Notes: a model not told the origin generated them from the sequence alone. Positions 1 to 34,962 are shown, numbered from the stretch's first letter. The stretch: DNA of 34,962 nt from Desulfobaccales bacterium (GCA_037481655.1 JBBFLF010000026.1:1-34962), one strand, 5' to 3'. Translations and numbers: made by a program.

Positions 1-98
1 CTAAGGGGCGGTGGCCCCTTACCCCCTCCCCCAAGCCCCCACCCCCAATCCCTTATCGGGGTTGGGAGAGAGCCACTGCTCCCCGGCCTCCCCCGTAA
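1..98 (-). repeat. 3'-end multi-hairpin repeat, copy after plsB, truncated by the window edge
   Basis: On the minus strand this follows the plsB stop codon within about three bases. It contains a GC-rich arm with the GCAGTGGCTC core, a central near-palindrome at 44-66 (CCCAATCCC against GGGGTTGGG), and a terminal hairpin at 3-20 (AAGGGGC, loop, GCCCCTT). The stem of that last hairpin is cut by the start of the window. Bases 1-55 are exactly the reverse complement of 34908-34962. The same architecture recurs after lutB-lutC, dnaE and xerC. The role is unknown; 3'-end processing, mRNA protection or termination are possible. Confidence 0.85.
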
Positions 99-2798
99 TT
101 ACCGCCGGAAGAATCGGGCCAGTTGCCGGCCGTAGAAGTCCTTGGCGTCCTCGTCGCTGGGAGGACTGAAGGTGGCGGCCCCTTTGCCTTCCGGCCGCCT
201 TTTGGTGACGATGCCCTTTTCCCCGAAGAGCTTGAGGGCGTTCTGGAAGTTGGCCTCGGAGATGGCCTCGGAGCGCTCCACCTCCCCCAGCTTGTAGAGC
301 TTCTGGCCGATATTGAAGATGCGCTTCAGGAATTCCTTTTCGCTCCGGGGCTTTTTCTGCAGGTATTTGATGGAGCGAAAGACAATCCAATAAGATTCCA
401 GGTAGTTGTAGAGCAGATTGGCGAAGTAGGCCAGCTCCCGCAAGCCCGCGGCGGACAGGGCGTAACGCTCACCCGCGGCGTCCAACGGCACCACCACCTC
501 CCGGGCGCTCAAATACTCCAGCACCTCATCCACCTGGCGCTCCGGATCCAGTTCCTCGTAAATGAACTCATACTTGAACAGATCCTGCAGGAAGCGCAGG
601 TCTTCCACCACCTGCCGGCGGTCAAAGTCCACCCCCTGCCCGGAGAGGATGGAGAGCGCGGCCATGGAGGCGGGCAGGAAGAAATGGATGATGTTGTTCT
701 TGTAATACTCCAGGAGGGGCCGCTTGGTTTCGTCGATGCTGTAGCCCCCCAGCCCCAGCTCGTCGGTGAGACCCTCCTCCTGCTCAATACGGGTGATGAG
801 CTTGCGGGCTTCGCACAGGGCCAGGGTCTCCTCCACCGCCTGGGGCAGGTTGTCCAGGGAGTCGGCCCGGCGCACGCCTTTGGCCACGAGGTAACTGTGC
901 AGGGTCTGGATGATGCGGTAGAGCTCCCGCCGGTAGACGCCTTTCCTTGGGTAGGTGAGCAAAGCGGCGCACACCAGGGAAAAGGGGGTGACCACCGACA
1001 CCTGATTGATGGCCTGGACGATGCGGAAGGAGAGCTCCAGGCTCAGGTGCCGCAGGGCCTCCCCGTTGGTGAGATCCACCTCCGGGTGCTCCGCCAAGTA
1101 CGCCTTGAGGGAAATGGGAGCGCTGAACTGGATGTAGGCCCGGCCATAGCGCCGCTTGAGGAACTTGCGGGCCTTCACCAACTGGCCCACCGACTCCGCC
1201 TCCTTGGCTTTGCCTTCCAGTTCCTGCAGGTAGGCCTTCTCCTCCAGGACCTGGTCGTAGCCGATGAAAGTGGGCACCAGGATGAGGTCCGGGGCCGCTC
1301 CTTCCTTAAAGGTGCGGATCACCATGTTCATCAGGCCCATCTTGGGGAGGACCAGCTTGCCGGTGCGGGAGCGCCCCCCTTCAATAAAAAACTCCAGGTT
1401 GTGGCCGGTCTTCACCAGGGCCTTGAGGTAGGTATAGAGGACCTCGGCATAGAGTTTGGCCCCGTGGAAGCGCCGCCGGATGAAGAAGGCCCCGGAGTTG
1501 CGGAAGATCCAGGACATGGGCCAGAAGGCCAGATTTTTCCCGGCGGCGATGCGGGGCGGCGCCACATGGTGGTGATAGATCTGGTGGTTGAGGAGCAGGT
1601 AGTCCAGGTGGCTCTTGTGGCAGGGCACGAAGACCAGGTTGCCCTGCTCCCGGGCCCGGCGCACCGGCTCGAAGCCCTCTTCATCAAAGACCACGCCGGT
1701 GAACAGGTTCTGGGTGAGCCAGGTGACGGCCCGGTCCATGAGCCCCATGAGGAGGGCGTTGTTATCCGAGGAGATCTCCCAGAAATAGTCCTGGGCCGTC
1801 TTTTTCACCTTGGAGAGCTTCTTTTTCTCCGCCTCCGCCAGGTGCTCCATGAACTGAGTAAGGCCGGGATCGGTGAGGGTGAGCTCCAGGAATTCCTCCC
1901 GGGATTTGATCACCGGCCCCATGACCACCCGTTTTTTAAGGTCAATGCGGGCGATGAGTTCCCGCCGCAGTTCCTGGGCCACCTGACCGAGCTGCGCCTC
2001 CCCCGGATGGGCGGCCAGCACCTCCCGCAGGTTGATGGGATCCCCCATCTCCACCACGGCCTTTTTGGCTTTGACAAAGCACAGGGCCAGCTTCCGGAGC
2101 CTCCCCGGGTTCTCCCGGTCGCCGAAGAAGAGGTCCAGCAGCCCCTTGTCCTCCCGGGCCGGATCCCGGCTCAGCATCACCACCTGGGGCACCACGAAGA
2201 TGGGGAAATCCAGCTCCCCCTGCAGCTCCAGCAGATGCCTTAAGGGGTCCTCCCGGGGCTTGAGGAAGCGCTGCCGGAAGCCCACGGAGTCCACCAGAAA
2301 GAGCAGCGAGGCCCGGCGCTGCTGCAGGATGGTGCGGAAATAGCCGTCCTGGAAAGGCCGGGGCCAGGCCCGCTTGCGGGTGAAGTAATTGAGGGCGGCG
2401 GAAACAATCTGCACCAGGTGAGAAAAAGGCTGCCACATCCACAGGTTGAGGTCGAAGGCCACCTCGGGGGCGGGCAGACCCAATTGGTGGTAGCGCCGGT
2501 GGAAAAAGAGAAAATCCAGGTGGCTGCGGTACTTCAGGGCATAAACCACCGCCCCCTCCCGGGCCAGGGCCTGGAGGCGCTCCTGGTAGCGGGGGTTGAC
2601 GCCCACACGGGCGAAAAAGGGGTCCAGGGTGAAGCGCAAAATCCAGCCGGGACGGCTGGGGAGATAGCCGGCGTAATGGTACTCCTGCCCGGCCAGCCAG
2701 GCGGTGAGGCGTTGCACAAGGCGGCCGGCCCAACTCCGGGGCTTGGGTTCCGCCGGCGCGGGCAGGGGCGGGGTGAGGTCAGGCTGCGGTGTGTGCAT
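99..2798 (-). CDS. plsB: Glycerol-3-phosphate 1-O-acyltransferase PlsB
   Basis: This inner-membrane enzyme transfers an acyl group to position 1 of sn-glycerol-3-phosphate, the first step of phospholipid synthesis. The 899-residue product carries the acyltransferase blocks in order: the H-x4-D catalytic motif HKSHLD at about 394-399, an arginine-rich FFIRRRF block near 438-444, FIEGGRSRTG at about 471-480 and VPTFIGYD near 508-515. It is somewhat longer than the roughly 807-residue E. coli enzyme. Residues 83-165 look like a degenerate copy of the catalytic domain: YRSHLD at 90-95 aligns with HKSHLD but has lost the catalytic histidine. No clear ribosome binding site precedes the ATG, but a good sigma70-like promoter lies about 45 bases upstream. 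It sits 98 bases downstream of tatC on the same strand, and a repeat copy abuts its stop codon. Identification is secure. Confidence 0.97.
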   Translation of the reverse strand: MHTPQPDLTPPLPAPAEPKPRSWAGRLVQRLTAWLAGQEYHYAGYLPSRPGWILRFTLDPFFARVGVNPRYQERLQALAREGAVVYALKYRSHLDFLFFHRRYHQLGLPAPEVAFDLNLWMWQPFSHLVQIVSAALNYFTRKRAWPRPFQDGYFRTILQQRRASLLFLVDSVGFRQRFLKPREDPLRHLLELQGELDFPIFVVPQVVMLSRDPAREDKGLLDLFFGDRENPGRLRKLALCFVKAKKAVVEMGDPINLREVLAAHPGEAQLGQVAQELRRELIARIDLKKRVVMGPVIKSREEFLELTLTDPGLTQFMEHLAEAEKKKLSKVKKTAQDYFWEISSDNNALLMGLMDRAVTWLTQNLFTGVVFDEEGFEPVRRAREQGNLVFVPCHKSHLDYLLLNHQIYHHHVAPPRIAAGKNLAFWPMSWIFRNSGAFFIRRRFHGAKLYAEVLYTYLKALVKTGHNLEFFIEGGRSRTGKLVLPKMGLMNMVIRTFKEGAAPDLILVPTFIGYDQVLEEKAYLQELEGKAKEAESVGQLVKARKFLKRRYGRAYIQFSAPISLKAYLAEHPEVDLTNGEALRHLSLELSFRIVQAINQVSVVTPFSLVCAALLTYPRKGVYRRELYRIIQTLHSYLVAKGVRRADSLDNLPQAVEETLALCEARKLITRIEQEEGLTDELGLGGYSIDETKRPLLEYYKNNIIHFFLPASMAALSILSGQGVDFDRRQVVEDLRFLQDLFKYEFIYEELDPERQVDEVLEYLSAREVVVPLDAAGERYALSAAGLRELAYFANLLYNYLESYWIVFRSIKYLQKKPRSEKEFLKRIFNIGQKLYKLGEVERSEAISEANFQNALKLFGEKGIVTKRRPEGKGAATFSPPSDEDAKDFYGRQLARFFRR

Positions 2799-2841
2799 GT
2801 CGTGTCGGAATTGGGGTGTGGGCCATCAGACAGCCGAAATT

Positions 2842-2869
2842 ACTATAAATGAATCCTCCGGAGTGTCAA
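2842..2869 (-). promoter_or_regulatory. Sigma70-type promoter for plsB
   Basis: Read on the minus strand, a perfect -35 TTGACA (2864-2869) is separated by 16 bases from a -10 TATAGT (2842-2847). Transcription would start near 2836, giving a leader of about 38 bases before the plsB ATG. It lies between the tatC stop and the plsB start, so plsB can be transcribed on its own. Confidence 0.65.
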
Positions 2870-2896
2870 CCGGGCGGGCCGGCCGGGCGAGGAAGG

Positions 2897-3736
2897 TCAG
2901 CCGGCAGGCTCAGCCGGCAGGTGAGCCTCCTGGGGCCGTCCCTCGCCCACCAGACGGAGGAGCAGGATGGACACCTCGTACATGACGTAGATGGGGATGG
3001 CCACCACGATCATGGTGACCACATCGGCGTGAAAGGCGGCGATCACGGCGCTGAGCAGAATGGCCAGGCGGCGCTGCCCGGCCAGCATCTCCCGGGTGAC
3101 CAGTCCGGCCCGGCCCAGGATGAGAAAGATCAGGGGCAGCTCGAAGATCACTCCGAAGAGCAAAAGCAGGCGCAGGCAGAAATTGACATACTGGGTCAGG
3201 TTAAGCATGGAAAAGAGCAGTTCGCTCTCATAGGCCAGGGAAAAGGAGATGATCAGCGGCCAGACCAGATAAAGGAAAAACACCCCGCCCAGGACGAAGG
3301 CCAAGGTGCCGAAGGGCACGAAGAAATAGACGTAGCGCTTCTCCCAGGGGTAGAGGGCCGGCGCCAGAAAGAGCCACAACTGATAGAGAATCACCGGGAA
3401 GGCCAGGCCCAGCCCGGTGATCAGGGAGATCTTCATCTGGACGAAGAAGGGCTCCAAGGGGGCCATGTAATTGAGCTTGTGAGGCTGCACCTGGGGCAGC
3501 TCGGGCTTGAGCCCCAGCTTGGCCGCCAGCCCGGGAAATTTCTGGCTCGTCCAGAGGGAGACCTGATACTGGAGCTTCTGGGTGAGGGAAGGCTCCAGCA
3601 GCGGCCGCTGAATGAAGCGCTGCACCGTGGGAGCCAAGGGCCAGGAGAGGCCCATGGCGATGAAGAGCGCCACAAAGGAGATGATGAGCCGTTTGCGCAG
3701 GTCGTTTAAGTGCTCAAAAAAGGACATCTCCGTCAT
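2897..3736 (-). CDS. tatC: Sec-independent protein translocase TatC
   Basis: TatC is the inner-membrane receptor of the twin-arginine translocase; it binds RR signal peptides of folded cofactor-containing exports. The 279-residue protein opens with the family signature FFEHLNDLRKR next to the first membrane helix. It continues with the hydrophobic segments expected of the six-helix fold, including a long periplasmic insert between helices 1 and 2 (residues 40-100). The C-terminal region has the LAILLSAVIAAF and MIVVAIPIYVMYE helices. No tatA or tatB gene is visible here, so the partners must lie elsewhere. It is preceded by a convincing promoter and separated from the upstream M24 peptidase by 105 bases. 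The ATG at 3736 is used; a second Met three codons in is possible. Confidence 0.96.
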   Translation of the reverse strand: MTEMSFFEHLNDLRKRLIISFVALFIAMGLSWPLAPTVQRFIQRPLLEPSLTQKLQYQVSLWTSQKFPGLAAKLGLKPELPQVQPHKLNYMAPLEPFFVQMKISLITGLGLAFPVILYQLWLFLAPALYPWEKRYVYFFVPFGTLAFVLGGVFFLYLVWPLIISFSLAYESELLFSMLNLTQYVNFCLRLLLLFGVIFELPLIFLILGRAGLVTREMLAGQRRLAILLSAVIAAFHADVVTMIVVAIPIYVMYEVSILLLRLVGEGRPQEAHLPAEPAG

Positions 3737-3803
3737 GGCGCAATCATCCGGGGGTCAGTCGCACCTTCCGGCCGGGCGGCTGCCCCAGCAGCGAATTGTT
3801 CTC

Positions 3804-3832
3804 ATTGTAATCCATTACCGCGACCGGGGCAA
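3804..3832 (-). promoter_or_regulatory. Sigma70-type promoter for tatC
   Basis: On the minus strand a -35 TTGCCC (3827-3832), a 17-base spacer and a -10 TACAAT (3804-3809) lie between the M24 peptidase stop and the tatC ATG. The leader would be about 60 bases. The -35 is imperfect, the -10 good. Confidence 0.5.
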
Positions 3833-3841
3833 TGCGCGGGG

Positions 3842-5029
3842 CTAAACGATGACGATACCCCGGGGAGCCTGGGTCAGCCACTCCACGCCGTTCGCGGTCA
3901 GGCGGCAGGTGTCCTCCTGACCCACCATGCCGATGCCCGGCAAAAAGAATTTGGGCTCGAAGGCCAACACCATATCGGCTTCCAGGGCATAGGGCGAGCG
4001 GGCGGTGATGAGGGGCAGCTCATCCAGCTCCAGGCCCACCCCGTGGGCCAGGAAGCTCACCCGGTCCGGCCCCCGGCCCATGAAGCAGTCCTCCCATCCC
4101 CGGGCCTTGACCACCTGCCAGAGGCGGTCGTAGAGGTCTCCGGGGAGCACGCCCGGCCGGGCCTCGGCCGCAAAGACAGCGTAGAGCTCCTCCACCACCG
4201 CGAAGGCCTGCCAGGCCGCGTCCGGCAGGCCGCCCAGGGCGTAGAGGCGGGTCATGTCGGCGATGTAGCCCCCAAAGCAGGCGGCCAGATCCACGCTGAT
4301 GGGCTCCATGGGGTTAAGGGGCTTGCGGGACGGGCCCTGGGGAAAGGCGGCGCTGAAGCCCAGGCCCCCGGAGGGGGTGTCGGTGTAAGCCGCGGCCAGA
4401 CCCGCTTCCCCAGATAGCACATGCCCGAAGAAGACCTCCAGGTCCCAGCGCCGGAAGCGCACCAGCCCCTGGTGGCCCAGAGAGCGCAGGCGATACTCCA
4501 GCCGGGCGGAGAGCTCCAGCTCGGTCAAGCCGGGGGCGAGCAGCTCGGGGATCTCGGCATGCACCTTCGCCAGCATGGTGGCGGCCTCCCGGATGCAGCC
4601 CAGCTCATAGGCGGATTTCACCATGCGCTGGCGGCGGATGAGGGGCGAGACGTCCTGGATGGCCGCCTGGGGAAAGAGCTTTTCCTTGAGGTGGAGATAG
4701 AGCGTTGCGGGCAGGACGTCCAGCTCCAGGCCCAGGACCACCGGGGGGGCCAGGAGGTCCGAGAGCAGCCGGGGCAGCTCCGGCAAATTCCGGTAGTAGA
4801 TCAGGGGCCAGGGGAGCTCGCCCCGGCGGGGATGATCCTGGGGCCGCCGCACCAGCAGCCGGGGCTCTCCGGAGACGGGCACCGCCAGGAAACCTTCCAC
4901 GATGGTGCCGGTATAGTAGTAAAGGTCCGCCGGCTGGCGGATGAGGGCCAGGGAGATGCCTGCTTCTTTCAGCAGGCTTTGGAATTTCTCCCGGCGCTGC
5001 TCCAGTTCAGAGTGAGGCACAGGTTCCAT
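3842..5029 (-). CDS. M24-family (Xaa-Pro aminopeptidase-like) metallopeptidase
   Basis: A cytoplasmic pita-bread-fold peptidase of 395 residues. The N-terminal creatinase-like domain covers roughly residues 10-130 and the C-terminal catalytic domain 140-390. All five expected dinuclear metal ligands are visible: D247 (SVDLAACFGG), D258 (YIADMTR), H329 (FLAHGVG), E358 (LAFEPKF) and E372 (GQEDT). H203 (FGHV) may be the additional substrate-side histidine. The protein is therefore probably active as an Xaa-Pro aminopeptidase or dipeptidase, but substrate cannot be read from sequence. The ATG lacks a strong ribosome binding site. The upstream gap contains a copy of the 3'-end repeat belonging to the lutB-lutC gene. 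Confidence 0.9.
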   Translation of the reverse strand: MEPVPHSELEQRREKFQSLLKEAGISLALIRQPADLYYYTGTIVEGFLAVPVSGEPRLLVRRPQDHPRRGELPWPLIYYRNLPELPRLLSDLLAPPVVLGLELDVLPATLYLHLKEKLFPQAAIQDVSPLIRRQRMVKSAYELGCIREAATMLAKVHAEIPELLAPGLTELELSARLEYRLRSLGHQGLVRFRRWDLEVFFGHVLSGEAGLAAAYTDTPSGGLGFSAAFPQGPSRKPLNPMEPISVDLAACFGGYIADMTRLYALGGLPDAAWQAFAVVEELYAVFAAEARPGVLPGDLYDRLWQVVKARGWEDCFMGRGPDRVSFLAHGVGLELDELPLITARSPYALEADMVLAFEPKFFLPGIGMVGQEDTCRLTANGVEWLTQAPRGIVIV

Positions 5030-5065
5030 AATAAAGAAATGGTCAGATGAATTTTATGAGTAAAG

Positions 5066-5166
5066 GGGTGGAGGAGGGGCTCCCTCCCTGCCCTCAAGCT
5101 CCTATCCCACCGGCCCCATAAGGGGTTGGGGGAGCGGGTGTGAGGACCCCTGGCCCCCTCTCCCGC
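5066..5166 (-). repeat. 3'-end multi-hairpin repeat, copy after lutB-lutC (degenerate)
   Basis: On the minus strand this begins 26 bases after the lutB-lutC stop codon. It starts with GCGGGAGAGGGGGCC-AGGGG, which matches the left arm of the second hairpin in the dnaE-downstream copy. A central palindrome follows (CCCCTTATGGGG core) and then a decayed G-rich arm (AGGGAGGGAGCCCCTCC). The right arm of the first hairpin is mostly lost, so this copy looks older. Orientation relative to the upstream gene is the same as in the other three copies. Confidence 0.65.
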
Positions 5167-5191
5167 AATTTCTACAGAAAATCATATATCC

Positions 5192-7066
5192 TCAAGGACC
5201 GGGGTCATAGGCCACCACGTCCAGGGCCCCGGGGCCCTGGGCCCCCAGTACCAGGACCTTTTCGATATCCGCGGTGCGGGTGGGGCCGGTGAGCCAGCTT
5301 ATCCAGGGCTCCGGCCGGGCGGCGGCCAGGGTCAGGGAGTGGGCCAGGCTCAGATGGCTCTGCTGCCGGGGCACCAGCACCACCTGACGGCAGGCCTTGA
5401 AAGGCAGCCACCGGGCCGGCCCCGAGGGCGGCGCCAGGAGCACGCTTCCGGTTTCCGGGACCGCGGCCAGCCCCACGCTGACCACGGTGTCCGCCTCCGG
5501 GGCCCAGGTCTCCGCCGCCAGCCGGGCCGGGAGCCCCAAGGCCTGAAGCCTTTGGGCCACCGGCACCAACCAGGGATGGTCCTCCAGCCAGAAGGGGCCT
5601 TGGCTGTGTTCCCGGAGGAAAGCCGCCAGGGCCTCCGGGCCGGTCAATTCAAAGTAACCGGCGCCGGCCTCGGCAAAACGGGCCGGGGCGGGGGGGGAGG
5701 CGGCTGGCGGGGGGCTGGATACCCCTGAATCTGGAAACCGCGCTTGCCTTGCGGGGCCTTCGGTGGGGAGGGCGAGAACCCGCCCCTGTCGCCAGAGGGC
5801 CTGGAAACTCACCGGCGCCGGCGCCGGCAGGGCAGGGGAGGGGGGGAGGCGCCCCCCCTCCCGCCAGAGCCTCTCCCCCCGGCGATACAGGGCGGGGTGT
5901 CTCAGCAAGTGGCTGGCAACCCCGGCCACAAGGCGGGCCCGGTGGAAACGGCGGCTGGTGCGACGCAGGCTCAAGATGAGCTCCGGGAGGGGGATACCGG
6001 CGGGGCAGATCTCCCCACAGGCCCCGCACTGGGTGCACAGGTCGGGCAGATCGCCCAGGGGCGGCACAAAGGGGGCCAGCAGGATGCCGATGGCCCCGGG
6101 ATAGACCCGGCCATACACATGGGCGCCCCCGGCCTGGAAGACCGGGCAGATGTTGAGGCAGGCGCCGCAGCGCAGGCAGAAGAGGGCCTCCCTGAGCTCC
6201 GGGTGCGCCCCCAAGGCCCGGCGGCCGTTGTCCACCAGGACGAGATAAAAGGCCTGAGTCCCATAAGGGCCGTCCTTGAGGCCTTTGAGGAGATGCACCA
6301 GGGCAGTGAGGCGCTGGCCGGTGGCGCTGGCCGGCAATAGCCGGAGCACCACTTCCAGATCCGTGAGCCTAAGGAGGAGCTTTTCCAGGCCCATGACCGC
6401 CACCTGCACCGGCGGGGTGCAGGCGGTGCGCCGGAGATTGCCCTCGTTTTCCAGAAAGACCAGGGTGCCGTCCGGGGTGGCGGCATTGACCCCGGTGATG
6501 CCCATCTGAGCGGCCTCAAAGCGGGGCGCCAGATGACGGGCGGCCGCGGCGCACAGCTCCGGCGGCTCGGCGGGCAGGGCGTAGCCCAGGTGGCGGGCGA
6601 AGAGGCGGGCGATCTCCAGGCGGTCCAGGTGCAGGGCCGGCGCGGTGAGGTGGGCCGGGGGGTGGCCCGCCAGCTGCACGATGAACTCCCCCAGGTCGGT
6701 TTCGGTGACGTCCAGGCCGGCGGCGGTGAGGGCCGGGGTCAGCCCCAGCTCCTCGGTGGTCATGGACTTGGATTTCACCACCTCCCGCACGCCATGACGC
6801 CGGGCCAGGGCCAGGATCTGGGCCCGGGCCTGGGCCGCATCCTGAGCCCAGAGCACCTCGCCCCCCCAAGCCGCGACCGCCTCCCGGAGGGTGGCCAGGT
6901 TTTCCTCCCAGCGCGCCAGCACCCGGGCTTTGAGCTCCCGGGCCTGCCGGCGCCAGCTCTCCCACTGGGGATAATCGGCCACCAGACGCTCCCGGGCAGC
7001 CAGAGCCCGGTGAGTGGCTTGGCGCACGGTCCGGGGCCTAAGGGGCAGGGGGGGAATGCTTGGCAT
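5192..7066 (-). CDS. LutB-LutC fusion: LUD-domain iron-sulfur lactate utilisation protein
   Basis: A 624-residue protein with the LutB (LldF/YkgF) layout. An N-terminal LUD domain (about 60-290) includes the hallmark GITGVNAATPDGTLV near 189-203. It is followed by two [4Fe-4S] motifs of the CxxCxxCxxxCP type, at C297/C300/C303/C307 and C344/C347/C350/C354. After a Pro/Ala-rich linker (about 405-465), residues 480-624 resemble LutC (YkgG), ending in GPTRTADIEKVLVLGAQGP. LutABC-type systems oxidise lactate to pyruvate and pass electrons to the respiratory chain. The LutA (CCG-domain) partner is absent from this window, and no lactate permease or D-lactate dehydrogenase is nearby, so the substrate is inferred from family only. 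The adjacent genes are not obvious partners. Confidence 0.88.
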   Translation of the reverse strand: MPSIPPLPLRPRTVRQATHRALAARERLVADYPQWESWRRQARELKARVLARWEENLATLREAVAAWGGEVLWAQDAAQARAQILALARRHGVREVVKSKSMTTEELGLTPALTAAGLDVTETDLGEFIVQLAGHPPAHLTAPALHLDRLEIARLFARHLGYALPAEPPELCAAAARHLAPRFEAAQMGITGVNAATPDGTLVFLENEGNLRRTACTPPVQVAVMGLEKLLLRLTDLEVVLRLLPASATGQRLTALVHLLKGLKDGPYGTQAFYLVLVDNGRRALGAHPELREALFCLRCGACLNICPVFQAGGAHVYGRVYPGAIGILLAPFVPPLGDLPDLCTQCGACGEICPAGIPLPELILSLRRTSRRFHRARLVAGVASHLLRHPALYRRGERLWREGGRLPPSPALPAPAPVSFQALWRQGRVLALPTEGPARQARFPDSGVSSPPPAASPPAPARFAEAGAGYFELTGPEALAAFLREHSQGPFWLEDHPWLVPVAQRLQALGLPARLAAETWAPEADTVVSVGLAAVPETGSVLLAPPSGPARWLPFKACRQVVLVPRQQSHLSLAHSLTLAAARPEPWISWLTGPTRTADIEKVLVLGAQGPGALDVVAYDPGP

Positions 7067-7206
7067 GGACCTACTCAGCCGGGCTTTAGGAACTCTTCAC
7101 GACCTGCCATGTCTGACCGCCCGCCAGGCCGGAGCTTTCTCCTCACACTTATGCCTGCCGGGGGCGGGAATGACACCGCCCAGGCGGCCGGGAGATTGCC
7201 GGGGGC

Positions 7207-7228
7207 AAAAAATCAGAACGCCATTCTG
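7207..7228 (-). terminator. Possible weak intrinsic terminator after the ppiD-like gene
   Basis: Read on the minus strand, a short hairpin (CAGAA, loop TGGCG, TTCTG; 7214-7228) is followed by ATTTTTTG, a six-T run. The stem is only five pairs and AT-rich, so the call is weak. It lies just after the ppiD-like stop codon and before the lutB-lutC fusion. Confidence 0.3.
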
Positions 7229-7241
7229 CTTTGGCTGCGAA

Positions 7242-9125
7242 TTAGACCGGCAGCTCCCGCACCTTGATGACCGCCCGGCGGCGCTCCTGGGTCAGCCAGG
7301 CGTCGAAGAGCACCTGGCGCTTGGTCTCCAGGAGCTGCTCCCTGAGTTTGTCCTCCTCTTTTTTCAGCTCCTCCGCCGAGGGCAGGCGCCGGGCCTTGAA
7401 GGCTAAGACATAGAAAGCATCCCGGAAAAAGGACGGCTTGTCGGGGTAGGGGTTTTTCTCCGAGAGCAGAAAAGCAGCGGTGGTGAGGCTCTCCGCCAGG
7501 GGCTGTTTCAGGAAGCCCTGGGCCCGGGTGAAGGGGCCGCTCTCCTGCAGGGGCACCCCGGCCTGGGCCGCCACCTTGGCCAGAGGCTCCCCCTGGCGCA
7601 GCCGGTTAAGGAGTTGCTCCGCCTCCTTTTCGGCCTGGGCCTTGGCCTTCTGGCGGGCCACCGCCTGGCGCACCTGCTCCCGCACCTCCTCCAGGGGCGG
7701 GACGGCCGCGGGGCGTTTCTCCACCGCCTGCATGACCACAAACCCCATGGGGGTCTCCACCACCCGGCTCACCTCCTGGGGCTTCAGGGCCAGGGCCGTC
7801 TCCTTGAAGACCCGGGTCATCTCCTCTCCGGGCAAGGCGTCCCCCAGGGAGAAGAGGGGCGTTTCCTTGACCGTGAGTTTGAGTTTCCCGGCCACCTCGG
7901 CGAAATTCCCGGCCAGCAAATCCAACCGGGCCTGGCGGGCCGCCTCCTGGGCCAGGGTGCGGCTTTTTTCCTGGCGCAGGCGGGCCACGGCCTGCTCCCG
8001 GGCCTGGGCCTCGGGGAGCTTTTCCGTCTCCAGGACCTCCTCCAGCTTGATGAGGTGGAAGCCCTTAGCCGTCTGCGCCAGGCCCACCTGACCCGGGGCG
8101 AGGCCGAAGGCCACCTTCTCCCAGGCCGGGTCCCGCTGGCCCCGCTTCACCGGCGGCAGTTCCCCGCCTTTGGCTTTGGCGGCGGCATCTTCGGAGTGGC
8201 TGCGGGCCAGGGAAGCGAAATCCGCCCCGGCTTTGGCCTGCCGCAGCAACCCCTGGGCCTTCTGTTCCACTGGCCGGCGCTTCTCCGGCGGTCCGGAGGC
8301 GGCCAGGAAGATTTCTCGCACCTTCAGCACCTGGGGCCGGGTGAAGTCGGCGGCGTGCTCCGCCAGGTAATCGGCGATCTCCCGGTCGGAGACGGTGGCC
8401 TTAGCCAGGTAAGACTCGGGATTAAAGACCACATAGCGCACCTTGACCCGCTCGGGGGTGCGGAACTCCTGGGCATGATCCCGGTAGTAGGCGGCGATCT
8501 CCTCCTCGCTGGGCTTCTGCTGGGCCACGAAGCGCTCCGGGGTGAGGGCGAGATAGCGCACCTCCACCTCCTCCTTCCCCAGGCGCAGGATCTCCTGAAG
8601 CTCCGCCTCGGAGACCTTGGCGAAGGCGGTGAGCATCTGAATGAGGCGTTGGCTCAGGAGGCGGAGGCGCTCCTGCTCCTCAAAATCCGCCGGGCTGATG
8701 CGGGCCCGGGACAGGGCCGCCAGGTAACGCCGCTGGCTGAAACGCCCGTCTTCATGGAAGATGTCCAGGCCTTTGATGTGCTCCCGGAGCTCCTCATCGG
8801 TGACCACGATTCCCAGTTGCCGGGCCCCCTGCCTCAGGAGCTCTTCCTGAATGAGGATCTCCAGGGCCCGGTCCTTCAGTCCCAAGGCCTTGAGGTCCTC
8901 CTCTCTGAGTTCGCCTCGGCCCATCTCCTGGTATTGCCGGAGAAGCTGGTTATATTGCTGCAGGTAGCGGCTCATGAGGATGGGGACGCCGTTCACCGTG
9001 GCCGCCTCCTCGAAGCGGGGGGAGCGGAAGCCCCCGATGCCCCAAAAGATGAAGACCACCACGATGGCGCCGATGGCCACCGCAATGACCCAGGAGCGGG
9101 AGTATTGACGCAAAAATTTCAGCAT
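7242..9125 (-). CDS. ppiD: PpiD-like membrane-anchored peptidyl-prolyl isomerase (SurA-N family)
   Basis: A 627-residue periplasmic foldase anchored by one N-terminal membrane helix (about residues 12-31) after a short basic cytoplasmic tail. Its layout matches PpiD: a SurA-N-like chaperone region (about 40-250), a parvulin-type rotamase domain (about 265-365, with VLKVREIFLA, FASLARSHSEDAAAKAKGG and GFHLIKLEE) and a long helical C-terminal chaperone region. PpiD works at the Sec translocon exit on newly secreted proteins and is about 620 residues in E. coli, close to this length. The second parvulin-like region (about 400-480) is degenerate. The gene follows the cpoB-like gene by about 134 bases on the same strand, which suggests a shared envelope-quality transcript. 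A weak AGGTG ribosome binding site precedes the ATG. Confidence 0.88.
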   Translation of the reverse strand: MLKFLRQYSRSWVIAVAIGAIVVVFIFWGIGGFRSPRFEEAATVNGVPILMSRYLQQYNQLLRQYQEMGRGELREEDLKALGLKDRALEILIQEELLRQGARQLGIVVTDEELREHIKGLDIFHEDGRFSQRRYLAALSRARISPADFEEQERLRLLSQRLIQMLTAFAKVSEAELQEILRLGKEEVEVRYLALTPERFVAQQKPSEEEIAAYYRDHAQEFRTPERVKVRYVVFNPESYLAKATVSDREIADYLAEHAADFTRPQVLKVREIFLAASGPPEKRRPVEQKAQGLLRQAKAGADFASLARSHSEDAAAKAKGGELPPVKRGQRDPAWEKVAFGLAPGQVGLAQTAKGFHLIKLEEVLETEKLPEAQAREQAVARLRQEKSRTLAQEAARQARLDLLAGNFAEVAGKLKLTVKETPLFSLGDALPGEEMTRVFKETALALKPQEVSRVVETPMGFVVMQAVEKRPAAVPPLEEVREQVRQAVARQKAKAQAEKEAEQLLNRLRQGEPLAKVAAQAGVPLQESGPFTRAQGFLKQPLAESLTTAAFLLSEKNPYPDKPSFFRDAFYVLAFKARRLPSAEELKKEEDKLREQLLETKRQVLFDAWLTQERRRAVIKVRELPV

Positions 9126-9259
9126 GAAAGCACCTGGTTGGGAAGTTTCAGCCGGGGAATGGCTCCGGCAGCCCGAAAAGCGGCCGAAGTAAGCCGGAGA
9201 AAGGCAAACGCCGCGGGTCCCCCTCCGGCACGGCTGCCTTTTCCCCCCGGGTCAGGTCC

Positions 9260-9991
9260 TCAGCGGCTCTCCTTCAGCCACTTCTGGGCTTCCTTGGCCT
9301 CCGGGCTCTGGGGGTATTTCTGCACCAGCTTTTTCAGGGTCGTCTGGTAGTTGGCCTTCTGATTCAGGTGATGGTAACACAGGGCCTGGCGCAGCATGGC
9401 CGCCGGGGCCAGAGGGCTGCGGGGATGCTGGGTGAGGACCTTATTGAATTCCACCCCGGCCTCCCGGTATTTCTTTTCCTGGTAGAAGCTGTCGGCCAGG
9501 TAGAAGCGGGCCTCCGCCGCCCGGGGCCCCTGGGGCTGGCTGCGGAGGTAGGCATGGAACTTGTCCCGGGCGGAGGCGTACTTCTTGGCCTGATAGAGCC
9601 GCATGCCCTCCCCGAAGGTTTTGTCTTCCAGCCCGGGTTTGGCGGCGCCGGAGGCCGGAGGCGAGGGCGGCGTGGCCGCGGAGGGGGCGGCCTGGGGACC
9701 GGGGCGGGCGCCTGGCGCTGTAGCTGTGGGGTAACGGGATTCCCTCAGCCCCTTGAGCTGCATCTCCAGATTCTGGATGCGGGCCTCCAGGGCCTTCACC
9801 TGCTCCGCCAGATCCGGGGGCCGGGCTTCCTCTCCCGGCACTGCGGCAGCGGGCGGCGCCGGCGGAGGCGCCTCGGCCACCGGGGCCGGGGCCGGGCGGG
9901 TCCGGCCCGGCAGCATGTAGGGATCACACGCGGCCACCGCCAGCAGGGGCAGCCACATCACCAGGGTTACGGTCCGGAAATGCCCGGTCAT
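9260..9991 (-). CDS. cpoB: CpoB/YbgF-like TPR lipoprotein
   Basis: A 243-residue secreted protein. The start at 9991 is preferred over 10027 because a strong GGAGGAGG ribosome binding site lies just before it, and because it places a signal peptide at the very N terminus. The peptide ends in a lipobox (AVAAC, lipidated C22). A Pro/Ala-rich stretch and a short coiled coil (about 60-85, LAEQVKALEARIQNLEMQLK) follow, then another low-complexity linker, then three TPR-like repeats (about 125-235). This is the layout of the Tol-Pal-associated protein CpoB (YbgF), which coordinates outer-membrane constriction with peptidoglycan synthesis. E. coli CpoB is not a lipoprotein, so the lipobox is a difference. 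No tol or pal genes are in the window. It is the first gene after a strong divergent promoter. Confidence 0.85.
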   Translation of the reverse strand: MTGHFRTVTLVMWLPLLAVAACDPYMLPGRTRPAPAPVAEAPPPAPPAAAVPGEEARPPDLAEQVKALEARIQNLEMQLKGLRESRYPTATAPGARPGPQAAPSAATPPSPPASGAAKPGLEDKTFGEGMRLYQAKKYASARDKFHAYLRSQPQGPRAAEARFYLADSFYQEKKYREAGVEFNKVLTQHPRSPLAPAAMLRQALCYHHLNQKANYQTTLKKLVQKYPQSPEAKEAQKWLKESR

Positions 9992-10038
9992 CTCCTCCTC
10001 CTCAGCGCCGCGCCCAGGGGGCGGCACATAAATACCTC

Positions 10039-10068
10039 ATCTTAGAGGGAAGAGGGTGGGGGTGTCAA
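10039..10068 (-). promoter_or_regulatory. Sigma70-type promoter for the cpoB-ppiD block
   Basis: On the minus strand, a perfect -35 TTGACA (10063-10068), an 18-base spacer and a -10 TAAGAT (10039-10044). The predicted start near 10032 gives a leader of about 40 bases to the ATG at 9991. It lies back to back with the proposed dnaE promoter. Confidence 0.6.
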
Positions 10069-10078
10069 GGGTCCCCCT

Positions 10079-10106
10079 GGCCTCAGGCGCGCCTTGCCCT
10101 GAGGCC
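10079..10106. other. Perfect 9-bp inverted repeat in the cpoB/dnaE divergent region
   Basis: GGCCTCAGG (10079-10087) and CCTGAGGCC (10098-10106) form a perfect 9-bp stem with a 10-base spacer. It overlaps the proposed dnaE -35 element and lies next to the minus-strand -35, so it could be an operator or an RNA hairpin. No T run follows, which argues against an intrinsic terminator. Confidence 0.4.
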
Positions 10107-10122
10107 CGTTTGGGGATATGAT
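10094..10122 (+). promoter_or_regulatory. Candidate sigma70-type promoter for dnaE
   Basis: A -35-like TTGCCC (10094-10099), a 17-base spacer and a -10 TATGAT (10117-10122). Transcription would start near 10129, about 45 bases before the dnaE ATG. The -35 overlaps an inverted repeat. Confidence 0.45.
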
Positions 10123-10173
10123 GCAGAAGTAGTTTACAGGCTGCCCGGCAGCGTCCCACCTCTCGGGAGACCT

Positions 10174-13100
10174 ATGACCGCCCCCTTTGTGCATCTGCAT
10201 GTTCATACCGCCTACAGCCTCCTGGACGGCGCCATCCGCCTGGAGGACCTGATCCGGCGGGCCCAGGAGTTCCAGATGCCGGCGGTGGCCATCACCGACC
10301 ACGGCACCCTCTTCGGGGTCCTGGACTTTTACCTCAAGGCCAAAAAGGCTGGCCTTAATCCCATTCTGGGCTGCGAGGTCTATGTGACCCCGGGCAGCCG
10401 CCATGACAAAAAGGCCGGGGCCAAGGCGGATTATCACCATCTGGTGCTGTTGGCCCAGGACCTCACCGGCTACCGCAATCTGGTGCAACTGGTCACCCGG
10501 GCGCATCTGGAGGGCTTCTACTATAAACCTCGGGTGGATAAGGAGCTCCTGGCGGAGCTGAACGCCGGGCTCATTGCCCTCACTTCCTGCCTGCACGGCG
10601 AAATCCCCCGTTTGCTCCTGGCCGGCGACCTCAAAGGGGCGGAAGCCGCCGCTCAGGAGTATGCCCGCATCTTTGCGGGCGGGCGCTTTTATCTGGAAGT
10701 GCAGGCCAACGACATCCCGGAGCAGCGGCGGGTGAACGAGATGCTCCTGGAGCTGGGGCCCCGCTGGGGCCTGCCGGTGGTGGCCACCAATGACTGCCAT
10801 TATCTCCGCCCCGAGGACGCCCGGGCCCACGATGTGCTCTTGTGCATCCAGACCGGCAAGACGGTGAACACCGCCGGCCGCATGGCCTTTGCCACCGACC
10901 AGCTCTATTTCAAAAGCCCGGAGGAGATGGCCCAGGAGTTTCCCCCGGAGGTGCTGGCCCGCACCCTGGAGATCGCCGAGCAGTGCCGGGTGGAGCTGGA
11001 GTTGGGGGAGCTGCACTTCCCCACCTACCCCGCGGCCCGGGGCCGGGATCCCGGGGAGCTCCTCCGGGAGCTGGCCCGCCAGGGCCTGGAGGAGCGGCTG
11101 GCCCAGACTCCGCCGGCCCGGCCGCTGGAGGAGTACTACCAGCGCCTGGCCTACGAGCTGGACGTCCTCATCAAGATGGGCTTTGCCGCCTATTTTCTGG
11201 TGGTGGCGGATATCGTGGCCTTCGCCCGGCGCCGGCACATCCCGGTGGGACCCGGCCGGGGCTCCGCCGCCGGCAGCCTGGTGGCCTACGCCCTGAAAAT
11301 CACCGACCTGGACCCCCTGGCCCACGGGCTGTTTTTCGAGCGCTTCCTCAACCCCGAGCGCCAGAGCCCGCCGGACATCGACCTGGACTTCTGCTTTGAG
11401 CGCCGGGGCGAGGTGCTGGCCTACGTGGCCAAGACCTATGGCTACGAGAACGTGGCCCAGATCACCACCTTCGGCTCCATGAAGACCCGCCAGGTCATCC
11501 GGGATGTGGGCCGGGCCCTGGAGGTGCCCTACGCCGAGGTGGACCGGATCGCCAAGCTGGTGCCGGAGCAGTTGGGCATCACCCTGGAGCAGGCCCTGGA
11601 GCGGGAGCCCCGCCTCCGGGAGCTTCGGGACACCGACCCCACGGTCAGGGAGATCCTGGACATCGCCCGCACCCTGGAGGGCCTGCCCCGCCACGCCTCC
11701 ACTCACGCCGCCGGGCTGGTCATCGGCGATAGGCCCCTGGTGGAGTACCTCCCCCTCTATAAGGGCACCAAGGGCGAGCTGGTGACCCAGTTCGACATGA
11801 AGGGCGTGGAGAAGGTGGGCCTGGTGAAGTTTGACTTTCTGGGCCTGCGCACCCTGACGGTCATCGACAATGCGGTGCGCCTGATTAAGCGCCATCACCG
11901 GCCCGATTTTGACATCCACGCCATCCCTCTCGATGATGCGGAGACCTATGCCCTCCTCCAGGCCGGCAACACCGCCGGGGTCTTCCAGTTGGAATCCTCC
12001 GGGATGCGCCAGCTGATGATGCGCCTCAAGCCCTCCACCTTCGAGGACATCGTGGCCCTGGTGGCCCTGTACCGGCCCGGCCCCATGGAAAGCGGCATGC
12101 ACCTGGATTACGTGCAGCGCAAGCATGGGGAGGAGCCGGTGACTTATCTCCTGCCGGAGCTGGAGCCCATCCTCAAGGAGACCTACGGCGTCATCCTCTA
12201 TCAGGAGCAGGTGATGCAGATTGCCGCCGCGGTCTCCGGCTTTTCCCTGGCCGAGGCGGACATCCTGCGCCGGGCCATGGGCAAAAAGATCCCCGAGGTG
12301 ATGGCGGCCCAGCGCCAGCGCTTCGTGGAGGGTGCGGTGGCTAAGGGGGTGCCGCAGGAGACGGCCGAGACCCTCTTTGACCTCATCGAAAAATTCGCCG
12401 GCTACGGCTTCAACAAGTCCCACTCCGCCGCTTACGCCCTCATCGCCTACCAGACGGCGTATCTCAAGGCCCATTACCCCCTGGAGTTCCTGGCGGCCCT
12501 GCTCAACAGCGAAATCAATAACACCACTGCCTTGGCCAAGCACATCCTGGAGGCCCGGGACCAGGGCATCCGGCTGCTGCCCCCGGACATCAACCTCAGC
12601 GACCGGGATTTCACCGTGGAGGACGGTCAGGTGCGCTACGGTCTGGCAGGGGTGAAGAACGTGGGCCTGGGGGCCATCCAGGAGATCCTGGAGGTGCGCC
12701 GGGAGCGGCCTTTTACCGGCCTCATGGATCTTCTAAGCCGCATCAACCTCACCAAGGTGAACCGGCGGGTCCTGGAGGCCCTCATCCAGGCGGGGGCCTT
12801 AGACAGCCTCCACCCCAACCGGGCCCGGCTCCTGGCGGCCCTGGACGCGGCCCTGGAGCGGGCCCAGAGCCTGAAGCGCCAGGCGGCCAGCCGGCAGATG
12901 ACCATCTTCGGGGGGCCGGAGGAGACGGCGGGCGACGACTGGCTGCCCGAGGTGCCGGAGTGGCCGGATGCTGAGAAGCTGACCCGGGAAAAGGAGGCCC
13001 TGGGGGTCTATCTCACCGGGCACCCCCTGGACTCCTACCGCCATCTTCTCAAGGCCTGGGTCAAGGTGACCACCGCCGATCTGGCGGAGCTCCCCGACGG

Positions 13101-13596
13101 CGAGGAGGTGGCCCTGGGGGTGGTGGTGAGCGCCCTGAAGGAAAAGACCGGCAAAAAGGGCGGCCGCCTGGCCATCCTCACGGTGGAGGACCTGGTGGGC
13201 TCGGTGGAGGTGCTGGTGTTCAAAGACGTGCTGGACCAGGCCAACTCCTGGCTCACCAAGCCGGGGCTCCCCTTGTGGCTCAAGGGCTCCCTCATCCAAG
13301 AGGAGCAGGGGCCCAAGATCCGGGCCACGGAGATTGCGCCGTTGGGGACTGCCTTGCCCCGCTGGCCGGAGCGCCTGGAGGTGCGCCTCCAAGCCGAGGG
13401 CCTCACCCGGGAGCTGCTCGTGGGGTTAAAAGAAATTTTTCTCCGCCATCCGGGGCCGGTACCGGCGGTGCTGCACTTCCTCCACCCCGAGAAGGAGGCG
13501 GTCCTGCACCTGCCTGAGGAGCTGGCGCTCACGCCCTCGGAGGCCCTGGCCCAGGAGGTCAACCGCCTTTTGGGCTATCCGGCTTTGAGTATTTAG
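10174..13596 (+). CDS. dnaE: DNA polymerase III subunit alpha
   Basis: The replicative DNA polymerase catalytic subunit, 1140 residues against about 1160 in E. coli. It opens with a PHP domain (HLHVHTAYSLLDGA at 7-20). The palm carries PDIDLDF with D401 and D403, and the third catalytic aspartate is D554 (VKFDFLGL). The finger and beta-binding region contains FNKSHSAAYALIAYQTAYLK. A helix-hairpin-helix-type region (about 815-880) and an OB domain (about 985-1060, VEVLVFKDV) follow. This is the DnaE1 type, without the polC exonuclease insertion. The ATG is preceded by GGGAGA. The gene is divergent from cpoB and is followed four bases after its stop by the best-preserved copy of the 3'-end repeat. 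The identification is certain. Confidence 0.99.
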   Translation: MTAPFVHLHVHTAYSLLDGAIRLEDLIRRAQEFQMPAVAITDHGTLFGVLDFYLKAKKAGLNPILGCEVYVTPGSRHDKKAGAKADYHHLVLLAQDLTGYRNLVQLVTRAHLEGFYYKPRVDKELLAELNAGLIALTSCLHGEIPRLLLAGDLKGAEAAAQEYARIFAGGRFYLEVQANDIPEQRRVNEMLLELGPRWGLPVVATNDCHYLRPEDARAHDVLLCIQTGKTVNTAGRMAFATDQLYFKSPEEMAQEFPPEVLARTLEIAEQCRVELELGELHFPTYPAARGRDPGELLRELARQGLEERLAQTPPARPLEEYYQRLAYELDVLIKMGFAAYFLVVADIVAFARRRHIPVGPGRGSAAGSLVAYALKITDLDPLAHGLFFERFLNPERQSPPDIDLDFCFERRGEVLAYVAKTYGYENVAQITTFGSMKTRQVIRDVGRALEVPYAEVDRIAKLVPEQLGITLEQALEREPRLRELRDTDPTVREILDIARTLEGLPRHASTHAAGLVIGDRPLVEYLPLYKGTKGELVTQFDMKGVEKVGLVKFDFLGLRTLTVIDNAVRLIKRHHRPDFDIHAIPLDDAETYALLQAGNTAGVFQLESSGMRQLMMRLKPSTFEDIVALVALYRPGPMESGMHLDYVQRKHGEEPVTYLLPELEPILKETYGVILYQEQVMQIAAAVSGFSLAEADILRRAMGKKIPEVMAAQRQRFVEGAVAKGVPQETAETLFDLIEKFAGYGFNKSHSAAYALIAYQTAYLKAHYPLEFLAALLNSEINNTTALAKHILEARDQGIRLLPPDINLSDRDFTVEDGQVRYGLAGVKNVGLGAIQEILEVRRERPFTGLMDLLSRINLTKVNRRVLEALIQAGALDSLHPNRARLLAALDAALERAQSLKRQAASRQMTIFGGPEETAGDDWLPEVPEWPDAEKLTREKEALGVYLTGHPLDSYRHLLKAWVKVTTADLAELPDGEEVALGVVVSALKEKTGKKGGRLAILTVEDLVGSVEVLVFKDVLDQANSWLTKPGLPLWLKGSLIQEEQGPKIRATEIAPLGTALPRWPERLEVRLQAEGLTRELLVGLKEIFLRHPGPVPAVLHFLHPEKEAVLHLPEELALTPSEALAQEVNRLLGYPALSI

Positions 13597-13601
13597 TTCG
13601 C

Positions 13602-13796
13602 GGGGAGGGGGTAAGGGCCCACGGCCCTTAGCCCCCTCCCCCGAAAGAATCAGAGTGATTGGGTGGGAGAGGGGGCCAGGGGCCGGGGGCCCCTGCCCCC
13701 TCTCCCACACCCTCTCCCCCAACCCCATATAGGGGGTTGGGAGGGGAGATTGAGGGGAGGGCGGGGGAGCCACTGCTCCCCCGGCCCTCCCCTCAA
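13602..13796 (+). repeat. 3'-end multi-hairpin repeat, complete copy after dnaE
   Basis: Four stem-loops run head to tail: 13602-13641 (about 18 pairs, loop CAC), 13663-13708 (about 22 pairs, loop GGG), a central palindrome 13711-13748 (AACCCC, ATATA, GGGGGTT) and 13750-13796 (about 20 pairs, loop CCACTG). The three outer stems each have one unpaired base where the outer G-run block meets the inner variable block. Related copies lie after plsB, lutB-lutC and xerC. No open frame of interest is present. The structures lack terminal T runs. Confidence 0.9.
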
Positions 13797-13805
13797 CATA
13801 CTTGT

Positions 13806-13813
13806 GGTATAAT
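13806..13813 (+). promoter_or_regulatory. Extended -10 promoter for the epimerase gene
   Basis: A consensus TATAAT (13808-13813) sits one base after TG (13805-13806 and G), the TGnTATAAT extended -10 form. No good -35 is seen 17 bases upstream, where the last repeat hairpin lies. Transcription would begin about 10 bases before the ATG, so the leader is very short. Confidence 0.5.
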
Positions 13814-13830
13814 CCGGCGGGGGTGTGTGC

Positions 13831-14820
13831 ATGGGGGATAAAGAGCTTTCCGGGTTGACCGTCCTGGTGACCGGCAGCGCCGGCTTCATCGGCTTTCATG
13901 TGAGCGCGGCCCTCCTGGCCCGGGGGGCCACGGTGGTGGGGTTGGACAATTACAACGACTACTACTCGCCGGCCTTAAAACGGGACCGGGACCGGGAGCT
14001 CAGGCGCCATCCCGGGTTTGTCTCCGTGGAGCTGGACCTGGTGGACCGGGGGGGCCTGGAGGGCCTCTTTCATGAGCACCGGCCCCAGAAGATCTGCCAT
14101 CTGGCGGCCCAGGCGGGGGTGCGCTACTCCCTCATCAACCCCTATGCCTACCAGGAGGCCAACCTGGAGGGCTTCCTCAACCTCATCGAGCTGGCGAGGC
14201 GCCATGAGGTGGAGCGCTTTGTCTATGCCTCCAGCTCCAGTGTCTACGGCGGGCTCACTGAGCTCCCCTTTTCCGAGAGCCAGCGGGTGGACACCCCCAT
14301 CAGCCTGTATGCCGCCACCAAGCGGGCCAATGAGCTCATGGCCCACGCCTACACCCACCTCTTCGGCCTGCCCACCGTGGGGCTGCGCCTCTTCACCGTG
14401 TACGGGCCCTGGGGCCGGCCGGACATGGCCATGTGGCTGTTTACTGCCGCCATGCTGGCGGGGAAGCCCATCAAGGTCTTTAACTACGGCCACATGGAGC
14501 GGGACTTCACCTACATTGACGATGCGGTGCAAGGCATTGTGGCGGCGCTGTTGACCCCGGGGCTGGAAAGGTATGAAATCTTCAACCTCGGCAACCACCG
14601 GGCGGAACCGCTGACCAAGGTGATCCGGCTTTTGGAGGAGCACTTGGGGATTACTGCCCAGCAGGAGCTCCTGCCCCTGCAGCCGGGGGATGTGCCCGCC
14701 ACCTTTGCCGACATCTCCCATGCCCAGGATAAACTCGGTTTTTATCCCCGCACCCCCATCGAAGAAGGCATTCCCCGCTTCATCGCCTGGTACCGCCAGT
14801 ATCACGGCCTGAGTGCGTAA
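13831..14820 (+). CDS. NAD-dependent epimerase, UDP-glucuronate 4-epimerase-like
   Basis: An extended short-chain dehydrogenase of 329 residues from the ATG at 13831; a GTG two codons earlier is also in frame. It has the Rossmann motif GSAGFIG (15-21), the LDNYNDYY segment of the CapI/LspL group (about 38-45), the HLAAQAGVRYS signature (about 90-100), and catalytic S/Y/K residues with Y160xxxK164. YGPWGRPDMA (about 191-200) is typical of UDP-glucuronate 4-epimerases, which interconvert UDP-glucuronate and UDP-galacturonate. It lies 251 bases before the glycosyltransferase operon and may supply a uronic-acid precursor, but it appears to have its own promoter. Other sugar-nucleotide epimerase activities cannot be excluded. 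Confidence 0.92.
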   Translation: MGDKELSGLTVLVTGSAGFIGFHVSAALLARGATVVGLDNYNDYYSPALKRDRDRELRRHPGFVSVELDLVDRGGLEGLFHEHRPQKICHLAAQAGVRYSLINPYAYQEANLEGFLNLIELARRHEVERFVYASSSSVYGGLTELPFSESQRVDTPISLYAATKRANELMAHAYTHLFGLPTVGLRLFTVYGPWGRPDMAMWLFTAAMLAGKPIKVFNYGHMERDFTYIDDAVQGIVAALLTPGLERYEIFNLGNHRAEPLTKVIRLLEEHLGITAQQELLPLQPGDVPATFADISHAQDKLGFYPRTPIEEGIPRFIAWYRQYHGLSA

Positions 14821-14853
14821 GAATCCCCTTTGAGCCCTTCTGCCCGACCGGGA

Positions 14854-14872
14854 GCGTTTCTGATGGAAACGC
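14854..14872 (+). terminator. Hairpin after the epimerase gene
   Basis: GCGTTTC (14854-14860) and GAAACGC (14866-14872) form a 7-bp perfect stem with loop TGATG, 33 bases after the epimerase stop. No T run follows, so termination is only a possibility. Confidence 0.3.
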
Positions 14873-14909
14873 CACCGGGCACGTCTTCCGTGCGACAGCC
14901 GTCCTGAGG

Positions 14910-14999
14910 AAGAAAAATTTTTTCTTGACAAAATATTTTTTTTCCAGCAATTGGAAAAAAGGCGTCTCAGGAAAAACCTGGCCAGATTATCCGGATAAT
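14910..14999 (+). promoter_or_regulatory. AT-rich control region with three inverted repeats before the exopolysaccharide operon
   Basis: In a GC-rich window this stretch is strikingly AT-rich. It contains an inverted repeat AAGAAAAA/TTTTTCTT (14910-14926), a perfect TTGACA (14925-14930), a 9-bp inverted repeat TTTTTTCCA/TGGAAAAAA (14938-14960) and a perfect 14-base palindrome ATTATCCGGATAAT (14986-14999). No good -10 lies at the right distance from TTGACA, so either another sigma factor or an activator may be needed. The region ends about 70 bases before the glycosyltransferase ATG. Confidence 0.5.
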
Positions 15000-15071
15000 A
15001 GCTTGAGCTAATAGGGGATATTCTGAGATTTTGGCTCAGGGAGAGCCCGAGTTCCAAGGAAGGAAAGCCCG

Positions 15072-16712
15072 ATGTCCCCCGATTTGCCGTCCGGAGGCCC
15101 GCCTGCAGCGGCTTCCCGCCGGGAAGGGCAGGGCCGCTTGGCGCATGCGGTCCGGGTCTGGTGGGCCGATCGTCGCGGGCGCCTGCCCTATCGTCGCTTT
15201 CGGGACCTGGAGGACCGGCCCCGGCGGCTGGCGGCCCAAGACGCCTCTTTGCTGACGGTGGCGCTGGGCCTCGTTTACCTGGGCTGGCTGGCTTGGGTGG
15301 TCTGGCGCAGCCGGGGTCTTCCGGACCTCGCCTTTCTGGCGGCGGAGGCCCTGGCCTTTCTCCTCCTCGCCTGCCTGGCCTTTGACATCTGGCACCTTCG
15401 GTTTCACCGCCCTGAGGGCCTCCCCCTGGCCAGCCCCCCGCCGGTGGATGTCTTGGTCACCTGCTGCGGCGAACCCCTGCCCGTGATTCACACCACCCTG
15501 CAGGCTATTCGCCGGATTGCCTACGAACCCCTCACCGTTTACGTGCTGGACGACGGCGCCTCTCCCCAGGTGGAGGCCCTGGCCCTGTCCCTGGGCTTTC
15601 GCTACCATTCCCGGGTGGGGGCCGGCCTGCCCCGTCGGGATGCCAAAAGCGGCAACCTCAACTTCGGCCTCGGGCTGAGCCGCGGGGAGTTCATCCTGGT
15701 GTTGGACGCCGACCAGGTGCCCCAGCCGGACATCGTCACCCGGCTGGTGGGCTTCTTCCAGATCCCCAAGGTAGCCTACGTCCAGTCCCGCCAGTCCTTT
15801 TACCTGCCCGAAGGGGACCCTTTCTACAATCGGGATGAAATCTTTTATGAAGTTATCCAGTGCGCCAACGACCGGGTCAATGCGGTCATCTCCTGCGGCT
15901 CCGGGGTGATGTACCGCCGGGCGGCGCTGGCGGAGCTGGGCGGCTTTGCCACCTGGAATCTCATCGAGGACTTCACCACCTCGTATGAGCTGGTGAGCCG
16001 GGGCTGGAAGGGGATTTATTACCCCTATGCCCTGACGCGGGGCCTGGCGCCCCAGGATCTGGCCGGCGTTTACCGGCAGCGCTTCCAGTGGTGTCTGGAC
16101 ACCATGCGCCTCTTTTTCTGGGACAACCCCCTGCTGAAACCCGGCCTTACCTTAAGCCAGCGCCTGCATTTCCTGGTGGTCATGGTGAGCTATCTGGTAA
16201 GCGGCCTGGTGTTTCCGGTGTTTTATGTCATTCCGCTCCTGGCCTACTGGCAGGGCTACACCATCTTTGAGGGTCGGGAATGGCATTATCTGGCCCTGAG
16301 GGGCGCGTATCTGGGGGCCACTTTGCTCATGTTCCGTTACCTCTTTTACCACAAGCAGGCCGCCAAGCAGTTCCGCATGCTCTGTGGCCTCTTTCCGGTC
16401 TATGCCGCGGCCATCGGAGCGGCCCTGTTTTATCCGCCGGGGCGCAAGCCCGCATACCGACTCAACAATCACGCCCCCTTTGCAGAGGTGCGCCCCTGGT
16501 GGTGCCTGTTGCCGCAGATGCTGGTGGTGGGGCTGCACCTCACCCTGCCCCTTTTGTCTTTGCATTTCGGCTGGGCCCCGGTGAACCTCGTGGTCTTCAA
16601 CTCCCTGTTTTCCGCCTTTGTCATCTGGACCCTGGGCGATCTGATCCTGGTGGGTCTCAAGCGGCCCCAGTTTGCCCCCACCATGGACCCGAGGCAGGTA
16701 TATGGCATCTAA
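15072..16712 (+). CDS. Cellulose-synthase-like GT2 processive glycosyltransferase (inner membrane)
   Basis: A 546-residue polytopic enzyme. Two helices (about 57-80 and 86-106) are followed by a cytosolic GT-A domain, then about five membrane segments from residue 365 to 530. Motifs of processive beta-glycosyltransferases are clear: LDDGA (D160, D161), DAKSGN near 190-195, LDADQVPQPD (D212, D214), IEDFTTS (E299, D300) and a QxxxW acceptor motif at 336-340. That last motif reads QRFQW rather than the usual QxxRW. There is no PilZ domain, so direct c-di-GMP control as in BcsA is not evident. The likely job is to polymerise and extrude a beta-linked polysaccharide; the sugar cannot be read from sequence. 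Its stop codon overlaps the start of the TPR-barrel gene. The ATG follows AAGGAAAG. Confidence 0.92.
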   Translation: MSPDLPSGGPPAAASRREGQGRLAHAVRVWWADRRGRLPYRRFRDLEDRPRRLAAQDASLLTVALGLVYLGWLAWVVWRSRGLPDLAFLAAEALAFLLLACLAFDIWHLRFHRPEGLPLASPPPVDVLVTCCGEPLPVIHTTLQAIRRIAYEPLTVYVLDDGASPQVEALALSLGFRYHSRVGAGLPRRDAKSGNLNFGLGLSRGEFILVLDADQVPQPDIVTRLVGFFQIPKVAYVQSRQSFYLPEGDPFYNRDEIFYEVIQCANDRVNAVISCGSGVMYRRAALAELGGFATWNLIEDFTTSYELVSRGWKGIYYPYALTRGLAPQDLAGVYRQRFQWCLDTMRLFFWDNPLLKPGLTLSQRLHFLVVMVSYLVSGLVFPVFYVIPLLAYWQGYTIFEGREWHYLALRGAYLGATLLMFRYLFYHKQAAKQFRMLCGLFPVYAAAIGAALFYPPGRKPAYRLNNHAPFAEVRPWWCLLPQMLVVGLHLTLPLLSLHFGWAPVNLVVFNSLFSAFVIWTLGDLILVGLKRPQFAPTMDPRQVYGI

Positions 16713-19700
16713 GGCCCGCTGGCTGGTGGCCCTCGTGCCACTTTTGTTTCTGGTGGGGGTGCTCACCCTGGCCCACCGGCGGGATCCCGATTTCTGGCGC
16801 TCGCCGGTGGGGCTGTACCGCTCGGCCCAGGAGGCGGAGAAGCGGGGCGAACTCACCCAGGCCCTGAAGCTGGCGGAAAAATCCTGGCAGCGGCACCCCG
16901 CCCATCCCGACGTGGGTACTTTCTTGGGCTGGCTCTATCTCAAGAGCGGGCAGCCGGAGCGGGCCGCGGCCCTGTTTCAGGAGCTGTGGCCAAGGCATCC
17001 CCAGGCCACCGCCGCCTTGAAGGGCCTGGCCCAGGCCCTGGACCAGCTGGACCGGCGGGCGGAAGCCCTGGAACATTTGGCCCGTCACCTGGAGGCCCAC
17101 CCCGAGGATTCGGACGTCCTCCTCTTTGCCGCCCAGTTCACCAGTGCCCGGGAGGAGGAGCGGGAGCTGGCCCTGGGCTATTACCGTCGCCTTTACCGCC
17201 TCAAGCCCGAGCGGGAGGTGCGCCGTCAGCTCGTCAACCTCCTCACCGCGGCACATCGCTACCGGGAGGCCATCGCCCTGATGGAGGAGGAGACCGCAGC
17301 GCATCCCGAGGACCAGGAGGCGCTGCACCAACTGGCCCTGCTGTATTACTGGCAGCGGGATTACCAGGCGGCGAGCGACGTTTACGACCAGTTGCTTATG
17401 CGGGCCAAAGACCAGGCCGCCTGGCGGGAGGAAGCGGCCAAAGTGGCCGATGCCGCCGGCCGGGAGGACGCGGCCCTGAAGCACTACCTGTGGCTCTACG
17501 GCAAAAACCAGGGCAAAAAGGAATACGCCCTGAAACTGGCCCGGCTGTGGTCCCAGAAAGGCAAGCACACCGAGGCGGTGGCGGTGCTGGCGCCCCTGAT
17601 GGAAGACCAGCCGGATCCGGAGGTGCGGCGCTGGTATGCCCTGGAGCTGCTTCTGACCGGCGAGCCGGAGGGGGCCTTGCGGGAATACCGCCGGGCCTGG
17701 GAGGCCGGCGATACCCATCAGGAGACCATCATCAACCTGGCCCGCCTCTATGCCCGGCAGAAGCAGTTCAGCAAGGCGGCGGGCATGTGGGATGAAGCCC
17801 GACGGCGCCAGCTCCTGAGGGGGGAGCTGCGCTGGGAGGCGGCCCTCACCTACTCCTACGCTCACCGCTACGGCGAGGCGGTGGAGGTCTTGAAGCCGGT
17901 GGAGCGGGATAACCCCAAATATCCCCGCCTCCTTCTCTTTTTGGGCCAGCTTCATTTCTACCAGAAGAACTGGGGCCAGGCGGCCCACTATTTCAGGGCC
18001 TATCTTGAGAAACACCCTGAGGATGCCGAAGCCCGGCGGCTGCTGGCTGAAGCCCTGGCCTTCCAGCCCGAGGCCCGGGAGGAGGCCATTGCGGCTTATG
18101 GCGAACTCGCCACCCGGCAAGGGGACCTGGAGGCGCGGCTGAGGCGCATTGCGCTGCTGTTGGAGGAGAAAAAATGGCAGGCAGCGGAGCAGGAGCTGAA
18201 GGCCTGCCCCCTACCCCAGGAGCCCCGGCTGCTGATGGAACAGGCCCGGCTGTGCCTGTGGGCCGGGGACCTGGAAGGCGCCCGGGCCCGCCTGGAGGAG
18301 TATGGCAAGCGGGAGCCCCGGGACCTGAACGCCCGGTTGCTCCGGGCCCGGGTCCTCACTTTTGTGGGACGGCCGCAGGAGGCCCAGGAGCTGCTTGGCA
18401 CCCTGTCGACCTCCGGCAGTTGCGCCGAGGGCCGGGCGGTGCTGATGGCGCTCATCGAGGCGGCCCTGGCCCGGAAGGACTGGCGCCAGGCGGAGCACCT
18501 GGCCTTGCGCCTCTATGGCAGCCAATTCCCTGACAAGGTGCGGCCGCCGGCGGATTGGCGGGAGGCCCGCTTATGGACCCGGGAGGAGAGCCGCCGGGAC
18601 CGGGAGGAGGCGTCCGGATTGGCTATCCAGGAGGCCTCCTTGAAAGAGAGGGAGGAAGAGAGGGAGGAGGCGCGCCTGGGGCTGGAGGAGCGCACCTGGG
18701 TGGCCCGGGCCCTGTGTCACAGCACCTCCCCCGAGGCGGTGGACCTGGCGGTGGATTTGTGCCTGAAGAACCTGCGGCGCCAGCGTTATCATCATGCCAC
18801 CCTCCTCATTCTCTCCCATCTGCTGCCCAAGCTGACGCGCTTTGAAGACCTTTCCCGGGTGGCGGCAAGGATTCCCGGGGTGCGGGTGGACAGCCCGGAA
18901 TACGTGGCCTCCCTGGCCTATTTTGTGGGGAGCGCCGGCCGCCACGGAGGCAAGCTGGATTACCTCCTGCACGTGCTGAAGGAGTACCGGCATCATAAAT
19001 TCCCGGACAACCCCGGGGAACTCCTGGGGCTGGCGGCCCTGGCCCTGGAGCTGGAGGAGCCCAAGGTGGCGGCGGACTACTGCCGCCAGGCCCTGCGCCT
19101 CAAGCCCCAGGATGCCCGGGCGGAGCAGCTCCTGTCCCAATGCCAGATGCTGGCCCGGGATTTCGGGCCGGTCCTGGCCCGCCTGGAGGGGAATCCGGAG
19201 GGCCAGGCCCCTCTCACTGCCGCCCGCTTGTATTTCATGCGGGGGCAATATGAGGGGGTGAAGGCGGCGGTGGCCAAAATTCCCCCGGACCATCCGGATT
19301 ATGTGCCCGGGCGGCTGCTCATGGCCAAGGCCCAACGCCTGGAGCGCCGCTATGAGGACGCCCTGAAGACCCTGGAGGGCCTGGCCGGCCAGGCGGCGCC
19401 GGAAGCCCTCCTCATGGAGAAGGCCCAGGTGCTGGAGGGCATGGGCGACCGCCGGGCGGGCCAGCTCTATGACGAGGTCATCCGCCGGCAGCCCGGCACC
19501 CAGGAGGCCCGGGTGGCGGCGGCCCGGCGGGCCCGGGCGCACAAGAACTGGGGTGGGGCTTATAAGGCCTATGCCGAGGCCCTGAAGCACGCCCCCCAGG
19601 ACGTGGAGCTGTTAAACGAACTGGAGTATGTCAAGGAACAGATGCGGCCGCAGCTGGCCTCCCGGGGTTTCCCCTTCGCCCGGGGGGAGAGGCGCCCCGA

Positions 19701-20832
19701 AGAAGGCTTCCGGCCCTGGCAGTTCTCCCGGCCGGACCGGGAATGGCTGGGCTCCCTCCCCAAAGCCGGCATGATCCCGGTGGTGCACCCGGAAACACTC
19801 TATTTTGACGACAGCAACGGCCTATATGGCACCATTTTCCGGGCCTCCGCCTCCTTTTGGGCCGCTCGCCGCCTGCCGGTGCACCTGGCGGTGGAATTCC
19901 GGGAATACAACCAGCGGTCCCGGTCCCAGGAGCAGGGGCCGGTGGACCTGGGTCTGGCCAAGGTTTACCGGCAGGACGCCAAAGACCAGAGCCGGCTCCG
20001 GCGCCTGGAGGTCTCCGTGGGGGCCGGGCCGGTGCATGTGAGCGACCGCCTGCGCCTGAGCGGCGAGCTCATCTGGCGGCGCTACTGGAAGCGGGTGGAC
20101 CGCCAGATCCGTCAGGAGGGGCAGGAATTTGTCCCCTTCCCGATGCCGGCCTTTTTCGATGTCACCCGCTCGGCGACCTTCACTGACAAGGACAGCCGGG
20201 AGCGGCTTCTGGGGTCGCTGCAGTTGGACGCCACGCTCACCCCTCAGACGGAGGTTTTCCTGCGGTACAGCCGGCGGGATATCTTCGATCAGGACCCGCA
20301 TCTCTATCCCCGGCTGTTCCAGAGTGTCCTCAACCTGGGGGATGCCCGGCTCATCACCTCCCATCAGGTGGATGTGGGGTGGTCCCACCAGTTCCGGCCG
20401 GGGCTGGAGTGGCGCAGTACCGTGTCCGGGGCCTTCTTCTCCGATCACAACCGGCGCTTCAGCCTCTACCAGGGCCTCACCTGGCAGGCGCTCTCCCAGC
20501 CCCGCATGCAGCTCAGCTTCACCCCCCACTACTACCTGGCCCTCTATGAGGACGAGCACCGGGCCTACTTCAGTCCCCCTTATTACCACGCCCTGGGGGT
20601 GAGCGTGGATTTCAGCCGCCATATTTTCCGCCTCCCCACCCTGATCCTGCAGGGCTCCTTCCAGGTGGTGGGCCAGCACGGCGACTGGGGCCCGGCCTTT
20701 CAGGGGCTGGCGGCCTTGGAGTGGGAGCCGGTGCACAACTTTTTCATCGACCCCCACATCTTCTATTTCCGGGAGTGGGTGGACAATTACCGCATCCTCA
20801 CGGTGGGACTCTCGTTGCGCTATGTGTTCTGA
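16702..20832 (+). CDS. TPR-rich outer-membrane exopolysaccharide exporter (PelB/BcsC/PgaA-like)
   Basis: A 1376-residue protein. The ATG at 16702 overlaps the glycosyltransferase stop by 11 bases and follows GAGGCAGG; upstream in-frame codons lie inside the previous gene. A hydrophobic segment (about residues 7-24) is a signal peptide or membrane anchor. Helical repeats of the TPR type then fill about residues 30-980. The last 390 residues are rich in alternating aromatic and polar positions (VHLAVEFREYNQRSR, TPHYYLALYEDEHRAYFS) and end in LSLRYVF, with the terminal aromatic residue and -3 aromatic expected of a BAM-inserted beta-barrel. PelB, BcsC and PgaA share this TPR-plus-barrel plan and export Pel, cellulose and poly-GlcNAc. 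Which family it belongs to is unresolved. Tight coupling to the GT2 gene supports a synthesis-export pair. Confidence 0.87.
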   Translation: MASKARWLVALVPLLFLVGVLTLAHRRDPDFWRSPVGLYRSAQEAEKRGELTQALKLAEKSWQRHPAHPDVGTFLGWLYLKSGQPERAAALFQELWPRHPQATAALKGLAQALDQLDRRAEALEHLARHLEAHPEDSDVLLFAAQFTSAREEERELALGYYRRLYRLKPEREVRRQLVNLLTAAHRYREAIALMEEETAAHPEDQEALHQLALLYYWQRDYQAASDVYDQLLMRAKDQAAWREEAAKVADAAGREDAALKHYLWLYGKNQGKKEYALKLARLWSQKGKHTEAVAVLAPLMEDQPDPEVRRWYALELLLTGEPEGALREYRRAWEAGDTHQETIINLARLYARQKQFSKAAGMWDEARRRQLLRGELRWEAALTYSYAHRYGEAVEVLKPVERDNPKYPRLLLFLGQLHFYQKNWGQAAHYFRAYLEKHPEDAEARRLLAEALAFQPEAREEAIAAYGELATRQGDLEARLRRIALLLEEKKWQAAEQELKACPLPQEPRLLMEQARLCLWAGDLEGARARLEEYGKREPRDLNARLLRARVLTFVGRPQEAQELLGTLSTSGSCAEGRAVLMALIEAALARKDWRQAEHLALRLYGSQFPDKVRPPADWREARLWTREESRRDREEASGLAIQEASLKEREEEREEARLGLEERTWVARALCHSTSPEAVDLAVDLCLKNLRRQRYHHATLLILSHLLPKLTRFEDLSRVAARIPGVRVDSPEYVASLAYFVGSAGRHGGKLDYLLHVLKEYRHHKFPDNPGELLGLAALALELEEPKVAADYCRQALRLKPQDARAEQLLSQCQMLARDFGPVLARLEGNPEGQAPLTAARLYFMRGQYEGVKAAVAKIPPDHPDYVPGRLLMAKAQRLERRYEDALKTLEGLAGQAAPEALLMEKAQVLEGMGDRRAGQLYDEVIRRQPGTQEARVAAARRARAHKNWGGAYKAYAEALKHAPQDVELLNELEYVKEQMRPQLASRGFPFARGERRPEEGFRPWQFSRPDREWLGSLPKAGMIPVVHPETLYFDDSNGLYGTIFRASASFWAARRLPVHLAVEFREYNQRSRSQEQGPVDLGLAKVYRQDAKDQSRLRRLEVSVGAGPVHVSDRLRLSGELIWRRYWKRVDRQIRQEGQEFVPFPMPAFFDVTRSATFTDKDSRERLLGSLQLDATLTPQTEVFLRYSRRDIFDQDPHLYPRLFQSVLNLGDARLITSHQVDVGWSHQFRPGLEWRSTVSGAFFSDHNRRFSLYQGLTWQALSQPRMQLSFTPHYYLALYEDEHRAYFSPPYYHALGVSVDFSRHIFRLPTLILQGSFQVVGQHGDWGPAFQGLAALEWEPVHNFFIDPHIFYFREWVDNYRILTVGLSLRYVF

Positions 20833-20908
20833 GGCCACGGTTACCGGGAACAGGCCAGACCTTCCCCTTCCCGGCGGTTTTGTCCCCCGGGGAAAGGGTC
20901 AGGGTTCC

Positions 20909-22162
20909 ATGCCCGGGGCTGCGAAGGGCCAGGCCAGCCCACTGCTTGGCGTGGTTCTGAGCCTCAGCCTGGCATTGCTCACCGGCTGCGCCGAGGTCAC
21001 CCGGCCCACCCCCTCGGCCCAGGAAGTGGAGGCGGTGCAACTGACCGCGGTGCAACGCCACCCGCACAAATCCTGGAGCCTGGAGCGGGTCTCCCGGGTA
21101 TTCTTAAGGGAGCTGGCGGTGCTGCCTCAGATCCATGGCCGCACTTACCCCTTCTTGGGTTTTGACTGGTGGGTCACCGAGACCGGCAAGGTGGTGATTG
21201 ACAATGTCTGGCAGCCTTCGCCGGCCCATGACGCTCGGCTTAAGCAGGGGGATGTGCTGGTGGCGGTGAACAATTGGCCCATTCACCCCTGGGTCCGGGA
21301 GTGGGATGAGAAGACCCGCCTGGCCCGGGACCTGTTCAAGGACGCCTTCTGGGTGAGCTCCCGGCCCCGTTATGGCCGCAAGCCCCAGGAACAATTGACG
21401 GTGTTTCAGCTCCCGGGCGAGGTCCTGGTGGCCCTGATGCTGGATATCAAATACATCCGCATGGAGAGCCGGGAGCGCTACCTCACCGGGCCGGTGGAGC
21501 TCCTGGTGGAGCGGGAGGGCGAGCGCTTTGGGGTCACCCTCTACCCCCAGCACCTGCCGGCGGATTACGCCATTCTGGTGGATACCCAGGATAACCGCAT
21601 CAATGCCTATGCGGCTCCGGGCCGAGTCATCCTCACCCGGCGGCTGGTGTCCTTCTGCCTCAATGACGACGAGCTGGCAGTGGTGGTGGGCCATGAGCTG
21701 GCGCACCAGGCCCACGGCCACCTGACCCGGGGGGCGGGGCATCGCCGGGTGGGGGGGTTGGCCGGTCAGGTCTGGCAGTTGGCCGGGGCTTTCGCCACCC
21801 AATCCTTGCAGGGACTCCTGAACTTCCGCCGGGCGGTGTGGCGGGAGGAGCGCCTGCCCGGGGTGGTGGACGACGCCGTGGTGAGCGCCTTCTCCCGGGA
21901 GGACGAACGGGAGGCCGACACGTACGGGCTCTGGTACGCCTACCTGGCGGGCTACAACCTCCAGCGGGGCCTGGCCGTCTGGGAGAGGCTGGGGGCGGTG
22001 GTGCAGGACCCCTTTGAGCGCACCTATTTTTTGGACCATCACCCGGCACCTCTGGAGCGCCTGGCCCGTCTTCAGAAGGTGGCGTCGTATTTCGCCGCCG
22101 GCCGGGCAGCGGAGGTCTTTTTGCAGTCCCCGGACCTGAACCGGCGTCCGGGCCCCTTGTAA
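20909..22162 (+). CDS. M48-family metalloprotease lipoprotein with PDZ-like region
   Basis: A 417-residue protein from the ATG at 20909, preferred because it gives a signal peptide ending in the lipobox LLTGC (C27). An in-frame ATG at 20822 would overlap the previous stop codon but would bury the signal. Residues about 90-130 resemble a PDZ fold (VVIDNVWQPSPAHDARLKQG). The peptidase domain has HELAH at 262-266, the third zinc ligand E335 in EREADTYG, and the downstream HHPAPLERLARL motif. M48 lipoproteins such as BepA and LoiP act on mis-assembled outer-membrane proteins; this one lacks a clear TPR domain. It is 76 bases after the TPR-barrel gene on the same strand, so quality control of that barrel is a reasonable guess. 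Some other M48 families carry PDZ domains too. Confidence 0.88.
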   Translation: MPGAAKGQASPLLGVVLSLSLALLTGCAEVTRPTPSAQEVEAVQLTAVQRHPHKSWSLERVSRVFLRELAVLPQIHGRTYPFLGFDWWVTETGKVVIDNVWQPSPAHDARLKQGDVLVAVNNWPIHPWVREWDEKTRLARDLFKDAFWVSSRPRYGRKPQEQLTVFQLPGEVLVALMLDIKYIRMESRERYLTGPVELLVEREGERFGVTLYPQHLPADYAILVDTQDNRINAYAAPGRVILTRRLVSFCLNDDELAVVVGHELAHQAHGHLTRGAGHRRVGGLAGQVWQLAGAFATQSLQGLLNFRRAVWREERLPGVVDDAVVSAFSREDEREADTYGLWYAYLAGYNLQRGLAVWERLGAVVQDPFERTYFLDHHPAPLERLARLQKVASYFAAGRAAEVFLQSPDLNRRPGPL

Positions 22163-22184
22163 ACCCTCAGTCTTCGGAGGATAT

Positions 22185-22343
22185 ATGTCTCCTTTGTGGG
22201 AAACGATGGCACATGCCCCCGGGTTTGCTCCCTCCCTTGTGGTGGGACTGGTGGGGTGGCTGGTGTGGCGCCTGCACCGTCAACGTCAACGGGATCAGTA
22301 CCGTCGCCGGGAGCGCATCATTAAACGGCTGAGCTCCACCTGA
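22185..22343 (+). CDS. 52-residue predicted membrane miniprotein
   Basis: A short reading frame with a strong GGAGG ribosome binding site five bases before its ATG, 22 bases after the M48 stop codon. The product has a hydrophobic helix (about residues 14-30, with SLVVGLVGWLVW) followed by a very basic tail (residues 29-48, about ten Arg or Lys and one His), so the tail is expected in the cytoplasm. No family is recognised. Position and ribosome binding site suggest it is the last gene of the exopolysaccharide operon. It could be an accessory subunit of the synthase, as small membrane proteins are in some cellulose systems (for example BcsF), but that is inference only. Confidence 0.6.
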   Translation: MSPLWETMAHAPGFAPSLVVGLVGWLVWRLHRQRQRDQYRRRERIIKRLSST

Positions 22344-23471
22344 GGGACCTTTGGCTTCGGCAACATTGCGGAGCAGCACCTCCCAGGCTCAGGGGCATGA
22401 GGAGGATCACCCGTGATTTTCTCCTCCGGGGTGAAGCATGCCCCTTCGGGGCATAGAGTAGCCTGGGCCAGCCCTCAAAAGTGATGGCAGAGAGCCCTCA
22501 CGCCTTTTCCCCTCCTCTTTTGCTGCCGTTACCTGAGCGATTGATGAGTAAATGGCGCTCCAAAGATCAATCAGGAAAATCAAGAGAGGCCCCCCGGCGG
22601 CGGGGAAAAGGGAGCCCACCGCGGGGGATCCGGCTGCAATCAGGCCCAGGATCGAGGGCCAAAGGGCAGCGGTTCCAGGTCTTCCTCACAAAATCATGCC
22701 GTACCCCTAAATCGAGGCAGTGGTCTCGATTCCCCGGGTGTGAGGGCAGGGTCGGAAAAAGATTCGGAGGGGGGCTGGAGAGCTCCCTCGGCCCGCTCCT
22801 CCAAAGTAAGCTTCCCCACCGCCGAACGTTGTTTCAACGTTGTTTCAAGGTTCCTTCCTCCAGAATACTGAAGGTGATGCCCTGGTGGAGGTGAGACCTA
22901 GCGAGGGTGAAACGGCTCACCCATCCGAAGGGAGAGAGGGGACAGACTCGGCCCCAGGCCGGAACAGCACTTCCCCATCGCCTCCGGTTATCTTCTGCAA
23001 CCGCTTCACATTGACTGGTGGTCTGACAATCCGGACAGTCACCTCCTCAAATCAGAAACAGGCCCCTCCCCGGCCGGCCACTCTCCGTGGTTCCCCTGCC
23101 GCCTTTTCACCTCCTTACCGTCGCCCCCTCCTCCCCCGGCGGTGATGGCAGGCCCTTGCCGGCTCCCCCTCCTTGAGGGAAAGAATTCAGGAGACGGTCT
23201 CTCCTGACAGAACCCGCACAATCCTTCCTTTGCCAGAAGCACAGGGAACATAGCTGGACCTCGGGCTCCCATGGTTTCCTCCCCCTGCCTCCTGGCTCCG
23301 CTCGGGCGCGCGCTTTCCGCGCTCGGGCTCAGGCGATGGGGGACCCGGATCAGCTGAAAATCACCCCCTTCTGCCGGTCTCCCGGTGCCCTTTTTATTGA
23401 TTAAATTCAAGAATTGTGCCGGCCATCCCAGGGAAGAATCCCCCAGAAAACTTAGATTCCCACGCCAAAGT
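22344..23471. other. Gene-poor, hairpin-rich stretch of 1.1 kb
   Basis: No recognisable protein gene is seen. Frames at 22481-22894, 22840-23145 (plus) and 23039-23410 (minus) lack family motifs and overlap each other. Less GC-rich than the flanks. Stem-loops include 22401-22427 (GGAGG/CCTCC enclosing ATCAC/GTGAT), 22438-22454 (ATGCCCC, TTC, GGGGCAT), 22710-22731 (AATCGAG/CTCGATT), 22905-22922 (GGGTGA/TCACCC), and 23187-23207 (TCAGGAGA/TCTCCTGA, loop CGGTC). I see no match to tRNA, tmRNA, RNase P or SRP RNA hallmarks. It may be a relic, a large untranslated control region or an unknown structured RNA. Confidence 0.5.
22825..22846 (+). repeat. Tandem 11-bp direct repeat
   Basis: AACGTTGTTTC occurs twice back to back (22825-22835, 22836-22846). 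It is followed by a partial third copy (AAGGTTCC). The unit also creates an inverted repeat AACGTTG-TTT-CAACGTT. It lies in the gene-poor stretch; a binding-site cluster or replication slippage are both possible. Confidence 0.6.
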
Positions 23472-23480
23472 CTAGACTTT
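23467..23480. other. 14-bp perfect palindrome over the HD-GYP stop codon
   Basis: AAAGTCTAGACTTT is a perfect palindrome whose centre contains the TAG stop (23472-23474, minus strand) of the HD-GYP gene. Flanking CACG and CGTG allow the stem to extend past a small bulge. It may act as part of a 3'-end hairpin. Confidence 0.45.
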
Positions 23481-24278
23481 CGTGGCTGTGGTATGGGTGG
23501 AGGCCGAAGTCTGGGTCTGACCCGGGCCCTCGGCCCGGCGGAAGAAGGTCAGACGAGGGGCAGGCAGGCGGTCGGGGAGCTTTTGCCGGGCAGAGGAGAG
23601 AAAGGCCACGAATTTCTTTGTGAGATCGGGGTCGAAGAGGCGCCCAGCCTGGCTTTCGATCTCGGCCAGGGTTTGAGCCGCGGAAAACCGCTGCCGGTAT
23701 GGGCGGTCGCTGGTCATGGCGTCATAGACGTCCGCCAGAGAGGTGAGGCGGCAGAGGAGAGGAATCTTTGAGCCGGCGAGGCCCTGGGGATAACCGGTGC
23801 CATCCCAGCGTTCGTGATGGAGGAGGATAATTTCCCGCTCACCCGGGGTGAGATTGAGGGGTTCAACGATGAGGTCGCCGATGAGAGGATGCGTGGTGAT
23901 GATGGCCCGTTCTTCCGGGGTGAGGGGGCCAGGCTTGTTGAGAATGGCATCGCTGATGCCGATTTTGCCGATGTCATGCAGAATCACGGCATTTTGCAAG
24001 GTGACAATCTCCCGGGAGCTGAGTCCCAGGTAGAAGGCAAAGCAGGTGGCAATCTCCGTGACCCGGAGGGAATGATGGGCGGTATAAGGATCCCGGGCGG
24101 CCAGGGTGCGGAGCAGTGCCTGGATGGTGGTGCTGACCAAGGTGGAGGCCGGGCTAATCGCCTCCCCCTCCCCCTCGGAGTGGGAAGGACCTGGAGAGGG
24201 GGGCTCAGGGGAAAATTTCGCCTTCCCAGGCGGGAGACTTGAGATGGCCTGAAGTTTGCTATGGACCAAAGTAGGCAT
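23472..24278 (-). CDS. HD-GYP domain protein, probable c-di-GMP phosphodiesterase
   Basis: A 268-residue soluble protein. After a Pro/Ser-rich N-terminal tail (about 1-45), residues 50-225 form the HD-GYP domain. It shows the metal-binding HDIGKIGISD (H101, D102), upstream HHSLR (H68, H69), HHERWDGTGYPQGL (154-167) and LADVYDAMTSDRPYR. All hallmark residues for hydrolysis of c-di-GMP are visible, so it is probably active. It lies 12 bases after a stand-alone receiver gene on the same strand; the pair resembles a split version of RpfG, in which receiver and HD-GYP are one chain. The ATG at 24278 has a poor ribosome binding site, consistent with translational coupling to the receiver gene. Confidence 0.92.
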   Translation of the reverse strand: MPTLVHSKLQAISSLPPGKAKFSPEPPSPGPSHSEGEGEAISPASTLVSTTIQALLRTLAARDPYTAHHSLRVTEIATCFAFYLGLSSREIVTLQNAVILHDIGKIGISDAILNKPGPLTPEERAIITTHPLIGDLIVEPLNLTPGEREIILLHHERWDGTGYPQGLAGSKIPLLCRLTSLADVYDAMTSDRPYRQRFSAAQTLAEIESQAGRLFDPDLTKKFVAFLSSARQKLPDRLPAPRLTFFRRAEGPGQTQTSASTHTTATKV

Positions 24279-24290
24279 CGGCAGGCGCTG

Positions 24291-24893
24291 TCAGACTCTG
24301 TGCTTCAAGGTGTGGAATTCCGGCTCCGACAGCAGACGCTCTTGATAAAGGAGGCGCAACCGTTCGAAGTCTGGACCCGGGGGCTGAGAAGGCCTGGCCG
24401 GCGACGCTGCCGGGGGCGGGGGGATCTGGCCTGGCGCCTCCGGGTTGGCCCCGGCAAGACGGGCCGACAGGTCCGCCAGTCGGCCCAGGAGCGCCTGATT
24501 TTCCTGATAGAGGGCCAAGAGGCGGGCGGCGTTGACCACCGCCACCTCGATTTCCTGTAACTTGAAGGGCTTGCGCAGATAGTCGTAGGCCCCTTCCCGG
24601 ATGGCCTGGATGGCGCTGTCGATGGAGGCATAGCCTGTCATGATGACCACCAGGGGCGGGGGCTCCCGGCGCCGGGCGGCCCGCAGCACCTCCAGGCCGT
24701 CGGCCACGGGCATGATGAGGTCGGTGACCACCAAGGAAAAGTCGTTCTCCTGGAGGGCAGCCAGGGCCTCGCCGCCATGACGGGCCAAGGTGACCCGGTG
24801 ACCCCGGTGCCGCAAAAAGGCGGCCAAGGCCTCCCTGAGCGTCGGGTCGTCTTCCGCCAGGAGAATGTCCAGGGTGAGGGGGCCCGGGGCCAC
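24291..24893 (-). CDS. Stand-alone response regulator receiver protein
   Basis: A 200-residue protein with a canonical receiver domain (about 7-125): acidic pair E14/D15/D16, phospho-acceptor D58 in VVTDLIMP, T86 in VIMTGYAS and K108 in YLRKPF. A helical extension (about 120-145), a Pro/Ala-rich linker and a 25-residue tail follow; no DNA-binding or enzymatic output domain is visible. A GTG start is used, with GGGAGA nine bases upstream. It precedes an HD-GYP gene by 12 bases and probably signals to it by protein contact. The frame stays open some way upstream of the GTG, so an earlier start or a lost upstream domain is possible. The cognate kinase is not adjacent. Confidence 0.88.
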   Translation of the reverse strand: MAPGPLTLDILLAEDDPTLREALAAFLRHRGHRVTLARHGGEALAALQENDFSLVVTDLIMPVADGLEVLRAARRREPPPLVVIMTGYASIDSAIQAIREGAYDYLRKPFKLQEIEVAVVNAARLLALYQENQALLGRLADLSARLAGANPEAPGQIPPPPAASPARPSQPPGPDFERLRLLYQERLLSEPEFHTLKHRV

Positions 24894-25081
24894 GACGCGA
24901 GTTCTCCCTTCTGCTTCAGACCTTGGCAGGCGGGCCGGAAGGTGGCCCGGACGCCGGCCTCGGGGGTGATCTCCTCCAGGGCCGGGGATGCTTCCTGCCT
25001 CACTTATCGGCGTGGCAGAGGGAGGGGATTAAAACCGGCGGCCTTGTAAAGGCAGGCCAAGGGGGTATTGCCAGGGGGGAG

Positions 25082-25729
25082 TCAGAAGAAGTCAGTGAGG
25101 TAGGGGTTGTTTTCCTTTTCCGCCGCCAGGGTGGAGGGAAAGCCGCCGCCGTAATCGTGGCCCGGCCAGATGCGGGTGTCATCGGGCAGGGGCAGGATCT
25201 TGTCCGCCAGGGAGCGGATAAGCGCTTCCAGGGAGCCCCCCGGCAGGTCGGTGCGGCCGGCGGCTTCCACAAAGAGGGTGTCGCCGGTGAAGAGGTGGCC
25301 GGGGAAATAGAGACACAGGGAGCCGGGGGTGTGGCCGGGGGTGTGGAGCAGGAGGCCCTCCTGCCGGCCTAAGGGCAATCGGTGGCCGTCCTCCACCGGC
25401 ACATCCACCCGGGTGAGGGGCGGAAAGCCTTCCCGGCGGGCCTCCTCCTGCATCTCCGGACGCCGGAAGAACTCCCAATCCAGGCGGTGCATGACCACCG
25501 GGGCCCCGGTGGCCGCCGCCCAGTGCTCGTTGCCGGCGGTGTGATCGGCATGGCCGTGGGTGTTGAGGATCCAGCGCAGCCGCCAGCCCTCCTGGTGGAG
25601 CCGGGCCATGAGACCGGGGGCCGGCCCGCCCGGGTCCACCACCAGGGCTTCGCCGCTCTCGGGACAGACCACCAAGTAGGTGAGGATCTCCAGGGGTCCC
25701 ACCTTTTCCGGGAGGATGATGAGCTCCAT
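25082..25729 (-). CDS. MBL-fold hydrolase, glyoxalase II-like
   Basis: A 215-residue cytoplasmic metallo-beta-lactamase-fold protein. The zinc motif THGHADHT gives H58, H60, D62 and H63. Further ligands are H133 (TPGHTPGS), D150 (FTGDTLF) and H191 (PGHDYGG). The length and motif spacing match the short glyoxalase-II-like thioester hydrolases (YcbL group) rather than beta-lactamases or RNases. Substrate is not determined by sequence; hydroxyacyl-glutathione or another thioester is likely. The ATG follows GAAGG. It lies 188 bases upstream of the receiver gene on the same strand. Confidence 0.9.
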   Translation of the reverse strand: MELIILPEKVGPLEILTYLVVCPESGEALVVDPGGPAPGLMARLHQEGWRLRWILNTHGHADHTAGNEHWAAATGAPVVMHRLDWEFFRRPEMQEEARREGFPPLTRVDVPVEDGHRLPLGRQEGLLLHTPGHTPGSLCLYFPGHLFTGDTLFVEAAGRTDLPGGSLEALIRSLADKILPLPDDTRIWPGHDYGGGFPSTLAAEKENNPYLTDFF

Positions 25730-25846
25730 GACAAAACCTTCAAAGACTGGAGGGCTAAGGATCAGGGGGTTTCCCTAGGGTGCCGAGGAGAGGGTCTCCG
25801 GCGGCGCTCCCTCCCGAGCTCCGGGGAGGTTCCGAACCGGCCGGAG

Positions 25847-25888
25847 GGCCAGCCGCCTCAGTGGCCCGCGGCCGTCGTGGGGCTGGCC
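25847..25888 (-). other. Long-loop inverted repeat between the coiled-coil and MBL genes
   Basis: GGCCAGCC (25847-25854) and GGCTGGCC (25881-25888) form a perfect 8-bp stem separated by 26 bases. It lies in the 225-base gap after the coiled-coil gene (which ends at 25955 on the minus strand) and before the MBL gene. It may mark a transcript end. No T run is visible. Confidence 0.3.
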
Positions 25889-25954
25889 TGGAAATCCCTG
25901 GCAACCTGAGCCGGTCCTGACGCGGTCGCCGGGTGGCTCATCCCCGGGGTGCCC

Positions 25955-26509
25955 TCACTTGCGCAGGTATTGAAAGATCATCTGCTGATTGCGCAGGGCG
26001 TAGAGCTGGGCCTTCACAGCCTGGAGGTGGGCCAGCTCGTATTCCGCCTTGGCCTGGCGCTGCAAAGCCAGGCTGGCGTCGTTTTTGCCTTGGCGCTCCA
26101 GCTGCTCTGCCTGCTTTTCCTTGTCCGCCGCGGTCTTGAGCAACCGCTCGGAGGCGGCCAGGGCGTCCTCGGAGAGCTTTTTGTTGATGGCCTCCTGCTG
26201 CAGCTCCTTTTCCGTCAGGAGCCGTTCCGCCTGGGCCGGGCCGCACTCCTTGGTGAGGATGGTGAACAGGGCGTTGGCCTCTTTGAGCAGGGTCTTGGCT
26301 TCGGCGGTGTATTTGGCGTTCAGCTTCTTTTCGGCGCTGTCCAGGAGGCTCACGGCCCGCTTGTAGATAATGGCGTGATCCGGGCCACAGGCCGGCTTTG
26401 CGGCGGGCGGGGCCGCAGCCGGGGGCGGCGGAGACTGGGCCAAGGCCAGACTACAAGTGAACGCAAGAAGAACCAGCAGCAGACAGCAGGACAGATATCT
26501 GGAGGGCAT
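25955..26509 (-). CDS. Secreted coiled-coil protein of unknown function
   Basis: A 184-residue product with a signal peptide (about residues 1-24, ending SLALAQ), then a Pro/Ala stretch with one cysteine (C41). The rest, about 45-184, is almost entirely helical, charged and alanine-rich, with a second cysteine at about 89. It resembles periplasmic coiled-coil proteins in general, but I recognise no family. AAGGAAGGA provides a strong ribosome binding site. It starts 22 bases after the 83-residue gene and is probably cotranscribed with it. A scaffold or cell-wall-spanning role can only be guessed from the coiled coil and the upstream L,D-transpeptidase gene. Confidence 0.75.
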   Translation of the reverse strand: MPSRYLSCCLLLVLLAFTCSLALAQSPPPPAAAPPAAKPACGPDHAIIYKRAVSLLDSAEKKLNAKYTAEAKTLLKEANALFTILTKECGPAQAERLLTEKELQQEAINKKLSEDALAASERLLKTAADKEKQAEQLERQGKNDASLALQRQAKAEYELAHLQAVKAQLYALRNQQMIFQYLRK

Positions 26510-26531
26510 AGAACGAGATCCTTCCTTTAGA

Positions 26532-26783
26532 TTAATGCAGGCCGAAGGTCTCCGCGATGACCCGCTGGAACCGGGGGCGATAAATCACATCAAAGGCAGT
26601 CTCTTTGCCGGGAAAGAGCTTTAAGGCCTGGGTCCGGACATTCTCCACCACCCGGGTGGCCTCCTCGTGGGTGTAGCGGCCGGCCCGGATCTCCTGGAGA
26701 GCCAGGTCCACCAGAAATTTCAGATAACGCAGCTTGCGGTTTTCTTCCCTGACCGCCTGGGGATCTGGATATGGCCGCTCCAT
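26532..26783 (-). CDS. Small cytoplasmic protein of unknown function
   Basis: An 83-residue protein without signal peptide or membrane helix. The sequence is mostly helical and has a well-ordered look: NRKLRYLKFLVDLALQEI (about 15-32) then ALKLFPGKETAFDVIYRPRF (about 53-72). I recognise no named domain. GTGAGG lies before the ATG. The gene sits 173 bases after the L,D-transpeptidase and 22 bases before the coiled-coil gene, all on the minus strand. Its even composition and good ribosome binding site support it being real. Confidence 0.75.
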   Translation of the reverse strand: MERPYPDPQAVREENRKLRYLKFLVDLALQEIRAGRYTHEEATRVVENVRTQALKLFPGKETAFDVIYRPRFQRVIAETFGLH

Positions 26784-26956
26784 GGCGCCTCACTGCCTTG
26801 GCAGGGATGCGGTGCCCGGGTGACCCTTCCGGCTCACATTTCCCGGGGTAGGGAGCGGGTCCCCGGATCGCGGCCCTGCAGCCTGTCCAAAGGACCTCCT
26901 CCGGGGAGGTCATCTGAAGGGCAGGGTCCCGGAATTCCCCTTCCCCACCCGCCATT

Positions 26957-27937
26957 TCATTCTACCTTCCGGTCCCGGGGCTGTAAAGGCAAAAGGCCCA
27001 TCTCCCGGGGCGTGGGGGACTCCGCGGTGGTGCTGCCGGAGCCCGGCGCCGGGGTGAGGGAGATATCCGTGGCGATGCCCTCCCGGGCTTTCACCACCTG
27101 GGCCGCCTTGTCCCAGTCGATGCGGGAGGTCAGGCCATGGGCGGCGGCCGCAGTTTTCACCGTTTCCAGGGGCTTTTTCTCCCTCCCGTAGATGTCCGGG
27201 TGCACCTCCAGATAGACCCGCTCCGCCACCAACGCCAGCTTGACAGGCCGATAGATGATCTTCACCGGCGTTCCCACCTCCACTTGGGGGAAGAGCTGGG
27301 CGATCTCCTCGGGGAGCATGCGGATGCAGCCATGGGAGGCGGAGGTGCCGATGGACCAGGGGCGGTTGGTGGCATGGATGCCCACCCCGGGGGCTGAGGT
27401 CCCCAGCCAGTATTCCCCCAAGGGGTTATTGGGCCCTGGCGGCACCCGCTCCAGCACTTCCCGGCCGCTTTCCGCCATTTCCTCCCGGATGGAGGCGGGC
27501 ACGATCCAGGTGGGGTTTTTGGCCTTGTTGACGATGCGGTAGTCCCCGGTGGGGGTGGGCCAGCTGCGGCGCCCCACCGCCAGGGCGTAGCGCCGCTGAT
27601 AAACCCCCTGGGCAAAATGATACAGGGTCAGTTCCGGCAGGTTGATCAACAGACCGTGGTCCAGCTCGGTGGGGATGATATGGGTATTGTTGACGGTCAG
27701 GGTCATCCCCTTTTTGAGGCGGTAGGGTTCCGAGATGCCATTGTGCCGGGCCAGCACCTGCCAGCGGACCTGTTTGCGCAGGGCCAGATGGCTCAGGTGG
27801 ACGCTTTTTTCCACCACCACCTCCTCCACCCCGCCGCTCAGAGTGGAGTACAGCGGCAGGGGAGGGGGGGTGGCGACCACGGGCCGAAAGAGGGAAAGCA
27901 GCACGAGCGCGCACACCGGGAGAACCAGGGGCCACAT
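26957..27937 (-). CDS. L,D-transpeptidase (YkuD family)
   Basis: A 326-residue secreted enzyme. A signal peptide (about 1-22) is followed by a LysM-like segment (about 44-90, WQVLARHNGISEPYRLKKG) that would bind peptidoglycan. The YkuD catalytic domain (about 96-230) has IHATN (H188) and the active-site SHGCIRM with H202, C204 and R206. These enzymes make 3-3 peptidoglycan cross-links or attach lipoproteins to the wall. The C-terminal 90 residues are a low-complexity extension. The ATG follows GAGGTGA. It begins one base after the preceding phosphatase-family stop, so the two are translationally linked in one operon with dGTPase. Confidence 0.93.
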   Translation of the reverse strand: MWPLVLPVCALVLLSLFRPVVATPPPLPLYSTLSGGVEEVVVEKSVHLSHLALRKQVRWQVLARHNGISEPYRLKKGMTLTVNNTHIIPTELDHGLLINLPELTLYHFAQGVYQRRYALAVGRRSWPTPTGDYRIVNKAKNPTWIVPASIREEMAESGREVLERVPPGPNNPLGEYWLGTSAPGVGIHATNRPWSIGTSASHGCIRMLPEEIAQLFPQVEVGTPVKIIYRPVKLALVAERVYLEVHPDIYGREKKPLETVKTAAAAHGLTSRIDWDKAAQVVKAREGIATDISLTPAPGSGSTTAESPTPREMGLLPLQPRDRKVE

Positions 27938-27938
27938 G

Positions 27939-28700
27939 TCAGTAGGTCACCTCGATGAGATAGGGAAAGTGGTCCGAAGGATACCGGCCGTCTTTGTGGT
28001 CATGCAGGATCCAGGCCCCCGTCACCTGAAAGGGGGGGCTCACCAGAATCCAGTCGATGCGGCTGCCCCGGGGCTGGCCGTCAAACTGGTGCTGGGTGGT
28101 GGGGTCATCCCCCGGGGGATGGAGCACCCGCCAGGAATCCACCAGGGGACTGCCGGGGCCGGTGAGTTCCTGATACACCGGGGCGTCCGGCGGCTCATTG
28201 AAATCCCCCGCCAGGATGAGGGGGCGGCCCAAGCCGAAGAAATACTCCCGGATCATGCGGGAGCCCATGAGACGGGCTTCCTTGGAGATGTGGTCCAGAT
28301 GGGTGTCCAGAAAGAGAAACTTCAGCTCCCGGCCCCGCTCCTGAAAGAGACCGAAGGTGACCATGCGGGGGAAGGCGCTGTCCCAGCTCAGGCTGCGGTG
28401 GATGCGGGGCGTCAAGGAGAGCCAGAATTCATCGCTCTCCCCGGCGATGACCGTGGCGCTGCGGTAGAAGATGGTGGGATACTGGCAGGTGACGTCCACC
28501 TCCCGGTGGGCGATGAGGGGGAGGTAGCCGGGGAGGTGGGCCGCCAGGTATTCCAGCTGGGGCACAGTGCCCTCCTGGGTGGCCAGGAGATCCGGGGCGT
28601 GGGTGAGGATCACCTCCACCACCAGTTCTTTGCGGTACTCCCACCGATTGGGGCCGTCGGCCGGGTTGGCGAAGCGCAGGTTGAAGGTCATCACCCGCAT
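27939..28700 (-). CDS. Endonuclease/exonuclease/phosphatase (EEP) family protein
   Basis: A 253-residue protein from the ATG at 28700, chosen because GAGGTGG precedes it and because MRVMTFNLRF is the canonical first strand of the fold. An upstream in-frame GTG at 28757 lies inside the dGTPase gene. Catalytic positions are all visible: N7, E43 (TQE), D132 and H134 (LDTHLDH), D166 and N168 (GDFNEP), D216 (SRIDW) and the D243-H244 pair (SDHFP). No signal peptide is seen. The fold covers DNA-repair nucleases, phosphodiesterases and sphingomyelinases; the substrate is not clear. It starts eight bases after the dGTPase stop and ends one base before the transpeptidase start. Confidence 0.9.
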   Translation of the reverse strand: MRVMTFNLRFANPADGPNRWEYRKELVVEVILTHAPDLLATQEGTVPQLEYLAAHLPGYLPLIAHREVDVTCQYPTIFYRSATVIAGESDEFWLSLTPRIHRSLSWDSAFPRMVTFGLFQERGRELKFLFLDTHLDHISKEARLMGSRMIREYFFGLGRPLILAGDFNEPPDAPVYQELTGPGSPLVDSWRVLHPPGDDPTTQHQFDGQPRGSRIDWILVSPPFQVTGAWILHDHKDGRYPSDHFPYLIEVTY

Positions 28701-28708
28701 GGGCCACC

Positions 28709-29872
28709 TCAGGCGAAGCGCAGGGGCAGGGGCTTGGGGAAGAAGAGCTCCTGGCACTGCCGCAGGAAGTTGGCATCGGTCATGGAGGCGATGAAGTCCC
28801 GCACCATCTCCGCGGGCTCGCTCTCTTCCAGGTAATCGGGGGCCATGCCGTCCAGAAAATCCCGCCAGATGGGGGAATGGCGCCGCTTTTGCCGCACATC
28901 TTTCAGAAAGCGCTCAAACAGATCGGCGCACAGGTCCCGGATCTTGCCGGTCTCCTGCTTGATGAGCGGGTTGTCGTAAATGCGCTCGTAGTTGAAGGCC
29001 TTGAGCGTCTTCAGGGCCTCCCCCACCTCGGGGCTGTAGCCCACGTAATTTTTCTCATAGCTGTGGGCGATGAGGTCGGTGACCAGGGCATAGACGATGC
29101 TGCCGTTGGTGGCCCCCAGGCGCTCCACCACCAAAGGCGGCAGGTCCTCCCGGCGCACCAGGCGGAGGATGATGGCATCCTCCAGGTCCCGGCCGATGTA
29201 GCTGATGGTGTCGGCCAGGCGCACCACGCAGGCCTCCAGGGTCATGGGTTTGAGATCGGCCTCGGGGTGGGCCAACTTGAGGCGGATCTCCCTCTCCAAA
29301 TCGTCGAAGCTCTTGTCCCGGACCGGCGCCAAGCGCTCCAAATGGCTTTCGCCGTCATGGCAGAGGATGCCGTCCAGCACCTGGAGGCTCAAATTGAGGC
29401 CCCGGCCGCCCTTCTCCACCCGGTCCAAAAACCGCACCCCCTGGAGGCTGTGCAAGAAAGGGCCGATGCCGTGGGCCTCACAGAGCTCGGAGAGGATGCG
29501 CTCGCCGTCGTGGCCGAAGGGAGGATGCCCAATGTCGTGGCCTAAGGCGATGGCCTCCAGGAGATCCTCATTCAGCCTCAGGTAGCGGCCGATGGTGCGG
29601 GCGATCTTGGAGAGGAGCTGGACGTGCAGGACCCGGTGGCTGATATGCTCATTCTCCACCAGGTAAAAGACCTGGGTCTTGTCGATATAGCGGGTGTAGG
29701 CCCGGGAGTGCAGGATGCGGTCGGCATCCACCGCAAAGTCCAGGCGATGCCCCCGGGAGATGCGCTCCTCGAAGCGCCGCCGCCGGGCCTGGGAGCTTTT
29801 GGTGGCATGGGGCGAAAGCCAAGCTTCCTCCTCGCGGTTGAGCTGCCGCCGCAATTCCCCCAGGTTCACCAT
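28709..29872 (-). CDS. dgt: Deoxyguanosinetriphosphate triphosphohydrolase-like protein (HD superfamily)
   Basis: A cytoplasmic HD-domain enzyme, 387 residues from the ATG at 29872 (an in-frame start at 29920 would add 16 poorly conserved residues). The metal-binding residues are H55 with R57 (ILHSRAYTR), and H112-D113 in ALGHDIGHPPFGHDGE. The first half, with HRVLHVQLLSKIARTIGRYL, matches bacterial dGTPases, which hydrolyse dNTPs to the nucleoside and triphosphate and thereby shape dNTP pools. It is shorter than the 505-residue E. coli Dgt and belongs to the type 2 group. It leads a tight operon with the EEP and L,D-transpeptidase genes and has a strong promoter. Confidence 0.93.
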   Translation of the reverse strand: MVNLGELRRQLNREEEAWLSPHATKSSQARRRRFEERISRGHRLDFAVDADRILHSRAYTRYIDKTQVFYLVENEHISHRVLHVQLLSKIARTIGRYLRLNEDLLEAIALGHDIGHPPFGHDGERILSELCEAHGIGPFLHSLQGVRFLDRVEKGGRGLNLSLQVLDGILCHDGESHLERLAPVRDKSFDDLEREIRLKLAHPEADLKPMTLEACVVRLADTISYIGRDLEDAIILRLVRREDLPPLVVERLGATNGSIVYALVTDLIAHSYEKNYVGYSPEVGEALKTLKAFNYERIYDNPLIKQETGKIRDLCADLFERFLKDVRQKRRHSPIWRDFLDGMAPDYLEESEPAEMVRDFIASMTDANFLRQCQELFFPKPLPLRFA

Positions 29873-29961
29873 GGTGTGCCATCCCCCCGGGAGACCCTGC
29901 CCCTGCCGCCCGGGCCGCACCCTCCATGCCGGCCCTTTGCCTGCCCGGGTCTCCTAAAGGC

Positions 29962-29990
29962 ATCATACCACAGCCGGCCCTGCCTCTCAA
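29962..29990 (-). promoter_or_regulatory. Sigma70-type promoter for the dGTPase operon
   Basis: On the minus strand a -35 TTGAGA (29985-29990), a 17-base spacer and a -10 TATGAT (29962-29967). A TG one base before the -10 gives an extended -10. The start would lie near 29955, with a leader of about 80 bases to the ATG at 29872. Confidence 0.6.
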
Positions 29991-30161
29991 GGCGGGAGGC
30001 CGGGGAGAAAAGGGCTCATTTCCGGGGAAAAATGAGGTAAAATAACTCAAAGGCAGGCGTGGTCGCCAGCCCGTGCCTCCCGGCCAGCGCCTGCTGCACC
30101 GCCCACTCTCACTTGAGGCTCCGGCGCGGGGCATCCCGGGGCCGCGGTCCGAGGAGGTTCT

Positions 30162-30443
30162 ATGGTCAAGGTCCTGCTGGAACGGGAGATCAAAGGGAAA
30201 AATGTCAAGGAAATCGTGCGGCTGCTCAGGCAGATGCGGGTGTTGGCCATGCAGCAGCCGGGCTACATCTCCGGGGAGACCCTCCATGCGGTGGACGATC
30301 CCAATTATTACCTGGTGATCAGCTCCTGGGAATCCCTGGAGGACTGGGAGAAGTGGCTGAAAAGCCCGGAGCGCCAGAAACTCCAGGCCGAACTGGACTC
30401 CTACCTCACCTCCCCCACCCGCCTGCGGGTCTTCACCTACTGA
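30162..30443 (+). CDS. Small ABM-domain (antibiotic biosynthesis monooxygenase-like) protein
   Basis: A 93-residue ferredoxin-fold dimer-type protein. The ABM signature is visible as MQQPGYISGETLH (about 30-42), YYLVISSWESLEDWEKWLKS (about 49-68) and RVFTY at the end. The ATG has a strong GAGGAGG ribosome binding site. Members include quinol monooxygenases, heme-degrading enzymes and stress-response proteins. No heme-binding or other residue that would settle the activity is evident here. It is a single gene, divergent from the dGTPase operon, with a hairpin following its stop. Confidence 0.88.
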   Translation: MVKVLLEREIKGKNVKEIVRLLRQMRVLAMQQPGYISGETLHAVDDPNYYLVISSWESLEDWEKWLKSPERQKLQAELDSYLTSPTRLRVFTY

Positions 30444-30799
30444 CCGACATCATCAGACCGGAGGGGCTTGGCCTTCCCGCAGCCCCTCCTCTTCCCCTGC
30501 CCCCATACCCGGCCCCAAAACTTAAGGGGCTCACGAACGGCTTTTTTCCCCACTTTTCTCCTTCCTCCAGGATTTCTGTAAAGTTTCCCGGGCTCTTAAC
30601 CGAGACAGAAGATAACGGGCTGGGCTTGGATGCCGGTGGAGGACTGCCCCAGGCCCTGCAGCCGCCGGCCTGCCCGACGAGAGGACCCCGGTCTCAGTCT
30701 TGGGCTGCCGCCAGGTGGTTGTCTGACGCCGGCCCGGATAAGGGAGGGGTGGGGGGACAGCGCCTTTGGCCGGGGCTTTCACCTCCTCACCAGGGAAGC
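30444..30799 (+). other. Intergenic stretch of about 355 bases before the hybrid kinase
   Basis: No gene is visible. The first part holds the ABM-gene hairpin (30460-30489) and a small GCCCC/GGGGC stem (30512-30530) followed ten bases later by a T6 run (30542-30547), so this is probably a termination zone. The first hairpin and its C-rich tail loosely resemble a decayed copy of the 3'-end repeat. The rest is a leader for the kinase without a convincing promoter; a longer open frame from 30059 reaches into this region but lacks homology before 30800. Confidence 0.45.
30460..30489 (+). terminator. Hairpin after the ABM-domain gene
   Basis: GGAGGGGCT (30460-30468) and AGCCCCTCC (30481-30489) form a perfect 9-bp stem with a 12-base loop, 17 bases after the ABM stop codon. 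It is followed by a pyrimidine tract (TCTTCCCC). Termination or 3'-end protection is likely. Confidence 0.5.
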
Positions 30800-33643
30800 A
30801 TGACCGGCAGAACCGTGGATAGCAAAAAGATCATGGGGGGAAGCCACCACCACAGGGGGGTTTTGCGGGGCGGGGCCACCTTCCGGGGCCGCATCCTGCT
30901 TCTGGGTCTGCTGGCCGGTCTTTTGCCGTCTCTTAGCGTCATCCTGGCCCTGGAGTTTTTCTCCCACAGCCTCCAGCGGGAGCTTTCCCCTGCCCTTCAG
31001 GACCTCCAAGTCGAGGTGGGGCAGCGGGTGCACCAGCAGGTGCACCAGATATTGGAGGAGCAACTCAGGGTCTGGGTGCATCACACCGCTGGGCATCTGC
31101 GGGCCTTTCTGGCCCCTCATCCCCCCGAGAGATGGCCGGCAGTCCTCCAGGACCCGGCTCTGAAGGAGCAGCTCCTCCATCCCGGGGATCAGGTGGAGGA
31201 GATCTTCCTGGTCGATACCCGAAATCGCCACATCCTCTTCCATTCCCGGCGGGTCGTGGAGGGGGGTTCCCGGGAAGGGGGCCTTATTCCCGCCGGCGGG
31301 GAAGCCCTCCTGCCATCGGCCCTGGAAGAGGCCGGGCTCTCCGGGTCGGAGTGGCGAAACCTGCTTCCTTCCTCACCGGAAGACCGGCTGGCGGTGGCGG
31401 TCACCATCTCCCCTGCCCGTCCGGGCGAGCCTCCCCTCACGCTGGTGGCGGTCTCCCACGGCCAGGCGACCCACCAGTTGGTGGAACCGGCCCGGGAGGG
31501 GGTGACGAGGGCCCTGAAGCAAAGTCAGACGCTCTTCTTCTCCGGACTCCAGCAGATGAAACTCTCCCTGGGGCTGGTGCTCCTGGGATTGGCGCTGGCC
31601 GCCATGGCGTCGGCCTTGATGTTGGCCCGACGCCTCACCGCCGGTCTCACCCAACTCACCGAGGCCGCCGAGGCCTTCAACCGGGGGGACCTGGATTATC
31701 GGGTGGAGCTGGCGGGCGAGGATGAGCTGGCCCGCCTGGGGCGCACCCTCAACCGGATGGTGGCGGGCCTAAAGGAGAACACAGTCTCCCGGGTGGTGTG
31801 GGAGAACACCTTCAACAGCATCCCCGACCTCATCCTGGTGATGGATGGCGACCACCGCCTGACCCGGATCAACCAGGCGGCGGCCCGGCATCTGGGGTTG
31901 ACCCCGGAAGAGGCGGTGGGCCGGCTCTTCTCCGAGGTCATGCCCGATCTGGAAGAGGCCCCGTTGTGCCTGCTGTCTCCCCCGCGTCCGGAGGCCCCCT
32001 CCCCCGGCCCCCATGAGTTTTATTGGCAACATCGTGGCCGCACCTTCCTGGCCACCGTGACCTTGCTGCAGGACACCCAGGGCAAATTCAGCGGCGCCGT
32101 GCTGGTGGCCCGGGATATCACGGCCTTCCAGCAGATGCAGCGCGACCTCACCCAGACCACCCACTTCCTCAATCAGATCATCGAGGCGGCGCCTTTGGCC
32201 ATGAGCGTGGTCAACGCCCAGGGCCTCTTCACGCATGTCAACCCGCAAGTGGCGGTGGAGTTCGGCTATTCCCCCGAGGAGCTCCTGGATCGCCATTTTT
32301 CCATCCTCTATGCCAACGAAAGCGAATTGCAGAAGGTGTTGACGGAGCTGCGGGAGAAGGGGGAGGTCATCAACCGTCAGGTGGAATTTCTCCACCGCAA
32401 CGGCCAGCGGGTACCGGCCCGCCTGTCCATCCGCAAACTCTACGATGAAAACGGCCAGGTGGCGGGGTCGGTGGCCTTGAGCAGCAACATCTCGGAGGAG
32501 ATCAGCCTGCAACGGCAACTGGAGGTGGCCCAGCAGCAGGAAATCGTGGCCACCCTGGCCGGCGGCCTGGCCCACAACTTCAACAACCTGCTGATGATCA
32601 TTATCGGGCTCACCACCCTAATGCTCTCCAAGATCACCCCGGATCATCCCTTTTATACCGACCTGAAGGAGATCGAGCGCCAGGTGAAGGCCGGCCGGGA
32701 AATCACCCGGAAACTCCTGTCCTTCCGCCGCGGGGGGCGCGATGAATTCAAACCCATTGACCTGAACAACCTGGTGGAGTTCACCACCGACATGTTTGCC
32801 CGCACCCGCCGGGAGCTCACCGTCATCAAGGACCTGGCGCCCCAGCTGCCGGCAGTGGAGGCGGATCCGGGCCAGTTGCAGCAGGTGATCATGAATCTCC
32901 TCATCAATGCCTGGCAGGCCATGCCCCAGGGGGGCACCATCACCGTGCGCACCGGCGTGGAGGAGCTCCGCCGCTGGGACGAGCCGCATTTTAGCCCGGA
33001 ACCGGGCCTCTATGTGGTCCTGGGGGTGGAGGACACCGGCATCGGCATGGACCAGGAAACCATGCGGCATCTGTTTGAGCCCTTCTTCACCACCAAGGAA
33101 CCCGGCCAGGGCAGCGGCCTGGGGCTGGCCTCGGCCCATCGCATCATCAAGAACCACCGGGGCGCCATCCGGGTGCACTCCACCCCGGGAAAAGGCTCGC
33201 TCTTTGAGATTCTCCTGCCCGCCAGCGCCGCCAAAGCCCAGGTGTTGCCCACCCCGGAGATGGAAATCATCACCGGCCGGGGCACTATCCTGGTGGTGGA
33301 CGATGAACCCCTGCTCCGTAAAGTGGCGGCCAAGCTCCTGCAGAAGCTGGGCTACCAGGTTCTGGAGGCGCCGGACGGCGAGAGCGCCATTGCCCTCTTT
33401 CGGGAAAAGGGGGCCCAGATCGATCTGGTGCTCCTGGACATGATCATGCCGGGCATGGACGGCCACCAGACCCTGGAGCGCCTCCGGGCCCTCAACCCCA
33501 CCATCCCGGTGCTCATGTGCAGCGGCTACAGCGAAGAGGAAAACCTGCGCCTGCCCGCCGGGGTGAGCTTTCTCCCCAAACCCTATCCTCTGGAGACTCT
33601 CTCCCAGCAGGTGTCCGCCGCCCTGCGCCGTCGCCTGCACTGA
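30800..33643 (+). CDS. Hybrid sensor histidine kinase with two PAS domains and a receiver
   Basis: A 947-residue inner-membrane sensor from the ATG at 30800, which follows AGGGAAG. Two membrane helices (about 31-53 and 254-276) flank a periplasmic sensory region. A HAMP linker (about 277-325), two PAS domains (about 334-450 and 455-565), a HisKA domain with phosphorylated H592 (GLAHNFNN), a HATPase domain (N699, DTGIGM at 745-750, GSGLGLA near 781-787) and a C-terminal receiver (about 828-945, D880 in LVLLDMIMPG) follow. AHNFNNLL is typical of NtrB-type hybrid kinases. The signal is unknown and no output gene is adjacent; the receiver protein at 24.3 kb is a possible but unproven partner. An in-frame extension back to 30059 is not supported. 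Confidence 0.93.
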   Translation: MTGRTVDSKKIMGGSHHHRGVLRGGATFRGRILLLGLLAGLLPSLSVILALEFFSHSLQRELSPALQDLQVEVGQRVHQQVHQILEEQLRVWVHHTAGHLRAFLAPHPPERWPAVLQDPALKEQLLHPGDQVEEIFLVDTRNRHILFHSRRVVEGGSREGGLIPAGGEALLPSALEEAGLSGSEWRNLLPSSPEDRLAVAVTISPARPGEPPLTLVAVSHGQATHQLVEPAREGVTRALKQSQTLFFSGLQQMKLSLGLVLLGLALAAMASALMLARRLTAGLTQLTEAAEAFNRGDLDYRVELAGEDELARLGRTLNRMVAGLKENTVSRVVWENTFNSIPDLILVMDGDHRLTRINQAAARHLGLTPEEAVGRLFSEVMPDLEEAPLCLLSPPRPEAPSPGPHEFYWQHRGRTFLATVTLLQDTQGKFSGAVLVARDITAFQQMQRDLTQTTHFLNQIIEAAPLAMSVVNAQGLFTHVNPQVAVEFGYSPEELLDRHFSILYANESELQKVLTELREKGEVINRQVEFLHRNGQRVPARLSIRKLYDENGQVAGSVALSSNISEEISLQRQLEVAQQQEIVATLAGGLAHNFNNLLMIIIGLTTLMLSKITPDHPFYTDLKEIERQVKAGREITRKLLSFRRGGRDEFKPIDLNNLVEFTTDMFARTRRELTVIKDLAPQLPAVEADPGQLQQVIMNLLINAWQAMPQGGTITVRTGVEELRRWDEPHFSPEPGLYVVLGVEDTGIGMDQETMRHLFEPFFTTKEPGQGSGLGLASAHRIIKNHRGAIRVHSTPGKGSLFEILLPASAAKAQVLPTPEMEIITGRGTILVVDDEPLLRKVAAKLLQKLGYQVLEAPDGESAIALFREKGAQIDLVLLDMIMPGMDGHQTLERLRALNPTIPVLMCSGYSEEENLRLPAGVSFLPKPYPLETLSQQVSAALRRRLH

Positions 33644-33666
33644 GACCTGCCCGCCGGGACGGTCTC
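33642..33666 (+). terminator. Hairpin overlapping the kinase stop codon
   Basis: GAGACC (33642-33647) pairs with GGTCTC (33661-33666), and inside it CCCG pairs with CGGG. The stem overlaps the TGA stop at 33641-33643. No T run follows, so its role in termination is uncertain. Confidence 0.3.
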
Positions 33667-33752
33667 GCCTCCCTCCATCCCACGACCGGAAGGGGAATTT
33701 CCCTTATCTCCTCGGTGGCCCGGCCCACTGCCTCCCCATGTCCAGGGTTGTC

Positions 33753-33781
33753 TTGGCTTTTTGTGTGTCCCGTGGTAAATA
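33753..33781 (+). promoter_or_regulatory. Candidate promoter for the xerC-like gene
   Basis: A -35-like TTGGCT (33753-33758), a 17-base spacer and a -10 TAAATA (33776-33781) preceded by TGG. The surrounding 50 bases are unusually AT-rich for this window. The start would fall near 33788, about 93 bases before the ATG. A GTCAGC/GCTGAC inverted repeat (33842-33866) lies in the leader. Confidence 0.4.
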
Positions 33782-33880
33782 GTACTTTTATTTTTCGCTT
33801 TGCGGGAATATGGGCCGCAGGCACCCAAAAGACCTCGTCCAGTCAGCCTAAGCATTGCCGGCTGACGGGGAAGAAGCGGC

Positions 33881-34789
33881 ATGGCCCATTGGAGAGCCCT
33901 GGAGGATTTTTTGACTTACCTGAGGGTGGAGCGGCAATTGTCGCCCCATACCGTGCGCAACTATGGCGCCGATTTGCAGGGCTTTCTGGCTTTCTGGGAG
34001 GAGCAGTACCCGGGTCAGCCCCTGGAGCTGGCCACCTACCGGCAACTGAGGCCGTATCTGGCCCAGGTGGCCCGGGGGCGGCGTAAGACCACCCTGGCCC
34101 GCAAGCTCGCCAGCCTGCGGACCTTTTTCACCTTCCTCCAGCGTCAGGGGCGTCTGGAATCCAACCCCGCGGCCCTGGCCCCCACCCCCAAGCTGGACAA
34201 GCCCCTGCCCCGGTTTTTGACCGTGGATGAGGTGGTGCAGCTCCTGGGGCGGCCAAAAGGCGGGGATTTTGCCCAGGTGCGGGATCGGGCCATCCTGGAG
34301 GTCTTTTATGCCAGCGGCCTAAGGTTGTCGGAGCTGGCGGGACTGACCCTCACGGACGTGGACCTGGACCGGGGGGTGCTGAAAGTCATGGGCAAGGGTG
34401 CCAAGGAGCGACTGGCCTTTCTGGGCCGCCCGGCCCGCCAGGCCCTGGCCGCCTATCTTCCGGCCCGGGAGGCTTTGTTGGCCCGCCGGGGCATGACCAC
34501 CCTGGCCCTGTTCCTTAACCGGCAGGGCGGCCCCTTAAGCGCCCGGGGGGTGGCCCGCATCGTGGCGGCCCGGGCTCGGCAGGCGGGGGTCCCGGGGGGC
34601 CTCAACCCCCACGCCCTCAGACACAGCTTCGCCACCCACCTCCTGGAGGGCGGCGCCGACCTCAGGGCGGTGCAGGAACTCTTGGGCCACGCCAGCATCT
34701 CCAGCACCCAGCGCTACCTGCACCTGGACCTGGACCACCTCATGGCAGAATACGACCGCACGCATCCGCGGAGCGGAGAAGGGGAGTGA
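33881..34789 (+). CDS. xerC: Tyrosine recombinase XerC/XerD
   Basis: A 302-residue site-specific recombinase. The N-terminal SAM-like core-binding domain spans about 1-90 and the catalytic domain about 110-290. The full catalytic set is present: R148 (ASGLRLSEL), K172 (GKGAKER), H244 and R247 (HALRHSFATHLLEGG), H270 (LLGHASISSTQRYLH) and the nucleophile Y279. Size and motifs match XerC/XerD of chromosome-dimer resolution at dif rather than integron or phage integrases, although C versus D cannot be fixed from this sequence alone. GGGAAG lies before the ATG. No dif site was recognised nearby. A copy of the 3'-end repeat starts two bases after its stop codon. Confidence 0.92.
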   Translation: MAHWRALEDFLTYLRVERQLSPHTVRNYGADLQGFLAFWEEQYPGQPLELATYRQLRPYLAQVARGRRKTTLARKLASLRTFFTFLQRQGRLESNPAALAPTPKLDKPLPRFLTVDEVVQLLGRPKGGDFAQVRDRAILEVFYASGLRLSELAGLTLTDVDLDRGVLKVMGKGAKERLAFLGRPARQALAAYLPAREALLARRGMTTLALFLNRQGGPLSARGVARIVAARARQAGVPGGLNPHALRHSFATHLLEGGADLRAVQELLGHASISSTQRYLHLDLDHLMAEYDRTHPRSGEGE

Positions 34790-34790
34790 G

Positions 34791-34962
34791 GCGGGGGGAG
34801 GGCCAGGGGCTTCGAAGCCCCTGCCCTCCCCCCGCACCCCCCACCCAACCCGCGTTATGACCTGGCAAGGCGAGGCCAGTGGCCTCGACTTGCCAGGAAT
34901 ATCAAGTTAAGGGATTGGGGGTGGGGGCTTGGGGGAGGGGGTAAGGGGCCACCGCCCCTTAG
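34791..34962 (+). repeat. 3'-end multi-hairpin repeat, copy after xerC, interrupted and truncated
   Basis: It starts two bases after the xerC stop with a 22-pair hairpin (34791-34835; one unpaired C, tip CTTCGAAG). The arms of the central palindrome (CCACCCAACCC near 34841-34851 and GGGATTGGG from 34911) are then split by about 55 bases carrying another hairpin. The final hairpin (from 34931) is cut by the window end. Bases 34908-34962 are the exact reverse complement of bases 1-55. Confidence 0.88.
34861..34897 (+). repeat. Hairpin inserted inside the central palindrome of the xerC repeat copy
   Basis: CCTGGCAAG and its continuation to 34877 pair with 34881-34897, a 17-bp stem with one mismatch and a three-base tip. 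It separates the two arms of the host repeat's central palindrome, which are adjacent in the plsB, lutB-lutC and dnaE copies. It looks like a small palindromic element inserted into the larger one. Confidence 0.65.

Follow-up and report, generated by a model that had tools for sequence, protein, structure and literature searches.

For the synthesis of cellulose in vitro, the synthase BcsA needs at least the tail anchor of its partner BcsB, which occupies a groove of the BcsA transmembrane (TM) helices TM1-3, and in the resting state the gating loop of BcsA is held by the PilZ domain (PMC11470070). The arginine of its QxxRW motif binds the donor diphosphate and is essential, the alanine mutant being dead (PMC10592267). 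A survey of synthase-dependent operons explained the apparent loss of BcsB by fusion and treated QxxRW as conserved (PMC7112194). Outside the cellulose systems, one family-2 (GT2) enzyme and one TPR-barrel protein form the core of the NfrB/NfrA surface-glycan pathway (PMC8669472), and for the exporter PelB an uncleaved N-terminal helix has been proposed to bridge both membranes (PMC12141448).

We have analyzed a window of 34,962 nucleotides, located on contig C26 of a 2.87-Mb genome in 50 contigs, and compared it with Desulfobacca/Desulfobaccales assemblies (the order is named here Desulfobaccales). A sequence-only reading had proposed that a cellulose-synthase-like enzyme without PilZ, an overlapping gene for a 1376-residue TPR-barrel protein, an M48/PDZ lipoprotein and a 52-residue protein made up a minimal secretion machine in this window, perhaps of an undescribed type. 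The ORF calls confirmed the four genes, all on the + strand: the GT2 synthase (15072..16712, 546 aa), the TPR-barrel exporter (16702..20832, 1376 aa, ATG start), the M48 lipoprotein (20822..22162) and the small protein (22185..22343, 52 aa). As listed, the GT2 and TPR-barrel ORFs overlap by 11 bp, and so do those of the TPR-barrel and M48 proteins; the true start of the latter may be a later ATG at 20909 instead of 20822. An Rfam scan of the whole window gave no match. The locus is real, conserved and functionally coherent, and our main reading, to which we give a probability of about 0.62, is that it encodes a synthase-dependent exopolysaccharide system of reduced composition, with a synthase free of both BcsB and PilZ, a TPR secretin that bridges the membranes and a quality-control protease. 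This reading draws on gene order and its conservation, domains, predicted folds, the absence of BcsB, the co-occurrence of a GH8 protein, motif changes and one gene fusion.

The genes for the GT2, TPR-barrel and M48 proteins were found adjacent, in the same order and orientation, in all of 20 further Desulfobaccales genomes, with protein identities of 42-93%. These relatives were the genomes with long enough contigs and had been picked by the barrel, so that only the position of the GT2 and M48 genes next to it counts as independent evidence; the adjacency of the trio is far beyond chance. In one of these loci (L041) the TPR frame was broken. The barrel was detected in 28/28 other genomes sampled from the order, 30 genomes of other families gave no match, and a sample of 395 genomes of the phylum yielded only one marginal match besides Desulfobaccales. 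The synthase clade is also rare outside the order: it was found at high score in four other genomes of the 395, in 3/246 Nitrospirota genomes (plus one lower-scoring match) and in 1/297 Acidobacteriota genomes, counts that take in sister synthases without TPR partners. In the TPR-linked branch of the clade a TPR partner always accompanies the synthase, and in one case the two are fused. Two genomes of the order (G022 and G026) carry second synthase copies that we do not count as part of the system, being of the sister type and located beside a GH26-like gene.

The small protein, single-pass and basic, has an intact ORF preceded by a GGAGG-type ribosome-binding site. It is kept intact in two other genomes of the genus, with an in-frame 6-nt indel, and third codon positions changed most in all three pairwise comparisons. 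We detected no counterpart in the other 18 loci of the order and no significant family in Pfam/NCBIfam; a match to DUF4381 (17.5 bits, below the cut-off) was treated as a chance TM match. Hence, of the four-gene order expected in relatives, the GT2-TPR-M48 trio held in 20/20 loci, and the small gene proved to be an accessory restricted to the genus. Upstream of the synthase gene there is an NAD-dependent nucleotide-sugar epimerase/dehydratase-like gene (13825..14820, + strand). Ten of the 20 relatives have an epimerase-like gene next to that of the synthase, a partial linkage, and it could possibly serve in precursor supply. This neighbor suggests that some members may use a modified sugar, a point that counts against our main reading.

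The synthase matched the GT2 and Cellulose_synt domains (Pfam/NCBIfam), without any match to PilZ (Pfam) along its 546 aa. Its layout comprises two predicted TM helices, the GT domain (with the motifs DD, DADQ and ED), the sequence QRFQW and C-terminal TM helices. The hmm score was 184 bits to E. coli BcsA vs. -0.6 bits to NfrB, and the score against PgaC fell far below the NCBIfam cut-off (60 vs. 422 bits). BcsA was also the closest structure to the predicted model (Z 22.3, 430 residues aligned, rmsd 3.6), whose mean pLDDT of 70 makes the fine detail soft. By sequence and by fold, the synthase groups with BcsA. BcsA has four helices before the GT domain, whereas our model has two; since the BcsB anchor occupies the TM1-3 groove, we infer that a loss of this groove would agree with the absence of BcsB. 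The QxxRW motif reads QRxQW in 21/21 members of the order. In a tree built with other matches and BcsA, all the QRxQW members fell in a single clade of 24 tips (support 1.0) that had arginine at this position in 0/24 cases and glutamine in 22/24. Because the arginine is replaced by glutamine, a different sugar or linkage is conceivable, as is a dependence of activity on some other residue, and this counts against our main reading. The FxVTxK gating loop of BcsA aligns in this clade with a KPxYxxN-type sequence, and both PilZ and the FxVTxK motif are missing from the synthase.

The partners of known systems were looked for along the genomes, absence from the source genome being judged by family searches. 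BcsB (PF03170) was found in 0/22 genomes of the order and in 0/9 genomes of other carriers, with positive E. coli and B. subtilis controls, and the hydrolase domain of PgaB (PF14883) in 0/7 genomes, again with a positive control. PilZ proteins are encoded elsewhere in the source genome, never on the synthase. The claim that BcsB, PgaB and a PilZ domain of the synthase are absent was sustained, but a list consisting of synthase, exporter and protease only was not, since one BcsZ-like GH8 lipoprotein (PF01270) is encoded in 22/22 genomes of the order (over the cut-off in 21/22). The term minimal applies to the synthesis-export core and not to the full list of parts. Within the order the GH8 gene is never at the operon, and the 16 GH8 loci compared share no other gene. 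The proteins have at their N-terminus a hydrophobic leader whose last residue is Cys, and they keep the acid Glu55 of BcsZ, with Glu or Asp in the base column, and their best solved matches are cellulases. Outside the order, the GH8 gene lies directly after the synthase-TPR pair in the four loci with enough sequence (L081, L083, L084 and L194), and for this reason the older arrangement was probably GT2-TPR-GH8. The direction of change would be that GH8 moved and M48 took the third place in Desulfobaccales, the only group where an M48 lipoprotein fills this slot.

The identity of the product is where the main reading meets its strongest competitor, a different beta-linked polymer (e.g., mannan-, uronate- or amino-sugar-containing) accompanied by a GH8 of the chitosanase or xylanase type, both of which belong to this family. 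The altered residues of the donor site, the sister synthases of the clade that adjoin GH26-like genes (judged by eye) and the epimerase gene upstream in half of the loci all point in this direction. However, the GH8 of the order scores highest against cellulases and the epimerase linkage is partial, so that we see this product as conceivable but on the unlikely side. It could also be argued that the locus is a degenerate Bcs operon that retained bcsA and bcsC, had bcsZ moved and lost bcsB and PilZ, while making ordinary cellulose. BcsA being the closest solved fold and sequence, the BcsC-like exporter and the presence in all the genomes of a GH8 that matches cellulases best would agree with this. 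In contrast, the QxxRW arginine and FxVTxK are both changed throughout a deep clade of several phyla and BcsB is absent from every carrier genome tested, which argues for an old separate lineage instead of recent decay and makes a degenerate operon unlikely.

Coming back to the reduced-composition system, its exporter contains TPR repeats and gave a sub-threshold match to PgaA_barrel (Pfam/NCBIfam). AlphaFold modeled the last 420 residues as 16 strands, with the predicted outer-membrane beta-barrel domain at 19780..20829 (+ strand). The top structural matches of the barrel were PgaA, BcsC and PelB (Z 22.0, 21.4 and 21.3, respectively, with rmsd 3.0-3.4 over 273-291 residues), above two-partner transporters (Z 19) and porins (Z 16), and Foldseek also put PgaA and BcsC first. 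The similarity of the barrel sequence to BcsC was not significant, i.e., the likeness is at the level of the fold only. The secretin-like barrel, together with the BcsA-like fold of the synthase, bears out the identification of an exopolysaccharide synthase and its TPR-barrel exporter.

The exporter begins with basic residues, followed by a hydrophobic helix and then a DPxFW-like junction (DPDFW in the window; helix and junction at 16720..16797, + strand), a layout conserved in the order. The helix and an xFW junction are recognizable as well in Solidesulfovibrio, Nitrospirota, Gemmatimonadales, Acidobacteria and one further phylum member. In an acidobacterial locus (L085) the GT2 frame continues without a stop through the helix into the TPRs, giving a synthase-TPR protein in a single frame, although this single case comes from a metagenome contig that stops inside the TPR region and might be an assembly error. 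By analogy with PelB, the helix may be an uncleaved inner-membrane anchor, although a signal peptide is still conceivable. BcsC and PgaA carry a cleaved signal peptide and reside only at the outer membrane, and the N-terminus of our exporter is similarly short and hydrophobic, as expected if it were a BcsC-type protein and the synthase needed another partner. Yet the conservation of the helix and the DPxFW junction in the order and beyond, and the retention of the helix in the fusion, make such an arrangement improbable.

The M48 protein, a lipoprotein with the lipobox LTGC, matched Peptidase_M48 and, weakly, PDZ. Its zinc ligands and HP motif are invariant, with HExxH as HELAH and ExEAD as EREAD. 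Its solved relatives are BepA, other M48 peptidases and the PDZ domains of site-2 protease. The C-terminal TPR domain of BepA is absent, Pfam detecting only M48 and PDZ, and the NCBIfam BepA score was 37 vs. 570 bits. Full-length members of the family were found only in genomes of the order and at this locus, scoring at least 519 bits with the family profile (except one member split across contigs), while the next best match in the phylum reached 107 bits over the M48 domain only. This distribution agrees with the dedicated protease of the sequence-only reading, and the simplest function, guessed from family and position, would be that of a BepA-like protease acting on the 1376-residue exporter. 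That it is a general envelope protease, in the operon by chance, is distinctly unlikely, even if M48 proteases are common and the source genome encodes at least two others, because full-length members occur in this order alone and, in every locus examined, their gene adjoins that of the exporter.

In the reduced-composition system as we envisage it, the GT2 would use a UDP-sugar to build the presumed product, probably a glucan-like chain with beta-1,4 linkages. The enzyme would extrude this polymer through a membrane channel of its own, with neither BcsB nor a PilZ domain for gating by c-di-GMP. From there the chain would pass directly to the TPR superhelix of the partner in a putative hand-over. 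The uncleaved N-terminal helix would hold the TPR protein in the inner membrane beside the synthase, and its 16-strand barrel would end in the outer membrane, so that one polypeptide would bridge the envelope. The unlinked GH8 lipoprotein might trim or clear the chain as BcsZ does, a role suggested by association, and the M48/PDZ lipoprotein would serve, in the manner of BepA, as a protease dedicated to assembly and quality control, with the exporter as its supposed substrate. More tentatively, the TPR exporter could take the place of BcsB itself, its uncleaved helix docking on the synthase (or being fused with it) in the way that the tail anchor of BcsB docks on BcsA. Two polypeptides would then constitute the full, continuous conduit from cytosol to surface, with an arginine-free donor site and gate. 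More generally, a BcsA-like lineage without BcsB or the QxxRW arginine would reveal the small number of parts required to secrete a polymer across the envelope, in a two-protein system simple enough to be rebuilt in vitro, and quality control of the BepA type would gain a clean model in a protease that serves a single exporter.

In the literature searched, with subscription papers mostly outside it, we found no BcsB-free exopolysaccharide locus of a BcsA-like synthase, a TPR protein and GH8 or M48. The stalk cluster sfz of Zetaproteobacteria was discarded, because its Sfz1 resembles BcsB and its synthase is built in another way (PMC8250860). As far as this literature shows, the BcsB-free, QxxRW-altered BcsA-like lineage is undescribed. 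It would be an undescribed variant and not, as had been proposed, an undescribed type, the two-protein principle of a GT2 and a TPR-barrel protein having a precedent in NfrB/NfrA (PMC8669472). In that E. coli NGR glycan system, as here, the GT2 gene overlaps the TPR-barrel gene, a third envelope-protein gene follows and there is no BcsB (PMC8669472). However, NfrB has an MshEN c-di-GMP domain and a canonical QKSRW, and its third gene is YbcH, not M48. No MshEN (Pfam) was found in our synthase and the similarity to NfrB is not significant (the -0.6 bits above), and identity with this system was rejected on these grounds. With PelB our exporter shares a very large TPR scaffold and the 16-strand barrel, and its conserved N-terminal helix may correspond to the one that in PelB is proposed to be uncleaved and to bridge both membranes (PMC12141448), but Pel relies on a synthase complex of PelF, PelD, PelE and PelG and on a ring of the lipoprotein PelC, while at our locus we saw a single GT2 and no PelC. 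The PNAG system (PgaA/PgaC) has in common the TPR and barrel secretin fold, the best match of our barrel, and a GT2 synthase; the score below the PgaC cut-off sets it apart, and the absence of the PgaB domain led us to reject identity. BepA is likewise a periplasmic M48 peptidase with HExxH, its outer-membrane barrel client having here a counterpart in the model only. The protein described here differs in being a lipoprotein, with a PDZ-like domain instead of the TPR domain of BepA, and confined to one operon. Finally, the Bcs system (BcsA-BcsB-BcsZ-BcsC) shares the BcsA-like processive GT2, the exporter of TPRs and a 16-strand barrel and a GH8 in the genome. Identity with it failed the BcsB, PilZ and QxxRW tests: our system lacks BcsB as well as a PilZ domain in the synthase, and it has glutamine for the QxxRW arginine, a changed gating loop, two predicted N-terminal TM helices instead of four, an unlinked GH8 and an M48 lipoprotein in the operon.

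An HD-GYP-like (HD_5) gene lies downstream of the operon on the - strand, convergent with it (window 23472-24278), and roughly half of the relatives retain it in the vicinity, yet the synthase itself carries no c-di-GMP domain. Within the BcsA-like clade that includes this synthase we found fusions (L089:8886-11990 and L087:8962-11124) to a peptidoglycan-binding domain in Omnitrophota and to a SPOR domain in Syntrophaceae. A sister group of synthases sharing the QRxQW form of the motif adjoins, in place of the TPR-barrel gene, a GH26-like glycosidase gene, called by eye (loci L198:818-2482, L199:6805-8013, L195, L196 and L197), and the second synthase copy of two Desulfobaccales genomes is of this type, with the same neighbor.

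In Solidesulfovibrio aerotolerans (L081:9150-10481) the TPR frame ends at TAAAAAAAC and a barrel-like ORF carries on in a different frame; a separate gene, a frameshift and a sequencing error are the candidate explanations.

At the catalytic-base column of GH8 (L153:8442-9752 and relatives), a possible change of mechanism or a possible alignment shift would account for the following difference: the residue is Glu in the window's family and in one genus of the sister family, whereas it is Asp in the other genus of that family, in the GH8s directly following the synthase-TPR pair in other lineages, and in BcsZ.
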